In this document: positions 1 through 64,000 of the stretch, piece by piece
Layout of the letters: the number at the start of each line of letters is the position of its first letter
Numbering within the stretch: position 1 is the stretch's first letter
NCBI RefSeq assembly: GCF_018304965.1
Contig: NZ_JAGQED010000003.1
Coordinates: 124,001-188,000 of the forward strand
Direction of reading: 5' to 3'
DNA from: Collimonas antrihumi
GTDB lineage: Bacteria; Pseudomonadota; Gammaproteobacteria; Burkholderiales; Burkholderiaceae_D
Length of the DNA: 64,000 nt
The notes under the pieces: model-generated
What the model saw: only the letters and a program-made list of their open reading frames with translations
Database searches by the model: none
Told to the model about the DNA's origin: nothing
Translations under genes and position numbers: made by a program

Positions 1-213
1 CAATTGCGCACGCAAATGCAGTTTTTTGCCGAACGGATGAAGATCGTGGTCGAGCCGGCCGGTTGCCTGGCTGCGGCCGCAGTGATGCACCGGGTCGTGG
101 CGTTTTCGGGAGCAAGAGTCGGCGTAATGGTGAGTGGCGGCAATGTCGATATGGCACTTTTTGCGCGGAGTATTGCTGCTGCGAAAGCATTTTCTTGCGT
201 TGCCTGGCGCTAG
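1..213 (+). CDS. C-terminal end of a PLP-dependent threonine/serine dehydratase (partial)
   Basis: The reading frame is open from the first base and ends at TAG 211-213, so the gene begins outside the window. The 70 residues include VVEPAGCLAAAA and VGVMVSGGNVDM, which match the C-terminal part of the catalytic domain in fold-type II PLP enzymes of the threonine dehydratase / serine racemase / threo-3-hydroxyaspartate ammonia-lyase group. In that family the SGGN loop lies near the PLP site. No regulatory ACT-like domain follows, which suggests a catabolic or single-domain enzyme rather than biosynthetic IlvA. The lysine that binds PLP lies upstream and cannot be seen, so substrate is not assignable. 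Confidence 0.75.
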   Translation, partial: QLRTQMQFFAERMKIVVEPAGCLAAAAVMHRVVAFSGARVGVMVSGGNVDMALFARSIAAAKAFSCVAWR

Positions 214-273
214 AATCATGCTGTCAGCCCATGGCTCGACTGTAAAATCGGCCGCCATATATTTCTTGCCGGT

Positions 274-303
274 TTGACCGCTTTCCCTCCGACGCGTTAG
301 AAT
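274..303 (+). promoter_or_regulatory. Sigma-70-like promoter of tpiA
   Basis: TTGACC (274-279) and TAGAAT (298-303) are separated by 18 bases, a good match to sigma-70 -35 and -10 boxes. The predicted start lies near 310, about 25 bases before the ATG of tpiA. Prediction from sequence only. Confidence 0.55.
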
Positions 304-336
304 GCCGGGTTATTGAAAACCTAGGCCTTGGTAAAT

Positions 337-1086
337 ATGCGTCGTAAACTTGTAGCGGGTAACTGGAAGATGAATGGCAGTCTGGTTGCCAATGCTGCAT
401 TGATAGCGGAAATCAAGGCTGGCCTGACGGCGCAGGCTTGCGATATCGCCTTATGCGTACCGGCCCCTTATTTCGCCCAATGCCAGGCTGAGCTTGCCGG
501 ATCGGCAATTGCCTGGGGTGCTCAAGACGTTTCCGCGCACGCCGCAGGTGCTTATACCGGCGAAGTCGCGGTCAGCATGTTGCAGGATTTTGCATGTCAG
601 TACGCTATCGTCGGCCATTCCGAGCGGCGCGCTTATCATGCTGAAAGCGATGCGTTGGTGGCGCAGAAGGCAGTACGTGCTCTGCAGGCCGGCGTTACAC
701 CTATCGTATGCGTCGGCGAAACTTTGGCCGAGCGTGAAGCCGGCCAGACCGAGGCTGTAGTAGGGCGGCAGCTGGCAGCGGTGCTGGATGTGCTGGATGC
801 TGCTGATCTGGCGAAGGTTGTGGTGGCGTACGAACCAATGTGGGCAATCGGGACCGGCAAGACGGCGACTCCGCAAATGGCGCAAGATGTGCACTCGGCC
901 TTGCGCGCAAAACTGGCTGGGAAAAATCCTGCGGCTGCGGTCGAGGTAAAGATTTTGTATGGCGGTAGCATGAAGCCTGACAATGCCGCCGAATTGCTGG
1001 CCATGCCGGATATAGATGGTGGTTTGATCGGTGGCGCAGCGTTGAAGGCGGTTGATTTTCTGGCGATCGTCGCTGCAGCCCGGTAG
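337..1086 (+). CDS. tpiA: Triose-phosphate isomerase
   Basis: It interconverts dihydroxyacetone phosphate and glyceraldehyde 3-phosphate in the cytosol (glycolysis and gluconeogenesis). The 249-residue protein has the family hallmarks: N-terminal AGNWKMNG with the substrate-binding Asn and Lys, the catalytic His in VGHSERR, the catalytic Glu in [11 protein letters not shown] followed by the flexible loop, and the phosphate-binding YGGSMKP and GLIGGAAL segments. The length is normal. I chose ATG 337 because the protein then starts [11 protein letters not shown] as in homologues; a TTG at 328 would add only three residues. secG follows 86 bases later on the same strand, the usual tpiA-secG-nuo order in betaproteobacteria. 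Confidence 0.97.
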
Positions 1087-1110
1087 TCCGGATTTGGTAA
1101 TTTAGTAAAA

Positions 1111-1150
1111 ACAAAGAATCATAAAGAATCACAAAGAATCACAAAGAATC
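1111..1150 (+). repeat. Tandem repeat, 10-bp unit x 4, between tpiA and secG
   Basis: Four consecutive copies of ACAAAGAATC (second copy ATAAAGAATC) fill 1111-1150, directly upstream of the secG leader. The unit is A-rich and not palindromic. Copy number could vary by slippage and change the leader length of secG. Confidence 0.85.
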
Positions 1151-1172
1151 AACTCTCATTGGAAATCATTAA

Positions 1173-1601
1173 ATGAACACAGTATTTAACATCATTGTCA
1201 TCGTTCAGGTGTTGTCGGCGTTGACGATTATCGGCCTTGTGCTGCTGCAGCATGGCAAGGGTGCCGATATGGGTGCGGCTTTCGGCTCCGGCGCTTCAGG
1301 TAGTTTGTTTGGCGCCACCGGTTCTTCGAATTTCCTGTCGAAGTCGACCGGCCTGGCGGCGGCGATTTTCTTTATCGCGACTTTGGCGTTGGTGTACCTG
1401 GGTAATCATCGTTCGGCAGTGACCGGCGGCGTGATGGAAAATCTGCCGGCAGCTTCGGCGCCTGCACCTGCAGCAGCAATTCCAGCGACATCGGCAGAGC
1501 CGGTTGCGGCGCCTGCAGCTGCTTCCGGATCGGCTAGTGCGGCTGCTTCCGTGCCTGCACCGTCGACGGGTAGCGCGCAGTCGAATCAAATTCCTAAATA
1601 A
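1173..1601 (+). CDS. secG: Preprotein translocase subunit SecG
   Basis: SecG is the small membrane subunit of the SecYEG channel in the inner membrane. The 142-residue product has a first membrane segment at about 3-22, the conserved cytoplasmic loop LLQHGKGADMGAAFG then SGSLFGATGSSNFL, and a second membrane segment at about 58-77. This is the standard two-helix SecG fold. From about residue 88 onward there is a low-complexity Ala/Pro/Ser tail of roughly 55 residues, longer than the core needs and typical of betaproteobacterial SecG. ATG 1173 is the only sensible start. The tRNA-Leu gene follows. Confidence 0.95.
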   Translation: MNTVFNIIVIVQVLSALTIIGLVLLQHGKGADMGAAFGSGASGSLFGATGSSNFLSKSTGLAAAIFFIATLALVYLGNHRSAVTGGVMENLPAASAPAPAAAIPATSAEPVAAPAAASGSASAAASVPAPSTGSAQSNQIPK

Positions 1602-1645
1602 GTAGTCTTAAGAGTGAAATTGCTGACTTTTAACTCGATTGTGCA

Positions 1646-1675
1646 TTGAACAAAAGTACCAAATCAGGTTAAAAT
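1646..1675 (+). promoter_or_regulatory. Sigma-70-like promoter of the tRNA-Leu gene
   Basis: TTGAAC (1646-1651) and TAAAAT (1670-1675) are spaced by 18 bases and end 10 bases before the mature tRNA 5' end, which fits a tRNA promoter. Confidence 0.55.
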
Positions 1676-1685
1676 AGTCGCTTAT

Positions 1686-1770
1686 GCCGACGTGGTGAAA
1701 TTGGTAGACACGCTATCTTGAGGGGGTAGTGGCGAAAGCTGTGCGAGTTCGAGTCTCGCCGTCGGCACCA
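1686..1770 (+). tRNA. tRNA-Leu (anticodon GAG)
   Basis: An 85-nt class II tRNA. The 7-bp acceptor stem pairs GCCGACG with CGTCGGC. The anticodon stem CTATC/GGTAG encloses the loop TTGAGGG, giving anticodon GAG at 1720-1722 (reads CUC and CUU). A long variable arm follows, then a T arm with GTTCGAGTC. The CCA end is encoded (1768-1770). Confidence 0.97.
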
Positions 1771-1916
1771 AAGAATATGAGGCCAGCAACGGTTGCCCCT
1801 GCGCTGGCTTTTTGTCGAGGAACTTGTGGCGTGGTTTGCCGGATTGGGGGCGTCAGGTTTGAGAATTCGAACCGGCAAATCATTCTGCTAATCGTTCAAA
1901 CTACTGGCGCAAAATC

Positions 1917-2276
1917 GTGAACCTCGAAAATTATTTTCCCGTCCTGCTGTTTATTCTGATCGGTATCGCGGTTGGCATTGCCCCGCAAGTGCTCGGTCGT
2001 GTACTTGGGCCGCATCGGCCCGACTCCCAAAAAACTTCTCCATACGAATGCGGTTTTGAAGCATTCGAAGATGCGCGCATGAAATTCGATGTGCGTTATT
2101 ACCTTGTCGCCATTTTGTTCATTTTGTTCGATCTGGAAACCGCATTTTTCTTCCCGTGGGGGGTTGCCATGCGCGACCTCGGTTGGCAGGGCTTTATCAC
2201 GATGATGGTGTTTATCGCTGAATTCGTGGTGGGCTTCTGGTATATCTGGAAACGCGGCGCTCTGGATTGGGAGTAA
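1917..2276 (+). CDS. nuoA: NADH-quinone oxidoreductase subunit A
   Basis: NuoA is a small inner-membrane subunit of complex I at the junction of the membrane and peripheral arms. The 119-residue product has three hydrophobic helices (about 8-28, 62-82, 92-110) and the conserved loop with [21 protein letters not shown], whose Cys lies near the quinone channel. The start is GTG 1917; no strong ribosome-binding site is seen. It is the first gene of the 14-gene nuo operon, which runs without interruption to nuoN, and lies about 150 bases after tRNA-Leu. I could not find a convincing promoter just before it. Confidence 0.96.
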
Positions 2277-2279
2277 GCG

Positions 2280-2756
2280 ATGTCTATTGAAGGTGTATTG
2301 AACGAAGGCTTTGTCACCACTACGGCTGACAAACTGATCAACTGGACCCGCACCGGCTCTTTGTGGCCGATGACGTTCGGCCTGGCCTGCTGTGCCGTGG
2401 AAATGATGCATGCCGGCGCCTCGCGCTACGACATGGACCGTTTTGGTGTAATCTTCCGGCCGTCGCCACGCCAGTCTGACGTGATGATCGTGGCAGGCAC
2501 GCTGTGCAACAAGATGGCGCCTGCCTTGCGCAAGGTGTACGACCAGATGCCGGAGCCGCGTTGGGTGATTTCCATGGGCTCCTGCGCTAACGGCGGCGGC
2601 TACTATCACTATTCGTATTCGGTGGTGCGCGGTTGCGACCGCATTGTGCCGGTCGATATTTACGTTCCTGGCTGCCCGCCGACTGCAGAAGCGCTGTTGT
2701 ACGGCATTATCCAGCTGCAAAACAAGATTCGCCGCACCAATACGATTGCGCGCTAA
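2280..2756 (+). CDS. nuoB: NADH-quinone oxidoreductase subunit B (N2 cluster)
   Basis: NuoB carries the terminal [4Fe-4S] cluster N2 that reduces ubiquinone. All four expected ligands are visible in this 158-residue protein: the tandem pair C37-C38 in [10 protein letters not shown]102 in MGSCANGGG and C132 in VPGCPP. Length is normal for the family. It begins three bases after the nuoA stop, so the two are likely translationally coupled. The substrate pocket is shared with NuoD, encoded two genes later. Confidence 0.98.
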
Positions 2757-2765
2757 GAGAACACC

Positions 2766-3362
2766 ATGACGACCAAACTGGAAACCCTGGAAGCCGCCGT
2801 GCGCAATGCGCTTGGCGACGACCTTCAAAGTCTGACAGTGGCCTTTGGCGAGATCACGATCGTGGTCAAGGCTTCGAATTACCTGTCAGCGATGCGCGTC
2901 CTGCGCGATCATGCCGATACCCGTTTTGAAGAACTGATCGACCTCTGCGGCGTCGATTATTCGACCTATGGCGACGGTATCTGGGAAGGCGCCCGTTTTG
3001 CGGCGGTTTCCCATCTGCTGTCGATCGAACACAACTGGCGCCTGCGCGTCCGCGTGTTTGCACCGGACGACGAAATGCCGATGCTGGCTTCGCTGACCGA
3101 TATCTGGGCTTCGGCCAACTGGTATGAGCGTGAGGCTTTCGACTTTTTCGGCATCCTGTTCGAAGGTCACAACGACTTGCGCCGCATCCTCACCGACTAC
3201 GGCTTCATCGGCCATCCGTTCCGCAAGGATTTCCCGGTGTCGGGTTATGTCGAGATGCGCTACGACGCTGAGCAAAAACGCGTAATTTATCAACCCGTAA
3301 CGATCGATCCGCGCGAAATTACGCCGCGGGTGATTCGTGAAGAACATTACGGGATCAAATAA
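2766..3362 (+). CDS. nuoC: NADH-quinone oxidoreductase subunit C (30 kDa)
   Basis: A peripheral-arm structural subunit of complex I with no redox cofactor. The 198-residue product carries the 30-kDa signature around [29 protein letters not shown] (residues about 117-145) followed by [12 protein letters not shown]. It is a separate gene here, not fused to nuoD as in enterobacteria. An AAGAGA ribosome-binding site precedes ATG 2766. Its stop overlaps the nuoD start by one base (TAATG at 3360-3364), which implies coupled translation. Confidence 0.97.
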
Positions 3363-4615
3363 TGGCAGAAATTAAGAATTACACGCTGAACTTCGGTCCG
3401 CAACATCCGGCCGCGCATGGTGTTTTGCGCCTGGTGCTGGAGTTGGATGGTGAAGTCATCCAGCGTGCCGACCCGCATATCGGCCTGCTGCATCGCGGCA
3501 CCGAGAAATTGGCGGAACAAAAAACCTATCTGCAGTCAGTGCCTTACATGGATCGCCTCGACTACGTGTCGATGATGTGTAACGAGCATGGCTACGTGAT
3601 GGCGATCGAACGTCTGCTCGGTCTTGAAGTGCCGCTGCGCGCGCAGTACATCCGCGTCATGTTCGATGAAATCACGCGTCTGCTGAATCACCTGATGTGG
3701 ATCGGCGCGCATGCGCTGGACGTCGGTGCGATGGCAGTGCTGCTGTACGCATTCCGCGAACGTGAAGATTTGATGGATTGCTACGAAGCCGTTTCCGGCG
3801 CCCGCATGCATGCTGCCTATTACCGTCCGGGCGGCGTTTACCGCGATCTGCCGGATACCATGCCGCAGCACAAGGCATCGCTGGTGCGCAATGCAAAAGC
3901 CATCAATGCCCTGAACGAAAATCGCCAGGGTTCCTTGCTGGACTTCATCGAAGATTTCACCGTGCGCTTCCCGAAATACGTGGATGAGTACGAGACTCTG
4001 CTGACCGATAACCGTATCTGGAAGCAGCGTCTGGTCGGCATCGGCGTGGTGTCGCCAGAGCGCGCCAAGGCGATGGGCTTTACCGGCGCGATGCTGCGCG
4101 GTTCCGGCGTTGAATGGGATTTGCGCAAGAAGCAGCCGTACGAAGTGTACGACTTGCTCGACTTCGATATCCCGGTCGGCAAGAACGGCGATTGCTATGA
4201 CCGTTACCTGGTGCGGGTTGAAGAAATGCGCCAGTCCAACCGGATTATCAAGCAATGCGTAGAATGGCTGCGCAACAACAGCGGCCCTGTGATGACAACC
4301 AACCACAAGGTTGCGCCATCGTCGCGGGTCGACATGAAATCCAACATGGAAGAGCTGATCCATCACTTCAAGCTCTTCACTGAGGGATTCCACGTGCCGC
4401 CGGGCGAAGCTTACGCCGCAGTGGAGCATCCAAAGGGCGAATTCGGCGTGTATATCGTGTCGGATGGCGCCAACAAGCCGTACCGCTTGAAAATCCGTGC
4501 ACCTGGCTTCCCGCATTTGCAGGGTTTGAACGAAATGGCCAAGGGCCACATGATTGCCGATGCCGTTACCATCATCGGTACGCAAGATATAGTGTTCGGC
4601 GAAATCGACCGTTAA
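3362..4615 (+). CDS. nuoD: NADH-quinone oxidoreductase subunit D (49 kDa)
   Basis: NuoD forms most of the quinone-binding cavity with NuoB. The 417-residue protein begins with [18 protein letters not shown], the conserved quinone-site region with the His implicated in ubiquinone binding, followed by [16 protein letters not shown]. It also has the family signature ([17 protein letters not shown]) and ends with [12 protein letters not shown] as in bacterial homologues. It has normal length. The start overlaps the nuoC stop. Its own stop codon abuts a 119-bp palindromic element that separates it from nuoE. Confidence 0.98.
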
Positions 4616-4734
4616 GGAGACTCTAAGAACCTACTGCGCGACTCAATCCCTGGTCTGCGATGCTCGCTGTACTAAAGTACAGCTCCGCTTCTCGACCAGA
4701 CCTTGAGCCGCTCGCTACGGTTCTTAGAGTCTCC
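4616..4734. repeat. 119-bp palindromic element between nuoD and nuoE
   Basis: The element starts at the base after the nuoD stop. Its outer 16-base arms (GGAGACTCTAAGAACC at 4616-4631, complement at 4719-4734) are perfect. The arms stay partly complementary inward, and the centre is GCTGTACT / AGTACAGC (4666-4673, 4676-4683) around an AA loop. The whole could fold into one long, bulged hairpin in the nuo transcript. It contains no open frame of note. The rest of the spacer (4735-4819) shows nothing recognisable beyond the nuoE leader. Confidence 0.85.
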
Positions 4735-4819
4735 TGAAGTCAGTTGCTGAATCCTATGGAATTTATGCGAATTTGTTACTAACTACTCGCGCAAAACATC
4801 GCGCACGAATGGCCAACAC

Positions 4820-5311
4820 ATGTTGTTAAGTCAAGATACATACAAAAAGATCGATCGCGAAGTAGCGAAATTCCCCGCCGACCAGAAACAGTCGGCGGTG
4901 ATGGCCGCTCTGGCGATTGCACAGGATGAAAAGGGCTGGCTGGCGCCGGAAACCATGCAGGATGTCGCGGATTACCTCGGCATGCCGGCTATCGCGGTGC
5001 AGGAAGTCGCGACCTTTTACAATATGTACAACACCAAGCCGGTCGGCAAGCACAAGATCAGCATCTGCACCAATCTGCCATGCCAGTTGTCCGGCGGCGA
5101 TCGGGCGGCGGAGCATCTGAAGCACAAGCTCGGCATCGGTTTCCGTGAAACCACCGCAGACGGCCAGTTCACCCTGGTTGAAGGCGAGTGCATGGGCGCT
5201 TGCGGCGATGCGCCGGTGCTGCTGGTCAATAACAAACGCATGTGTAGCTGGATGTCGAACGAAAAGATTGACGGCTTGTTGGCGGAACTCAGTGAGGTAA
5301 CCCCTAAATGA
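4820..5311 (+). CDS. nuoE: NADH-quinone oxidoreductase subunit E (24 kDa, 2Fe-2S N1a)
   Basis: NuoE carries the [2Fe-2S] cluster N1a of the NADH dehydrogenase module. In this 163-residue protein the ligands are C83 and C88 in ICTNLPCQL and C124 and C128 in [11 protein letters not shown], the standard thioredoxin-fold ferredoxin pattern. An N-terminal helical part (about 5-65, with ATFYNMYNT) is typical. It lies about 204 bases after nuoD, the widest gap in the operon, because of the palindromic element. Its stop overlaps the nuoF start (ATGA at 5308-5311). Confidence 0.97.
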
Positions 5312-6603
5312 CCAGTTTGCACAATCGTCATATCAATCCGCTGATCCTGGCTAACCTGGACGGCGACAACTGGCACTACGCCGATTACGTCAAGCGCGGC
5401 GGCTATACCGCCCTCAAGCGCATCCTCTCCGAAGGCATTACGCCGGAACAAGTCATCGCTGAACTGAAAGCCGGTTCGCTGCGCGGCCGCGGCGGTGCGG
5501 GTTTTCCTACCGGCCTGAAGTGGAGCTTCATGCCGCGTCAGTTCCCGGGACAAAAATACCTGGTCTGCAATACCGACGAAGGCGAGCCTGGCACGTTCAA
5601 GGATCGCGACATCATTCGCTACAATCCGCATTCGCTGATTGAAGGCATGGCCATCGGCGCTTACGCCATGGGCATCTCGGTCGGCTACAACTACATCCAC
5701 GGCGAAATCTGGTCCGGCTACGAGCGCTTTGAAGAAGCGCTGGAAGAGGCGCGTGCCGCCGGTGCGTTGGGCGACAAGATTTTCGGCAGCGAATTCAACT
5801 TCCAGCTGCATGCATTCCACGGTTATGGCGCCTACATCTGCGGCGAAGAAACCGCATTGCTGGAATCGCTCGAAGGCAAGAAGGGCCAGCCGCGCTTCAA
5901 GCCACCGTTCCCGGCCAGTTTCGGCCTGTACGGCAAGCCGACCACGATCAACAATACCGAGACCTTCGCAGCCGTGCCGTTCCTGCTGAACATGGGCGGC
6001 GAAGCCTATGCGGCACTCGGCAAGCCGAACAACGGCGGCACCAAGATCTTCTCGATCTCGGGCGACGTCGAAAAGCCGGGCAATTACGAAGTGCCGTTGG
6101 GCACACCGTTTGCCAAGCTGATGGAACTGGCTGGCGGCATGCGCGGCGGCAAAAAGATCAAGGCCGTGATCCCTGGCGGTTCGTCCGCACCGGTGATCAG
6201 AGGCGAGGTCATGATGGATACCGATCTCGATTACGATTCGATCGCCAAGGCCGGCTCGATGCTCGGTTCCGGCGCAGTGATCGTGATGGACGAAACGCGT
6301 TGCATGGTGAAATCGCTGTTGCGCCTGTCGTACTTTTATTTTGAAGAATCCTGCGGCCAGTGCACGCCATGCCGTGAAGGCACGGGCTGGCTGTATCGCC
6401 TGGTGCATCGCATCGAAACCGGACACGGTCGTCCGGAAGACATGGATCTGCTGGATACGGTAGCGGGCAACATCATGGGTCGCACCATTTGTGCGCTCGG
6501 CGATGCGGCAGCGATGCCGGTGCGCGGCTTCCTGAAGAATTATCGCGAAGAATTTGAGTATCACATCGAGCATAAACACTGCTTGGTGCCTGCATATGTT
6601 TAA
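5308..6603 (+). CDS. nuoF: NADH-quinone oxidoreductase subunit F (FMN/NADH-binding)
   Basis: NuoF takes hydride from NADH onto FMN and passes electrons through cluster N3. The 431-residue protein has the glycine-rich nucleotide/FMN region [14 protein letters not shown] (about 60-73), the [13 protein letters not shown] segment, a [13 protein letters not shown] stretch, and the N3 ligands in [12 protein letters not shown] plus a later Cys in TICALGDAA. Length and order are normal. It overlaps nuoE by four bases. A short interspersed repeat follows 12 bases after the stop. Confidence 0.98.
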
Positions 6604-6615
6604 GGCTAACTGCCG

Positions 6616-6700
6616 CGTCATCCTCGCGAACGCGGGGATCCAGGTTACTGCTTAGGATCGCAGCTAGGATGGATTCCCGCGTTCGCGGGAATGACGGGGT
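6616..6700. repeat. Interspersed palindromic repeat (copy 1 of 4), nuoF-nuoG spacer
   Basis: A pair of small inverted repeats: CGTCATCC-TCGCGAACGCGGGGATCC on the left and GGATTCCCGCGTTCGCGGGAATGACG on the right, with a short unrelated centre. It resembles the ATTCCCGC...GCGGGAAT type of repeat (dRS3-like) that is common in beta- and gammaproteobacteria. Other copies are at 31371, 44412 and 58561. Confidence 0.85.
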
Positions 6701-6763
6701 GGGGTTATTTAGAGTATGGCGCAAACAGCGCGTGCAAAACACTTAGGCAAGAAAAGCAAAGCC

Positions 6764-9130
6764 ATGGTTGAAATCGAAATAGACGGCAAGAAAGTGGAAG
6801 TCCAGGAGGGCAGCATGGTAATGGATGCTGCCAACAAGATTGGCACTTACATTCCACATTTCTGCTATCACAAAAAACTCTCCATTGCGGCCAACTGCCG
6901 CATGTGCCTGGTCGAGGTGGAAAAAGCGCCGAAGGCCCTGCCTGCCTGCGCCACTCCAGTAACTGCCGGCATGATCGTGCGCACCAGCAGCGACAAGGCG
7001 ACGACTGCGCAAAAGAGCGTGATGGAATTCCTGCTGATTAACCATCCGCTGGATTGCCCGATCTGCGATCAGGGCGGCGAATGCCAGTTGCAGGATTTGG
7101 CGGTCGGCTACGGTAAATCGTCCTCCCGCTACGAAGAAGAGAAGCGTGTCGTGGCGCCGAAAGATGCCGGCCCGCTGATCTCGATGCAGGAAATGAGCCG
7201 TTGCATCCAATGCACCCGCTGCGTCCGCTTCGGCCAGGAAATCGCCGGCGTGATGGAGTTCGGCATGGTCGGTCGCGGTGAACACTCCGAGATCACTACC
7301 TTCGTCGGCAAGACTGTCAACTCCGAACTGTCCGGCAACATGATCGATCTGTGCCCGGTCGGCGCATTGACATCGAAGCCGTTCCGCTATAGCGCCCGTA
7401 CCTGGGAATTGTCGCGCCGCAAATCGGTCAGCCCGCATGATGGCCTTGGCGCCAACCTGGTGGTGCAAGTCAAATCCGGCAAGGTGATGCGCGTGCTGCC
7501 GCTGGAAAACAACGATGTCAACGAATGCTGGCTATCGGACAAGGATCGCTTCGCCTATGAAGGCCTGAACAGCGCCGAACGCCTGACCAAGCCGATGCTC
7601 AAGCAAGACGGCAAATGGCAGGAAGTCGAATGGCAAACTGCGCTGGAATATGTGGCGCATGGTTTGCGTAACATTCGCCATGAACATGGTGCCGACGCGA
7701 TTGCCGCTGTCGGTACGCCGTATTCGACACTGGAAGAATTGTCGCTGCTGCAAAAGGTGGTGCGTGGCCTGGGTTCGGAAAACATCGATTTCCGCCTGCG
7801 TCAGTCCGATTTCGCCCTGGATGGCAAAGTCATGCCATGGCTGGGCATGTCGATCAACGAATTCGCACAGCTGGATCGCGCTTTCATCATCGGCTCGTTC
7901 CTGCGCAAGGATCATCCGCTGTTGTCGGCACGGCTGCGCCTGGGCGTCAAGCGCGGCGCCAAGCTGAGCATCCTGCATGCAGCTGACGACGATCTGCTGA
8001 TGCCGGTCGCTAACAAGATGATCGCCGCGCCGTCGGCCTGGTTGTCGGTATTGGGTCAGGTGGCGGTTGCTGTGGCACAAGCCAAGAGCATCGCAGTACC
8101 TGCCGGCTTCGAGAATGTCGAAGCTTCGGCTGAAGCCAAACAAACTGCTGCCAGCCTGTTGTCCGGCGCTGCGAAAGCGGTATTGCTCGGCAACGCAGCG
8201 GCACAGCATCCGCAAGCTTCGCAGCTGCACGCAGTGGCGCAATGGATTGCACAGCAGACTGACGCCAGGTTCGGCTACATGACTGAGGCTGGCAATACTG
8301 TCGGCGGTTATTGGGCGAATGCATTGCCTGCCGCCGCGAAGGGTGGAAAAAGCGGCCGCAACGCGCAACAAATTTTCGCTCAGCCGCACAAGGCTTATGT
8401 GTTGTTGAACGCTGAACCGGAGCTGGACAGCTATGATCCGCAAGTCGCTGTTGCGGCACTGAAGCAGGCCGAGATGGTCGTGACTTTATCCGCATACAAA
8501 CACGGCGCCGACTATGCCGACGTGTTGCTGCCGATTGCACCATTTACCGAAACCTCCGGCACTTTCGTCAATTGCGAAGGCCGTGCTCAAAGTTTCAACG
8601 GCACCGTCCGTCCGATGGGCGATGCCCGTCCGGCCTGGAAGGTATTGCGCGTACTGGGTAACCTGCTGGGCCTGACTGGTTTCGACTACGACACTTCCGA
8701 AGCAATTCGCGATGAGGTGCTGGGTACTGGTGAAGTTGCGGAAGCCAATCTGTCAGCACGTCTGAACAACTTCAGCGATCTGGTGCCGCAAGCTGCAGGT
8801 CAAGCTGCAACCCAGACTGCGAACAGCGGTTTGGAACGTTTAGCCGATGTGCCTATTTATTTCGCCGATGCGATAGTGCGTCGTGCGGCCTCGTTGCAGG
8901 AAACCGTTGACGGCCAGGCGCCGCAAGCATGGTTGTCGGCAGCGCTGGCGGCAAAACTGGGTATCGCCGCTGGCGATCGCGTCAACCTCAAACAAGGGCA
9001 GGGCGTTGCTGCGCTGGCCGCGGCGATCGATCCTTCGCTGCCGGAAAATGTGGTGCGGGTAGCCGCTTCGCATGCCTCGACCGCAGCCTTGGGTGCGATG
9101 TTTGGTTCTATCGTAGTGGAGAAAGCATGA
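6764..9130 (+). CDS. nuoG: NADH-quinone oxidoreductase subunit G
   Basis: NuoG is the largest peripheral subunit and carries several FeS clusters of the electron wire. From ATG 6764 it has 788 residues. The N-terminal ferredoxin domain has C34, C45, C48 and C62 ([16 protein letters not shown], then PACATP). Next come the [17 protein letters not shown] segment, a [16 protein letters not shown] ferredoxin motif, and a molybdopterin-oxidoreductase-like domain to the end. I prefer ATG 6764 ([13 protein letters not shown], as in homologues) over the in-frame ATG 6716, whose 16 extra residues directly follow the repeat and have no family support. It overlaps nuoH (ATGA, 9127-9130). Confidence 0.95.
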
Positions 9131-10197
9131 TGGATCATTTCATCGCCGCCATCAATGCCACCGGCGCCGACTGGTTCGGTTTCCTCTGGCCGCTGATCTG
9201 GAATCTGATCAAGATCATCGTCGTCGTCGTGCCGCTGTTGCTGTGCGTAGCCTACATGACTTACTGGGAACGCAAGCTGATCGGCTGGATGCATATCCGT
9301 CTCGGCCCTAACCGGGTGGGTCCTGCCGGTTTGCTGCAACCGATCGCCGATGCCCTCAAGCTGTTGCTGAAGGAAGTCACCTTGCCGGCACGCGCCAACA
9401 AGGTACTGTTCTTCATCGCACCGATCATGACCATCATGCCGGCCTTGGCTGCGTGGGCAGTGGTGCCGTTCGGTCCGGAAACTGTTTTGGCTAATGTCAA
9501 CGCCGGCCTGCTGTTTGTGATGGCCATCACTTCGATGGAAGTCTACGGCGTGATCATTGCCGGTTGGGCGTCCAACTCAAAGTATGCGTTCCTCGGCGCG
9601 ATGCGCGCTTCGGCGCAGATGGTGTCCTACGAAATTGCGATGGGCTTTGCCCTGGTCATCGTGTTGATGGTGTCGGGTAGTTTGAACCTGACCGAAATCG
9701 TGATGGCCCAAAGCAAGGGTTATTTCTACGATCACGGCGTCGGCGTGCTGTCGTGGAACTGGTTGTCGTTGCTGCCGGTGTTCGCGATTTACTTCATCTC
9801 GGGGATTGCCGAAACCAACCGTCACCCGTTCGATGTGGTGGAAGGCGAATCGGAAATCGTCGCCGGTCACATGATTGAATACTCGGGCATGTCGTTCGCG
9901 ATGTTCTTCCTGGCCGAATACGCCAACATGATTCTGATCTCGATCCTGGCAACGCTGCTGTTCCTGGGTGGCTGGGCATCGCCGCTGGCAATGCTGGATT
10001 GGATTCCTGGCTGGATCTGGCTCGGCATGAAGACCTTCTTCATGTTGTCGCTGTTTATCTGGGTACGCGCTTCGTTCCCGCGCTATCGCTATGACCAGAT
10101 CATGCGCTTGGGCTGGAAAGTATTTATCCCGTTGGTTCTCACCTATCTGGTGATCGTCGCTGCCTGGATTCAAAGTCCGTGGAATATCTGGAAGTAA
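9127..10197 (+). CDS. nuoH: NADH-quinone oxidoreductase subunit H
   Basis: NuoH is the membrane subunit that, with NuoB and NuoD, closes the quinone chamber and links it to the proton-pumping arm. The 356-residue protein has about eight hydrophobic helices. Family motifs include [27 protein letters not shown] near the N terminus and the cytoplasmic loop [20 protein letters not shown] with its conserved acidic residues. The start is ATG 9127, overlapping the nuoG stop; a second ATG follows at once. Confidence 0.97.
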
Positions 10198-10214
10198 TGG
10201 AAGGTTTAGTGTAA

Positions 10215-10703
10215 ATGGAAGCCATCAAGGATTTTTTCGGCAGTTTAATGCTGCTGGAGTTGCTAAAAGGGCTGCGGCTGACCGGCCGCTACCTGTTCGC
10301 ACGCAAGATTACAGTGCTGTTCCCGGAAGAGAAGACGCCGCAATCGCCACGTTTTCGCGGCTTGCATGCGCTGCGCCGCTACCCGAACGGTGAAGAGCGT
10401 TGCATCGCCTGCAAATTGTGTGAAGCGGTTTGCCCGGCAATGGCGATCACGATCGAGTCCGAGCAGCGTGAGGACGGTTCGCGCCGCACCACGCGTTACG
10501 ACATCGATCTGACCAAATGTATTTTCTGTGGTTTCTGCGAAGAGTCTTGCCCGGTCGATTCGATCGTCGAGACCCATATCCTGGAATATCACGGTGAAAA
10601 ACGTGGCGATCTGTACTACACCAAGGAAATGCTGCTGGCGGTAGGTGATCGTTACGAACCTGAAATTGCTGCGGCACGCGCAGCGGATGCTGCGTATCGC
10701 TAA
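10215..10703 (+). CDS. nuoI: NADH-quinone oxidoreductase subunit I (two 4Fe-4S clusters)
   Basis: NuoI is an 8Fe ferredoxin subunit (clusters N6a/N6b) connecting NuoG to NuoB. The 162-residue protein has an amphipathic N-terminal helix and two classic motifs: [12 protein letters not shown] and [12 protein letters not shown], each CxxCxxCxxxCP. Length matches the family. It lies 17 bases after nuoH. A palindromic repeat separates it from nuoJ. Confidence 0.98.
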
Positions 10704-10717
10704 CTGTTTGATTAGTT

Positions 10718-10766
10718 GGGGACAGAGTAATTCGCCACGCTACGGTGGCTCTTAAACTCTGTCCCA
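10718..10766. repeat. REP-like hairpin in the nuoI-nuoJ spacer
   Basis: GGGACAGAGT (10719-10728) pairs with ACTCTGTCCC (10756-10765), and an inner GCCAC/GTGGC pair sits around the tip. The TTGGGGACAGAGT type of end is familiar from REP sequences associated with REP-type (Y1) transposases in proteobacteria. It is the third distinct palindrome type in the nuo operon. No transposase gene is nearby. Confidence 0.75.
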
Positions 10767-10786
10767 CAATTTGTTTATAGGCCATT

Positions 10787-11455
10787 ATGGAATTTAAGAC
10801 CTTCTTGTTCTACGCGTTTTCGGTGGTGCTGGTAATCGCCGCCTTACGCGTAATTACCGCACGCAACCCGGTGCATGCCGCGCTGTTCCTGGTGTTGTCG
10901 TTTTTCTCCGCGGCCGGTATCTGGATGTTGTTGAAAGCGGAATTCCTGTCCATCGTGCTGGTGCTGGTGTATGTCGGCGCGGTGATGGTGCTGTTCTTGT
11001 TCGTGGTGATGATGCTGGATATTAACCTCGACAAGATGCGAGAAGGATTCTGGGGGTATTTCCCGGTGGCGGCGACAGTCGGCACGGTTATCGTGCTTGA
11101 AATGGCTGCCGTCATATTCCACGGTTTCCAAGGTTCAGATGCCGACGTTCCTGCGGCCTCGGCCAACATCGGCACCACCAAGGCGCTGGGTATGCTGATC
11201 TACACCGAATACGTGTACGCCTTTGAAATTGCCGCCGTCGTGCTGCTGGTGGCGATCGTTGCCGCCGTCGCCCTGACATTGCGCCGCCGCAAAGACACCA
11301 AGTATTTTTCACCTTCTGCTGCAGTCAAGGTCAAGAGCACCGACCGGGTTCGCATCGTGAAGATGAAATCGGAAGCCAAGGTCGACCCGGTTGCGCCTGG
11401 AGGTTCTGTTAACCCTGCCGCTAACCCCGTTGCACCAGCGGCACCACAAAAATAA
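10787..11455 (+). CDS. nuoJ: NADH-quinone oxidoreductase subunit J
   Basis: NuoJ is a hydrophobic subunit of the membrane arm next to NuoK and NuoA. The 222-residue protein has five predicted helices. Conserved features are RNPVHAALFLVLSFFSAAGIWMLL and LVYVGAVMVLFLFVVMML, which includes the pi-bulge region of helix 3. After about residue 170 there is a charged then Pro/Ala-rich cytoplasmic tail. Twelve bases separate it from nuoK. Confidence 0.96.
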   Translation: MEFKTFLFYAFSVVLVIAALRVITARNPVHAALFLVLSFFSAAGIWMLLKAEFLSIVLVLVYVGAVMVLFLFVVMMLDINLDKMREGFWGYFPVAATVGTVIVLEMAAVIFHGFQGSDADVPAASANIGTTKALGMLIYTEYVYAFEIAAVVLLVAIVAAVALTLRRRKDTKYFSPSAAVKVKSTDRVRIVKMKSEAKVDPVAPGGSVNPAANPVAPAAPQK

Positions 11456-11467
11456 CAAGGACGCAAT

Positions 11468-11776
11468 ATGGCACTTTCGCTCGCTCACTATCTGATCCTT
11501 GGCGCGATCCTGTTCTCGATCGGCATCGTCGGCATTTTCCTGAATCGCAAAAACCTCATCGTGTTGATGATGGCAATCGAATTGATGCTGTTGGCGGTGA
11601 ACATCAACTTCATCGCATTTTCGTATTACCTGGGTGATGCGGCCGGACAGATTTTCGTTTTCTTTATCCTTACCGTAGCAGCTGCCGAAGCGGCGATTGG
11701 CCTGGCAATCCTGGTGGCGTTGTTCCGTAACCTGGACACCATCAACGTGGAAGATCTGGACAGCCTTAAGGGCTAA
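11468..11776 (+). CDS. nuoK: NADH-quinone oxidoreductase subunit K
   Basis: NuoK is a three-helix membrane subunit homologous to MrpC and part of the proton path. The 102-residue protein shows the conserved glutamates in [12 protein letters not shown] and in the [13 protein letters not shown] helix. Length is standard. AAGGA precedes ATG 11468. The 91-base spacer to nuoL holds a nested inverted repeat (TTGTTCC / GGAACAA at 11782-11813) and nothing else I recognise. Confidence 0.97.
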
Positions 11777-11867
11777 GCGGTTTGTTCCTGCAAGGGCAGG
11801 TTTGCCGGAACAAGAGTAAGCAGATAAAGAATACACAGACACATAACGAATAAAGATAAGGTTCATC

Positions 11868-13898
11868 ATGGCGGGGCAACTTAACCCACAATTACTTCTT
11901 GCCGTACCGTTGGCGCCTCTGGCTGGCGCTGCGATCGCGGGCTTATTCGGTACCAAATTCTTCGGCAACCTGGTCGGTCGCAAGACTTCGCACACGGTCA
12001 CGATCCTGGGCGTGCTGATCGCCCTGATCATCTCCGTGCAGACCTTGCTGCAGGTGATCGACGGCGCCACATTCAACGGTACCTTGTACACCTGGATGAC
12101 GGTAGGCGGCGTCAAGCTGGAGATCGGCTTCCTGGTCGACAGCCTGACCGCGATGATGATGTGCGTGGTGACCTTCGTCTCGCTGATGGTGCATATCTAT
12201 ACCATCGGCTACATGAAAGACGACGAGGGTTATAACCGTTTCTTCGCCTATATCTCCCTGTTCACGTTCTCGATGCTGATGCTGGTCATGAGCAACAACT
12301 TCCTGCAGCTGTTCTTCGGCTGGGAAGCGGTGGGGCTGGTGTCGTATCTGCTGATCGGTTTCTGGTACACCCGTCCGACTGCGATTTTCGCTAACATGAA
12401 AGCGTTCCTGGTCAACCGTGTCGGCGACTTCGGCTTCATCCTCGGCATCGGCTTGTTGCTGGCGTATTCCGGCTCGATGAACTACACCGAAGTATTCGCG
12501 CAAAAGGGCATGCTGGCGCAACTGACCTTGCCGGGCAGCGACTGGATGTTGCTGACCGTAGCCTGTATCTGCCTGTTCATCGGCGCCATGGGTAAGTCGG
12601 CGCAGTTTCCGTTGCACGTCTGGCTGCCGGATTCGATGGAAGGCCCGACCCCGATTTCCGCACTGATCCACGCCGCTACCATGGTGACCGCCGGTATTTT
12701 CATGGTGACCCGCATGTCGCCGCTGTTCGAATTGTCCGACACCGCGTTGTCGTTCATCCTGATCATCGGCTCGATTACTGCCTTGTTCATGGGTTTCCTC
12801 GGCGTCATCCAGACCGACATCAAACGCGTGGTGGCTTACTCCACCTTGTCGCAGCTCGGCTACATGACCGTGGCCCTGGGTGCTTCGGCATACTCGGTGG
12901 CGGTGTTCCATCTGATGACGCATGCGTTCTTCAAGGCCTTGCTGTTCCTTGGCGCCGGTTCGGTCATCATCGGCCTGCATCACGATCAAGACATGCGCAA
13001 CATGGGCGGCCTGCGTAAATACATGCCGATTACCTGGATCACTTCGCTGGTGGGCTCGCTGGCATTGATCGGCACACCGTTCTTCTCCGGTTTCTATTCG
13101 AAGGACAGCATCATCGAAGCGGCTCACGCATCGACGCTGTTCGGTTCCGGCTTTGCCTACTTTGCAGTGCTGGCAAGCGTGTTTGTCACGGCTTTCTATT
13201 CGTTCCGCATGTATTTCATGGTGTTCCATGGCGAAGAGCGTTTCGGCCTGGCGCACAATGGCCATGAACATGACGACGAAGAGCCGGGCCATCATGGCCT
13301 GGAACCAGGCCAGAAACCGCACGAGTCGCCTTGGGTGGTGACCTTGCCGCTGATCCTGCTGGCGATTCCATCCGCCATCATCGGCTTCTTCGCGATCGAG
13401 CCAATGCTGTTCGGCAGCTTCTTCAAGGACGTGATTTTCGTCAATGAGGCGCACCATGCAATGGAAGAGCTGCGCAATGATTTCCATGGTCCGGTCGGCA
13501 TGGTCGCGCATGCATTCAGCTCGGCGCCGTTGTGGCTGGCCATCGCCGGCGTGGCGTCAGCGTATTACTGCTACATGGTTAATCCGCGTCTGCCGGCAGC
13601 GATCAAGCAGAAGTTCCTGCCGATCTTCACGGTGCTCGACAATAAGTACTACATGGACAAATTCAACGATGTGGTGTTCGCCGGTGGCGCCCGCATGTTG
13701 GGCCGCGGCTTGTGGAATGCCGGCGACCGTGGCCTGATCGACGGCCTGATCGTCAATGGCAGCGCCAAGGCAGTCAACTGGTTCTCGAAAATTACCCGTC
13801 TCTGGCAGTCCGGATACATCTATCACTATGCATTCGTGATGATTATCGGCGTGCTGGGTTTCCTGGTTTGGTTCATGCCGTTCCCGTTTGCCAAATAA
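11868..13898 (+). CDS. nuoL: NADH-quinone oxidoreductase subunit L
   Basis: NuoL is an antiporter-like, proton-pumping subunit at the far end of the membrane arm. The 676-residue protein has some 16 membrane helices. It shows the Mrp-type core with LFFGWEAVGLVSYLLIG (key Glu) and MGKSAQFPLHVWLPDSMEGPTPISALIHAATMVTAG (key Lys and His). A C-terminal region extends into the lateral helix. A His/Glu-rich cytoplasmic loop (GHEHDDEEPGHHG, about 464-476) is a local peculiarity. Confidence 0.97.
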   Translation: MAGQLNPQLLLAVPLAPLAGAAIAGLFGTKFFGNLVGRKTSHTVTILGVLIALIISVQTLLQVIDGATFNGTLYTWMTVGGVKLEIGFLVDSLTAMMMCVVTFVSLMVHIYTIGYMKDDEGYNRFFAYISLFTFSMLMLVMSNNFLQLFFGWEAVGLVSYLLIGFWYTRPTAIFANMKAFLVNRVGDFGFILGIGLLLAYSGSMNYTEVFAQKGMLAQLTLPGSDWMLLTVACICLFIGAMGKSAQFPLHVWLPDSMEGPTPISALIHAATMVTAGIFMVTRMSPLFELSDTALSFILIIGSITALFMGFLGVIQTDIKRVVAYSTLSQLGYMTVALGASAYSVAVFHLMTHAFFKALLFLGAGSVIIGLHHDQDMRNMGGLRKYMPITWITSLVGSLALIGTPFFSGFYSKDSIIEAAHASTLFGSGFAYFAVLASVFVTAFYSFRMYFMVFHGEERFGLAHNGHEHDDEEPGHHGLEPGQKPHESPWVVTLPLILLAIPSAIIGFFAIEPMLFGSFFKDVIFVNEAHHAMEELRNDFHGPVGMVAHAFSSAPLWLAIAGVASAYYCYMVNPRLPAAIKQKFLPIFTVLDNKYYMDKFNDVVFAGGARMLGRGLWNAGDRGLIDGLIVNGSAKAVNWFSKITRLWQSGYIYHYAFVMIIGVLGFLVWFMPFPFAK

Positions 13899-13908
13899 GC
13901 AGCTAAAG

Positions 13909-13944
13909 CAAATTCAGCAAATTCAGCAAACTCGGCATACTCAG
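13909..13944 (+). repeat. Tandem repeat, 9-bp unit x 4, nuoL-nuoM spacer
   Basis: CAAATTCAG, CAAATTCAG, CAAACTCGG and CATACTCAG run head to tail in the 67-base spacer between nuoL and nuoM. Two copies are perfect and two are degenerate. Confidence 0.75.
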
Positions 13945-13965
13945 CAAGGTAGATAAATAATAAAT

Positions 13966-15456
13966 ATGATGCAGTCAACTTTCCCTCTTCTCAGCCTCGC
14001 GATCTGGTGTCCGGTCGCGTTCGGTATCCTCGTCCTGGCAGTGGGCCGCGACGACAATCCAACTCTGGTGCGCTGGCTTTCGCTGCTAGGCGCATTGGTC
14101 AGCTTGGTGGTGACCTTGCCGCTCGTGAGCCAGTTCGATAACGGTTTCCATGGCATGCAGTTTGTTGAAAAGGCCGCCTGGATCGACCGCTTCAACATCA
14201 ATTATTTCCTGGGTATCGACGGCATCTCGTTGTGGTTCGTGCCGCTGACGGCCTTCATTACCGTGATGGTAGTGATCTCGGCCTGGCAAGTGATCGAGAA
14301 GAAAGTCGCGCAATACATGGGCGCCTTCCTGATCCTGTCTGGCGTGATGATTGGCGTCTTTTGCGCGCTGGACGGCTTGCTGTTCTACGTTTTCTTCGAA
14401 GCGACGCTGATCCCGATGTTCATCATCATCGGTGTCTGGGGCGGCGCCAACCGCGTCTACGCAGCGATCAAGTTCTTCCTGTACACCCTGATGGGTTCGC
14501 TGTTGATGCTGGTTGCATTGCTGTACCTGTATTTCCAGTCGGGCGGCAGTTTCGACATCCTGACCTGGCATCAGCTGCCGCTGACGATGACGGCGCAGAT
14601 CCTGATTTTCCTGGCTTTCCTGTTGGCGTTTGCCGTCAAGGTGCCGATGTGGCCGGTACATACCTGGTTGCCGGACGCCCACGTCGAAGCGCCAACCGGC
14701 GGCTCCGTGGTACTGGCGGCAATCATGCTGAAGCTGGGCGGTTACGGTTTCCTGCGTTTCTCGCTGCCGATCACACCTGACGCCAGCCACTATCTGGCCG
14801 GTTTCATCATTACCTTGTCGCTGATCGCCGTGATCTATATCGGCCTGGTGGCGATGGTGCAGAACGACATGAAGAAGCTGATCGCCTATTCGTCGATTGC
14901 CCACATGGGTTTCGTCACCCTCGGTTTCTTCATTTTCAACGACATCGGCTTGCAGGGCGGTATCGTGCAAATGATCTCCCACGGTTTTGTGTCCGGCGCA
15001 ATGTTCCTGTGTATCGGCGTGCTGTATGACCGCATGCATACACGTGAGATCGCCGCGTATGGTGGCGTGGTCAATGTCATGCCGCGCTTCGCTGCCTTGT
15101 TCGTGTTGTTCTCGCTGGCCAATTCCGGCCTGCCAGGCACCTCCGGCTTCGTCGGCGAGTTCATGGTGATCCTGGGCGCGGTCAAGTTCAATTTCTGGAT
15201 CGGGCTGCTGGCTGCAACCGCGTTGATCCTGGGCGCGGCGTATTCGCTGTGGCTGGTCAAGCGTGTGGTGTTCGGTGCTGTTACCAATTCGCATGTGAAA
15301 GAGATGCTGGACCTGAACAAGCGTGAGTTCTTCATGCTGGGTGTGTTGGCGATTGCCGTCATCGCGATGGGCGTGTATCCGGCGCCGTTCACCGATGCGA
15401 TGCAAGTATCGGTAGCCGATCTGCTGAAGCATGTCGCGATCACCAAGCTAAACTGA
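13966..15456 (+). CDS. nuoM: NADH-quinone oxidoreductase subunit M
   Basis: NuoM is the second antiporter-like proton-pumping subunit. The 496-residue protein has about 14 helices. Diagnostic segments are the Glu-containing FYVFFEATLIPMFIIIGVWGG, and FAVKVPMWPVHTWLPDAHVEAPTGGSV with the functional Lys and His residues. Two adjacent ATGs (13966, 13969) could both serve as start. Length is normal. Confidence 0.97.
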   Translation: MMQSTFPLLSLAIWCPVAFGILVLAVGRDDNPTLVRWLSLLGALVSLVVTLPLVSQFDNGFHGMQFVEKAAWIDRFNINYFLGIDGISLWFVPLTAFITVMVVISAWQVIEKKVAQYMGAFLILSGVMIGVFCALDGLLFYVFFEATLIPMFIIIGVWGGANRVYAAIKFFLYTLMGSLLMLVALLYLYFQSGGSFDILTWHQLPLTMTAQILIFLAFLLAFAVKVPMWPVHTWLPDAHVEAPTGGSVVLAAIMLKLGGYGFLRFSLPITPDASHYLAGFIITLSLIAVIYIGLVAMVQNDMKKLIAYSSIAHMGFVTLGFFIFNDIGLQGGIVQMISHGFVSGAMFLCIGVLYDRMHTREIAAYGGVVNVMPRFAALFVLFSLANSGLPGTSGFVGEFMVILGAVKFNFWIGLLAATALILGAAYSLWLVKRVVFGAVTNSHVKEMLDLNKREFFMLGVLAIAVIAMGVYPAPFTDAMQVSVADLLKHVAITKLN

Positions 15457-15498
15457 CTACATAGTGTACCGAGTGCATAAAAAATAAGCGGCAAATAA

Positions 15499-17004
15499 AT
15501 GAATAACATGAATCTGATCCCTGTTTATCCGGAAATCTTTCTGCTGATTGCGACCTCGGTCGTGCTGCTGATCGATATGTTTGTTTCGGATGCCAAACGC
15601 CATTTCACCTATTACCTGACGCTGGCCGTGCTGGCTGTGTGTTTCGTATTGACGCTGGGTGCGTTCCAAAGCGGGGAGACGGTCTACACTTTCCACAACA
15701 TGTTCGTCTCGGACCCTCTGAGCAGCCTGTTGAAGCTGGTTTCTTATGTGGCAGTCGGCATCACGCTGGTGTATTCGCGTCGTTATGTGAGCGAACGCGG
15801 CATGGTCAGCGGTAACCTCGGCGGCGAGTTCTATCCGTTGGCGCTGTTTGCCTTGCTGGGTCAGATGGTGATGATCTCCGGCAGCAATTTCCTCAGCATT
15901 TACCTGGGCCTGGAATTGATGTCCTTGTCGCTGTACGCACTGGTGGCATTGCGCCGCGATAGCGCTGTCGCGACTGAAGCGGCGATGAAATATTTCGTGC
16001 TGGGCGCAATGGCTTCCGGTTTCCTGCTGTACGGGATGTCGATGCTGTACGGTGCTACCGGTTCGCTCGACCTGGTGGAAGTCACCCGCGCTGCGTCCTC
16101 CGGCGGCATCAACCCGACCGTATTGGTATTCGGCGTGGTGTTCGTGGTGGCTGGCCTGGCGTTCAAGCTTGGCGTGGTGCCGTTCCATATGTGGGTGCCT
16201 GACGTCTATCAAGGCTCACCGACTGCAGTCACCCTGTTGTTGGGCGGCGCACCTAAGCTGGCGGCTTTTGCGATTTGCTTCCGCCTGCTGATCGAAGCAC
16301 TGTTGCCCCTGGCTTTCGACTGGCAGCAAATGCTGACCGTGTTGGCAGTGCTGTCGATGGCCATCGGTAACATCACCGCGATTGCGCAGACTAATATCAA
16401 GCGCATGCTGGCGTATTCGACCATTTCCCACATGGGTTTCATGCTGCTCGGCCTGCTGGCCGGCGTGGTCGACGGTAATCTGTTCTCGGCGGCTAATGCC
16501 TATAGCTCGGCCTTGTTCTATTCGATCACATACGTGCTGACTACGCTCGGTACCTTCGGCGTGATCATGCTGCTGGCACGTTCCGGTTTCGAAGCGGAAA
16601 GCATGGACGACTTCAAGGGTTTGAATCAACGCAGCCCTTGGTTTGCTGGCGTGATGCTGGTGTTGATGCTGTCGCTGGCAGGTATCCCGCCATTGGTCGG
16701 CTTCTACGCCAAATTGTCCGTGCTGCAGGCCGTGCTCGGCACTGGCCAGGTCTGGCTGGCGGTGGTCGCCGTGGTGTTCTCCCTGATTGGCGCCTATTAC
16801 TATCTGCGCGTGATCAAGCTGATGTATTTTGATGAGCCGCAAGATAGCTCGCCGATTGTCGCGCACCTTGATGTGCGGGTATTGCTCAGCCTGAATGGCC
16901 TGGCAATGCTGGTGCTCGGTCTGTGGCCTGGCATGCTGATGGATGCGACTACCACGGCGATCGTCAAGACCTTGACCTCGTTCCTTGGCAAAGTAGTGTC
17001 CTGA
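15499..17004 (+). CDS. nuoN: NADH-quinone oxidoreductase subunit N
   Basis: NuoN is the third antiporter-like subunit and the last of the canonical operon. The 501-residue protein has 14 or so helices. It contains [17 protein letters not shown] (key Glu), [21 protein letters not shown] (Lys and His) and the [20 protein letters not shown] stretch. ATG 15499 is taken as start; an in-frame ATG at 15508 is equally possible. Confidence 0.97.
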
Positions 17005-17008
17005 TTCC

Positions 17009-17329
17009 GTGAACGTCTCTCTCTCCAGCTGGTTCGTGATTCTGTTGGCGCTGCTGGCCGCCAACCTGCCGTTTTTTAACGAACGGCTGTTCGCACTGAT
17101 TCCACTCAAATCCCGCAGCCAGGGCCAGGCTGCGGTCAAGCCGGTCTGGATGCGCTTGCTGGAGCTGTTGGCCCTGTATGCGCTGGTCGGCGCCGTCGCC
17201 TACGTCCTGGAAGCGAATATCGGCAATACGTTCACGCAACGCTGGGAGTTTTATGCGGTCACCGGCTGCATGTTCCTGGTGCTGGCCTATCCCGGCTACG
17301 TATTGCGCTATCTGAAGAAACACCGCTGA
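17009..17329 (+). CDS. DUF2818 family membrane protein
   Basis: The 106-residue product has three hydrophobic segments (about 5-22, 47-68, 80-98) and the family-typical ANLPFFNERLF and AYPGYVLRYL. It starts at GTG 17009, four bases after the nuoN stop, so it is almost certainly the 15th cistron of the nuo transcript. Genes of this family regularly follow nuoN in Burkholderiales. The function is unknown; an accessory or assembly role for complex I is inference from position only. Confidence 0.85.
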   Translation: MNVSLSSWFVILLALLAANLPFFNERLFALIPLKSRSQGQAAVKPVWMRLLELLALYALVGAVAYVLEANIGNTFTQRWEFYAVTGCMFLVLAYPGYVLRYLKKHR

Positions 17330-17348
17330 GCTAGCCGCGTCGGCGTGG

Positions 17349-17368
17349 AACGGTGCCCTGGCACCGTT
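17349..17368 (+). terminator. Possible terminator of the nuo operon
   Basis: AACGGTGCC (17349-17357) pairs with GGCACCGTT (17360-17368), a tight 9-bp hairpin 20 bases after the DUF2818 stop. Only three T residues follow the arm start, so intrinsic termination would be weak; it may instead be an RNA 3'-end stabiliser. Confidence 0.4.
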
Positions 17369-17433
17369 TGCACCGCCAGGTATTACAATCTCCCTATCTG
17401 GCGTGCCTTAACCCTTTCCTCCGGAGTACCCGC

Positions 17434-17991
17434 ATGGATCGTCACCTGAAAGAAACCCGGATCGACAGCGCGGAAGCCTATGACGGTCACTTCCTCAAAG
17501 TGCAGCGCGATACGGTGCAACTGCCTGACGGCAAACTGACCACGCGCGAATACATCAAGCATCCCGGTGCAGTGGTCATCCTGCCGTTGTTTGAAGACGG
17601 CACGGTCTTGCTCGAGCGGCAGTACCGCTACCCGCTGGAACGCGTATTCATTGAATACCCGGCCGGGAAAATCGACCCGGGCGAAGACCACCTGAGTTGC
17701 GCCAAGCGCGAGCTGCTGGAAGAGACCGGTTATACCGCCACCGAATGGCAACATGTCTGCACGATTCACAATGCGATCGCCTATGCCGACGAGCATCTGG
17801 AGTTGTTCCTGGCGCGCGGCCTGGTCGGGGGCGAGCGCAAACTCGATGACGGCGAATTCCTGGATGTGTTCAAGGCGCCGCTAGAGGACATGCTGAGCTG
17901 GGTGAGGGAAGGCAAGGTTACCGACGTCAAAACGGTAATCGGTACCTTCTGGCTTGAAAAAATCGTGGCAGGCAACTGGAAGCTGCCTTGA
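17434..17991 (+). CDS. Nudix hydrolase, ADP-ribose pyrophosphatase type
   Basis: It probably hydrolyses ADP-ribose or a related nucleotide sugar to AMP and ribose 5-phosphate. The 185-residue protein has a perfect Nudix box from G78 to Y100 (G-x5-E84-x7-R92-E93-L-L-E96-E97-T-G-Y), plus the upstream ERQYRYPLERVFIEYPAG segment typical of the NudF/ADPRase branch. I chose ATG 17434, preceded by CCGGAG, over an upstream in-frame start inside the spacer. It is convergent with the ETF-QO gene, separated by a palindromic repeat. Confidence 0.88.
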   Translation: MDRHLKETRIDSAEAYDGHFLKVQRDTVQLPDGKLTTREYIKHPGAVVILPLFEDGTVLLERQYRYPLERVFIEYPAGKIDPGEDHLSCAKRELLEETGYTATEWQHVCTIHNAIAYADEHLELFLARGLVGGERKLDDGEFLDVFKAPLEDMLSWVREGKVTDVKTVIGTFWLEKIVAGNWKLP

Positions 17992-18002
17992 TACGTTGAA
18001 AT

Positions 18003-18096
18003 CGTAGGGTGGGCAAGTTTTTGCCCACGCGGACCTTAAAGCCACCACCGCTGTTGTCGCAGTAACGCGCGGGCACAAAACCTTGCCCACCCTACG
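18003..18096. repeat. Interspersed inverted repeat of the GTAGGGTGGGCA type (copy 1)
   Basis: CGTAGGGTGGGCAAG (18003-18017) is perfectly complementary to CTTGCCCACCCTACG at 18082-18096. A second GCCCACGCG / CGCGCGGGC pair lies inside. The repeat sits between two convergent genes (Nudix and ETF-QO) and may serve as their shared terminator. A longer relative lies at 37942-38060. Confidence 0.85.
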
Positions 18097-18105
18097 TTGT
18101 AATTT

Positions 18106-19797
18106 CTACATATTCGGATAATTCGGTCCGCCGCCACCTTCCGGCGTCACCCACACAATATTCTGCGTCGGATCCTTGATATCGCAAGTCTTGCAATGCA
18201 CGCAATTCTGCGCGTTGATTTGCAGGCGTTCGGTATTGTCTTCGTTGGTCACGAATTCATACACGCCGGCAGGGCAGTAACGCGCTTCCGGGCCGGCGTA
18301 ATCGCGCAGATTGACATTCACCGGTACGTTCGGATCTTTCAACGTCAGATGAATCGGCTGGTCTTCAGCGTGGTTGGTGTTGGAAATGAACACCGACGAC
18401 AGGCGGTCGAAGGTCAGCTTGCCGTCCGGTTTCGGATACTTGATCGGCGCATAGTTAGCCGCCGGTTTCAGGCATTCATGGTCGGCATGGCTGTGACGCA
18501 AGGTCCATGGCGCTTTGCCGCCAAATACAACCTGATCGATACCGACCATCAAGGTGCCGAGATACAGGCCTTTGCTCATCCACGGTTTGAAGTTGCGCGC
18601 TTTGTGCAACTCCTGATGCAACCAGGATTTTTCGAACGCTTCGCTGTAAGCGGTCAGTTCATCAAACTGGCGATTGTTGCCCAAGGCCTCAAATGCCGCG
18701 TTGGCGGCTAGCATGCCGGTCTTGATGGCGGCGTGGCTACCCTTGATGCGGCTGGCGTTGAGGAAGCCGGCATCGCAGCCAATTAATGCACCACCAGGGA
18801 AGGTCAGCTTAGGCAGCGATTGCAGGCCGCCAGCGGTGATCGCGCGGGCGCCGTAGGAAATGCGCTTGCCGCCTTCGAAAAACTTGCTGATTTCCGGATG
18901 CGTCTTGTAACGCTGGAATTCTTCGTACGGCGACAGGTAGGGATTTTCGTAAGCCAGGCCGACCACGTAGCCAACCGCAACCTGGTTGTTTTCCAGGTGA
19001 TACAGGAAAGACCCGCCATAGGTTTGCGTATCCAGCGGCCAGCCTGCGGTATGCACCACCAGGCCCGGCTGATGCAGCTTAGGATCGATTTCCCATAATT
19101 CCTTGATGCCGATAGCGTAAGTTTGCGGGTCTTTACCTTTGTTCAAGTCAAACTTCGCCATCAACTGCTTGCCCAGATGGCCACGCGCACCTTCGGCAAA
19201 CAGGGTGTATTTGGCGTGCAGTTCCATGCCCAGCTGGAAAGCATCGGTCGGCTGGCCATGGCGGTCCACGCCCATATTGCCGGTGGCGACACCTTTGACC
19301 GAACCGTCGTCGTTATACAACACTTCAGCCGCCGGGAAGCCGGGGAAAATCTCAACGCCGAGCAGTTCCGCTTGCTGGCCCAGCCAACGCACCACGTTTG
19401 CCAGCGAGATGACATAGTTGCCATGATTCTGGAAGCAAGTCGGCAGCAGCCAGTTAGGCGTCTTGTAGGCTTTTTTCTCGGTCAGGAACAGAAACCGGTC
19501 TTCGCTGACTTCGGTCGTTAGCGGTGCGCCCAGTTCTTTCCAGTTTGGCAGCAACTCAGTCAGCGCCTGCGGATCCATCACTGCGCCGGAGAGGATATGG
19601 GCGCCGATTTCGCTGCCTTTTTCCAAGACGCACACTGAAACTTCGCGGCCTTGTCCGGTGGCTTGCTGTTTCAAGCGGATCGCCGCAGCCAGGCCGGCTG
19701 GCCCGCCGCCGACCACCACTACGTCATATTCCATGGCTTCGCGCGGGCCGTATTGCTCGACGAGGCTCTGTTGGTTCTGCCCTTGGGTTGGAGTCAT
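18106..19797 (-). CDS. Electron-transfer flavoprotein-ubiquinone oxidoreductase
   Basis: A membrane-associated FAD and 4Fe-4S enzyme that passes electrons from ETF (fatty-acid and amino-acid oxidation) to ubiquinone. The 563-residue protein has an N-terminal FAD Rossmann motif (VVVVGGGPAGLAAAIRL, about 26-42), the family core, and a C-terminal ferredoxin motif with CPAGVYEF and NCVHCKTCDIKDP. I chose ATG at 19797 (MTPTQGQN), preceded by AAAGAGA on the minus strand. The in-frame extension to 19953 overlaps the divergent promoter region. The gene is divergent from the thioesterase. Confidence 0.94.
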   Translation of the reverse strand: MTPTQGQNQQSLVEQYGPREAMEYDVVVVGGGPAGLAAAIRLKQQATGQGREVSVCVLEKGSEIGAHILSGAVMDPQALTELLPNWKELGAPLTTEVSEDRFLFLTEKKAYKTPNWLLPTCFQNHGNYVISLANVVRWLGQQAELLGVEIFPGFPAAEVLYNDDGSVKGVATGNMGVDRHGQPTDAFQLGMELHAKYTLFAEGARGHLGKQLMAKFDLNKGKDPQTYAIGIKELWEIDPKLHQPGLVVHTAGWPLDTQTYGGSFLYHLENNQVAVGYVVGLAYENPYLSPYEEFQRYKTHPEISKFFEGGKRISYGARAITAGGLQSLPKLTFPGGALIGCDAGFLNASRIKGSHAAIKTGMLAANAAFEALGNNRQFDELTAYSEAFEKSWLHQELHKARNFKPWMSKGLYLGTLMVGIDQVVFGGKAPWTLRHSHADHECLKPAANYAPIKYPKPDGKLTFDRLSSVFISNTNHAEDQPIHLTLKDPNVPVNVNLRDYAGPEARYCPAGVYEFVTNEDNTERLQINAQNCVHCKTCDIKDPTQNIVWVTPEGGGGPNYPNM

Positions 19798-19942
19798 TGT
19801 CTCTTTACCTATAATTAATTTTTCGAACGGATGTGCTAATTGTGTAGGATTTTGCGGCAGAATGCTAGGTTTCGTCGGCAGTATAGTGGTGTTCCTCGCT
19901 TGTTGCAGCCCCCCAAACGGAGTAGTTAGGAAAGTTAGAGCA

Positions 19943-20362
19943 ATGGAAAACAAAAAACACGTTCACACAACGCGGATCGCCATGCGCTGGGGTGATATGG
20001 ATGCGCTCGGCCATGTCAACAACACCGTCTATTTCCGTTATATGGAACAGGCACGTATCGAATGGCTGCAGCAACTAGGCAGCGACTTTGACGCTCGCCA
20101 CGGACCGGTCCTGGTCAATGCGCAATGCAGTTTCTTGCGACAATTGAAATATCCCTGCGATGTGGAGGTCAAATCCTATATTGGCGCGATTGGCCGCTCG
20201 AGTTTCGAAGCCAGCTATGAAATCCGCCGTGCCGACTTGCCGGAAGTGGTGTTTGCGGAAGGAACGGCAAAGATAGTCTGGGTTGATTTCGATCTGGAAA
20301 AATCCATGCCTTTGCCCGACGACCTGCGTCAGTTGCTGACTAATCCGGTGCTTGCGGCTTAA
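19943..20362 (+). CDS. Acyl-CoA thioesterase (4-hydroxybenzoyl-CoA thioesterase family)
   Basis: A single-domain hotdog thioesterase that should cleave an acyl-CoA. The 139-residue protein has the signature WGDMDALGHVNNTVYFRYMEQARIEW, in which the Asp of DALGHVNN is the family's catalytic position. I used ATG 19943 because the upstream extension overlaps the promoter of the divergent ETF-QO gene. The exact acyl substrate cannot be deduced. Confidence 0.85.
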   Translation: MENKKHVHTTRIAMRWGDMDALGHVNNTVYFRYMEQARIEWLQQLGSDFDARHGPVLVNAQCSFLRQLKYPCDVEVKSYIGAIGRSSFEASYEIRRADLPEVVFAEGTAKIVWVDFDLEKSMPLPDDLRQLLTNPVLAA

Positions 20363-20372
20363 GAATCAGGCT

Positions 20373-20948
20373 CTAAACGCCTTCGTTTTGGGAAATGCCC
20401 AGCAGGCGATGCACCAGTTCGCTGGAAGTCGATGCCGTGAATTTTTTCATCAGATTGGCCCTGTGCATTTCCACCGTGCGCGGGCTCAGTCCGATCTGCT
20501 TGCCGATCAGCTTGCTGGTCTTACCTTCCACCAGTAACGCCGCAATCTCCCGCTCACGCGGCGAGAGTGTGGCCGAAGCCCGGCGCTTTTCACTCAAATC
20601 TTCAAAAGTCCAGATGCCTGCAGCATGGGTGTCTTCCGGCACCAGCGCATGGCCGGTGACATGGCACCAGAACAACTCGCCGTTGGCGCGCCGCATGATT
20701 CTTTCGTCGGAATAGATACCCTTGGCATTCATGATCGGCACGATACGGGCGCCGGTGCGCTCAAATTCGTCCTGCGTCGGATACAGAACCTGAAACGACT
20801 GGCCGTTCAACTCGCCAGGCTGGTAACCGAACATTTTCGCCAGTGCCAGGTTGCACACCTGCATGATGCGGCGTTCGGAGACGCACATGCCTATCGGCGC
20901 GTGGGCAAAAATGGAAGCATAATCGACAGCAATATTAGGCAAGGGCAC
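20373..20948 (-). CDS. PAS domain LuxR-type transcriptional regulator
   Basis: A 191-residue cytosolic regulator. An N-terminal PAS domain (about 10-120, with the GYQPGELNGQSF and RRANGELFWCHV segments) is followed by a LuxR/FixJ helix-turn-helix (LSPREREIAALLVEGKTSK, then SPRTVEMHRANLMKKF). No receiver domain is present, so the PAS pocket is the likely sensor. The start appears to be GTG at 20948. It is transcribed away from the CoA-transferase genes scoAB, with about 174 bases between, so it may control them; that is inference from position. Confidence 0.82.
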   Translation of the reverse strand: MPLPNIAVDYASIFAHAPIGMCVSERRIMQVCNLALAKMFGYQPGELNGQSFQVLYPTQDEFERTGARIVPIMNAKGIYSDERIMRRANGELFWCHVTGHALVPEDTHAAGIWTFEDLSEKRRASATLSPREREIAALLVEGKTSKLIGKQIGLSPRTVEMHRANLMKKFTASTSSELVHRLLGISQNEGV

Positions 20949-21122
20949 TTGATGAATCAGTCAGATGTTGGTTACACAGTTGCCACATACCGGCAGACAA
21001 TCCGCCAGTATGCTTGAAATTCGTATTTTTACGGTATTGTTGGAAGCATCACTTCGTCATATCCTAACAGACTGAACCTAAAGCAATAATAGTGCGAGTT
21101 TACACAAACAGGAGACATCGGT

Positions 21123-21821
21123 ATGAACAAAGTTTATCCTGACGCGGCAAGCGCGTTGGCCGGCATAGTCAAGGATGGCCAGACCATCGCCGTAGGCGGT
21201 TTCGGCCTGTGCGGCATTCCTGAGGCGCTGATCTTGGCGTTGCGCGATTCCGGCGTGCAAAATCTGACTGCTATCTCGAATAATGCTGGTGTCGACGGCT
21301 TTGGCCTCGGGCAACTGCTGGCTACCCGCCAGATCAAGAAAATGATCGCCTCTTATGTCGGCGAGAACAAAGAATTCGAACGGCAATACCTGGCAGGCGA
21401 GCTGGAGCTTGAATTTACGCCGCAAGGTACGCTGGCGGAAAAGTTGCGCGCCGGTGGCGCTGGCATTCCGGCATTTTTTACAAAAACAGGCGTCGGCACC
21501 CTGGTCGCCGAGGGCAAGGAAGTCCGTGAGTTCGACGGCGCCAAATATGTGATGGAGCGTTCGCTGGTGGCCGACATCTCTTTGGTCAAAGCCTACAAGG
21601 CAGATCGCAGCGGCAACCTGGTATTCAACAAGACTGCCCGCAACTTCAATCCGAATGTAGCGATGGCCGGAAAAATCACCGTAGTCGAAGTCGAACATCT
21701 GGTGGAGGTCGGCGAGATCGATCCGGACCAGGTCCACACGCCGGGCATATTTGTCCATCGCATCGTGATCAATGCGACGCCGGAAAAGCGGATCGAGCAG
21801 CGTACCGTTCGTCCAACATAA
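21123..21821 (+). CDS. scoA: 3-oxoacid (succinyl/acetoacetyl) CoA-transferase subunit A
   Basis: It works with the next gene product to move CoA between succinyl-CoA and acetoacetate or related 3-oxoacids. The 232-residue alpha subunit has the N-terminal VGGFGLCGIPEALI glycine-rich CoA-binding motif, a GGAGIPAFFTKTGVGT segment and the VFNKTARNFNPNVAMAG stretch. CAGGAGAC precedes ATG 21123. Family-level assignment is firm; the preferred acid is not provable here. Confidence 0.92.
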   Translation: MNKVYPDAASALAGIVKDGQTIAVGGFGLCGIPEALILALRDSGVQNLTAISNNAGVDGFGLGQLLATRQIKKMIASYVGENKEFERQYLAGELELEFTPQGTLAEKLRAGGAGIPAFFTKTGVGTLVAEGKEVREFDGAKYVMERSLVADISLVKAYKADRSGNLVFNKTARNFNPNVAMAGKITVVEVEHLVEVGEIDPDQVHTPGIFVHRIVINATPEKRIEQRTVRPT

Positions 21822-21857
21822 CGCACGGCATAACACAAGAAAATACGGAGACACACC

Positions 21858-22511
21858 ATGGCATGGACACGTGATGAAATGGCCGCGCGGGCGGCAAAGG
21901 AATTGCAGGACGGGTTTTACGTCAACCTGGGAATCGGCTTGCCGACGCTGGTGGCGAACCATGTGCCGCAAGAGATTGAAGTCTGGCTGCAGTCGGAGAA
22001 CGGCTTGCTGGGCATAGGACCGTTCCCGACCGACGATGCGGTCGACCCCGACCTGATCAACGCCGGCAAGCAGACTGTGACTTCGTTGCCGGGATCGTCG
22101 TATTTCAGCTCGGCGGATTCGTTCGCCATGATACGCGGCGGCAAAATCAACATCGCCATACTCGGCGCGATGCAGGTCTCCAAGAATGGCGATCTGGCGA
22201 ACTGGATGATCCCCGGCAAGATGGTCAAAGGCATGGGTGGCGCGATGGATCTGGTGGCCGGCGTCGGCAGGGTGGTGGTGTTGATGGAACACGTTGCCAA
22301 GGCCAAGGACGGCTCCACCTCGCACAAGATTCTCGATGCCTGCAACTTGCCGCTGACCGGCGTCGGCGTCGTCAATCGCATCATCACCGATCTTGGCGTG
22401 CTGGATGTGACGCCGCAAGGCTTGAAGGTGGTTGAGCTGGCGCCTGGCGTCAGCCAGCAAGATATCGTCGCGCAAACCGGTGCGCCGTTGGATCTGAGCG
22501 CGCTACACTGA
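21858..22511 (+). CDS. scoB: 3-oxoacid CoA-transferase subunit B
   Basis: The 217-residue beta subunit carries the catalytic glutamate, E47 in [13 protein letters not shown], that forms the glutamyl-CoA thioester. [15 protein letters not shown] precedes it and [19 protein letters not shown] follows, both typical. It lies 36 bases after scoA. A strong terminator lies just downstream, closing the two-gene operon. Confidence 0.93.
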
Positions 22512-22527
22512 AATTTGGTGCAATCAG

Positions 22528-22569
22528 GCGGCGTGTGGCACTGAGTGTCACACGCCGCTTTTTTTTTTT
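22528..22569 (+). terminator. Intrinsic terminator of scoAB
   Basis: GCGGCGTGTG (22528-22537) pairs with CACACGCCGC (22549-22558), followed by a run of eleven T residues, 16 bases after the scoB stop. Confidence 0.93.
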
Positions 22570-22760
22570 ACTTGCGGAAATCTGTTGAAGGGCGATCGTG
22601 TTTAATCGATAACGCAATTTTTAAGCGGTTCTGTGTGAGGTAACGTGCAAGGGTAGCGGCATATGCGATAAGATGTTGTTTATACGCAAAGCAAAACATA
22701 ATGTTTGCCCCCAGTTTTGCTTACTGCCATCCATCAAGTCTTTACCGAAACGGGATCGCA

Positions 22761-23627
22761 ATGACAATAGCCGCGCACAAGACTGTCCAATGTATTTCGC
22801 CCGCCGGTTTGCACAAGATGGCTTACCAGGAATGGGGCGATCCGCACAATCCCAATGTATTGCTATGTCTGCATGGCGTGACGCGCGTCTCGGACGATTT
22901 CGATCAGCTGGCGCGCGCGTTATGCGATACCTATCGCGTAATTTGCCCCGATGTGGTCGGCCGCGGGCGCTCCGACTGGTTGCGCGATCCGCAATATTAT
23001 GTGCTGCCGCAGTATTTGAACGACGTGGTCACCTTGCTGGCGCGGCTAAATGCCGAAACCGTCGACCTGGTCGGCACTTCGATGGGCGGCCTGATCGGTA
23101 TCGGGCTGGCTTCGTTGCCGGAAAATCCCCTACGCAAGCTGGTATTGAACGATGTCGGTCCCAACCTGAATCCGGAGGCGATGGGGCGCATCGGCGTCTA
23201 TATCGGCGCCGACATGCGTTTTGCTACATTTGACGAGGCTGTGGCCTATATCCGCTCCATCTCGGCATCGTTCGGCCCGCACGCAGACATCGAGTGGCAT
23301 AAGCTGGCTAGCGATGTTTTACGCCAGAATGAGGAAGGCCAATGGATTCGTCATTACGACTTGAAACTGGCCCAGCCTTTCATTTCGACCAGCGAAGAAA
23401 CCATCAAGTTGTCGGAAATGCTGTTGTGGAAAGCGTACCAGGCGATTACCTGCCCGACCTTGCTGGTGCGTGGCGCCGAATCCGATTTGCTGTCAGCGGA
23501 GACGGCTCGGCGCATGACGGAAATCGGACCCAAAGCGAAGCTGGTCGAGCTGCCCGGTGTCGGCCATGCGCCAACCTTCCTGCATACCGACCAGATAGAA
23601 GTTGTCACCGATTTTCTGATCGGCTGA
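22761..23627 (+). CDS. Alpha/beta hydrolase
   Basis: A 288-residue serine hydrolase. It has the oxyanion motif CLHGVTR (about 36-42), the nucleophile elbow GTSMGG with S107, and the catalytic His in GVGHAP near the C terminus. I used ATG 22761 because the upstream extension lacks family character. The substrate is unknown. It is followed by ridA and relA on the same strand. About 190 bases precede it with no gene; I see only AT-rich promoter-like sequence there. Confidence 0.85.
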   Translation: MTIAAHKTVQCISPAGLHKMAYQEWGDPHNPNVLLCLHGVTRVSDDFDQLARALCDTYRVICPDVVGRGRSDWLRDPQYYVLPQYLNDVVTLLARLNAETVDLVGTSMGGLIGIGLASLPENPLRKLVLNDVGPNLNPEAMGRIGVYIGADMRFATFDEAVAYIRSISASFGPHADIEWHKLASDVLRQNEEGQWIRHYDLKLAQPFISTSEETIKLSEMLLWKAYQAITCPTLLVRGAESDLLSAETARRMTEIGPKAKLVELPGVGHAPTFLHTDQIEVVTDFLIG

Positions 23628-23699
23628 TTTGTTGTTGCTGAGTTATCGCTTGGTTACTTGATTATTGTTTAGGTTGTTATTAAATTCAGGAGACGAATT

Positions 23700-24050
23700 A
23701 TGGCTATCCAACGCCTGCATGTCGGCAAGAGACTTTCCGAAGTCGCCATCCACAACGGTACCGTTTACCTGGCCGGCCAACTGGCAGAAGACACTACCCA
23801 GAACATCGAAGGCCAGACGCGTGAATCGCTGGCCCATATCGATCGTCTGCTGGCGGAAGCCGGCAGCGACAAGCATCACATCCTGTCGTGCCAGATCTAC
23901 CTGGCCGACGTCAAGGATTTCGATGGCATGAATGCGGTTTGGGATACGTGGGTATCGGCCAACAATGCGCCACCGCGAGCGACGGTGGAAGCCAAGCTGG
24001 CCCGTCCGGAAATCCTGATAGAAATTATCGTGGTCGCAGCACAAAAATAA
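23700..24050 (+). CDS. RidA family protein (enamine/imine deaminase)
   Basis: RidA proteins hydrolyse reactive enamines and imines such as 2-aminoacrylate released by PLP enzymes. The 116-residue product has normal length and ends with the NAPPRATVEAKLARPEILIEI segment containing the conserved Arg. CAGGAGACG lies upstream of ATG 23700. It is ten bases from relA and probably co-transcribed. Sequence alone does not separate RidA proper from Rid1-7 relatives. Confidence 0.85.
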   Translation: MAIQRLHVGKRLSEVAIHNGTVYLAGQLAEDTTQNIEGQTRESLAHIDRLLAEAGSDKHHILSCQIYLADVKDFDGMNAVWDTWVSANNAPPRATVEAKLARPEILIEIIVVAAQK

Positions 24051-24060
24051 AGATGTAAGC

Positions 24061-26325
24061 ATGGTTTCGCTCACTGCAACACAACGCGCTACGCAAATCC
24101 AGCAGTGCACCGCCGGCTTGAGTGCCGAGGATAGCGCGCGCGTGCTTGACACCTTGGCTTTCGTCGAGCCGCTGTACGCCGATAATTTCATCGCTACCGG
24201 CCAGAGCGCGCTCGATTTCTCGCAAGGCGTAACCAGCATACTGGCCATGCTCGATACCGATGTCGAAACCCGGATCGCTGCCTTGCTGTTCGAACTGCCA
24301 TTGTTCGACGCCAGCCACGCCGACCTTATCGAGCAGCGGTTTGGCAAGGAGATCTCGGATCTGGTCGGCGGCATCCGGCAATTGATGCGGCTGCACGGCT
24401 TTACCTCCGGCTTACCGCAAGAAGTCATGCGCGGCAAGAATGCTGCGCAGCAGGCCGCCAGCCAGGTGGAAACCTTGCGCAAGATGCTGCTGGCGATGGC
24501 GACCGACATGCGCGTGGTGCTGGTACGGCTGGCTTCGCGCGTGACCGCGCTGCGTTATTTTTCCGAGCACAAGATGGAAAATGCGCGCACCAGCCAGTAC
24601 GCGCGCGAGACGTTGGATTTGTATGCACCGCTGGCCAACCGGCTCGGAATCTGGCAGCTCAAATGGGAGCTGGAAGACCTGTCGTTCCGTTTCATCGATC
24701 CGGTGACTTACAAGCGCATCGCCAAGATGCTGGAAGAGCGGCGCATCGAGCGCGAAGGTTTTGTCGATGCCGCGATCACGCGTTTGCGCAGCGAGCTGGC
24801 AGCGGCCGACATCAAGGCTGAAGTGTCGGGCCGGCCCAAGCACATCTTCAGTATCTGGAACAAGATGCAGGGCAAGGAACTCGATTTTTCCGAGTTGTAC
24901 GACGTGCGTGCGTTCCGTGTGATTGTCGATGACGTCAAGACTTGTTATACCGTGCTGGGCATCGTCCACAACATATGGGTGCCGATCCCGAAAGAATTCG
25001 ACGACTACATTTCACGCCCCAAGCAAAACGGCTACCAGTCCCTGCATACGGTGGTATTGGCAGACGATGAGCGGGCGCTGGAAGTGCAGATCCGCACCAA
25101 GGAAATGCACCATTTCGCCGAATACGGGGTGGCCGCCCACTGGCGCTACAAGGAATCCGGCGGCTCCAATTTCTCGGCGCAGAAATACGACGAAAAAATC
25201 GCCTGGCTGCGCCAATTGCTGGCCTGGAAAAGCGATGTGGTGGATGCGGTTGTCGAACAAGAAGACAGCCGCCGCGAATGGCTGGAAAAGCTCAAGCAGG
25301 CCACGCTCAACGACCACATCTACGTGTTGACGCCGCAAGCCCGCGTAATCGAACTGCCCAGCGGCGCCACGCCCATCGATTTTGCCTACTACCTGCATAC
25401 CGATGTCGGCCATCGCTGCCGCGGCGCGCGCGTCGATGGCAGCATGGTGCCGTTGAATACGCCGCTGAAGAACGGCCAGACAGTAGAAATCATCACCGCC
25501 AAAAACGCCCCCGGCGGCGCCGGTCCCTCACGTGACTGGCTGACGCCAGGTTATGCCGCAAGCGCCCGCACCCGTTCCAAAGTGCGCGCCTGGTTCAATG
25601 CGATCGAGCAGCAAGAGACCCTGGCCACTGGCCGCAGCATGCTGGACAAGACCTTGCAGCGTGAAGGCAAGACGGCAGTCAATCTGGAAGAACTGGCGCG
25701 CAAGCTGGATTTTCCCAAGCTGGAAGATCTGCTGCTGGCATTGGGCAAGGATGAATTCAGCCTGCGCCATGTGGAACAAGCCCTGCACGATGACGGCGTC
25801 AAACCGGTCGAGCACAGCAGCGAACTGGAAGAAGCGGCAATTACCCGCAAGAGCCGCGCCTCAAGCGTGACGCATGGCGGCAAATCAGGGGTGCTGGTGG
25901 TTGGCACCGACGGCTTGATGACGCAACTGGCCAAGTGTTGCAAGCCGGCGCCGCCGGATCCGGTGGTCGGTTTCATCACGCGCGGCAAAGGCGTGTCGAT
26001 CCATCGCGAAAACTGCAAGAATTTCGCCGAGATGCGCATCAAGGCACCCGAACGCGTGATCCAGACTACCTGGGGCGCACCGGAAGCGGAAACCGTCTAC
26101 CCGGTGGATATCTTCGTGCTGGCCAGCGATCGCCAAGGCTTGCTGCGGGATATCTCGGAAGTGTTCTTGCGTGAAAAGATCAACGTCATCGGCGTCAGCA
26201 CCCAAAGTGCCAAGGCCCATGCGCGGATGGCATTCACCGCGGAAATCGCTTCCACCGCCCAGCTGCAAAAAGCCCTGACCGTGATCCGCGAAGTAAAAGG
26301 GGTGCTGGAAGCCAAGCGCCAATAA
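24061..26325 (+). CDS. relA: GTP pyrophosphokinase (ppGpp synthetase, RelA type)
   Basis: It makes (p)ppGpp on ribosomes during amino-acid starvation. The 754-residue protein has a degenerate hydrolase domain: the HD dyad is F77-E78 in AALLFELPLFD. A synthetase domain follows, with the EFDD motif at 312-315 (the ExDD form of monofunctional RelA rather than the RxKD of SpoT). Then come PKQNGYQSLHTVV, a TGS domain (about 418-482), and a C-terminal zinc-finger/ACT region with CCKPAPPD. It therefore looks synthesis-only. A separate SpoT is expected elsewhere. Confidence 0.94.
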   Translation: MVSLTATQRATQIQQCTAGLSAEDSARVLDTLAFVEPLYADNFIATGQSALDFSQGVTSILAMLDTDVETRIAALLFELPLFDASHADLIEQRFGKEISDLVGGIRQLMRLHGFTSGLPQEVMRGKNAAQQAASQVETLRKMLLAMATDMRVVLVRLASRVTALRYFSEHKMENARTSQYARETLDLYAPLANRLGIWQLKWELEDLSFRFIDPVTYKRIAKMLEERRIEREGFVDAAITRLRSELAAADIKAEVSGRPKHIFSIWNKMQGKELDFSELYDVRAFRVIVDDVKTCYTVLGIVHNIWVPIPKEFDDYISRPKQNGYQSLHTVVLADDERALEVQIRTKEMHHFAEYGVAAHWRYKESGGSNFSAQKYDEKIAWLRQLLAWKSDVVDAVVEQEDSRREWLEKLKQATLNDHIYVLTPQARVIELPSGATPIDFAYYLHTDVGHRCRGARVDGSMVPLNTPLKNGQTVEIITAKNAPGGAGPSRDWLTPGYAASARTRSKVRAWFNAIEQQETLATGRSMLDKTLQREGKTAVNLEELARKLDFPKLEDLLLALGKDEFSLRHVEQALHDDGVKPVEHSSELEEAAITRKSRASSVTHGGKSGVLVVGTDGLMTQLAKCCKPAPPDPVVGFITRGKGVSIHRENCKNFAEMRIKAPERVIQTTWGAPEAETVYPVDIFVLASDRQGLLRDISEVFLREKINVIGVSTQSAKAHARMAFTAEIASTAQLQKALTVIREVKGVLEAKRQ

Positions 26326-26378
26326 GGCTGGCGGAGCAGGGGCTGGACGAGGGGATGCCAAATCGTCTCAGCGCCTGC

Positions 26379-26407
26379 TTTATTTACCGGAAATTTTATG
26401 CCATAAT
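26379..26407 (+). promoter_or_regulatory. Possible promoter of tRNA-Val
   Basis: TTTATT (26379-26384) and CATAAT (26402-26407), 17 bases apart, end 12 bases before the tRNA 5' end. The -35 match is weak. Confidence 0.4.
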
Positions 26408-26419
26408 AGCGACCTCTCC

Positions 26420-26494
26420 GGGAGGTTAGCTCAGGGGTAGAGCGATCGCCTCACACGCGATAGGTCACAAGTTCGAAACTTGTACTTCCCACCA
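26420..26494 (+). tRNA. tRNA-Val (anticodon CAC)
   Basis: A 75-nt tRNA. GGGAGGT pairs with ACTTCCC (one G-U pair). The D arm is GCTC...GAGC. Anticodon stem ATCGC/GCGAT encloses CTCACAC with anticodon CAC at 26452-26454. The T stem ACAAG/CTTGT encloses TTCGAAA. CCA is encoded. Confidence 0.96.
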
Positions 26495-26575
26495 TTTCCA
26501 AGTCTTTGTCCATGCGGGTTTCAGTCGAAAACGGGGAATTCGTTTTTGAGTTTGCGATCAATTTGATGTAAGCGG

Positions 26576-26614
26576 CTTCAAGGCTTCGCTTCAAGGATTC
26601 GCTTCAAGGCTTCA
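26576..26614 (+). repeat. Tandem repeat, 13-bp unit x 3, after tRNA-Val
   Basis: CTTCAAGGCTTCG, CTTCAAGGATTCG and CTTCAAGGCTTCA run head to tail, two mismatches in total. It lies in the 200-base spacer between tRNA-Val and the end of the antitoxin-like gene, which holds nothing else I recognise. Confidence 0.8.
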
Positions 26615-26693
26615 TCTACGGCCCACATCCAGTCCTGCCCCGATCCATTCCCATAGTTCGCATTGCCATCGACGTATCGCTGTCGAGCTTCTA

Positions 26694-27020
26694 TCAGAAA
26701 TCAAGCTGTGCGGGTGTAATGCCGAGCGCGGCAGCTATCTTGTTAATCGAAGCCGGACGCAGGTTTTCGCTGGCTTCTTGTTTTGCATAGGAAGGTTGTG
26801 AGATACCCAGCCGGCCAGCAATTTCAGCCTGTGTCAGCTTCAGATATTCGCGCCAGGCGCGAGCGGGGCTTGCGCCGTCGACAGTAGCGCTAACGACTTC
26901 GTGAGGGATTAAGTCACGGTCTTGTTCGTAAGCGCGGAGATATTCCTCGTAGGGCATCACAACAAAGACCGGCTTACCATCCGGCCCGTTGATTATTTGG
27001 ATATTAGTAGGTGCGTTCAT
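26694..27020 (-). CDS. Helix-turn-helix antitoxin-like protein (XRE family)
   Basis: The 108-residue product has an N-terminal part resembling antitoxin N-termini (FVVMPYEEYLRAYE, about 20-33) and a C-terminal XRE helix-turn-helix (LKLTQAEIAGRLGISQPSYAKQE, about 60-82). This layout is typical of antitoxins that bind a RelE/ParE-type toxin and repress their own promoter. The start ATG (27020-27018) lies inside the 3' end of the toxin frame, so the order is toxin then antitoxin, with a 17-base overlap. Confidence 0.8.
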   Translation of the reverse strand: MNAPTNIQIINGPDGKPVFVVMPYEEYLRAYEQDRDLIPHEVVSATVDGASPARAWREYLKLTQAEIAGRLGISQPSYAKQEASENLRPASINKIAAALGITPAQLDF

Positions 27021-27264
27021 CGCGTTTCCTCACTTCTTGAATTTCAACAATCTTGATTTCGCCTGACCAGTCAAACAGCACTCTGTAGTTGCCGACTCTA
27101 AGCCTATATCCGTATTCGTGCCTGGTCAGGGCTTTGACATTCTGACAGCCGGGCATGGCTGCCAACGTACTGACTGCATCACGAATCGGACCTCTAATCG
27201 GCTCGTCCTTCTTGCGGAGTTGCTTGGCTGCTTTGGGTGTCCATTTGATCGCGTTCAGGCTTAT
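27004..27264 (-). CDS. RelE/ParE-type toxin-like frame lacking an ATG, GTG or TTG start
   Basis: The minus-strand frame ending at TAA 27006-27004 encodes about 85 residues. These include AIKWTPKAAKQLRKK, EYGYRLRVGNYRVLF and EIKIVEIQEVRKRDERTY. It matches the RelE/ParE/HigB fold pattern: a basic N-terminal helix, RVGxYRVLF and VxIxxVxxRxExxY. Full family length would start at codon 27264-27262, but that codon is ATA, in the place where ATG is expected (ATA-AGC-CTG-AAC). Between the upstream stop (27276-27274, TAA) and the conserved region no ATG, GTG or TTG occurs. So it is either silenced by a start mutation or uses a rare start (ATA or the CTG at 27258). It overlaps the antitoxin start. Confidence 0.6.
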   Translation of the reverse strand: MSLNAIKWTPKAAKQLRKKDEPIRGPIRDAVSTLAAMPGCQNVKALTRHEYGYRLRVGNYRVLFDWSGEIKIVEIQEVRKRDERTY

Positions 27265-27323
27265 GACTATAGCTTATATATAGCTTTATTCGAAATAAGG
27301 CTATGGTCATATATTGCTGCTGA

Positions 27324-28970
27324 TCATTGATTCCTGATCTTACGCCATAGCGTGGTACGACTAATGCCGAGATACCTGGCGGCTGCTTCGCGGTTGCCAT
27401 CGAAACGGGCCAGCACGTGCGTGATGCTCTCGGCGGTCTGTGGCGCGGCGCTTGAGGACGCCGGCGCGACGCTAGGCGCAGGCCCCGATGTTCGGGCGAA
27501 TTCCGGCGCGACACTGAGGATGAAGGCGGGAGATAGTGCCTGCAATGGCTCGGCCGCCAGGAACAGCGCCAGTCTTTCCATCAAGTTACGTACTTCACGC
27601 GCATTACCGGGCCAAGCATAGGCGCCGAGCAGTGGCGCGCAAGCAATAATTTCAGCATGCAGATTCGGATGCGGGCGGGCGCCAAGCGCGGCCAGCGCTT
27701 TTTTCAGGCACCATTCGGCCAGCGCGATCAGGTCTTCCGGGCGTTCACGCAACGGCGCCAGCGTCAGGCGCAGCACGGCCAGGCGATAAAACAGGTCGGC
27801 GCGGAAACGGCCTTCGCGTACGCGTTGCTCCAGGTCGCAATGGGTGGCGCTGATGATGCGGACATCGACCGCAATCGGCCGGGTGCCGCCGACTCGCACC
27901 ACTTCGCGCTCTTCCAGCACCCGCAGCAAGCGCGTCTGCAGCGCCAGCGGCATTTCACCGATTTCATCCAGGAATAGCGTGCCGCGATGGGCCGCTTCGA
28001 ACAGGCCGGCGTGGCCGCCGCGACGCGAGCCGGTGAATGCGCCTTCTTCATAGCCGAACAATTCCGACTCCAGCAGCGATTCCGCAATTGCACCGCAGTT
28101 GACCGCGACAAATGGCTTGTTGCCGATGAGCGCGCGCGGGTTCTCACGGTGAATCGCTTGCGCTACCAGTTCCTTGCCGGTGCCGGTTTCGCCCTGGATC
28201 AGCACCGTGGCCTGCGATTTGGCATACAGTACGATTGACTGGCGCAGGTTTTCCATCATCGGCGAATCGCCACGCAAATCGTTGAGGCCATGCTTGGCGC
28301 GCAGCGTGTCGGCCAGCGGCGCACTACGGCTGTGGCTACGGTTCGATTCCAGTTGCGTCACGAGTGCGGTTTCCAGCGCGTCGTCGAAGGCCTGGCGGAT
28401 CGATGCGGCGGAATAGACGAATACCGCGGCCAGCCCGGCTTCTTCAGCCAGGTCGGTGATCAGGCCGGCGCCGACAATCGCCTTGACTCCGCTGGCCTTG
28501 AGTTCATTGATTTGTGCCCGCGCATCTTCTTCGGTTGCGTAATCGCGTTGCTGTATGTTGAAACCGAATGCGTTCTGGAATTCCTTGAGTACCGGCATCG
28601 TCGACTGGTAGGTGATGATGCCGATGTCGGGCGTGATCTGGCGCGCACGCGACAATGCCTGCAGCACGTCGAAGCCGCTGGCCTTGGCAATCACGACAGG
28701 TACCGATAGCCGGCTTTTCAGGTAGGCGCCGTTGGAACCGGCGGCGATCACCGCATCGCAGCGCTCGGTTTCCATCCGTTCGCGGATATGGCGCGCGGCC
28801 TCGTCGAATCCCAGATGAATGGGCTCGATAATGGCGCGGTCGTCGTATTCCAGCGTAATGTCGCGAAACAGGTCGGACAGGCGTGAGACCGAGACGGTCC
28901 AGATCACCGGTTTTTGGCCGGGGTTACCGGCATGGCTGGCATCACGTGGGGCTGGAGGTGAGGGAGGCAT
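27324..28970 (-). CDS. prpR: Propionate catabolism regulator PrpR (sigma-54 activator)
   Basis: A sigma-54-dependent activator that senses 2-methylcitrate and turns on the prp operon. The 548-residue protein has an N-terminal PrpR sensory domain (about 20-210), an AAA+ domain with Walker A GETGTGKE and the sigma-54 contact motif GAFTG, the [23 protein letters not shown] Walker B region, and a C-terminal Fis-type helix ([19 protein letters not shown]). It is divergent from prpB, with a matching sigma-54 promoter in the 262-base spacer. Gene context and domain order agree. Confidence 0.94.
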
Positions 28971-28994
28971 GTTTCAGATATGTTTAATGCTGAC

Positions 28995-29029
28995 GTTTCA
29001 GTGTTCATGAATGTAACATGATTTGAAAC
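28995..29029. promoter_or_regulatory. Candidate PrpR upstream activator region
   Basis: GTTTCA (28995-29000) and TGAAAC (29024-29029) form a hyphenated inverted repeat around TGTTCATGAATGTAACA (29002-29018), itself partly palindromic. It lies about 120-155 bases upstream of the sigma-54 promoter, where enhancer-binding proteins usually sit. The assignment to PrpR is inference. Confidence 0.4.
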
Positions 29030-29150
29030 AATTCCGTTGCATGTGCTCGAATTCGATTAATTTGATTATTTGCAATTTTATTGCGTAAATATTTGATTTT
29101 ATTGGATTAATGCTACTTTTCGCCTGCCTCGTTAGTTATCGTATCGTGCT

Positions 29151-29166
29151 TGGCACGGCGATTGCT
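29151..29166 (+). promoter_or_regulatory. Sigma-54 promoter of the prpBC-acnD-prpF operon
   Basis: TGGCACG-GCGA-TTGCT is an exact match to the -24/-12 consensus, with GG at 29152-29153 and GC at 29164-29165, ten bases between. Transcription should begin near 29177. That excludes the in-frame ATG at 29173 as start of prpB. Confidence 0.88.
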
Positions 29167-29232
29167 GTATAGATGAAAAGACCCGTTGCAGGCAACTGCA
29201 TGAAACAAATTAGCAATCCATCAGGAGAAGAC

Positions 29233-30120
29233 ATGAGTCAATATTCCGCAGGCGCGGCCTTCCGCAAGGCGATGCAAGAAGAATCCCCATTGCAAGTGAT
29301 CGGCGCAATCAATGCAAATCACGCATTGCTAGCCAAGCGCGCCGGTTTCAAGGCGATTTACCTGTCCGGCGGCGGTGTCGCGGCCGGTTCGCTCGGCTTG
29401 CCCGATCTCGGCATCTCCAATCTGGACGACGTGCTGACCGACGTGCGCCGCATCACCGACGTCTGCGACCTGCCCTTGCTGGTCGATGTGGATACCGGTT
29501 TCGGCGCCAGCGCCTTCAATGTTGCGCGTACCGTCAAATCGATGATCAAGTTCGGCGCGGCAGCGATCCACATCGAGGACCAGGTCGGCGCCAAGCGTTG
29601 CGGCCATCGTCCGAACAAGGAAATCGTCAGCAAGCAGGAAATGGTCGACCGTATCAAGGCAGCAGTCGATGCCCGTACCGATGAGAATTTCGTGATCATG
29701 GCGCGTACCGATGCGCTTGCGGTGGAAGGGCTGGAATCGGCGCTGGATCGCGCCGTGGCCTGCGTCGAAGCCGGCGCCGACATGATCTTCCCGGAAGCGA
29801 TTACGGAGCTGGCGATGTACAAGCAGTTCGCGGCTGCCGTCAAGGTGCCGGTATTGGCCAACATCACCGAATTCGGTTCAACGCCGTTGTTTACAGTAGA
29901 AGAGTTGAAATCAGCCGATGTCGGCCTGGTGCTGTATCCGTTGTCGGCCTTCCGTGCAATGAACAAGGCGGCCGAAAACGTGTATAACGCAATCCGCCGC
30001 GACGGCACGCAAAAGAACGTGGTCGACACCATGCAGACACGCATGGAATTGTATGACCGGATCAACTATCACGATTTCGAACGGCATCTGGATGCCCTGT
30101 TTGCGGCCCAGAAAAAATAA
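29233..30120 (+). CDS. prpB: 2-Methylisocitrate lyase
   Basis: It cleaves 2-methylisocitrate to pyruvate and succinate, the last step of the methylcitrate cycle. The 295-residue protein belongs to the isocitrate lyase/PEP mutase superfamily and has the catalytic motif [10 protein letters not shown] with C123, as well as the metal-binding DVDTGFG and HIEDQVG segments. ATG 29233 follows TCAGGAGAAG at good spacing and lies within the transcript predicted from the sigma-54 promoter. First gene of the prp operon. Confidence 0.97.
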
Positions 30121-30179
30121 GACATCTGCATTTAAGGCAATCCCTTTACACCTATTCCTTTCCGTCAGGAGACTAAAAA

Positions 30180-31343
30180 ATGAGTGAAGCACAAGCAACC
30201 GCGCAGTCAACCTCTTTCAAGCCAAAAAAATCCGTCGCACTGTCCGGCGTAACCGCAGGTAACACTGCATTGTGTTCCGTCGGTAAAACCGGCAACGATC
30301 TGCATTACCGTGGTTATGACATCCTGGATATCGCCGACACCTGCGAGTTCGAAGAAATCGCCTATCTGCTGGTACACGGCAAGCTGCCTACTGCTGCCGA
30401 ACTCAAAGGCTACAAGGCTAAATTGAAATCCTTGCGCGGCTTGCCGGCCAGCGTCAAGGCCGCGCTGGAAGCGCTGCCTGCCGCATCGCACCCGATGGAC
30501 GTGATGCGCACCGGCGTCTCGGTGCTGGGTTGCACGCTGCCAGAAAGAGACGACCATAATGCACCGGGTGCGCGCGACATCGCCGACCGCCTGATGGCGT
30601 CATTCGGTTCCATGCTGCTGTACTGGTATCACTTCAGCACCAACGGCAAGCGCATCGAGGTTGAAACCGACGACGACTCCATCGGCGGCCATTTCCTGCA
30701 CCTGCTGCATGGCGTGAAGCCGTCCGCTTCGTGGGAAAAAGCGATGCACGTTTCGCTGATCCTGTACGCGGAACACGAATTCAATGCCTCCACCTTTACC
30801 AGCCGCGTGATTGCCGGCACAGGCTCTGATTTCTACTCCGCCATCACCGGCGCAATCGGCGCCTTGCGCGGCCCGAAACACGGCGGCGCGAATGAAGCGG
30901 CGTTTGAAATCCAGAAGCGTTACGACAATCCGGATGAAGCGGAAGCCGACATCCGGAGCCGGGTGGAGAACAAGGAAGTGGTGATCGGTTTCGGCCATCC
31001 TGTGTATACCGTATCCGATCCGCGCAACAAGGTCATCAAGGAAGTGGCGCGCAAGTTGTCGGCGGAAGCGGGCTCGACTGCGATGTTCGACATCGCCGAG
31101 CGCCTGGAAACCGTGATGTGGGATGTCAAGAAGATGTTCCCGAACCTGGACTGGTTTTCGGCCGTCTCGTACCACATGATGGGCGTGCCGACTGCGATGT
31201 TTACACCGTTGTTCGTGATTTCCCGTACTTCCGGCTGGGCCGCGCACGTGATCGAGCAGCGTATCGATAACAAGATCATTCGTCCGTCGGCTAACTACGT
31301 CGGCCCGGATAATCTGGAGTTTGTGCCGATCGGCAAACGCTAG
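30180..31343 (+). CDS. prpC: 2-Methylcitrate synthase
   Basis: It condenses propionyl-CoA with oxaloacetate. The 387-residue citrate-synthase-family protein has [12 protein letters not shown] near the N terminus, [19 protein letters not shown] with the first catalytic His, [12 protein letters not shown] with the second, and [14 protein letters not shown]. The PrpC subclass is supported by the operon rather than by a single residue. AGGAGA precedes ATG 30180. A repeat element follows 27 bases after the stop. Confidence 0.95.
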
Positions 31344-31370
31344 TCACTTGAGGTGACCTCTAAAAAACTC

Positions 31371-31443
31371 CGTCATCCCCGCGAACGCGGGGATCCAAGT
31401 TGCTGATTTAAAATAGATTCCCGCGCTCGCGGGAATGACGGGG
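31371..31443. repeat. Interspersed palindromic repeat (copy 2 of 4), prpC-acnD spacer
   Basis: CGTCATCCCCGCGAACGCGG on the left and GATTCCCGCGCTCGCGGGAA followed by TGACGGGG on the right, with a short AT-rich centre. Same family as copies at 6616, 44412 and 58561. The rest of the 190-base spacer contains nothing I recognise. Confidence 0.88.
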
Positions 31444-31533
31444 TTGCCAATAACGTAACAAGGTTATTGGAGCTGCACTTAAGGACCTTAGGTAAAGCCT
31501 AAGCCTGACCATTACCCCTTTCTTGACTGAGCC

Positions 31534-34128
31534 ATGAACACTGCAAATCGCAAACCTCTTCCTGGCACCAAGCTGGATTATTTCGACACGCGCGCCGCGG
31601 TCGATGCCATCCAGCCTGGCGCCTACGACAAGCTGCCATACACCTCGCGCGTGCTGGCCGAAAACCTCGTGCGCCGTTGCGACCCTGCGACCCTGACCGA
31701 TTCCCTGAAACAGTTCATCGAGCGCAAGCGCGACCTCGACTTTCCGTGGTTCCCGGCCCGCGTGGTGTGCCATGACATCCTGGGCCAGACCGCACTGGTC
31801 GATCTCGCCGGCCTGCGTGACGCGATTGCCGCACAGGGCGGAGACCCGGCCCTGGTCAATCCGGTGGTGCCGACGCAGCTGGTGGTGGACCATTCGCTAG
31901 CCGTCGAGTGCGGCGGCTTCGATCCAGATGCATTCGGCAAGAACCGCGCCATCGAAGACCGTCGTAACGAAGACCGTTTCGACTTCATCAACTGGACCAA
32001 GAAGGCGTTCAAGAACGTCGACGTGATCCCGCCGGGCAACGGCATCCTGCACCAGATCAACCTCGAGCGCATGTCGCCGGTGGTGCAGGTGAAAGATGGT
32101 GTCGCCTTCCCGGATACCCTGGTCGGTACCGACAGCCACACGCCGATGGTGGATGCGCTGGGCGTAATCGCCATCGGCGTCGGCGGCCTGGAAGCTGAAA
32201 GCGTGATGCTGGGCCGCGCCTCCTGGATGCGCCTGCCGGATATCATCGGCGTCGAGCTGAGCGGCAAGCCGCAGCCGGGCATCACTGCGACTGACATCGT
32301 GCTGGCGCTGACCGAGTTCTTGCGCGCGCAGAAGGTCGTGTCCTCTTATCTCGAGTTCTACGGTGAAGGTGCTTCGCACCTGACGTTGGGCGACCGCGCG
32401 ACCATTTCCAACATGGCGCCGGAGTTCGGCTCCACCGCCGCGATGTTTTACATCGACGAGCAAACCATCAAATACCTGAAGCTCACCGGCCGCGACGATG
32501 CGCTGGTCAAGCTGGTGGAAATCTACGCCAAGGAAACCGGACTCTGGGCCGACAGCCTGAAGCACGCCGAGTACGAACGCGTCATCAAGTTCGACCTGTC
32601 CTCCGTGGTGCGTAACATTGCCGGGCCATCCAACCCGCACAATCGCGTGCCGACTTCCGAACTGGCCGCGCGCGGCATCAGCGGCAAGGTGGAGAATGAA
32701 CCAGGTCTTATGCCAGACGGCGCCGTGATCATCGCCGCCATCACCAGCTGCACTAATACCAACAACCCGCGCAACATGATCGCTGCCGGTTTGTTGGCGC
32801 GCAACGCGAATGCCCGTGGCCTCACTCGCAAACCGTGGGTAAAGAGCTCGCTGGCGCCGGGCTCCAAGACGGTTGCGCTGTATCTGGAAGCAGCCGGACT
32901 GATGCCGGAACTGGAAACACTGGGCTTCGGTGTGGTGGCCTTTGCCTGCACCACTTGCAACGGCATGAGCGGTGCGCTGGATCCGGTCATCCAGAAGGAA
33001 GTGGTGGAGCGCGATCTGTACGCCACCGCGGTCCTCTCGGGCAACCGAAATTTCGACGGCCGTATCCACCCTTACGCCAAACAGGCTTTCCTGGCCTCGC
33101 CGCCGCTGGTGGTGGCCTACGCCATCGCTGGCACCATCCGTTTCGATATCGAGAAAGATATCCTGGGTATCGACGCCGATGGCCATCCTGTGACGCTGAA
33201 AGATATCTGGCCGTCCGATGAAGAAATCGATGCCATCGTCGCCTCCAGCGTCAAGCCAGAGTTGTTCCGCAAGGTCTACGAGCCGATGTTTGCCGTGGTT
33301 GCCGATAACGGCGAGAAAGTCAGCCCGCTGTACGACTGGCGTCCGCAGACCACCTATATCCGTCGTCCACCATACTGGGAAGGCGCACTGGCTGGCGAGC
33401 GTACGATGAAGGGCATGCGTCCGCTGGCGGTGTTGGGCGACAACATCACCACCGATCACCTGTCGCCATCGAATGCCATCATGCTCGATAGCGCAGCGGG
33501 TGCGTACCTGGCCAAGATGGGGTTGCCTGAGGAAGACTTCAACTCCTACGCCACCCATCGCGGCGATCATCTCACTGCGCAACGCGCCACGTTCGCTAAT
33601 CCCACCTTGAAGAATGAAATGGTGAAGGAAAACGGCAAGGTGAAGGCGGGTTCGCTGACGCGCATGGAGCCAGAGGGCACGGTCACCCGCATGTGGGAAG
33701 CGATCGAGATCTACATGGAGCGCAAGCAGCCGTTGATCGTGATCGCCGGCGCCGACTACGGCCAGGGCTCCTCACGTGACTGGGCCGCCAAAGGCGTGCG
33801 CCTGGCAGGCGTGGAAGCCATCGTAGCGGAAGGCTTTGAACGCATCCACCGCACCAATCTGGTCGGCATGGGCGTGCTGCCGCTGGAGTTCAAGCCTGGC
33901 GTCAACCGCATCACCTTGAACATCGACGGTACTGAAACCTTCGACGTGATCGGTGAACGCACTCCGCGCACGACGCTGACGCTGGTCATCAATCGCAAGA
34001 ACGGCGAGCGTGTGGAAGTGCCTGTGACTTGCCGTCTTGACACTGCGGAAGAAGTTTCGATCTACGAAGCGGGCGGCGTGCTGCAGCGTTTCGCTCAAGA
34101 CTTCCTCGAATCGTCAACGGCTGCCTGA
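31534..34128 (+). CDS. acnD: Fe/S-dependent 2-methylisocitrate dehydratase AcnD
   Basis: AcnD dehydrates 2-methylcitrate to an aconitate-type intermediate that PrpF isomerises; together they replace PrpD. The 864-residue aconitase-family protein has the three cluster cysteines, C406 in AITSCTNTNNP and C472 and C475 in FACTTCNGMSG, plus the GSSRDWAAKG swivel-domain motif near the C terminus. The pairing with prpF and place in the prp operon set it apart from ordinary AcnA. Length is normal. Confidence 0.95.
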   Translation: MNTANRKPLPGTKLDYFDTRAAVDAIQPGAYDKLPYTSRVLAENLVRRCDPATLTDSLKQFIERKRDLDFPWFPARVVCHDILGQTALVDLAGLRDAIAAQGGDPALVNPVVPTQLVVDHSLAVECGGFDPDAFGKNRAIEDRRNEDRFDFINWTKKAFKNVDVIPPGNGILHQINLERMSPVVQVKDGVAFPDTLVGTDSHTPMVDALGVIAIGVGGLEAESVMLGRASWMRLPDIIGVELSGKPQPGITATDIVLALTEFLRAQKVVSSYLEFYGEGASHLTLGDRATISNMAPEFGSTAAMFYIDEQTIKYLKLTGRDDALVKLVEIYAKETGLWADSLKHAEYERVIKFDLSSVVRNIAGPSNPHNRVPTSELAARGISGKVENEPGLMPDGAVIIAAITSCTNTNNPRNMIAAGLLARNANARGLTRKPWVKSSLAPGSKTVALYLEAAGLMPELETLGFGVVAFACTTCNGMSGALDPVIQKEVVERDLYATAVLSGNRNFDGRIHPYAKQAFLASPPLVVAYAIAGTIRFDIEKDILGIDADGHPVTLKDIWPSDEEIDAIVASSVKPELFRKVYEPMFAVVADNGEKVSPLYDWRPQTTYIRRPPYWEGALAGERTMKGMRPLAVLGDNITTDHLSPSNAIMLDSAAGAYLAKMGLPEEDFNSYATHRGDHLTAQRATFANPTLKNEMVKENGKVKAGSLTRMEPEGTVTRMWEAIEIYMERKQPLIVIAGADYGQGSSRDWAAKGVRLAGVEAIVAEGFERIHRTNLVGMGVLPLEFKPGVNRITLNIDGTETFDVIGERTPRTTLTLVINRKNGERVEVPVTCRLDTAEEVSIYEAGGVLQRFAQDFLESSTAA

Positions 34129-34143
34129 AGAGGACAACACAAA

Positions 34144-35346
34144 ATGGCCCACGCTTTGACCCACATGCACCAGATCAAGATTGCCGCCACCTACATGCGT
34201 GGCGGCACCAGCAAAGGCGTGTTCTTCCGCCTGCAAGACTTACCCGAAACAGCGCAGGTACCCGGCACTGCACGTGATGCATTGCTGTTGCGTGTCATCG
34301 GCAGCCCGGACCCTTACGGCAAGCAGATTGACGGCATGGGCGGGGCGACCTCGAGCACCAGCAAGACGGTGATCCTGTCCAAGAGCAGCAAGCCCGATCA
34401 CGATGTCGATTACCTGTTTGGCCAGGTAGCCATCGATAAAGCATTTGTCGACTGGAGTGGCAATTGCGGCAATCTGTCCGCCGCGGTTGGTTCGTTCGCG
34501 ATCGCCAGCGGCTTGGTCGATGCCGGACGCATTCCGCAAAACGGCATGGCGACTGTGCGTATCTGGCAGGCGAACATCGCCAAGACCATCATCGCCCATG
34601 TGCCGATCACCAACGGCGCCGTGCAGGAAACCGGTGATTTCGAGCTTGACGGCGTCACGTTCCCGGCGGCGGAGGTGCAACTTGAATTCATGGCGCCCGC
34701 AGCTGACGAGGAGGGCGAGGGCGGATCCATGTTCCCCACCGGGAATCTGGTTGACGACCTCGAGGTTCCGGGTGTCGGCAGGCTCAAGGTCACCATGATC
34801 AATGCCGGCATCCCGACCATCTTCGTGAACGCGGAAGCGGTCGGGTACACCGGCACCGAGCTGCAGGACGCCATCAACGGCGATGTCGAGGCATTGGCCA
34901 AATTTGAAACCATTCGCGCGCATGGCGCGCTGCGCATGGGTCTCATCAAGCAGCTCGATGAAGCAGCGAATCGCCAGCACACGCCAAAAGTGGCGTTTGT
35001 CGCCAAGCCAGCCAGCTACGTTTCTTCCAGCGGCAAGCAGGTCGACGCCGGCGATATCGATTTGCTGGTGCGTGCGCTGTCCATGGGTAAGCTGCATCAC
35101 GCCATGATGGGTACGGCAGCGGTAGCCATCGGCACCGCGGCGGCGATTCCCGGCACGCTGGTGAACCTTGCCGCCGGCGGCGGCGCGAAAACAGCGGTGC
35201 GCTTCGGGCATCCTTCAGGCACCTTGCGGGTGGGTGCGGAAGCCAGCCAGGCAAACGGCGAATGGAGTGTGACCAAAGCCATCATGAGCCGCAGCGCCCG
35301 GGTGCTGATGGAGGGATGGGTGCGCGTGCCCGGGGGTGCGTTCTAA
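34144..35346 (+). CDS. prpF: 2-Methylaconitate cis-trans isomerase PrpF
   Basis: PrpF isomerises the 2-methylaconitate made by AcnD. The 400-residue protein begins with KIAATYMRGGTSKGVFFRL, the conserved family N terminus, and contains DGMGGATSSTSKTVIL and DWSGNCGNLSAAVGSFAI, whose Cys lies at the active site in this diaminopimelate-epimerase-like fold. It follows acnD by 15 bases. It is the last gene of the operon. Confidence 0.95.
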   Translation: MAHALTHMHQIKIAATYMRGGTSKGVFFRLQDLPETAQVPGTARDALLLRVIGSPDPYGKQIDGMGGATSSTSKTVILSKSSKPDHDVDYLFGQVAIDKAFVDWSGNCGNLSAAVGSFAIASGLVDAGRIPQNGMATVRIWQANIAKTIIAHVPITNGAVQETGDFELDGVTFPAAEVQLEFMAPAADEEGEGGSMFPTGNLVDDLEVPGVGRLKVTMINAGIPTIFVNAEAVGYTGTELQDAINGDVEALAKFETIRAHGALRMGLIKQLDEAANRQHTPKVAFVAKPASYVSSSGKQVDAGDIDLLVRALSMGKLHHAMMGTAAVAIGTAAAIPGTLVNLAAGGGAKTAVRFGHPSGTLRVGAEASQANGEWSVTKAIMSRSARVLMEGWVRVPGGAF

Positions 35347-35373
35347 TGGTCACAGCTGTTTATTTTCTTCAAA

Positions 35374-35391
35374 ATCGTCAGTTCTGACGAT
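35374..35391. repeat. Short hyphenated palindrome after prpF
   Basis: ATCGTCAG-TT-CTGACGAT lies 28 bases after the prpF stop. On the plus strand no T run follows, so it is at best a weak terminator. Confidence 0.4.
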
Positions 35392-35792
35392 CCGGTTGCG
35401 CTATCCAAATCATTGCGCTGGATTCGCAACCCGCTGCGCCGCTCGTCAAACGGCAAGTTCGGCGTCACCAGTCCCGTCCCGGATATTCCACTATGCGAAA
35501 AATTAGCTCCACATTGTGGGATGCGAGTGCCAAGCAAATCAGGAAAACGGAGTCATTTTTTTGAAAACTAATTTCACATAGCAAAAAATAGAGCATAAGG
35601 CATTGAAAATAAACGAATTAATTTAAGTCATATGTCTTATATAAGACATGGTCGATATTCAAAAAAACCGCTATTATTTCTCCATGCAGTTTTCTTCGAT
35701 TTCACCACTCTGGTTTTCGTACGAGAGTGAACAGATGTATCGCCACACAATTCGTTTTTTCTCAATCTTGCTTTATTATCTAGGATATACAC
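35392..35792 (+). promoter_or_regulatory. Upstream region of aceA with a perfect 18-bp palindrome
   Basis: The 446-base spacer between prpF and aceA has no convincing gene. From about 35550 it becomes AT-rich and promoter-like. ATGTCTTATATAAGACAT at 35632-35649 is a perfect 18-bp palindrome, 143 bases before the aceA start. It has the form of a dimeric repressor site, similar to GntR-type operators. I cannot name the regulator. Confidence 0.65.
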
Positions 35793-37373
35793 ATGTCACA
35801 ATATCAAGACGACATCAAAGCCATTGCCAGCCTGAAAGACAAAGAAGGTAGTGCCTGGAACGCGATTAATCCTGAATCTGCCGCACGTATGCGCGCCCAG
35901 AACAGATTCAAAACCGGTCTGGATATCGCCAGGTACACCGCCAAGATCATGCGCGATGACATGGCAAACTACGACGCTGACTCGTCCAAATACACCCAGT
36001 CTTTGGGTTGCTGGCACGGTTTTATCGGTCAACAGAAGATGATTTCGATTAAGAAGCACTTCAACAACACCGACCGTCGCTACCTGTACCTGTCTGGCTG
36101 GATGGTTGCTGCGTTGCGCTCCGAATTCGGCCCGTTGCCTGACCAGTCCATGCACGAGAAGACTGCCGTAGCCGACCTGATCAGGGAGCTGTACACTTTC
36201 CTGCGCCAAGCCGATGCACGTGAACTGGGCGGTTTGTTCCGCCAATTGGACGGTGCTCAAGGCGCTGCCAAGCAAGCGATCCAGGACAAAATTGATAACC
36301 ACGTCACCCACGTAGTGCCAATCATTGCCGATATCGATGCCGGTTTCGGCAATGCTGAAGCGACCTACCTGATGGCTAAGCAGATGATTGAAGCGGGTGC
36401 ATGCTGTATCCAGATCGAAAACCAGGTTTCCGATGAAAAGCAGTGCGGCCACCAAGACGGTAAAGTAACTGTTCCTCACGAAGATTTCCTGGCGAAGATC
36501 CGTGCCGTGCGTTACGCGTTCCTGGAGCTGGGTGTAGACGACGGTGTCATCGTTGCGCGTACCGACTCACTGGGTGCAGGCCTGACCAAACAAATCGCGG
36601 TAACTCGCGAGCCGGGCGATTTGGGCGATCAATACAACTCCTTCCTGGACGTTGAAGAAGTTTCTACCGAATCCATGAACAATGGCGACGTTGTCATCAA
36701 GCGCGACGGCAAGCTTCTGCGCCCTAAGCGTTTGCCTAGCAATTTGTTCCAGTTCCGCGCCGGTACCGGTGAAGAGCGTTGCGTATTGGATTGCATTACA
36801 TCTCTGCATAACGGCGCCGACTTGCTTTGGATCGAAACCGAGAAGCCACACATTGCTCAGATCGGCGGCATGGTCAAAGCGATTCGTAAAGTTATTCCAA
36901 ATGCCAAGCTGGTTTATAACAACAGCCCGTCATTCAACTGGACACTGAACTTCCGTCAGCAAATTTTCGACCTCATGAAAAGCGAAGGCAAAGACGTTTC
37001 TGCTTACGATCGCGCTGCGCTGATGAGCGTTGAGTACGACGCAACTGAATTGGCAATTGCCGCAGATGAAAAAATCCGGACTTTCCAAGCCGATTCAGCG
37101 CGTGAAGCGGGTATTTTCCATCACCTGATTACTCTGCCGACTTATCACACCGCTGCATTGTCGACTGACAACCTGGCAAAAGAATACTTCGGTGACCAGG
37201 GCATGTTGGGTTATGTTGCCGGCGTTCAGCGCAAGGAAATCCGCCAGGCTATCGCTTGTGTCAAGCATCAGAACATGGCCGGTTCAGACATCGGCGATGA
37301 TCACAAAGATTACTTCAGTGGCGAAGCTGCTCTGAAAGCATCTGGTAAAGACAATACGATGAACCAGTTTTAA
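35793..37373 (+). CDS. aceA: Isocitrate lyase
   Basis: It splits isocitrate into glyoxylate and succinate, the entry to the glyoxylate bypass. The 526-residue protein is of the long bacterial class (about 530 residues, as in Pseudomonas) rather than the 430-residue enterobacterial type. It has metal-binding DIDAGFGNAEATY, the active-site motif DEKQCGHQDGK with C218, and VARTDSLGA. TAGGA lies upstream of ATG 35793. Codon choice is visibly more T-ending and less GC-rich than in acnD and prpF; this could reflect high expression or transfer. A terminator follows. Confidence 0.96.
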   Translation: MSQYQDDIKAIASLKDKEGSAWNAINPESAARMRAQNRFKTGLDIARYTAKIMRDDMANYDADSSKYTQSLGCWHGFIGQQKMISIKKHFNNTDRRYLYLSGWMVAALRSEFGPLPDQSMHEKTAVADLIRELYTFLRQADARELGGLFRQLDGAQGAAKQAIQDKIDNHVTHVVPIIADIDAGFGNAEATYLMAKQMIEAGACCIQIENQVSDEKQCGHQDGKVTVPHEDFLAKIRAVRYAFLELGVDDGVIVARTDSLGAGLTKQIAVTREPGDLGDQYNSFLDVEEVSTESMNNGDVVIKRDGKLLRPKRLPSNLFQFRAGTGEERCVLDCITSLHNGADLLWIETEKPHIAQIGGMVKAIRKVIPNAKLVYNNSPSFNWTLNFRQQIFDLMKSEGKDVSAYDRAALMSVEYDATELAIAADEKIRTFQADSAREAGIFHHLITLPTYHTAALSTDNLAKEYFGDQGMLGYVAGVQRKEIRQAIACVKHQNMAGSDIGDDHKDYFSGEAALKASGKDNTMNQF

Positions 37374-37391
37374 CAACTGAATCCGGTGTGG

Positions 37392-37421
37392 AAAAAAGCT
37401 CGCTGCGGCGAGCTTTTTTTT
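37392..37421 (+). terminator. Intrinsic terminator of aceA
   Basis: AAAAAAGCTCG pairs with CGAGCTTTTTT around CTGCGG, followed by further T residues, 18 bases after the aceA stop. The flanking A and T runs make it bidirectional in form. Confidence 0.92.
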
Positions 37422-37514
37422 ATGCGCAGGTTGGTCTGTTCTGTAGCCATGCTAAATTAATGTTTGGATTAACGTCACGCAATCCATGCTTCCTTAGACA
37501 ACGAGGACAACACC

Positions 37515-37922
37515 ATGTGGGCTCACGAAGATAGTATTGAAACAACAGCGACGCCGGCACAGGTCTGGAAGCTGTTTGCAGACGTAGAGGGCTGGAAAAA
37601 GTGGAACCAGGGGATTGATAACATCGAGATCCACGGCGCATTTGCGGTTGGCACCACGTTCTCGATGCAACCTCCCGGCGAGGACGTGTTTACCACCACT
37701 TTGATCGATGTCAAAGAGAACCAGAGTTTTACCGATGAGACGATCATAGACGGCACCCGGATACTGGTGCACCACAGAATCGTGCCGCTGGCTTCCGGCG
37801 GCAGCAAGGTCATCTACAGCACCGAGATTACCGGACCGGCCGCGGCCGATTTCGGGCCGATGGTGACCGCGGATTTCCCGGAAGTGCTGGCGGCGTTGAA
37901 AAAGCTTGCAGAACTTAAGTAA
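37515..37922 (+). CDS. SRPBCC (START-like) family protein
   Basis: The 135-residue protein has the polyketide cyclase/START-like fold signature: an N-terminal TTATPAQVWKLFADVEGWKKWN (about 10-31), a central beta-rich part and a long C-terminal helix (FPEVLAALKKLAELK). Such proteins bind hydrophobic small molecules; no ligand can be inferred. ATG 37515 follows GAGGACAACACC. It stands alone between aceA and a palindromic repeat. Confidence 0.8.
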   Translation: MWAHEDSIETTATPAQVWKLFADVEGWKKWNQGIDNIEIHGAFAVGTTFSMQPPGEDVFTTTLIDVKENQSFTDETIIDGTRILVHHRIVPLASGGSKVIYSTEITGPAAADFGPMVTADFPEVLAALKKLAELK

Positions 37923-37941
37923 GTATTGCCTGCCTTCAGCT

Positions 37942-38060
37942 AGTAGGGTGGGCATGAATGCCCACGCGGAATTGACTCGTGGCAGATGACTGTTTCGGTA
38001 ACGCGTACGTTCGCACTCCGGCTATCGCGGTCACGCGTGGGCATTCATGCCCACCCTACT
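37942..38060. repeat. Interspersed inverted repeat of the GTAGGGTGGGCA type (copy 2)
   Basis: Perfect 27-base arms at 37942-37968 and 38034-38060 enclose 65 bases. Each arm begins AGTAGGGTGGGCATG and contains a smaller palindrome GGGCATGAATGCCC. It lies between convergent genes, as does copy 1 at 18003, and shares the GTAGGGTGGGCA end and the inner GCCCACGCG. Confidence 0.92.
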
Positions 38061-38117
38061 TACTGCTCGATGTCGGTAATCATATTGTCGAGGTCGATAT
38101 GACGTTTTTGGTAAAAA

Positions 38118-38564
38118 TCAGGCTTTGAATTTATTCTTGAGAGCGTCAAGTTTCGAGCTTGATGCCGCTTGCCCGTTGCTGTTGTCGTTGCTGTCTGCAT
38201 CGTCTGCGTAGTCTTCTTCGGCAAATTCGTCAGCCAGGTTTTTCCAGCCTTTGCTTGCCGCGAACGCATTGAATTCTTCCGGTGCTTCCAGCACGATCAG
38301 TTTGTCGTCCTGCAAACCAAGATCGCCGTGGCCGAAGTCCGGGCCGACGTAGCCGATCTTGCGCAACTGGCCCAGAACCTGGGCGATCAGTACTTTGTCT
38401 TCATACAGGCGGTCTTTGCCGATCGCCGAGGCGAAATCGATATAGACGTCGATGATTCCATAGCCTTCATCGAAAATACGAATTGCTTTTATGTTATGAC
38501 TACGGCCAGTGGCGTCGGTAACGCTGAATGGCCCGCTGAGTTGGATGTCGGTTTCGCTGTTCAT
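38118..38564 (-). CDS. Hypothetical protein, 148 residues
   Basis: I do not recognise this family. From ATG 38564 the protein is soluble and acidic with a compact first part (about 1-115, including RIFDEGYGIIDVYIDFASA and IGYVGPDFGHGDLGLQDDK). A low-complexity acidic/polar stretch (EEDYADDADSNDNSNGQ) and a basic C-terminal helix (LDALKNKFKA) follow. An in-frame TTG at 38582 would add six residues. No operon partner is evident. Confidence 0.65.
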   Translation of the reverse strand: MNSETDIQLSGPFSVTDATGRSHNIKAIRIFDEGYGIIDVYIDFASAIGKDRLYEDKVLIAQVLGQLRKIGYVGPDFGHGDLGLQDDKLIVLEAPEEFNAFAASKGWKNLADEFAEEDYADDADSNDNSNGQAASSSKLDALKNKFKA

Positions 38565-38720
38565 CCGGAAAGGATACACCAAATGACGATGGATCTGCCG
38601 CCGGCGTTGTCGTCAGGGAGGCTTCATCGATCGCGATTCATCGGTAGACTGATCTGTTTACAGCGCAAACAAATCGGAGGAGTGCCATGTTAAAGCAAGT
38701 CGATGCCGGCGTTCTGAATG

Positions 38721-39215
38721 TCACCTGCGAGCGGTCTCTATTTTTCCAAGCAGCCACTGCAAGCCCGCCAGGTGCTGCTGGTCGTGGCTGCACAGATGGT
38801 GCACCAGGCCGCGTAGCGTGACAGGGCCATAACCTTCAAATTCGGCGCTGCGTTTGAACTGTTCTGGATTCAGGTTCGATAGCAGTTCGACTGTCTTGGC
38901 CCGCGCTGCGCGAAATGCGGTGAAGACGGTAACCGGATTGGCGGCGGCGTAACCGCGCTCGCTGGCAAGGGCGTCGCTATCGATCGAAACCAGAAGTGGA
39001 TCGACTTCATCAAGCGTGCGCCGGAAGCGTAGCTGATAGCCGTCGATCTCGATGTCGCGTACGTGGCAAATCTGTTCGATGGCGGTGAACGGTTCACTCG
39101 GCACGCCTTCCCAGGAGGCTGGCGTCCAATGCCGAAATTCGGCGGGAATGGCGGCAAAATGCGCCTCTAGCTGTAGCGGGAAAGCGGCGAGGGTATCGAT
39201 CGTAATTGGGTGCAT
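38721..39215 (-). CDS. DinB-like four-helix-bundle protein
   Basis: From ATG 39215 the product has 164 residues with the DinB_2-type pattern: an early His in EQICHVRDIEIDGY and a late HHLCSHDQQHLAGLQWLL helix. The histidines could form the metal site typical of the DinB/YfiT fold. Such proteins are often thiol-dependent or metal-dependent transferases; no substrate is indicated. A longer in-frame start at 39266 exists without better support. No clear ribosome-binding site is seen. Confidence 0.7.
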   Translation of the reverse strand: MHPITIDTLAAFPLQLEAHFAAIPAEFRHWTPASWEGVPSEPFTAIEQICHVRDIEIDGYQLRFRRTLDEVDPLLVSIDSDALASERGYAAANPVTVFTAFRAARAKTVELLSNLNPEQFKRSAEFEGYGPVTLRGLVHHLCSHDQQHLAGLQWLLGKIETARR

Positions 39216-39363
39216 GATTGGAGGTATTCCTGGCGCGCCGGGTGACGGGAAATTTTGGAAAGCCAATTATATGGCAACGCCAAAAATGCGTTGTGGCATG
39301 GCTGGCTTTAACCCTGCCGCAGTACGACTCACGTATCCCGGGCTGAACTGAATTTGACGCCGG

Positions 39364-40134
39364 CTACGGCGTCTTTCTTTTATCTCCCAGGAACGAAGAT
39401 AGCAGATCCATCGGCAATGGGAATACGACCGTGGTGTTCTTGTCGGCGCCAATCACGGTCAGCGTTTCCAGGTAGCGCAGCAGGATTGCCTGCGGTTCCT
39501 GCGCCAATACGTGGGCTGCCTGGTAGAGTTTTTCAGATGCTTGCAGCTCACCCTCGGCGTGGATCACCTTGGCGCGCCGTTCGCGTTCTGCTTCAGCTTG
39601 CCGTGCGATGGCGCGGATCATCGATTCGGTCAGGTCTACCTGCTTGATTTCGACATTGGAAACCTTGATGCCCCAGGAGTCGGTTTGCGCATCGAGCGCC
39701 TGCTGAATCGCGAGGTTCAGTTTTTCGCGCTCGGCCAGCATGTCGTCCAGCTGATGCTTGCCCAGCACCGAGCGCAACATGGTTTGCGACAACTGACTGG
39801 TTGCGTTGAAAAAATTGGCTACCTCGACGATGGCTTTCTTGGGATCGGTGACACGGAAATAAACCACCGCATTAACCCGTACCGACACGTTGTCGCGCGA
39901 GATTACGTCCTGCGTCGGCACCTCCAGCACGACGGTCCGCAAATCCACCCTGACCAGCTGTTGAATGGCCGGAATCAGAAGCACCAGCCCCGGCCCTCTG
40001 ACGCCGGAGAACCGTCCCAGGGTGAAGACTACGCAACGCTCATATTCCCGAAAAATGTATACTGCCGCATTCAGCAGGATGAGCAATACGAAAACGAATG
40101 CGACTAGTCCGAACCAGGCGAAATTCCAGGGCAT
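39364..40134 (-). CDS. Stomatin/prohibitin-like (SPFH domain) membrane protein
   Basis: The 256-residue protein has one N-terminal membrane helix (about 6-28), then an SPFH domain with REYERCVVFTLGRFSGVRGPGL and DVISRDNVSVRVNAVVYFRV, and a coiled-coil-prone region (IARQAEAERERRAKVIHAEGE, about 178-198). It is of the slipin/YbbK class, thought to organise membrane microdomains. I used ATG 40134 because the longer frame runs into a tandem repeat. No NfeD partner gene is adjacent, which is unusual for this class. Confidence 0.88.
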   Translation of the reverse strand: MPWNFAWFGLVAFVFVLLILLNAAVYIFREYERCVVFTLGRFSGVRGPGLVLLIPAIQQLVRVDLRTVVLEVPTQDVISRDNVSVRVNAVVYFRVTDPKKAIVEVANFFNATSQLSQTMLRSVLGKHQLDDMLAEREKLNLAIQQALDAQTDSWGIKVSNVEIKQVDLTESMIRAIARQAEAERERRAKVIHAEGELQASEKLYQAAHVLAQEPQAILLRYLETLTVIGADKNTTVVFPLPMDLLSSFLGDKRKTP

Positions 40135-40246
40135 TTTGTGCCTCCTTCCTTGTCGAGGATGGCTTTGCGCGGGTGCCCGGTAACCGGATAGGTCAGGTAG
40201 CAGCCGGCAAGTCATACAAACAGTATAGGCCACCGCGCGCTGCATA

Positions 40247-40285
40247 GACATGCCGAGACATGCCGAGACATGCCGAGACATGCCG
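40247..40285 (+). repeat. Tandem repeat, 10-bp unit, upstream of the SPFH gene
   Basis: Three exact copies of TGCCGAGACA at 40251-40280, with a partial copy (GACA) before and TGCCG after. It lies about 115 bases upstream of the SPFH start and inflates its open frame. Confidence 0.85.
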
Positions 40286-40347
40286 GGCGCATCCCGGACA
40301 CATGGGCCAGGGCTTAGTCGAAGTTTCTTAATTCACAACTAGTTACC

Positions 40348-40983
40348 TTAGGCGGGCCGTCGTCTGAACCAGCCGGCGAGGGACAGGCGGTCACGCGTCG
40401 CCGGGAGTACTTCGTGCAGCATGTCAGCCGACAGGAATAGCACCAGGCGGCTGCCTAGCGGCGCAATGTCTTGCGTGCACTCGCCCTGCGGATGCAAGCG
40501 CAAGGCGCCGCCTTGTTCCGGCAGCCAGTCTTGATTGAGATAGATGACTACCGACACCGTGCGACAGTCATCGTCGCGGAATCGGTCCAGGTGGGTCTGG
40601 TAAGAAGCGCCTGGCGCGTAAAGCGCAAAGTGGCTTTCATAATCCACCAGTCCTAGAAAAAGCTCGCGGTTGAGCGCCACGCGCAAATTCTCCATGATGT
40701 GCAGATAATGGTCGCATGCCGGCGATTGTCCGGCTTTAAGCCAAAGAATCTGGTCGCCGCGGATATCGGTCCGTATCGCTTGCGTCGTGCCGCGGCCTAC
40801 GCTGGCCGCATTCAGGGCGCCACTGGTTGCCAGCAAACGGCATTCGGCGGCCAGCTCCAGCGTCAGTTGCGCCGGCAAGAAAATGTTTTGCTGGGACCAG
40901 CCATGCTCGACCAGATCGTCGGCCAAATGCAGCTGCAGCGCCTCGCTGAGGTACTCGGGGGAAACTGGGGACTCCGAAAGCAT
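40348..40983 (-). CDS. 2-oxoglutarate/Fe(II)-dependent oxygenase
   Basis: The 211-residue protein has the double-stranded beta-helix iron site: H131 and D133 in YQTHLDRF, H190 in ADMLHEVLP, and R199 in DRLSLAGWF for 2-oxoglutarate. It resembles SM-20/prolyl-hydroxylase-type proteins. I chose ATG 40983 (AAGAG upstream); in-frame starts at 41013 and 41112 (TTG) exist. It is the last of three same-strand genes behind a TonB receptor, 212 bases after piuC. A hairpin (CCGCAGCAG / CTGCTGCGG, 41124-41149) lies between them. The substrate is unknown. Confidence 0.82.
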   Translation of the reverse strand: MLSESPVSPEYLSEALQLHLADDLVEHGWSQQNIFLPAQLTLELAAECRLLATSGALNAASVGRGTTQAIRTDIRGDQILWLKAGQSPACDHYLHIMENLRVALNRELFLGLVDYESHFALYAPGASYQTHLDRFRDDDCRTVSVVIYLNQDWLPEQGGALRLHPQGECTQDIAPLGSRLVLFLSADMLHEVLPATRDRLSLAGWFRRRPA

Positions 40984-41195
40984 CGCAACCACTCTTTGCT
41001 GGAAAAGGTGCATTAACTGCAAATCGTCAATAGTCCAGGAGTGCAGCCAGGAGTGTTGTTTTAACGATGCCGCCTTCAGCCGTTCGCACAAGCGAATCGT
41101 GAGGCTAGCCAACTATAGTAACACCGCAGCAGATTAATGCCTGCTGCGGCGTTGGCCCAATTTCAGACGCGTTTCAAGTGGGGTTCAGATGACCT

Positions 41196-41882
41196 TCAGG
41201 TCTCGCTCCATTGCCGCATCAGGTTGTGATAACAGCCGATCAAGGTACGCCGCGCTTGCTCGTCGGCGTTGGTCTGGTTCAGTTTCTGGATCGCGTTGTC
41301 CATGTCGAACAGCATGCTGCGTTGCGCATCGTCGCGCACCAGGCTTTGTACCCAGAAAAAACAGGCGGTGCGTACGCCGCGGGTGATCGGCGTCACCTGA
41401 TGCAAGCTGGTGGCCGGATAAATCACCATATCGCCGGCAGCCAGTTTTACCGAGTGCATGCCATAACTGTCTTCAATCTGCAGCTCGCCACCGTCGTACG
41501 AGGCCGGGTCCGACAAGAACAGGGTGGCGGAGATGTCGGTACGCAGCTTGCGGCCGTCATGCGGATTGATCCGCACGCTGCCGTCGACATGGGCGCCGAA
41601 GGTCATGCCTTCGCCGTAGCGGTTGAACATCGGCGGGTAGACCGTATTCGGCAGCGCTGCGCTGATAAAGCGCGGGTGGCGCTCCAATACCCCCAGAATG
41701 ATCTGCTGGCATTGCAACGCCACTTCGGAGCGTTCATCGATCTGCTGATTGAACTTGAGCGCCGCGCCCTGGTAGCCGGCCGTGACGCGGCCGTCGACCC
41801 ACGCCGGTCCGGCCTGGTCCAGCAAATCACGCACAGCGTCGAGCTGTTGTGCGTTGAGCACTTCGGGAATGGCAATCAGCAT
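41196..41882 (-). CDS. piuC: PKHD-type Fe(II)/2OG hydroxylase PiuC
   Basis: PiuC-type hydroxylases accompany catecholate siderophore receptors. The 228-residue protein has the metal triad H98-V-D100 (FGAHVDGSV) and H161 (TSLHQV), with R171 (RGVRTACFF) for 2-oxoglutarate, in the expected spacing. Length matches the family. It begins 16 bases after the receptor gene ends, so the two are an operon. Its in vivo substrate is not established for this family. Confidence 0.93.
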   Translation of the reverse strand: MLIAIPEVLNAQQLDAVRDLLDQAGPAWVDGRVTAGYQGAALKFNQQIDERSEVALQCQQIILGVLERHPRFISAALPNTVYPPMFNRYGEGMTFGAHVDGSVRINPHDGRKLRTDISATLFLSDPASYDGGELQIEDSYGMHSVKLAAGDMVIYPATSLHQVTPITRGVRTACFFWVQSLVRDDAQRSMLFDMDNAIQKLNQTNADEQARRTLIGCYHNLMRQWSET

Positions 41883-41898
41883 GAACGGTTCTTCAAGG

Positions 41899-44133
41899 CT
41901 ACATACGATAGGTGAGCGATAGCATGGCAGTGCGGCCGTTGCCTGGGACCGAACGTCCGCCGTCGGACTGGATCAGCGAATCGTAATACATCTTGTTGGT
42001 CAGGTTGAACAAATTCAAGCGTATATCGTATTTCGGCTGGGTGTAAGCCAGTGTCGCGTCCCAACGTGTATAGCCGCCGACCTGCACGGTGTTGGCAGGG
42101 TTGGCGTAGCGTGCCGACATGTAAGTGGCGCCGCCGCCGACTTCCCAGTGCGGCGCGACCTTGTAGGTGGACCAGGTCGTCAGCGTATTCTTTGGCGTGT
42201 TGACCGGGATCTTGCCCAGCGTGCCGTCGAGTCCGGAAGACTGGATCACCTTGGCGTCGAGGTAAGTGTAGCCGAGCGCGATTTGCCAATCCTTGGTGAT
42301 GCTGCCGACGGCGCCGGCGCGTGCGCCGTTGACTCTGACCGTGCCATCCAGCTCATATACGCCGGTGGTGATCTGGCTGCGCGCATTCTCTTTCTTGATC
42401 TGGAAGATGGCCGAGTTGAGCGACAGCTTGCCGTTGAGCAGATCCCACTTGCCGCCCAGTTCGTAGGAACGGTTTTTTTCGGGATCGAGGTTTTGCTGGC
42501 CGGTGGTGCCGGTCAGCTGTTCCAGCGACGGGTTGAACGAAGTGCCGTAGGACAGGTAGTAAGACTGCTCCGCGCTTGGCTGCCAGATGCCGCCCGCGCG
42601 CACGCTGGTGAAGTTGACTGTCTGCTGGGCGGAGGCGAGGGTGGTGTTCTTGGCGGCCGCAGGCGCATTGGTCGAGTTTAGCGAATTGGTGATGCTGGCG
42701 ATGTATCTGTCGAAGCGCAGGCCGCCGACCAGTTTGAATTCAGGCGTCAGCGCCACGGTGTCGTTGACGTAGGTGGCAATCGTGTTGGCGGAGCCGCCGG
42801 CACGGTTACCGGCCTTGCTGGCGACATTGCTGCCAGCCGTGCTGTAGCCTGGATTGAGCAGCGGCACGCAGTCGTTATAACCGGCTACCGCCGAGGCGGC
42901 GTTCAATGCCACGCCGTTGCAGCTGCCGTTGCGGTAGTAGCCTTGGTTGTCGTAGCCGTCATGGCCGAGTTCCAGGCCCACCAGCAGCTCATGCTTGATG
43001 CTGCCGGTGCTGAGTTTGGCGGACAGTTCGGTCTGGTTGAAAATCGAATAGTCGCGGATGTCGCGATCATGGCTTTGGCCGCGCACGTACAAGCCGCTCA
43101 ACGGCAGCGCGCTGATAGCCGATGGCGTCAGCGGCGTAAAGCCGGTGGCGGAAACCGTGCCGATGGTGTTGGGCGCAGTCTCTACCGCGCTGGTGCGGAC
43201 ATAGTTGAATTGGGTCTGGTTGCGCAACACGACATCCGGCGTGATCTTGTGCCTGATGGTGGCGTTCAGCGCCGCCACATCCTGGTTGGTGTGGTCGCTG
43301 TTGAGGCCGTAGGCGGTATTGCGGTCGACCGGAACTGGATGGCCATTGAGCGGCGGCAGGCCGTAATCCGGCATGTCGTGATTGTGCTGCACCAGGGCCG
43401 ACAAGGTAATTTCAGTCGGGGTGCCGATGCCGAATGCATAGGAGCCGGCCAGGCCGAAATCCTGGACATCGGTCTGGTCGCGCGTGGTTGCCTTGCCATT
43501 TTGCGCCATTGCCGACAGCCGCAGCGCGGAAGTGTCCGACAGCGGACGATTATAGTCGGCGGTGGTACGAACCAGGCCGTTGGTGGTGGCCGATGCCGAG
43601 ACTTCAGTCGACGCACGCAGATTGGCCTTTTTTGTCACCTGGTTGATCACGCCGCCGGTAGAGCCGCGGCCGAACAGCATCGATGACGGGCCCATCAGCA
43701 CTTCGACTTCATCGATGGCGAAGGTGTCGCGATAGTACTGGCCGCGATCGCGGAAGCCGTCCAGATAGATGTCGGTGCGCGCGGAAAACCCGTTCAAATT
43801 AATGTTGTTGCCGATTTGGCCGCCTTCCGCGCCGCCCAAGGTAATGCCGGCAACGTTACGCAATGCATCCGCCAGCGAGCTCGCGCCTTGCGATTGCATC
43901 AGCGCCTTGTTCACCACAACAACCGATTGCGGCACGTCATGCAGGTCGGCGGGCAATTTGGTGAGGGAAGTGCCATTGGCGTTGAAATCGCCGCGGCTGC
44001 CTTCTACCGTTACTTCTTGCAGCACCGCTGGTGCGGCATTTGTTTTCGGGGGAGGGACTGGTTGTGCATGCAAGGTCAGGGGAGCGGCGAACACTGCGAC
44101 CAGGGCAGCGGCAATCGGGTTAAGGCGGTTCAT
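41899..44133 (-). CDS. TonB-dependent catecholate siderophore receptor (Fiu/PiuA type)
   Basis: An outer-membrane receptor importing ferric siderophores with TonB energy. The 744-residue protein has a signal peptide (about 1-24, ending HAQ), a VLQEVTVEG TonB-box region, a plug domain (DVPQSVVVVNKALMQ; RNVAGITLGGAEGGQIGNN) and a beta-barrel ending MLSLTYRM with a terminal aromatic strand. I chose ATG 44133 rather than an upstream TTG. piuC follows directly. Fur-box-like sequence lies about 105-137 bases upstream, so iron repression is likely. Confidence 0.93.
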   Translation of the reverse strand: MNRLNPIAAALVAVFAAPLTLHAQPVPPPKTNAAPAVLQEVTVEGSRGDFNANGTSLTKLPADLHDVPQSVVVVNKALMQSQGASSLADALRNVAGITLGGAEGGQIGNNINLNGFSARTDIYLDGFRDRGQYYRDTFAIDEVEVLMGPSSMLFGRGSTGGVINQVTKKANLRASTEVSASATTNGLVRTTADYNRPLSDTSALRLSAMAQNGKATTRDQTDVQDFGLAGSYAFGIGTPTEITLSALVQHNHDMPDYGLPPLNGHPVPVDRNTAYGLNSDHTNQDVAALNATIRHKITPDVVLRNQTQFNYVRTSAVETAPNTIGTVSATGFTPLTPSAISALPLSGLYVRGQSHDRDIRDYSIFNQTELSAKLSTGSIKHELLVGLELGHDGYDNQGYYRNGSCNGVALNAASAVAGYNDCVPLLNPGYSTAGSNVASKAGNRAGGSANTIATYVNDTVALTPEFKLVGGLRFDRYIASITNSLNSTNAPAAAKNTTLASAQQTVNFTSVRAGGIWQPSAEQSYYLSYGTSFNPSLEQLTGTTGQQNLDPEKNRSYELGGKWDLLNGKLSLNSAIFQIKKENARSQITTGVYELDGTVRVNGARAGAVGSITKDWQIALGYTYLDAKVIQSSGLDGTLGKIPVNTPKNTLTTWSTYKVAPHWEVGGGATYMSARYANPANTVQVGGYTRWDATLAYTQPKYDIRLNLFNLTNKMYYDSLIQSDGGRSVPGNGRTAMLSLTYRM

Positions 44134-44237
44134 TGTTTTAGTTGTCAAAAAAGTTTGGCTTCAACGACGAAGCGGAATTTTTGGCTGGCTAATACGGCAT
44201 GTGAACCCGTTTTGCTGGCTGGTATGTATTACATTGT

Positions 44238-44270
44238 AAATGAGAGTGATTATGTAATCGATTCTTATTT
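44238..44270 (-). promoter_or_regulatory. Fur-box-like sites upstream of the siderophore receptor
   Basis: AAATGAGAGTGATTAT (44238-44253) and AATCGATTCTTATTT (44256-44270) resemble adjoining Fur half-site arrays (consensus built from NATWAT hexamers). They lie in the AT-rich leader of the receptor gene. Prediction only. Confidence 0.55.
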
Positions 44271-44348
44271 AGATTTAATTTATCGCGGTGATTATAAATG
44301 AAATTCAACGTGAATTAATAGTCGAACTAGTCGGGAATTGTAAAAACG

Positions 44349-44542
44349 ACTGATAGGCAACCAATGCCGTTCAGTTAAGTGATATGACGTGGCCAGCCGC
44401 CACGGTGGTTCCGTCATCCCCGCGAACGCGGGGATCCAAATTACCGAGTGAAACAATGAAAATGGATTCCCGCGTTCGCGGGAACGACGCATGAGGGAGA
44501 TATCTCTGGCGTCTTAACTGAACGGCATTACTAATAGGCAAC
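44349..44542. mobile_element. IS4-type miniature inverted-repeat element with direct repeats
   Basis: A 168-bp element (44362-44529) has perfect 17-bp terminal inverted repeats, AATGCCGTTCAGTTAAG at 44363-44379 and its complement at 44513-44529. The ends resemble those of IS4 (which begin TAATGCCGATCAGTTAAG). It is flanked by ACTGATAGGCAAC (44349-44361) and ACTAATAGGCAAC (44530-44542), a 13-bp direct repeat with one mismatch, in the size range of IS4 target duplications. There is no transposase. The interior holds a copy of another repeat family. Confidence 0.85.
44412..44489. repeat. Interspersed palindromic repeat (copy 3 of 4), inside the IS4-type element
   Basis: CGTCATCCCCGCGAACGCGG on the left and GGATTCCCGCGTTCGCGGGA followed by ACGACG on the right. 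Same family as copies at 6616, 31371 and 58561. Confidence 0.88.
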
Positions 44543-44987
44543 AGCTTTTCATATTTCCTATTGTTTCCATTTTTTGTTAGATCAGGATGTTAATTGTTGA
44601 TGTGGTTGCAAATATCATTTGACGATGTATGTATTTTTTGCAACAAAAAATGCGCGCACAGTACGCCTTTCACTTTTTATCTTCCGTTCTTCCATTAATC
44701 GGCTCCCATTCAACCCAAAGGACATCCATGACTATCAGCATCCCATCGTGCTGTCGGCAGAGGGCATGGCGCAGATAACCGGCCTGGAGCGTAACGAGCG
44801 CCTGGCGAATCCGGATGGCCTGGCGCCGGATTGGGCTTCAGATCGCAAATCCATGTTCAGCAAACGCGCCGATCCAAAGATTGGTAAATTAGGGGGAAGG
44901 AGCATATGGTCGTATCTTGTCATGCGCATAAAATAATGTGCGGGCACGATTGGATTCAACCGATAGCAATCTTCAGGGATGATTTTC
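44543..44987. other. Intergenic stretch before the patatin gene
   Basis: The first part is AT-rich and contains a perfect 8-bp inverted repeat ATTTTTTG-CAA-CAAAAAAT at 44633-44651. From about 44700 the composition becomes GC-rich and coding-like; a doubtful frame is listed separately. The last 50 bases form the leader of the patatin gene. Confidence 0.6.
44619..44936 (+). CDS. Doubtful small ORF, 105 residues
   Basis: I do not recognise it. The C-terminal two-thirds (HPIVLSAEGMAQITGLERNERL, then LAPDWASDRKSMFSKRADP) has protein-like composition and GC-rich codons, while the N-terminal third is AT-rich and unconvincing. A shorter start at an internal ATG (44766, MAQITGLER) would give 56 residues. 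It could be a real small protein or a decayed gene fragment. Confidence 0.25.
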   Translation: MTMYVFFATKNARTVRLSLFIFRSSINRLPFNPKDIHDYQHPIVLSAEGMAQITGLERNERLANPDGLAPDWASDRKSMFSKRADPKIGKLGGRSIWSYLVMRIK

Positions 44988-46013
44988 ATGCAAAACAAGA
45001 TAGTGACTTTGGCATTGCAGGGCGGTGGCTCGCACGGCGCGTTTACCTGGGGTGCCCTGGATCGCCTGCTGGAAGATCCCCGGATCGAGATCGAGGGCAT
45101 CAGCGGCGCCAGCGCCGGCGCGATGAATGCGGTAGCGATGAGTTACGGCCTGGCTATCGGCGGCCGTGACGGCGCGCGGCAGGCGCTGGCGGATTTCTGG
45201 GATAGCGTCAGCACCAGGGATCTGTACAGTTTCATGCGGCCGGAGGCATTGAGCGAGGCCGGGATCGCCGCACAGGCGACATCGTCGGCGTTGCTGAAAC
45301 ACATGTTTTCCGTGACCAGGATGTTCTCGCCGTATCAACTCAACCCGTTTGACCTGAACCCCTTGCGCGATATCCTCAGCAAGCAGATTGATTTCGAACG
45401 TTTGCGCGCAGAAGGCAAAGTCAAGCTGTTCATCGCCGCAACCCAGGTCAGCACCGGCCGCTTGCGCATATTTCGCAATAGCGATCTGACGCAAGATGCT
45501 TTGCTGGCATCGGCTTGCCTGCCATCGATGCACCATGCGGTCGAGATCGACGGCGAAGCCTATTGGGATGGCGGCCTGACCGCTAATCCGCCGATCTTTC
45601 CTTTGCTGCATTTGTGCAACTCGCCCGATATATTGGCGGTGCTGCTGCATCCCTTCCGCCGTCCGCTGACACCCACCGGCACTGACGAGATCGGCCAGCG
45701 TTTGAGTGAAATCAGTTTCAGCTCGACTTTTTTCACCGAACTGGGCGGACTAGCTTTGGCCAAGCGCGAAACCGAAGCCGATCCCGAGGCGCGCGGCAAA
45801 ATGCATGAGCGGCTCAAGGAGTTGCGCATCCATGTGATCGACTCGGAAGCGCTGATGAGCCAGCTGAGCGTTGCCAGCAAATTGAATACCAAAGCGTCCT
45901 TCATCCACGCCTTGCGTGACGCCGGCCGTACGCGCACCGAACACTGGCTGACGGAGAAATTCTCTGGAGCCGAACTGGAGTCCAATTTCAATCTCGAGCA
46001 GTTTCTTGCTTAG
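44988..46013 (+). CDS. Patatin-like phospholipase
   Basis: The 341-residue protein is a predicted lipid acyl hydrolase with the patatin Ser-Asp dyad. The oxyanion loop LQGGGSHGAFTWG lies at about 10-22, the nucleophile elbow GASAG has S42, and the Asp sits in YWDGGLTANPPI near residue 190. I chose ATG 44988, with AGG at workable distance; ATG 44979 would place the AGGG directly at the start codon. No signal peptide is visible, so it is probably cytosolic or secreted by another route. A hydrolase gene follows 48 bases later. Confidence 0.88.
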   Translation: MQNKIVTLALQGGGSHGAFTWGALDRLLEDPRIEIEGISGASAGAMNAVAMSYGLAIGGRDGARQALADFWDSVSTRDLYSFMRPEALSEAGIAAQATSSALLKHMFSVTRMFSPYQLNPFDLNPLRDILSKQIDFERLRAEGKVKLFIAATQVSTGRLRIFRNSDLTQDALLASACLPSMHHAVEIDGEAYWDGGLTANPPIFPLLHLCNSPDILAVLLHPFRRPLTPTGTDEIGQRLSEISFSSTFFTELGGLALAKRETEADPEARGKMHERLKELRIHVIDSEALMSQLSVASKLNTKASFIHALRDAGRTRTEHWLTEKFSGAELESNFNLEQFLA

Positions 46014-46061
46014 ATTCTTTGCTTAATTTCCTGCCTAATTTTCTAGCCTTGTGCGCACACC

Positions 46062-46955
46062 ATGCAAATGAAAGTATCTCGTTCAGAATTCATCCCGCTG
46101 CGCGGCCAGCGTTATCACGTACGTCACTGGGGCCGCGCCGGCGCCCCGAAAATTTTCATGATGCATGGCTGGATGGACGTATCGGCCTCGTTCCAGTTCG
46201 TGGTCGATTGCCTGCAGCGTGACTGGCATGTGATCGCGCCGGACTGGCGCGGCTTTGGCCTGACCGAGGGGCCGCCGGTGGACAGCTATTGGTTTCCCGA
46301 TTACCTGGCCGACCTGGATGGCATCTTGCAGCATTATTCAGCCGATGCGCCGGTTAATTTGCTTGGCCACAGCATGGGCGGCTACGCGGTTGGGTTGTAC
46401 GCCGGCACACGCCCGCAACGGATCAAGGCGCTGATCAACCTGGAAGGTTTCGGCGGTGAACATCTGTCGGCCGAACTGGCGCCCAAGCGTTATGCCAAAT
46501 GGCTGGATCAACTGGCCGAAGCGGCAGCCCTGCAGAGTTACCCGGACCAGGCCGCCGTGGCCGCGCGCTTGCAGAAAACCAATCCGCGCTTAAGCGATCA
46601 GCGCGCTGCATTTCTGGCTGGGAACTGGTCGCGCCAGAATGATTCGGGACGATGGGAAATCCTGGCCGATCCCGCGCATAAAATCATCAATCCGGTGTTG
46701 CCGAGAGTGGAGGAAATGCTAGCCTGCTGGCGCGCCACGACGGCGCCGGTGCTATGCGTCGAGGCGGAGCACACCAATATGTGGCAATGGATGGGCGGCC
46801 AGGAAGTGATGCGTGACCAGATCGATAGCCGCATCGCGCAGCTGCCGCAGGCCAGGAGTGCGATCATTGCGGATGCCGGGCACATGTTGCATCACGACCA
46901 GCCGCAGGCGCTGGCGGAATTGATCGAGCAGTTTCTTCAAGATGAACTGGCTTAG
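46062..46955 (+). CDS. Alpha/beta hydrolase
   Basis: A 297-residue serine hydrolase. The oxyanion region is MMHGWMDVSASF (about 33-44), the nucleophile elbow is GHSMGG with S104, and the catalytic His sits in DAGHMLHHDQP near 277. The DWRGFGLTEG strand is typical of the epoxide hydrolase/haloalkane dehalogenase-like branch. Its substrate is unknown. It follows the patatin gene and may be co-transcribed. Confidence 0.87.
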   Translation: MQMKVSRSEFIPLRGQRYHVRHWGRAGAPKIFMMHGWMDVSASFQFVVDCLQRDWHVIAPDWRGFGLTEGPPVDSYWFPDYLADLDGILQHYSADAPVNLLGHSMGGYAVGLYAGTRPQRIKALINLEGFGGEHLSAELAPKRYAKWLDQLAEAAALQSYPDQAAVAARLQKTNPRLSDQRAAFLAGNWSRQNDSGRWEILADPAHKIINPVLPRVEEMLACWRATTAPVLCVEAEHTNMWQWMGGQEVMRDQIDSRIAQLPQARSAIIADAGHMLHHDQPQALAELIEQFLQDELA

Positions 46956-47115
46956 CGTCAGATAGGTGTTCAGATGTTCAAGCGGCTCCGCGCCATATGA
47001 TGAAGCAGGCTACGGATCGATATCCGGTAGGCAAGGAAATGTGCGTTCGCAGCATGAGCGCTCCAAGGGGCGTACAATTGCAGCTTGACTACTGTCTTCC
47101 CTGTACGGACTTTTG

Positions 47116-47946
47116 ATGTTGAACGTTGATCTCCATTGCCATTCCAATGTTTCCGACGGCACTTTGGCGCCGATGGAAGTGGCTGCGCGCGCCAAGGCTA
47201 ATGGCGTCGATATATGGGCACTGACCGATCATGATGAAGTAGGCGGCATCAGCGAGGCACGGACAGCCGCGGCGGCACTTGAACTATCCTATGTGGCCGG
47301 GGTTGAGATCTCGATCACCTGGGCCAGCCAGACTATCCACATTGTCGGCTTACAGATCGATGAAACCAATCCTGAGTTGGTGCAGGGGCTGATCGCAACT
47401 CGCGGCGGCCGTGAACGGCGCGCACGTGAAATGGCGGAGCAACTGGCGATTGCAGGGATTCCTGATGCCTACGAAGGTGCTTTGAAACATGTCGGCAATC
47501 CCGATTTGATATCGCGTACCCATTTTGCCCGCTATCTGGTGGAAATCGGCCGTTGCGCCGATACCAGTGAAGTATTCCGCAATTTTCTGACTGAGGGTAA
47601 TCCCGGATATGTGCCGCATCGCTGGGCGTCGCTGGAGCAGGCAGTGCGCTGGATTCGCGGCGCCGGCGGCGTGGCGGTAGTGGCGCATCCGGGACGCTAC
47701 AAATTGAGCGACCTGGCATTCGACGCCTTCTTCAGCGAGTTCAAACAACTCGGCGGCGCCGCGATCGAAGTCATGACAGGCAGCCACACGCCAGACCAAT
47801 ATGCCTATTACGCCAAGGTCGCCGCCAACTACGGTTTCCTGGCCTCGCGCGGCTCCGATTTCCACAGCCCTGCCGAGTCGCGGGTTGATCTTGGCGCGTT
47901 GCCGCCGTTGCCTGACAGCGTCACACCGGTTTGGTACAACTGGTAA
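47116..47946 (+). CDS. PHP-domain phosphoesterase (nucleoside bisphosphate phosphatase / RNase AM type)
   Basis: The 276-residue protein has the PHP metal-binding pattern: DLHCHSNVSDG at 5-15, LTDHDEVGG, a central Glu in GVEIS, HPGRYK and GSDFHSP near the end. Relatives are 3',5'-nucleoside bisphosphate phosphatases and the 5'-3' exonuclease RNase AM (YciV). ATG 47116 is used; a TTG lies one codon earlier. In related genomes this gene usually sits directly before the yciO gene, which is here 8 kb away behind an oxidase cluster (synteny recalled, not checked). Confidence 0.88.
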   Translation: MLNVDLHCHSNVSDGTLAPMEVAARAKANGVDIWALTDHDEVGGISEARTAAAALELSYVAGVEISITWASQTIHIVGLQIDETNPELVQGLIATRGGRERRAREMAEQLAIAGIPDAYEGALKHVGNPDLISRTHFARYLVEIGRCADTSEVFRNFLTEGNPGYVPHRWASLEQAVRWIRGAGGVAVVAHPGRYKLSDLAFDAFFSEFKQLGGAAIEVMTGSHTPDQYAYYAKVAANYGFLASRGSDFHSPAESRVDLGALPPLPDSVTPVWYNW

Positions 47947-48185
47947 TTCCGTAACCGGGTATTCTGTAACCCCGGCAACATGGCAATTCCCCCAATGCTC
48001 TGAATCCCTCGAAATGTCCTGCGTCGGCGATATCACCTGCTGCGTCGCAGCATAGTTACTTCCTTTGCATGTCTATGATTCTGTACTACTCTGAAAGTGA
48101 GCCTGCAGCAGAGTGTATTGCTCGCGGCCTTGCCATATCTGCAACAACGATGTGGTTGTTGGTTATTGCCTTTCAGGAGGTCATC

Positions 48186-48686
48186 ATGGAACTTCACATG
48201 CATTCGCATCACCTGGAGAATCGCTTGCCAGACTGGCCAGCCGCAGCAGTCTCCGGTTTTGCCGCCGGTGCAGTCGTGATGGTGCTGGAATTGCTCTGGT
48301 CAACCTTGTTCATGGATACCAGCCCCTGGATCACGTCGCGCATGGTTGCCGCCATCGTCCTCGGACCGGATACGATGCAGGCAAGCACCTTCAGTGTCGG
48401 CGTGGTAGCGGTGGCCCTTGCCACTCACTACGTGCTGGGCATTGTTTTGGGCCTGATTCTGGCCGTCATCATCGCACCCTTCCACTTTGACTCCAGCGTT
48501 GGCATGGTATTGCTGACCGGCGCTGTGTTCGGCCTGGCCGTTTACCTGTTCAATTTCTACGGCATGGCCCGCTTCTTCTCATGGTTTGCTGACATGCGCG
48601 GTTGGGCGACTGTGGTTGCCCATTTGATTTTCGGTATGACGGCGGCAATCATTTATTGGAAGCTGGAACGGCCGATCGGACAATAA
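48186..48686 (+). CDS. Four-helix integral membrane protein beside the oxidase cluster
   Basis: The 166-residue protein starts at ATG 48186 behind a strong CAGGAGG site. A His-rich N terminus (MELHMHSHHLEN) precedes four hydrophobic segments (about 20-38, 76-98, 103-124, 136-155). I do not recognise a defined function. The place just before the oxidase subunit II gene suggests a link to that cluster; the N-terminal histidines might bind metal, which is speculation. Confidence 0.75.
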   Translation: MELHMHSHHLENRLPDWPAAAVSGFAAGAVVMVLELLWSTLFMDTSPWITSRMVAAIVLGPDTMQASTFSVGVVAVALATHYVLGIVLGLILAVIIAPFHFDSSVGMVLLTGAVFGLAVYLFNFYGMARFFSWFADMRGWATVVAHLIFGMTAAIIYWKLERPIGQ

Positions 48687-48867
48687 CTGCGCACACCGGT
48701 TAATTGTGACTGTCAATGTGACTGTCAACGGATCAGGATTCCGATTCTGATCCGCTGGACAGATCGCGTTGTTGCGTCGAATCGCTGCCGTCTGTAGCGA
48801 TCAAAGAGTAGTCTTCATTGCGTCTAAGTCACTGCTGCGGGCATTGCTTGCAGGGGAGAGAATAGCT

Positions 48868-50061
48868 ATGGCCATGGCTGTTGCACTCGTCTTGATGTTG
48901 GTTGCCTCGCTGCTGTTCCATTTTTTCAGCCCATGGTGGTTGACCCCGCTGGCATCGAACTGGCGGCAAATGGACGATACGCTGACCATCACGCTGGTCA
49001 TTACTGCCATTTTCTTCGTCGTTATCAATCTGTTCATCGTCTACACGTTGCTGCGCTTTCGTCATCGCGAAGGGCGGCGCGCGGCCTATCAGCCCGACAA
49101 TCAAAAACTTGAACGCTGGCTGATTATCGCCACCAGCATCGCCATCATGGGCTTGCTGGCGCCGGGCCTGTTTGTCTACGCGGCTTACGTCACGGTGCCG
49201 GCGAATGCGCGGGATGTCGAGGTCATCGGCCAGCAATGGCAATGGCGGTTTCGCTATCCAGGCGCCAGCGGCAAGCTGGGGCGCTCCGGCGTCGACCTGA
49301 TCAGCGCCGCCAATCCGTTCGGACTGGATCCTGCCGACCCCGCCGGCCAGGACAATGTGCTGATCAATAGCAACGAACTCCATCTGCAAATCAACCAGCC
49401 GGTCAGGATGCTGTTGCGATCGGTGGATACGTTGCACGATTTTTATGTGCCGCCGTTCCGCGCTCGCATGAACATGGTGCCGGGCATGGTGACTTCATTC
49501 TGGTTCACGCCGGACAAGATCGGCCGCTATGAAGTTTTGTGCGCGCAATTGTGCGGTGTCGGCCATGCGGGCATGCGCGGTTATGTCGTAGTGGAAGACG
49601 CCGCAAGTTTTCAAAAATGGCTGAAAGCGCAACCGACGTTTGCGCAGAGCATGGCGCCGCCGGCGCCTGCTTCGGTGGCGCAGGCGGTTGCTGCCGCTGG
49701 CGCCGTTGGTGCAGCCCCGGCTGGCGATGCTCTGGTGGCGCAAGGCAAGGCGCTGGCTGAGTCTAAAGCCTGTGTTGCCTGTCATACGGTGGATGGCAGT
49801 CCGCGCGTAGGTCCGACCTGGAAGGGTTTGTTCGGTAAAACCGAAACCATGGAGAACGGCGCCACTGCATTGGTGGACGAAGCTTATCTGAAGAATTTCA
49901 TCCGCAATCCGCAGGCGCGCGTGGTCAAGGGCTTTGCGCCGATGATGCCGAAAATCGAGATAAGCGACGCCGAACTGGAGGCGCTGGTGGCATACATCAA
50001 ATCCTACGGTGCGCCGGCAACAGCCACGCCTGCGCAGCAAGCACAAAAATCCGCTCCATAA
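48868..50061 (+). CDS. coxM: Cytochrome c oxidase subunit II with fused cytochrome c domain
   Basis: Subunit II of a caa3-like heme-copper oxidase; it accepts electrons and carries CuA. From ATG 48868 (CAGGGGAGAG upstream) it has 397 residues. Two membrane helices lie at about 3-20 and 40-62, with a further hydrophobic stretch at 85-108. The CuA ligands are H190, C225, C229, H233 and M236 (CAQLCGVGHAGM). After an Ala/Pro linker (about 262-286) a class I cytochrome c domain has CVACH at 302-306 and a Met ligand at 359 or 360. The gene order fits coxMNOP of Bradyrhizobium, hence the symbol. Confidence 0.85.
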   Translation: MAMAVALVLMLVASLLFHFFSPWWLTPLASNWRQMDDTLTITLVITAIFFVVINLFIVYTLLRFRHREGRRAAYQPDNQKLERWLIIATSIAIMGLLAPGLFVYAAYVTVPANARDVEVIGQQWQWRFRYPGASGKLGRSGVDLISAANPFGLDPADPAGQDNVLINSNELHLQINQPVRMLLRSVDTLHDFYVPPFRARMNMVPGMVTSFWFTPDKIGRYEVLCAQLCGVGHAGMRGYVVVEDAASFQKWLKAQPTFAQSMAPPAPASVAQAVAAAGAVGAAPAGDALVAQGKALAESKACVACHTVDGSPRVGPTWKGLFGKTETMENGATALVDEAYLKNFIRNPQARVVKGFAPMMPKIEISDAELEALVAYIKSYGAPATATPAQQAQKSAP

Positions 50062-50099
50062 CACCATTACGCATTTCATTACGTTAATCAAGGAACGCC

Positions 50100-51851
50100 A
50101 TGGCCTACACCGACGACAGCGCCCACCATGCACCGCAAAGCTTCTTTCGGAAATACGTCTGGAGCCAGGATCACAAGGTGATTGCGATCCAGTACGCCAG
50201 CGTCGCCATCCTGGCCGGCCTGGTGGGGGTAGGATTGTCGAACCTGATGCGTTTGCAACTGGGTTTTCCCGGAAAATTCGCTTTTATCGATGCGCCGCAT
50301 TACTACCAGTTCATGACCATGCACGGCATGATCATGGTGATCTATCTGCTCACCGCACTGTTCCTGGGTGGCTTCGGCAACTACCTGATTCCGTTGATGG
50401 TGGGTGCGCGCGACATGGCTTTTCCTTACCTGAACATGCTGAGTTTCTGGGTTTACCTGGTCTCGGTGATTGTTCTGATGACCAGTTTCTTCGTGCCGGG
50501 CGGGCCGACAGGCGCCGGCTGGACCCTGTATCCGCCGCAGGCAATCCTGCCGGGCACGCCGGGTTATGAGTGGGGCATCATCCTGATGCTGGTATCGCTG
50601 CTGATCTTTATCGTCGCCGCCACCATGGGCGGCTTGAATTACGTCACCACCGTGCTGCAGCTACGCACCGAGGGCATGACCTTGCTGCGCATGCCGCTCA
50701 CCGTATGGGGAATTTTCGTCGCCACCATCCTGGCGCTGCTGGCTTTTCCGGCACTGTTCGTCAGCGGCATCATGATGCTGCTGGATCGCACGCTGGGCAC
50801 CAGCTTCTTCATGCCGGCATTGGTATCGATGGGGCAGATCACCGGTTACAAAGGCGGCAGCCCCTTGCTGTTCCAGCACTTGTTCTGGTTTTTCGGTCAT
50901 CCCGAGGTGTATATCGTGGCGTTACCTGCGTTCGGCATCGTGTCGGACCTGATCAGCGTCCATGCGCGTAAAAGCATTTTCGGCTATCGCACCATGGTGT
51001 ACGCGATCGTGGCGATAGGGGTGCTGAGCGTGATTGTGTGGGCGCATCATATGTTCGTCAGCGGCATGAATCCATACTTCGGTTTCTTCTTCGCGACTAC
51101 CACCCTGATCATTGCGGTGCCTACTGCCATCAAGGTATACAACTGGCTGCTGACCTTGTGGAATGGCGATATCCATCTGTCGGTACCGATGTTGTTTGCG
51201 CTGGCTTTCGTCAGTACCTTCCTTATCGGCGGCCTGACCGGGTTGTTTCTCGGCAACGTGAGCGTCGACATCCCGCTCTCCAATACCTATTTCGTGGTGG
51301 CGCATTTCCACATGGTGATGGGCGTGTCGCCCTTGCTGGTGATTTTTGGCGGGATTTATCACTGGTATCCGAAGGTAAGCGGACGCATGCTTAACGAAGG
51401 GATGGGGAAAGTGCATTTCTGGATCACTTTCCTCGGCACCTATGCAATATTCTTCCCTATGCATTATCTCGGCATCCTTGGCATGCCGCGCCGCTACTAT
51501 GCCTTCGAGGGCTATAAATTCATTCCCGATTCGGCGCAATCGCTGAACACCTTCATTACCGTGGTTGCGTTGCTGGTGGCGACGGCGCAACTCTTGTTTA
51601 TCTTTAATCTGATCTGGAGCGTGTTTCGCGGCAAGCCTGCTTCTCCGAACCCATGGCGCGCCGCGTCGCTGGAATGGCAGACACCGGAGACCCCGCCTAC
51701 CCATGGTAACTGGGGGCCGCAGCTGCCGGTGGTATATCGCGGCGCCTACACCTACAGCGTGCCTGGCGCGCCACAAGATTTCATTGCGCAAAATGCACCG
51801 CCGGTGGCGGGCGATGCGGAATCGCGTATCGCTAAGGAGGCATTGGCATGA
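50100..51851 (+). CDS. coxN: Cytochrome c oxidase subunit I
   Basis: The catalytic heme a/heme a3-CuB subunit. The 583-residue protein has H75 (TMHGM, heme a), D105 in the D-channel segment GARDMAFPYLN, the HPEVY motif with H267, E269 and Y271 (CuB and the crosslinked Tyr), H316-H317 (CuB), H402 (heme a3) and H404 (heme a). These mark an A1-type proton-pumping enzyme. The C-terminal part extends beyond the 12 core helices. AAGGAACGCC precedes ATG 50100. The gene overlaps the next by four bases. Confidence 0.93.
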   Translation: MAYTDDSAHHAPQSFFRKYVWSQDHKVIAIQYASVAILAGLVGVGLSNLMRLQLGFPGKFAFIDAPHYYQFMTMHGMIMVIYLLTALFLGGFGNYLIPLMVGARDMAFPYLNMLSFWVYLVSVIVLMTSFFVPGGPTGAGWTLYPPQAILPGTPGYEWGIILMLVSLLIFIVAATMGGLNYVTTVLQLRTEGMTLLRMPLTVWGIFVATILALLAFPALFVSGIMMLLDRTLGTSFFMPALVSMGQITGYKGGSPLLFQHLFWFFGHPEVYIVALPAFGIVSDLISVHARKSIFGYRTMVYAIVAIGVLSVIVWAHHMFVSGMNPYFGFFFATTTLIIAVPTAIKVYNWLLTLWNGDIHLSVPMLFALAFVSTFLIGGLTGLFLGNVSVDIPLSNTYFVVAHFHMVMGVSPLLVIFGGIYHWYPKVSGRMLNEGMGKVHFWITFLGTYAIFFPMHYLGILGMPRRYYAFEGYKFIPDSAQSLNTFITVVALLVATAQLLFIFNLIWSVFRGKPASPNPWRAASLEWQTPETPPTHGNWGPQLPVVYRGAYTYSVPGAPQDFIAQNAPPVAGDAESRIAKEALA

Positions 51852-52513
51852 TTGACATGAATAACATGCACCAAGCCGCCATTTTGAAACCGCCGGCAGG
51901 CGGCTACCTGCAGCCGGGACTGGGGTATGGCTTGTCTGGCAATCAGCGCAGCAGCGCCGTCAGCGTCGCCTTGTGGTTGTTCATGGGTGTCGCGACGGCG
52001 TTGTTCCTGCTGTTCCTGGCAGCTTACGTGATGCGCATGGACGCCAACGACTGGTCGCCGCTGGCGATGCCATGGCAGCTATGGCTCAGCACTTCGATGC
52101 TGGTGTTGTCCAGCGTGTTGTTGCATTCGGCCGCGGTCGCTGCGCGCGCATTGCAAGTGAAACGCACCCGTACTTTGCTGATCGCCGCGGGTTTCTGTGG
52201 TTTTGCTTTTTTGGGTGTGCAATGGTGGGGATGGCAAGTTCTGATGAATATGCATGTGACGGCCAGCGGCAATCCGGCCGCCAGTTTTTTCTATCTGTTG
52301 ACGGCCATGCATGGACTCCATGTGGCGGGCGGACTGCTGGCCTGGGGATTTACCGCGAATACTGCGTGGCGGCCAGACCGGCGCCGCCTTGCCTGGCGCG
52401 CAGGACTATGCGCGCGTTACTGGCATTTCCTGCTGGCGGTCTGGGTGGTGTTGTTTGCTGCGCTGGGCTGGCTGACACCGGAACTGGTACGGCTGGTCTG
52501 CGGCACGCGTTGA
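51848..52513 (+). CDS. coxO: Cytochrome c oxidase subunit III-like protein (first copy)
   Basis: The 221-residue protein has five to six membrane helices and the subunit III/CyoC hallmarks FFYLLTAMHGLHVAGGLLAW and RYWHFLLAVWVVLF. It starts at ATG 51848 inside the subunit I stop (ATGA). It is one of two adjacent and divergent subunit III genes, as in the coxOP pair. Confidence 0.85.
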   Translation: MIDMNNMHQAAILKPPAGGYLQPGLGYGLSGNQRSSAVSVALWLFMGVATALFLLFLAAYVMRMDANDWSPLAMPWQLWLSTSMLVLSSVLLHSAAVAARALQVKRTRTLLIAAGFCGFAFLGVQWWGWQVLMNMHVTASGNPAASFFYLLTAMHGLHVAGGLLAWGFTANTAWRPDRRRLAWRAGLCARYWHFLLAVWVVLFAALGWLTPELVRLVCGTR

Positions 52514-52548
52514 CGGCGCTGCCATAACGCTGCCATAAAGGAGGATGT

Positions 52549-53253
52549 ATGAGCATGACAACTGCGCCATCACCTGCAACCGCACCGGCTGTCGGCCGCT
52601 GGCAGCAACTGGTGGCGGACTGGTCTTCGGACCGGCAGGCGTTCCAGGTATCGTGGGGCAAGGCCATGATGTGGATCTTCCTGCTGTCCGATACATTCAT
52701 TTTCAGTTGTTTCCTGATCGGCTACATGACGGTGCGCATCTCCAGCACCATTCCGTGGCCCAATCCAAGCCTGGTGTTCGGCCTGAAGATCGGCTCCACC
52801 GAGGTGCCGCTGCTGCTCATCGCCATCATGACCTTCGTGCTCATCAGCAGCAGCGGCACGATGGCGATGGCGGTCAATTTCGCCTATCGCCGCGAGCGCG
52901 TAAAGGCGGCCATCCTGATGATTGCCACCGCCGGTTTCGGCGTGTGTTTTGTCAGCATGCAGGTGTTCGAATGGAGTAAGTTGATTTTGCAGGAAGGCGT
53001 GCGCCCTTGGGGCAATCCGATGGGCGCGCCGCAATTCGGCTCGACTTTTTTCATGATCACCGGTTTCCACGGCTTGCACGTGACGGCGGGTGTGATCTAC
53101 CTGATTACGGTGGCTGTGCGGTTGCTGCGAGGCCGCTATGACGAAGTTGGCAAGATCGGCGGGAATTACCAGATCGTAGAAATCGCCGGTTTGTACTGGC
53201 ACTTTGTCGATCTGGTCTGGGTTTTCATTTTTGCCTTGTTTTATCTCTGGTAG
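52549..53253 (+). CDS. coxP: Cytochrome c oxidase subunit III-like protein (second copy)
   Basis: The 234-residue protein has about six helices with ITGFHGLHVTAGVIYLI and EIAGLYWHFVDLVWVFIF, the latter closer to classical subunit III (YWHFVDxVWxF). GGAGG lies before ATG 52549. The two subunit III products share the fold and key His/Glu segments but differ in length and loops, so they may form a heteromer. Confidence 0.88.
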   Translation: MSMTTAPSPATAPAVGRWQQLVADWSSDRQAFQVSWGKAMMWIFLLSDTFIFSCFLIGYMTVRISSTIPWPNPSLVFGLKIGSTEVPLLLIAIMTFVLISSSGTMAMAVNFAYRRERVKAAILMIATAGFGVCFVSMQVFEWSKLILQEGVRPWGNPMGAPQFGSTFFMITGFHGLHVTAGVIYLITVAVRLLRGRYDEVGKIGGNYQIVEIAGLYWHFVDLVWVFIFALFYLW

Positions 53254-53261
53254 GTGCGCTC

Positions 53262-53576
53262 GTGACTTCCGCCACAGGACAACAACATCCGATCAGCCTG
53301 TATCTCAAGATATGGGGCCTGCTGTTCGTGCTCAGCACGCTGTCTTACCTGGTCGACTATTTTAATTTCCACAGCTACCTGCGCTGGACCCTGATCCTGG
53401 TCTTGATGCTGATGAAGGCAGGGCTGATCGTCGCCTTCTTCATGCACATGGCCTGGGAGCGCCTGGCGCTGGTTATCGCGATCTTGCTGCCGCCCGGTTG
53501 CTTGCTGGTGCTGGTGGGCTTGATGGCGACCGAGGCTGATTACACTTTTTTGACCAGGCTTTTGTTTTTCCGCTGA
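53262..53576 (+). CDS. Cytochrome c oxidase subunit IV-type small membrane protein
   Basis: The 104-residue product has three hydrophobic helices (about 14-32, 38-59, 70-88) and the prokaryotic COX4/CyoD-like pattern with MKAGLIVAFFMHMAWE. It starts at GTG 53262, nine bases after the subunit III gene. It closes the oxidase cluster. It is convergent with the transporter gene that follows, with only 24 bases between the two stop codons. Confidence 0.8.
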   Translation: MTSATGQQHPISLYLKIWGLLFVLSTLSYLVDYFNFHSYLRWTLILVLMLMKAGLIVAFFMHMAWERLALVIAILLPPGCLLVLVGLMATEADYTFLTRLLFFR

Positions 53577-53600
53577 AGGCTGCGGGTTCGATGCAGGAAT

Positions 53601-54740
53601 TTAAGCCAACAGCAACCACGCAATCAGCGCCGACAAAACCAGGAAGGGAAAGGAATACAGGTGGAAGCGCAGCCACAGATGGCGTTCCGGCGCCATGCGC
53701 AGCGCGATGATATTGGCCAGCGATCCGATCGCCAGGCCGAAACCGCCGGCATTGACGCCGTAAGCGATCACCTTGTAAGCATCGGAATAATTCACCAGCA
53801 GGATGGTGGCCGGAACATTACTGATGACCTGGGAGCCGAGCAGGGCCGTCATAAACAGTTCAAACCGGGAAAAATGCGGGATCGCCGCCACCCGGTCCTG
53901 GATGAAATGCAACTGTGTCAGCAGTCGGATATCGATGAACATCAGGATAAACACCAGGAGCAGGCTCCAGTCGACTTTGGCGATGACTTCGCGGCAGAAT
54001 AATAGCGCCGCAGCCGCCACGCCTAGCAAGCCCCAGCCAGGATGCCCCAGTTCCACCGACGCCACGAAGGCCAGGTAGAGCAACCCGCAAGTCCGCAGCA
54101 AACCGACCCGATAAGAAGCAGGGTTGTCTTCCAGTTCAACGTGTATGGTTTGTTTGGGGAAGCAGAACCAGGTCGCCAGCAGTAATAGCAAAAAAATCGC
54201 AAGAGCCAGCGGCGCCATTTGCCAGGTGAAGCCGGCAAAGGACAGATGCGAGCGCTGCCACAGCAGGATGTTTTGCGGGTTGCCGATCGGCGTCAGCAAT
54301 GAGCCGGCATTCACCGCCAATGCTTCAAAGATGACCAGGCGGCCGATCGGCAAGCCGCTGATGCTGCCCAGGCCGACGGTCAGCGGTACCATGATAAACA
54401 GCGCGATGTCGTTGGTCAGCACGGTTGACAGCAGGGCCGACGCCGCCACCAGGAAGATGGCCAGCACGCGTTCCTGCTGCAACCGGTTGATGATGGTCCG
54501 TCCCAGGTGTTCCAGGTAGCCGCTGACTTCGATGCCCGTGGTCAGCAGCAGCATGCCGGCCAGCGTCGCGATGGTGTTCCAGTCGACCCAGGTCTGGTAT
54601 TCGGCGAATGGCTGTGGTGAAAGAACAGACAGAATGATGGCGGCGATCAGCAGCAAGTGCATCAAGCGATCGCGCAGAAACGGCCGGCTGATTTGGCGGA
54701 TGAAAGAGGGTGGTGTGGCTGGTTCAGTGATTTCAAGCAT
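53601..54740 (-). CDS. SLC13/ArsB-type anion transporter
   Basis: An inner-membrane transporter with 379 residues and about ten helices. The duplicated ion-transporter-superfamily motifs are visible: VLTNDIALFIMVPLTVG with NAGSLLTPIGNPQNILLW in the first half, and QVISNVPATILLVNYSD in the second. Substrate could be a carboxylate, an oxyanion or Na+/H+; sequence alone does not tell. I chose ATG 54740 (MLEITEPATPP) over an upstream frame extension. It is divergent from htpX. Confidence 0.83.
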   Translation of the reverse strand: MLEITEPATPPSFIRQISRPFLRDRLMHLLLIAAIILSVLSPQPFAEYQTWVDWNTIATLAGMLLLTTGIEVSGYLEHLGRTIINRLQQERVLAIFLVAASALLSTVLTNDIALFIMVPLTVGLGSISGLPIGRLVIFEALAVNAGSLLTPIGNPQNILLWQRSHLSFAGFTWQMAPLALAIFLLLLLATWFCFPKQTIHVELEDNPASYRVGLLRTCGLLYLAFVASVELGHPGWGLLGVAAAALLFCREVIAKVDWSLLLVFILMFIDIRLLTQLHFIQDRVAAIPHFSRFELFMTALLGSQVISNVPATILLVNYSDAYKVIAYGVNAGGFGLAIGSLANIIALRMAPERHLWLRFHLYSFPFLVLSALIAWLLLA

Positions 54741-54909
54741 GCAGGTTTCTTGGCGCGTTGTATGAAACAATTGTTTTGTTGTGAAAATATTATTCAAATG
54801 TGCTGTTTTGACAGGTCGGCAGTCTGGCATAATTGTCTCTTCAGCCCTTGAAATTTGCGTCGGCGACCTTATTTTAAAGACACTTCTTTCCCATTCCGGA
54901 GTTTTCTAC

Positions 54910-55794
54910 ATGAAACGTATTTTCTTGTTCCTCGCTACCAATATCGCTGTGATGCTAGTGATGAGCGTCGTTTTGTCGTTACTGGGCGTGGACCGTTTCC
55001 TGACGCGCGCCGGTCTTAACCTGCCGATGCTGATGGTGTTTTCACTGGTGGTCGGTTTCACCGGTTCGATTTTCTCATTGCTGATCAGCAAGCAGATGGC
55101 GAAATGGTCGACCGGTGCCCGCATCATTACCGCACCGTCCAATTCGACCGAGCTGTGGCTAGTGGATACTGTCACCAAACTGGCGCAACGTGCCGGCATC
55201 GGCATGCCAGAGGTGGCAGTGTATCAGGGCGATCCGAATGCGTTTGCCACCGGTGCTTTCAAGAATTCCGCGCTGGTCGCGGTTTCCACCGGCCTGCTGG
55301 AAAGCATGACCAAGGAAGAGGTCGAGGCGGTATTGGGTCACGAGATCGCCCACATCGCCAACGGCGACATGGTCACCATGACGCTGATCCAGGGCGTGGT
55401 GAATACTTTTGTGGTGTTCCTGTCACGCGTCATCGGTTATGCTGTCGATCGCGCTTTGTCGCGTGGCAATAATGACGGCCCTGGTATCGGTTACATGGCG
55501 ACTGTGCTGGTATCGCAGATCGTGCTGGGGATAGGCGCATCGATGATCGTCGCCTGGTTTTCGCGTCATCGCGAGTTCCGCGCCGATGCAGGTTCGGCCA
55601 AGTTGCTGGGGAGTGCGTTGCCGATGCAACGGGCGCTGGCACGGTTGGGCGGGGTTGCGCCGGCGACACTGCCTGAGTCGATGGCAGCGCTGGGCATCAA
55701 CGACAAGCCGGGTTTCATGGCGCTGTTTTCCAGCCATCCGCCGATAGAACAACGTATTGCAGCGTTGCGCGATCCACAAGCGACAGCCTTGTAA
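54910..55794 (+). CDS. htpX: Membrane zinc metalloprotease HtpX
   Basis: HtpX degrades misfolded membrane proteins. The 294-residue protein has two N-terminal helices (about 4-24, 38-60), the zinc site HEIAH at 144-148, the third ligand region around [19 protein letters not shown], and two further hydrophobic segments. Length is normal. I used ATG 54910 ([11 protein letters not shown]), as in homologues. A strong terminator follows. Confidence 0.95.
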
Positions 55795-55813
55795 TTTCTG
55801 ATAGTACGCAGGG

Positions 55814-55844
55814 CGGCGCTAGCCTGAAGGCTAGCGCCGTTTTT
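55814..55844 (+). terminator. Intrinsic terminator of htpX
   Basis: CGGCGCTAGCC pairs perfectly with GGCTAGCGCCG around TGAA, followed by TTTTT, 20 bases after the htpX stop. Confidence 0.93.
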
Positions 55845-55870
55845 CATTTTTAGATTTAGAATGTCGAGCC

Positions 55871-56494
55871 ATGAGCCAGTTTTTCCAAATCCATCCAGAT
55901 AATCCGCAACTGCGGCTGATCAATCAGGCGGTACAAATCATCCGGGCCGGCGGCATCGTCGCGTTGCCCACGGATTGCTGTTATGCGCTGGTCTGCCAGC
56001 TGGACGATAAGGATGCGGTAGAACGCGTCAGGCGTATCCGCGGTGTCGACGACAAGCATCATCTGACCATGCTGTGCCGCGACCTGAGCGAGATTTCGCT
56101 GTATGCCAAGGTCGATAACCGCCAATTCCGCCAGCTCAAAAGCGCAACGCCGGGCGCTTATACCTTCATCCTGGAAGCAACCAAGGAAGTGCCGCGCCGC
56201 CTGAGCCATCCGGCGCGAAAGACCATCGGCCTGCGCGTGCCGCAGCACGGTATCGTGAGTGCGGTGCTGGAAGAACTCGGACAGCCATTGATCGGCACCA
56301 CCTTGATTTTGCCGGGTGAGGAGCATGCCTTGACCGATCCGGAAGAAGTGCGCGATCAACTGCAAAAGCAAATCGAACTGGTGATCGATGGCGGCGCCTG
56401 CAGCCTGGAACCGACCACGGTGATTGACCTGACCGGCGACGAGCCGGAACTGATACGCCAGGGACGTGGCGATGCAGGTTTGTTTGGTTTGTGA
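55871..56494 (+). CDS. Sua5/YciO/YrdC family protein (YciO type)
   Basis: The 207-residue protein has the YrdC-fold nucleotide/tRNA-binding core: IVALPTDCCYALVCQ (about 29-43), KHHLTMLCRDLSEIS in place of KxRPxxxxPL, and SHPARKTIGLRVPQH with the conserved Arg. The first motif has the YciO-like form rather than that of the t6A synthase TsaC, so a direct role in t6A synthesis is uncertain. It stands before the M50 protease and trpS in the common order. Confidence 0.87.
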   Translation: MSQFFQIHPDNPQLRLINQAVQIIRAGGIVALPTDCCYALVCQLDDKDAVERVRRIRGVDDKHHLTMLCRDLSEISLYAKVDNRQFRQLKSATPGAYTFILEATKEVPRRLSHPARKTIGLRVPQHGIVSAVLEELGQPLIGTTLILPGEEHALTDPEEVRDQLQKQIELVIDGGACSLEPTTVIDLTGDEPELIRQGRGDAGLFGL

Positions 56495-56659
56495 TTGTTG
56501 GAAAGTTGGATTATTAGCGTGAGGTAAGGACTTGTTCCCGATATTTGATACTTTGTCCTTATTGCCTTTTTGAAATTTCCCCGCCAAATACAGCCTGCCC
56601 GCGGACCATTTGTCGCATGCTTCGCCGTGTCTTAGCGCCCCTCTGATAGAATCCCGCCC

Positions 56660-57334
56660 ATGAATGATCTTATCCAAACCGTCGCAGTGTATGCCTTGCC
56701 CGTGCTTTTCGCGATTACGCTACATGAAGCCGCGCATGCCTACGCCGCCAGGTATTTCGGCGATTCCACCGCCTATATGCTGGGCCGCATGAGCCTCAAT
56801 CCGATCAAGCATATCGATCCCCTCGGCACCATCCTGATCCCGATATTGCTGTATTTCTCTACCGGCGGCGCCTTTCTGTTCGGCTATGCCAAGCCGGTGC
56901 CGATTAATTTCGGCCAGTTGCGCAAGCCCAAGCGGGATATGGCCTGGGTCGCGCTGGCCGGGCCGGCGGCGAATCTCTTCATGGCATTGGTATGGTTCGT
57001 GCTCTACCAGTTTTCAGTGACGTTTTACGGACCGGAAGAATTTTTTGCGTTGATGGCTAAAGCCGGTGTTCTGGTCAATTTGGCGCTGTTTGCTTTCAAT
57101 CTGTTTCCAATTCCTCCTTTAGACGGGGGGCGCATCCTCACAAGTTTGCTGCCGAATAAATATGCATATCAGTTTGCGAAAATCGAACCATATGGTTTTT
57201 TTATTGTACTGGCACTGCTTTTTATTAAAATCGGTGGTGTATCGTTGTTGTATCTTTGGGTCAATCCGGTTCGTTCGTTCGCGCTTGATTTGCTGCAATT
57301 CATCACGTTGCCAATTTCCTTTTTACTCCGCTAA
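56660..57334 (+). CDS. Site-2 protease-like membrane metalloprotease (M50)
   Basis: The 224-residue protein is a compact M50 protease with zinc motif HEAAH at 22-26 and the second-half motif FPIPPLDGGRIL with D155, both inside membrane helices. Five to six helices are predicted. There is no PDZ domain, unlike RseP. The substrate is unknown. The AT-richer last third (codons ending in T/A after about residue 148) is a local oddity. It sits 11 bases before trpS. Confidence 0.9.
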   Translation: MNDLIQTVAVYALPVLFAITLHEAAHAYAARYFGDSTAYMLGRMSLNPIKHIDPLGTILIPILLYFSTGGAFLFGYAKPVPINFGQLRKPKRDMAWVALAGPAANLFMALVWFVLYQFSVTFYGPEEFFALMAKAGVLVNLALFAFNLFPIPPLDGGRILTSLLPNKYAYQFAKIEPYGFFIVLALLFIKIGGVSLLYLWVNPVRSFALDLLQFITLPISFLLR

Positions 57335-57345
57335 TTTAATCACCC

Positions 57346-58548
57346 ATGTACCCTGACCGTGTTGTCTCTGGTATGCGCCCGACTGGCGCTTTGCATCTTG
57401 GCCACTATCACGGCGCTTTGAAAAACTGGGTGAGGCTGCAATCCGAGCTGCCTTGCCTGTTTTTTGTCGCCGACTGGCATGCATTGACCACCCATTACGA
57501 CGATCCCAGCCAGATCGAAACCAATACCTGGGACATGTTGATCGACTGGCTGGCAGCTGGGGTCGATCCCTCGCAGGCCACGCTGTTCATCCAGTCCAGG
57601 GTGCCGGAACACGCCGAACTGCATTTGCTGCTGTCGATGGCGACGCCGCTGGGCTGGCTGGAGCGGGTGCCGACCTACAAGGATCAGCAGGAAAAACTCG
57701 CCGACCGCGACCTGGCGACCTACGGTTTTCTCGGTTATCCGCTGCTGCAAGCCGCCGATGTGCTGATTTATCGCGCCAGCCAGGTGCCGGTGGGCGACGA
57801 CCAGGTGCCGCACGTTGAAATGATGCGTGAAATCGCCCGTCGTTTTAATCATCTGTACGGCAAGGAAAAGGGCTTTGAAGAAAAGGCCCAGGAAGCCGTC
57901 AAGAAGCTGGGCAGCAAACGTGCCAAGCTCTACAACGAACTGCGCACCGAATTCCAGCAGGAGGGCAGCGAAGACGCGCTAGGCCAGGCCAAGGCTATGC
58001 TGGACGATGCCCAGAACCTGTCGATGATAGATCGCGAACGCTTGTTCGGTTTCCTGGAAGGCAGCCGCAAGCTGATTCTGACGGAGCCGCAAGCGCTGCT
58101 GACGGAAGCTTCGCGTTTGCCGGGGCTGGACGGCCAGAAGATGTCGAAGAGTTATGGCAATGCCATCGCCCTGCGCGAAGACAAGGCTGTGGTCACCAAG
58201 AAGGTCCGCACCATGCCGACCGACCCGGCGCGGGTGCGCCGCACCGATCCCGGCGATCCGGACAAATGCCCGGTATGGCAATTCCACGTTGTGTATACCG
58301 ACGATGCAACCAGGGAATGGGTCACCAAGGGCTGTCGCAGCGCAGGCATTGGTTGCCTTGAATGCAAGCAACCGGTGATCGACGCCATCATCAAGGAACA
58401 AGAGCCGATGCACGAACGCGCCCAGCAGTATCTTGACGATCCGTCACTGGTGCGGGCGATTGTGGCAGACGGTTGCGATCATGCGCGCAAGCTGGCGCAG
58501 GATACGATGCGTGATGTGCGCGAGGCGATGGGCTTGAGTTACAACTAA
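57346..58548 (+). CDS. trpS: Tryptophanyl-tRNA synthetase
   Basis: It charges tRNA-Trp. The 400-residue class I synthetase has HLGH at 17-20 (the HIGH motif) and KMSKS at 265-269. It is longer than the usual 330 residues: an insertion after KMSKS includes GIGCLECK, a Cys pair also found in other long TrpRS. ATG 57346 is used. The repeat copy 4 starts 12 bases after the stop. Confidence 0.95.
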   Translation: MYPDRVVSGMRPTGALHLGHYHGALKNWVRLQSELPCLFFVADWHALTTHYDDPSQIETNTWDMLIDWLAAGVDPSQATLFIQSRVPEHAELHLLLSMATPLGWLERVPTYKDQQEKLADRDLATYGFLGYPLLQAADVLIYRASQVPVGDDQVPHVEMMREIARRFNHLYGKEKGFEEKAQEAVKKLGSKRAKLYNELRTEFQQEGSEDALGQAKAMLDDAQNLSMIDRERLFGFLEGSRKLILTEPQALLTEASRLPGLDGQKMSKSYGNAIALREDKAVVTKKVRTMPTDPARVRRTDPGDPDKCPVWQFHVVYTDDATREWVTKGCRSAGIGCLECKQPVIDAIIKEQEPMHERAQQYLDDPSLVRAIVADGCDHARKLAQDTMRDVREAMGLSYN

Positions 58549-58560
58549 AGTGCGCAGCGG

Positions 58561-58640
58561 CGTCGTCCCCGCGAACGCGGGCACCAAGGTGGGGAATCCA
58601 TTTTATGCAGCTTGGATTCCCGCGTCTGCGGGAATGACGG
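58561..58640. repeat. Interspersed palindromic repeat (copy 4 of 4), trpS-methyltransferase spacer
   Basis: CGTCGTCCCCGCGAACGCGG on the left and TGGATTCCCGCGTCTGCGGG followed by AATGACGG on the right; more diverged than the other copies. In one frame it reads VPANAGT...WIPASAGMTG, so it can falsely extend the next gene. Confidence 0.85.
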
Positions 58641-58669
58641 GCGATTTAAATAATTTATGTAGCCTGTTT

Positions 58670-59338
58670 ATGCAACCTGTGCAACCCGTGCAACCCGACC
58701 TGGCCAGGGATGACATCTTGATAAATGCAGTCCCGCTAAATCTAGTCTCACCTTGGGTCAGCCGCTTCGGCGGCTTGATACCGGCTGGTACCGTGCTGGA
58801 CCTGGCTTGCGGCAATGGCCGTCATGCTCTGTGGCTGGCGCAGCGAGGCCTGCAGGTGCTGGCGGTTGATCGCAATCCGGAATTGCTGGCCGAGATCGAC
58901 GCTGCCGGCATAAGCGATATCGCTACGCGCCAGATTGAGCTGGAAGCCGGCCCCTCGGATGCGCTTGCGGCACTATTCCAGTCCCGTCGGTTCAGCGCCG
59001 TGGTGGTGACCAACTACCTGCATCGGCCCTTGTTTCCTGCGATACTGGAAAGCGTGGCAGAGCAGGGCGTCTTGCTCTATGAAACGTTTGCCGCCGGTAA
59101 TGCGCAATTTGGCAAGCCGTCCAATCCTGATTTTTTGCTGCAGCCTGGCGAATTGCTGGACTTGCTGGCCGCCGATACGGCCAATACGGGCAGCAACTGG
59201 CGCGTGGTGGCCTTTGAGGATGGCTATGTGGAAGGGCCGAAACCGGCTATGGTGCAGCGGATATGCGCCATTAAGGGGGCCACTAAGGGCTCCGCTAAGG
59301 GTGCCGCCAGCGCAGCTTCAAGCTTGCGTACCGCGTAA
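58670..59338 (+). CDS. SAM-dependent methyltransferase
   Basis: The 222-residue protein has the class I motif I VLDLACGNGRHALWLAQRG (about 43-61), motif II LAVDRNPELL, and a later VVVTNYLHRPLF strand. It resembles TehB-like/UbiE-like small methyltransferases; the substrate is unknown. I chose ATG 58670 (MQPVQPVQPDL). The open frame extends upstream to 58550 only because it reads through the palindromic repeat. The C terminus has a KGATKGSAKGAAS low-complexity tail. Confidence 0.82.
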   Translation: MQPVQPVQPDLARDDILINAVPLNLVSPWVSRFGGLIPAGTVLDLACGNGRHALWLAQRGLQVLAVDRNPELLAEIDAAGISDIATRQIELEAGPSDALAALFQSRRFSAVVVTNYLHRPLFPAILESVAEQGVLLYETFAAGNAQFGKPSNPDFLLQPGELLDLLAADTANTGSNWRVVAFEDGYVEGPKPAMVQRICAIKGATKGSAKGAASAASSLRTA

Positions 59339-59478
59339 GCAGTTTGGTTCAGGGTGTAGGCGGGTTGCTTGATATTTCCATGTGGCAATTGTATTTGTAA
59401 ACTGATTTACAAGCTGAAATAACCCATAGCCACGGCGATCCGCTACAATCAGTCTTTTATTTTTTAGCATTCACGATC

Positions 59479-60357
59479 ATGATCAAGGGCAGCATTGTTG
59501 CAATCGTTACTCCCATGCACACTGACGGCGGTCTCGACCTGCCAGGTTTGCGAAAGCTGATTGACTGGCACATCGCAGAAGGAACCGACGCCATCGTCAT
59601 CGTCGGCACTTCAGGCGAGTCGCCGACGGTCACGGTGGAAGAGCACTGTGCCCTGATCAAGCTGGCGGTCGACCACGCGGCCAAACGGATTCCTATCATT
59701 GCCGGCAGCGGCGGCAATTCCACGGCAGAGGCGATTCAGCTGACCCGTTTTGCCAAGGAAGCCGGCGCCGATGCATCGCTGCAGGTTGTGCCTTACTACA
59801 ACCGGCCGACGCAAGAAGGCATGTACCAGCATTTCAAGAAAATCGCCGAGTCGGTCGATTTGCCGGTCATTTTGTACAATGTCCCCGGCCGTACCGTGGC
59901 GGACATGAGCAACGAGACCATCCTGCGCCTGGCGCAAGTGCCTGGCATTATCGGCGTCAAGGATGCAACCGGCAATATCGGCCGCGGCTCGGATCTGATT
60001 CGCCTGGCGCCGGCCGATTTTGCTGTCTATTCCGGCGATGACGCTACCGCAATGGCGCTGATGTTCTGCGGCGGCAAGGGTAATATTTCGGTAACTGCCA
60101 ACGTCGCGCCACGCGATATGCACCTGTTGTGCGTCGCCGCGATGAACGGAAATGTTGCTGAAGCTGTCAAACTGAACAACAAGCTTTTGCCGCTGCATAA
60201 TAAATTGTTTGTTGAACCGAATCCTCTGCCCGTGAAATGGGCGCTCACAGAGATGGGCATGATGTCTGACGGTATCCGTTTGCCGTTGGTGCCGCTGGCC
60301 GCCGAGTTTCATGAAACGGTGCGGGCGGCGCTGCGTGAATCGGGTGTATTAAAATAA
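59479..60357 (+). CDS. dapA: 4-Hydroxy-tetrahydrodipicolinate synthase
   Basis: DapA condenses pyruvate with aspartate semialdehyde in lysine and peptidoglycan precursor synthesis. The 292-residue TIM-barrel protein has the Schiff-base lysine K161 (IGVKDATGN), Y133 (YNVPGR) and the GTSGESPTV segment near 43-51, all in standard positions. It is followed by bamC in the order known from Escherichia coli (dapA-bamC). Confidence 0.97.
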
Positions 60358-60415
60358 GCTGCGCTGACAGGCGTTTTCCCTAGAACTTCTCTCGTTTTTT
60401 TGATCCTGTATCCAC

Positions 60416-61591
60416 ATGACTATTCGCAAGAACATTTCATCGACTCAAATCAGTCTCACACAACGTAGCGCTGTCATCGCCTTGGCGCTAGCAGGTCTGG
60501 CAGGATGCTCGTCGATCAGTTCGGTGCTCGAGCCGGATCGCATCGATTATAAAAGCGCAGGCAAGGTGACGGCGCCAAAACTGGATATCCCTCCTGATCT
60601 GACTCAGTTGCAGCGCGAAAATCGTTATGCGATTCCTGAAGCGAATGCAGGCACTGCGACCGCTTCCGGCTACAACCTCGACCAGAGCGTTCGCCCGGCC
60701 GCAGCTGCCGCAGCGATTGCACCTAACGCTACTCCCGACATGCACATCGAGCGCGATGGTTCGCAGCGCTGGCTGGTGGTCAATGCAAGCCCGGAAAGCC
60801 TGTGGCCTAAGGTCAAGGATTTCTGGCAGGACTCTGGCTTCCTGATCAATATCGAGAATTCGGAAACCGGTGTGATGGAAACCGACTGGGCTGAAAATCG
60901 CGCCAAGATTCCGCAGGATTTCGTTCGCAACACGCTCGGCAAGGTATTCGATTCGCTGTATTCGACCGGTGAGCGCGACAAGTTCCGCACCCGCCTGGAA
61001 CGCGGACCGAATGGCACTACCGAGATTTACATCAGCCAACGTGGCGCGGAAGAAGTGTTGTCCGGTGCGCAAAAGGAATCGAGCATCTGGACTGCACGTC
61101 CTTCCGATCCGCAGTTGGAAGCTGAATTCCTGTCGCGCCTGATGGTGCGTCTGGGCAGCGACGAAGTGAAGGCCAAGGCTGCGGTCGCCAATGCGCCATC
61201 GTTGCATGCACGCTCCAAGCTGGTCAAGAACGCTGCCGGCGATTACGTGCAGGTTGATGAAGGATTCGACCGCGCATGGCGTCGTGTCGGGCTGGCGCTG
61301 GACCGCGTCGGCTTCACCGTGGAAGACCGCGACCGTACGCAAGGTACTTACTACGTACGTTATGTCGATCAGGATGCCGATGCCAAGAACAAGAAATCGG
61401 ACAAGGGTTTCTTCGCCAAGATTTTCAGCAGCTCGGATAGCGACAAGGCGAAAAATGCGGCTAGTTACCGTATTCTGGTCAAGGGTACTGATGCCGGCAG
61501 CCAGGTTGCCGTGTTGAACAAGGATGGCAAGCCTGAACTGTCGAAAACTTCCGACAAGATCCTGGCTTTGTTGAACGAACAGCTGAAGTAA
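60416..61591 (+). CDS. bamC: Outer membrane assembly lipoprotein BamC
   Basis: BamC is a lipoprotein of the BAM complex that inserts beta-barrel proteins. The 391-residue product has a signal peptide with lipobox LAGC (C31), then a flexible segment with RIDYKSAGK and PKLDIPPDL, which binds BamD in E. coli. Two helix-grip domains follow (about 105-215 and 260-390). It directly follows dapA. Confidence 0.92.
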   Translation: MTIRKNISSTQISLTQRSAVIALALAGLAGCSSISSVLEPDRIDYKSAGKVTAPKLDIPPDLTQLQRENRYAIPEANAGTATASGYNLDQSVRPAAAAAAIAPNATPDMHIERDGSQRWLVVNASPESLWPKVKDFWQDSGFLINIENSETGVMETDWAENRAKIPQDFVRNTLGKVFDSLYSTGERDKFRTRLERGPNGTTEIYISQRGAEEVLSGAQKESSIWTARPSDPQLEAEFLSRLMVRLGSDEVKAKAAVANAPSLHARSKLVKNAAGDYVQVDEGFDRAWRRVGLALDRVGFTVEDRDRTQGTYYVRYVDQDADAKNKKSDKGFFAKIFSSSDSDKAKNAASYRILVKGTDAGSQVAVLNKDGKPELSKTSDKILALLNEQLK

Positions 61592-61670
61592 GCTGGCCGC
61601 CAGTCGTAAAGACGCAATGCGGAACCATGGTTAACGCTACCAGGAAGCTGCCAGGAACCAGGAACTACTC

Positions 61671-62447
61671 TTGAAATTCGCAAGTCTGGGTAGTGGTAGC
61701 GAAGGCAATGCATTGCTGATTTCAGCAACATCAGGCAGCACGACTACTAACGTGATGCTTGATTGCGGCTTTGGCATTCGGGAAACCGAACGCCGCCTGG
61801 CCCGCCTGGGTCTGGATGGCGCCGCACTCTCCGCAATTATCGTCACCCACGAGCATCAGGACCATATCGGCGGCGTTTTCAAATTCGCTCGTCGTCATCG
61901 CTTGCCGGTGTGGCTCACCTACGGTACTTACCAAGCTTTGCGTCAGGACAGCACCAACGATGTCGCGGTTAATTTTTGCCGCGACGGCGATCGCTTCGCC
62001 ATCGGCGATCTTCAATTGATTCCCTATACGGTTCCGCACGATGCGCGAGAGCCGGTGCAATACGTGGCAACCGACGGCGATCGCCGGCTCGGCGTGCTGA
62101 CCGACGCCGGCAAGCTTACCGAACATCTGGTGCAAGTCCTCGGCGGTAGCGATGCGCTGGTGCTGGAATGCAATCACGATCGGCAGATGCTCAGCGATTC
62201 GGCTTATCCGCCATCGCTCAAGCGTCGTATCGGCGGCCAGTACGGGCATTTGTCGAATGATGTTGCGCGTGAAATCCTGGCGGCGCTGGATCAGTCGCGT
62301 TTGCGCAAGGTAGTCGGTGCGCACCTGAGTGTGCGTAACAATTTACCGGAGTTGGCGTACGCGGCGCTGTGCGGTGCGCGTCATAGTGAATTGGTGGAAG
62401 TGACGATCGCGTGCCAGGAAGAGGGCTTCGACTGGATCGAGATGTAA
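61671..62447 (+). CDS. MBL-fold metallohydrolase (YycJ type)
   Basis: The 258-residue protein has the binuclear metal motif HEHQDH at 60-65, a DCGFGIRETERRL segment, DAGKLTEH and LECNHDRQML. These match the YycJ/WalJ-like branch of single-domain MBL hydrolases, often regarded as exonucleases. Start is TTG 61671 with AGGAA six bases upstream. It is followed by a bidirectional terminator. Confidence 0.88.
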   Translation: MKFASLGSGSEGNALLISATSGSTTTNVMLDCGFGIRETERRLARLGLDGAALSAIIVTHEHQDHIGGVFKFARRHRLPVWLTYGTYQALRQDSTNDVAVNFCRDGDRFAIGDLQLIPYTVPHDAREPVQYVATDGDRRLGVLTDAGKLTEHLVQVLGGSDALVLECNHDRQMLSDSAYPPSLKRRIGGQYGHLSNDVAREILAALDQSRLRKVVGAHLSVRNNLPELAYAALCGARHSELVEVTIACQEEGFDWIEM

Positions 62448-62531
62448 GGAAAGTGGTGCGTGACGTGTGAAGCTGTCAATTGCCGTGAGGCGCGAACTTC
62501 ATCCGAAATTTTCGACAATAATTTCGATAAT

Positions 62532-62562
62532 AAAAAAGCCGACCCAGGGGTCGGCTTTTTTT
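62532..62562. terminator. Bidirectional intrinsic terminator
   Basis: AAAAAAGCCGACCC pairs with GGGTCGGCTTTTTT around AG. It lies between the convergent MBL gene and the lipoprotein gene and can serve both. Confidence 0.93.
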
Positions 62563-62575
62563 AAGCAACCAATGA

Positions 62576-62890
62576 TTACTTGGAAGCAGCAGGAGCGGCA
62601 GCAGCTTTAGCAGCGTCAGCAGCAGCGTCAACAGCTGTGTGAGCAGCATCAGCGGCAGCGGAACCAGCAGCAGCAGCGGAACCAGCAGCAGTTGCAGCGT
62701 CAGCAGCAGCCGAACCAGCGGCAGTTGCAGCAGCAGCAGCGTCGGATGCAGCGGATGCAGCAGCGTCAGCGGCAGCAGGAGCAGCAACGGATGCAGCAGG
62801 AGCAGCGTCAGCGGCAGGAGCTTCGTCTTTTTTGCCGCAAGCAGCCAGAGTCAGAGCCAACAGGGATGCGATCAACAGTGTTTTTTTCAT
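62576..62890 (-). CDS. Small alanine-rich lipoprotein
   Basis: The 104-residue product starts at ATG 62890 with AAGGAA upstream. A lipoprotein signal peptide ends LTLAAC (C18), followed by GKKDEAP and then an almost pure Ala/Asp/Ser/Thr/Gly region to the end, built from AADAA, AASAA and AAGSAA units. Such sequence is predicted to be helical or disordered. It recalls small outer-membrane lipoproteins and Ala-rich envelope proteins of Oxalobacteraceae. The function is unknown. The DNA is a degenerate GCA/GCT repeat, prone to length change. Confidence 0.75.
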   Translation of the reverse strand: MKKTLLIASLLALTLAACGKKDEAPAADAAPAASVAAPAAADAAASAASDAAAAATAAGSAAADAATAAGSAAAAGSAAADAAHTAVDAAADAAKAAAAPAASK

Positions 62891-63450
62891 GAATGTTCCT
62901 TCAGTAGTAATCAAAAATTTTGCGATGAATAATTACCGGTAATTATCGCTCTACAGGATGTTTTCGCAGTGCTTTGCCGGGACTGCGCATCGCGATGCAA
63001 CAAAAACTTTCCAGCTCAGAATTATAGCTGGAATTTGTTAAATATGACATTAACGGTTTGCTATTTGGTAAGAATTTGTATCAATGCAACAGCGCTTTCA
63101 GAGGTGCTGGTAACCGCTTCTATTTCGCTGGCGGGTGCGATTCACTGCGTTCGTTCAAAATTGCCGCCGAAAACACATTCGCCGTCGTTGCATGGCGACT
63201 CCCGGCAGATATGTTGAGATACATACATTTCGCAGCTGATTTGTTAAATAATGTCACTTGCAGATAATATTTATGCAAATCGGATTAAGTAATCCCGTAT
63301 TTGTTTTATTGTTAATGACATTAAAATAAAGTCTTATTCAAAATATTATGTATTCTATTTCAATGTTTTAAGAGAATATCTTCTTTCTCTTATGCCTATT
63401 TAAACATCAGCCATAAAATCCTGATTTTATTGTTTTTATACCTGACGCGC
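62891..63450. other. AT-rich intergenic region
   Basis: About 560 bases with no supportable gene. The part nearest the lipoprotein gene is its promoter region; 63240-63440 is strongly AT-rich, with a TAAGAGAA / TTCTCTTA inverted repeat at 63369-63392. Short open frames at 62969-63267 lack start signals and coding character. Confidence 0.6.
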
Positions 63451-64000
63451 TCAGCCTAGCGTAATCCAGCCGTCTTCATACCAGGTGTAGAGCGCTTCAA
63501 GCACGTCGGTCGAGACTTTGGCGGCGGCTTCGCTGTCGAGCCGGCGCTGGTCTGCCAGCAATGTCAATGATGTTTTGTCGGCACGTCCGGCGGCGAATGA
63601 CTCGCCATTGATAAATACATGCTTGCCGCGATACAGCATCTGGGTTTTGCGTGAAAGCGCCACGCCGCGTTTGTTTAATGCGGCGGTAAAGCGCGCCAGC
63701 GTCAGCGGCCGCGCCGGCGATTCGAAAAATACGTTGGCTTTCGGTTCGGACAGATATTCGCCGACAAAAATGGCAATATCGTCGTCGGTGAAACGGACTT
63801 TATTGAGTTCATCCGAGATTTGCGCCAGCATGCTGCCACTGATTTCCGCCGGATGCTTGCTGGGTTCCAGGTCGGGATCGGCATAGCGCCCCGGCAGGTC
63901 GATGGAATCCGCCATGAACTGCAGGAACGCTTCACCCAACTCCTGGAATGGCGGGGCGCGGAAACCGATCGAATACGTCATGCATTCGCCGATTGCGGTG
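63451..64000 (-). CDS. roxA: 50S ribosomal protein L16 arginine 3-hydroxylase (RoxA/YcfD), C-terminal part
   Basis: A JmjC/cupin 2OG-Fe oxygenase of the ribosomal oxygenase family. The gene runs off the right edge, so its N terminus and most of the iron site are missing. The visible frame starts AIGECMTYSIGFRAPPFQEL, the conserved end of the JmjC domain, and continues through a helical dimerisation part and a C-terminal winged-helix-like part (GKHVFINGESFAAG, then TDVLEALYTWYEDGWITLG). This layout matches YcfD of E. coli. An in-frame ATG at 63981 is internal to the protein. Confidence 0.85.
   Translation of the reverse strand, partial: TAIGECMTYSIGFRAPPFQELGEAFLQFMADSIDLPGRYADPDLEPSKHPAEISGSMLAQISDELNKVRFTDDDIAIFVGEYLSEPKANVFFESPARPLTLARFTAALNKRGVALSRKTQMLYRGKHVFINGESFAAGRADKTSLTLLADQRRLDSEAAAKVSTDVLEALYTWYEDGWITLG

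Follow-up and report, generated by a model that had tools for sequence, protein, structure and literature searches.

The hairpin between nuoD and nuoE of Collimonas antrihumi is probably an old copy of a MITE-like element family moved in trans by IS5-family transposases

Introduction

RUP elements, one of the groups of bacterial MITEs, are moved by resident insertion sequences (ISs), and integron attC sites conserve structure over sequence, favour one of their two strands and are situated just after stop codons. NEMIS/Correia and ERIC-type MITEs are described, in the part of PMC2229807 drawn on here, as mostly intergenic elements of approximately 100-200 bp with terminal inverted repeats, target duplications and transcripts that form long hairpins, and the same part of that source proposes NEMIS transcripts as targets of RNase III. 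REPs are given as 20-40 nt in the corresponding part of PMC3733652.

The present analysis concerns a 119-bp near-palindrome between nuoD and nuoE in the window, i.e. the whole 64,000-nucleotide stretch of C. antrihumi DNA that was analysed (positions 124,001 to 188,000 of contig NZ_JAGQED010000003.1). The element resembles bacterial MITEs in being short, bounded by terminal inverted repeats, dispersed in many copies and free of any transposase gene. No description of it was found in the open-licence literature, as covered by listings and the opening parts of abstracts.

Results

Position and fold of the hairpin

The first-pass annotation had described a near-palindrome with perfect 16-base arms directly after the nuoD stop codon, and this description proved exact in both coordinates (4616-4734) and sequence. 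The stop codon TAA occupies 4613-4615, the left arm begins at 4616, the first base after it, and the two inverted arms of 16 bases each (4616-4631, GGAGACTCTAAGAACC, and 4719-4734) are perfectly complementary. The start of nuoE is at 4820, and the identities of nuoD and nuoE are both backed by Pfam. Minimum free energies of -63.1 kcal/mol on the plus strand (z -9.2) and -72.8 kcal/mol on the minus strand (z -10.5), with equally stable folds in 0 of 200 shuffles for either strand, confirm that the 119-bp hairpin is real and far above chance expectation. The parts of the element and its neighbours are as follows.

3362..4615, plus strand: nuoD, upstream gene (PF00346)
4613..4615, plus strand: nuoD stop codon TAA, left flank; many copies have TNA here, possibly a decayed target duplication
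4616..4734, minus strand: whole element; minus is the strand whose pairing appears constrained
4616..4631, plus strand: left arm, 16 nt, IS5-type terminal inverted repeat, fully complementary to the right arm; in the related genome G102, related copies have arms that match IS5-family ends
4632..4639, plus strand: conserved internal-loop strand A, 5' side; orthologous-site divergence 0.049 (tetraloop 0.305)
4639..4646, plus strand: middle stem, 5' side, pairing with 4703-4710; end bases overlap loop strands A
4650..4655, plus strand: upper stem, 5' side, pairing with 4694-4699
4656..4665, plus strand: conserved internal-loop strand B, 5' side; divergence 0.068
4666..4683, plus strand: apical hairpin of 7 bp; the tetraloop (4673-4676) evolves fast
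4684..4693, plus strand: conserved internal-loop strand B, 3' side; divergence 0.075
4694..4699, plus strand: upper stem, 3' side, partner of 4650-4655
4703..4710, plus strand: middle stem, 3' side, partner of 4639-4646
4710..4718, plus strand: conserved internal-loop strand A, 3' side; divergence 0.139, with copies that have a replaced 3' half included
4719..4734, plus strand: right arm, 16 nt, terminal inverted repeat, recognised by arm complementarity
4735..4737, plus strand: TGA, right flank; a TNA signal is seen on both sides of copies
4820..5311, plus strand: nuoE, downstream gene (PF01257)

The nuoD copy has no intact target duplication, since its flanks differ (TAA on the left, TGA on the right). 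No Rfam family reached the gathering cut-off over the 119-bp element or over the copies in the 18 loci searched, and within 4500-4900 there were 0 terminator-like sites and no minus-strand promoter-like site was seen. The nuo genes run on downstream of the hairpin. A second palindrome in the nuo operon occupies the nuoF-nuoG gap (6613-6699), with 30-nt arms that are 87% complementary and 27 nt apart.

Copies of the element and their range

The element is not peculiar to the complex I operon but dispersed, both within its own genome, where 3 copies were found by BLAST and 4 by a covariance model (the fourth much weaker, E 8.6e-16), and across other genomes, with family matches in 17 of 40 relatives. 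Under strict filters, the family was recovered from 42 of 150 genomes sampled across the order, counting this one, which represent 31 of 91 genera, and the other 108 gave no match to the element; copy numbers in this order-wide sample are lower bounds because scoring was confined to 24 candidates per genome. A pattern scan of named genomes gave at least 120 stretches, and among the 80 matches listed many belonged to Janthinobacterium, Massilia, Herbaspirillum, Ralstonia and Zoogloea, with a few elsewhere, e.g. in Solimonas. The plasmid and phage collections contained no match to the element.

Across the family the element measures 118-143 nt and carries no transposase gene. A longer subtype (L337-L353 and L355), mostly of 138-143 nt with one copy of 133 nt, occurs in several genera and has altered inner modules, e.g. 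CTCATGTAC..GTACATTCCGG. Copies with another form of 3' half, in which approximately AAGTCAGCGTAGCTGAGGCTACGG replaces CGCTCGCTACGG and adds a small hairpin, include L072, L077, L080, L082, L087, L088 and L091. One copy (L125, 3284-3498) lies directly 3' of a selenocysteine tRNA gene, and L181 is, by eye, similar to it. The 3.4-Mb chromosome of genome G115 bears the mark of a recent burst: with at most 2 mismatches allowed, a single arm sequence matched at 109 forward and 124 reverse positions, whereas the reversed control pattern matched at 4 and 0.

Occupied and empty sites

The sites are polymorphic. Within the genus, nuoD-nuoE is occupied in 3 of 15 genomes, from three lineages that are not sisters, and the other 12 have no recognisable copy there; together with the 4 copies in the genome, this agrees with the mobile origin that had been suspected from the single sequence. 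Ten of the 12 empty spacers contained no element remnant above chance in a shuffle test, and the remaining two (L044 and L046, from genomes G006 and G001) contain a short stretch resembling the right end (CACGCTACRGTGG), which was equalled in 24 and 20 of 300 shuffles, respectively. Since the three occupied alleles have their downstream sequence in common, an old insertion that was lost repeatedly, or an exchange of alleles, is likely. The empty and occupied spacers are too different for a clean junction to be read.

The sites that follow an SdhB-like gene, thiS and a TonB receptor gene likewise vary, with the element present in some genomes and missing from others. In the thiS-thiG gap of loci without the element (L258, L266, L268, L270, L274 and L284), GTAGGGTGGGC-like palindromic repeats were seen by eye, so two unrelated kinds of repeat appear to use this spot. 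At site D (L013, with empty counterparts L255, L259 and L260), the empty relatives retain the left arm, which abuts the right flank without a gap, suggesting either that the left arm is host sequence or that these alleles are deletion scars between AACC repeats. Site D prompted consideration of inverted copying of the host flank by snap-back synthesis. This is not general, as the genus of G019 has empty alleles without arms at four sites (clean at L115 and L119, not clean at L029 and L117), and at site D itself deletion between the AACC repeats also fits.

Terminal repeats, IS5-family partners and target duplications

Among 155 distinct copies, pairing of the ends stops sharply after pair 16. 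The arms of one copy pair with each other at 0.83 of positions, compared with 0.49 when arms are swapped between copies and a maximum of 0.51 in 200 shuffles, and in these comparisons the 16-17-bp arms behave as terminal inverted repeats.

The match of the element's ends to IS5-family ends comes from G102, the single genome compared in detail. In G102, insertion sequences with the ends GGGAACCTCGAAAAACC or GGCCACCTCTAAAAACC encode a DDE transposase, the one translated belonging to the IS5 family (NF033581, transpos_IS5_4; 271.6 bits against a cut-off of 140), and 7 of the 8 IS copies compared by eye have identical 4-bp flanks, e.g. TTAA, TTAT and ATGA. In 12 of the 20 element copies fetched from this genome (24 were scored), each arm agrees with the ends of these resident ISs in at least 11 of 14 positions, a level attained by 0 of 1440 background 14-mers; the other 8 of the 20 fell below the threshold. 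The ISs share their ends with the element and not their core (TCGGCTGACC vs TACTGCGCG), so the core of the element did not arise from them by simple deletion. In the genus member G006, GGAAGCACTGATTTATTC forms the ends of an IS that encodes an NF033581-type transposase and has CTAG flanks, and this type of end is close to the arms of a subgroup of copies in other genomes (L194, L092 and L100). In the C. antrihumi genome itself, no intact IS with the ends of the nuoD copy was found, only partial IS5_4-like matches. No partner IS for the G115 burst was found among three of its five transposase size classes (all but the 526-aa and 347-aa classes), which had other ends or no clear ends.

Target duplications are present in the family: flanking 4-mers set off from the 16-bp arms by a single base are identical in 11 of 18 copies in G115 (1.1 with flanks swapped) and in 5 of 20 copies in G102 (0.5). 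In the mixed, older set, the signal is weaker, with TNA standing on both sides of 16 of 140 copies, close to the 13.8 expected, but with the same middle base in 11 of the 16.

Conservation of the core

The stems stay paired across copies. Changes on both sides were seen in 29 of the 41 consensus pairs, the covariation score was reached by 0 of 500 shuffles, and 92.6% of cells were paired, compared with 71.8% in shuffles and 32-41% when slid; these figures rest on a structure predicted from the minus strand, a choice that favours G.U on that strand. Exchange of whole sets of ends between IS lineages could explain the pairing of the arms, but not that of the inner stems. At orthologous sites, both partners had changed at 72 pair positions, in 51 cases from one standard pair to another, where approximately 24 would be expected if the sides were independent; the count draws on 12 orthologous groups with at least 2 distinct parsable copies (13 listed), and the copy pairs are not independent of one another. 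The stems thereby appear to go on changing in place while staying paired.

The internal loops are conserved. In 14 orthologous groups, divergence was 0.035-0.075 in internal loops and junctions, with 0.139 in loop A3, a value inflated by the copies with a replaced 3' half, compared with 0.145 in the arms, 0.067-0.232 in the other stems, 0.305 in the tetraloop, 0.132 in the left flank and 0.288 in the right flank. Decayed copies have possibly escaped detection, yet the tetraloop sits in the same copies.

The two kinds of wobble pair are unevenly represented in two of the three stems. Counted with fixed geometry on the nuoD-sense strand, the outer stem has 136 A.C against 56 G.U and the upper stem 100 against 4 (61 of the 100 at one position), whereas the middle stem is even, at 94 against 88, with counts of 34 against 4 for the own genus and 54 against 74 for the named set. 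Changes on a single side of a pair between orthologous copies comprise, on the plus strand, 101 A.C and 27 G.U, and all stems without the one upper position, again with fixed geometry, give 147:77, 70:31 and 68:28 in three gene contexts. As an A.C on either strand reads as G.U on its complement, the favoured strand is the one antisense to nuoD. The energy-derived structure of the minus strand, a biased measure, has 66 G.U and 23 A.C. Mutational strand bias as the source of the asymmetry was considered and is not supported, as the three gene contexts agree and the flanks have no A+C skew (0.497).

Placement at stop codons

A same-sense gene lies to the left of the element in 75 of 137 classified copies and has its stop codon within 10 nt of the element in 72 of the 75, a classification that needs coding sequence close to the element; antisense right-hand genes with a stop found have it within 10 nt in 8 of 43. 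Under a stricter rule, left sense stops compared with right antisense stops numbered 19/43 and 5/43 in the own genus, 7/8 and 0/8 in the genus of G019, 63/87 and 23/87 in the named set, and 7/20 and 2/20 in G102, with 4 and 1 of 6 in a further set and 8 and 4 of 17 for the long type, and 0/18 and 2/18 in the G115 burst. In looser control windows further out, the named set (261) had 19 on the left and 40 on the right, and the genus (129) had 16 and 23. A target preference as the source of the bias is unsupported, both because copies away from stops have no purine bias at the middle base and because 0 of 18 copies in the G115 burst are at sense stops. With an excess at sense stops in most sets and none in this burst, the placement looks like retention rather than targeting, and the exception may reflect the use of another transposase in G115.

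Discussion

The nuoD-nuoE hairpin is, in all probability, an old copy of a non-autonomous MITE-like element, the family of which would be moved in trans by IS5-family transposases, as judged from the ends, duplications and site polymorphism of its relatives. Such a transposase would recognise the paired ends and move the element, and insertions falling on a stop codon would spare the gene and survive. The nuoD copy would have inserted at the stop codon without harm to nuoD and later diverged in place, with its stems kept paired and its loops nearly fixed. In the nuo mRNA, the element would form a long intercistronic hairpin, most likely either tolerated or contributing to mild mRNA processing rather than acting as a dedicated switch. 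Against the MITE reading stand the broken duplication of the nuoD copy and the lack of a recovered partner IS in its genome, the unrelated core of the G102 ISs, the 8 of 20 copies below threshold there, the G115 burst with no partner among the transposase classes compared, the unclear nuoD-nuoE junction and the left arm carried by the empty relatives at site D.

The first-pass annotation had instead proposed that the hairpin uncouples nuoA-D from the genes from nuoE onward, by RNase processing or attenuation. A very stable hairpin right behind a stop codon, further copies between thiS and thiG and after the SdhB-like gene, and the NEMIS transcripts proposed as RNase III targets in the cited part of PMC2229807 would all be in line with a dedicated intercistronic device, but this proposal gained no support from the analysis and is considered improbable: a recognisable copy is missing here from 12 of the 15 genomes of the genus, there is no terminator-like site, such wobble bias as there is favours the antisense strand, and the family also stands beside unrelated genes. 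An intrinsic terminator would likewise account for a long hairpin immediately behind a stop codon, yet with 0 sites of the form stem-loop then T-run in 4500-4900 and with the nuo genes continuing downstream, it is hardly credible. The palindromic, intergenic and dispersed nature of the element, a GTAG at a conserved minus-strand position and a match to a Y1-type transposase in 15 of 15 genomes of the genus could suggest a REP or BIME spread by a REP-associated tyrosine transposase, a very unlikely origin given a length of 119 nt compared with the 20-40 nt stated for REPs in the cited part of PMC3733652, the joint occurrence of the core motifs in 0 of 12 fetched Y1 loci, and 4-bp duplications and IS5-type ends that point elsewhere. 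The Y1 gene of the own genome is flanked, by eye, by another repeat, and locus L248 (G000:C66:163957-164286 with flanks) has a Y1 transposase gene, a 251-codon open frame, with GGGGTCAGAGTC-type repeats adjoining, also by eye. Recombination of an attC-like site as folded single-stranded DNA by an integron integrase would fit the retention of structure over sequence, the favouring of one strand in two of three stems and the position just past stop codons in the sense direction, but is extremely unlikely, as the copies looked at adjoin housekeeping genes and have target duplications, and the variation at every arm position but the first speaks against constant end boxes.

A further reading, which is compatible with a MITE origin, sees the minus strand of the core as a functional structured RNA or single-stranded DNA, preserved by selection at old sites to which transposition had brought it. 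It would account for the two-sided changes in 29 of 41 consensus pairs and the covariation score found in 0 of 500 shuffles, for loops and junctions diverging by 0.035-0.075 (loop A3 0.139) beside a tetraloop at 0.305 and a right flank at 0.288, and for the 101 A.C against 27 G.U among one-sided plus-strand changes, a bias that holds in three gene contexts with a flank A+C of 0.497. On the other side, the middle stem is unbiased overall (94 vs 88) and leans the opposite way in the named set (54 to 74), no minus-strand promoter-like site was seen in 4500-4900, copies are not independent, the minus-strand structure prediction itself favours G.U, and 108 of 150 genomes gave no match, such that this reading is possible but doubtful. 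A broader version, in which one folded core found across the order wears the terminal repeats of different IS5-family ISs and, once settled near stop codons, is maintained by selection for its strand-specific structure as RNA or DNA, is more speculative and rather unlikely. Conserved loops, strand bias and stop-codon placement would nevertheless not be expected of an inert MITE.

If the preferred explanation of a MITE-like origin is true, a repeat that more than a quarter of the genomes sampled from this major order contain would be an IS5-dependent MITE, its core would be a candidate structured element spreading by exchange of transposon ends, and a link between transposition and RNA structure beside stop codons would become testable. 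For the nuo operon, the result urges caution against taking a dispersed repeat for operon-specific regulation.

Comparison with known systems

As far as the cited part of PMC2229807 describes them, bacterial MITEs (NEMIS/Correia, ERIC and also RUP) are like the element in size, inverted repeats, duplications, hairpin transcript and intergenic placement, and the element may be regarded as partly NEMIS/Correia- and ERIC-like in its working. It differs from them in having IS5-type ends of 16-17 bp that vary between lineages, internal loops conserved at orthologous sites and strand-biased wobble in two of three stems, in its preference for sense stop codons in most sets, and in its spread over 31 of the 91 genera sampled from the order. 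With IS5-family ISs (NF033581) it shares its ends in G102, and similar ends in the case of the G006 IS, as well as 4-bp duplications or CTAG flanks, whereas it has no transposase gene and its structured core is unrelated; at 119 bp it is far too short for a transposase and is thus not itself an IS5-family IS, but at most an element dependent on one. REP, BIME and REPIN sequences are, like it, dispersed extragenic palindromes, but the element is longer, has IS5-type ends and has no copy in the 12 fetched Y1 loci. Integron attC sites resemble it in structure over sequence, one favoured strand and a position after stop codons, in contrast to which the element has target duplications and ends whose variability speaks against constant boxes.
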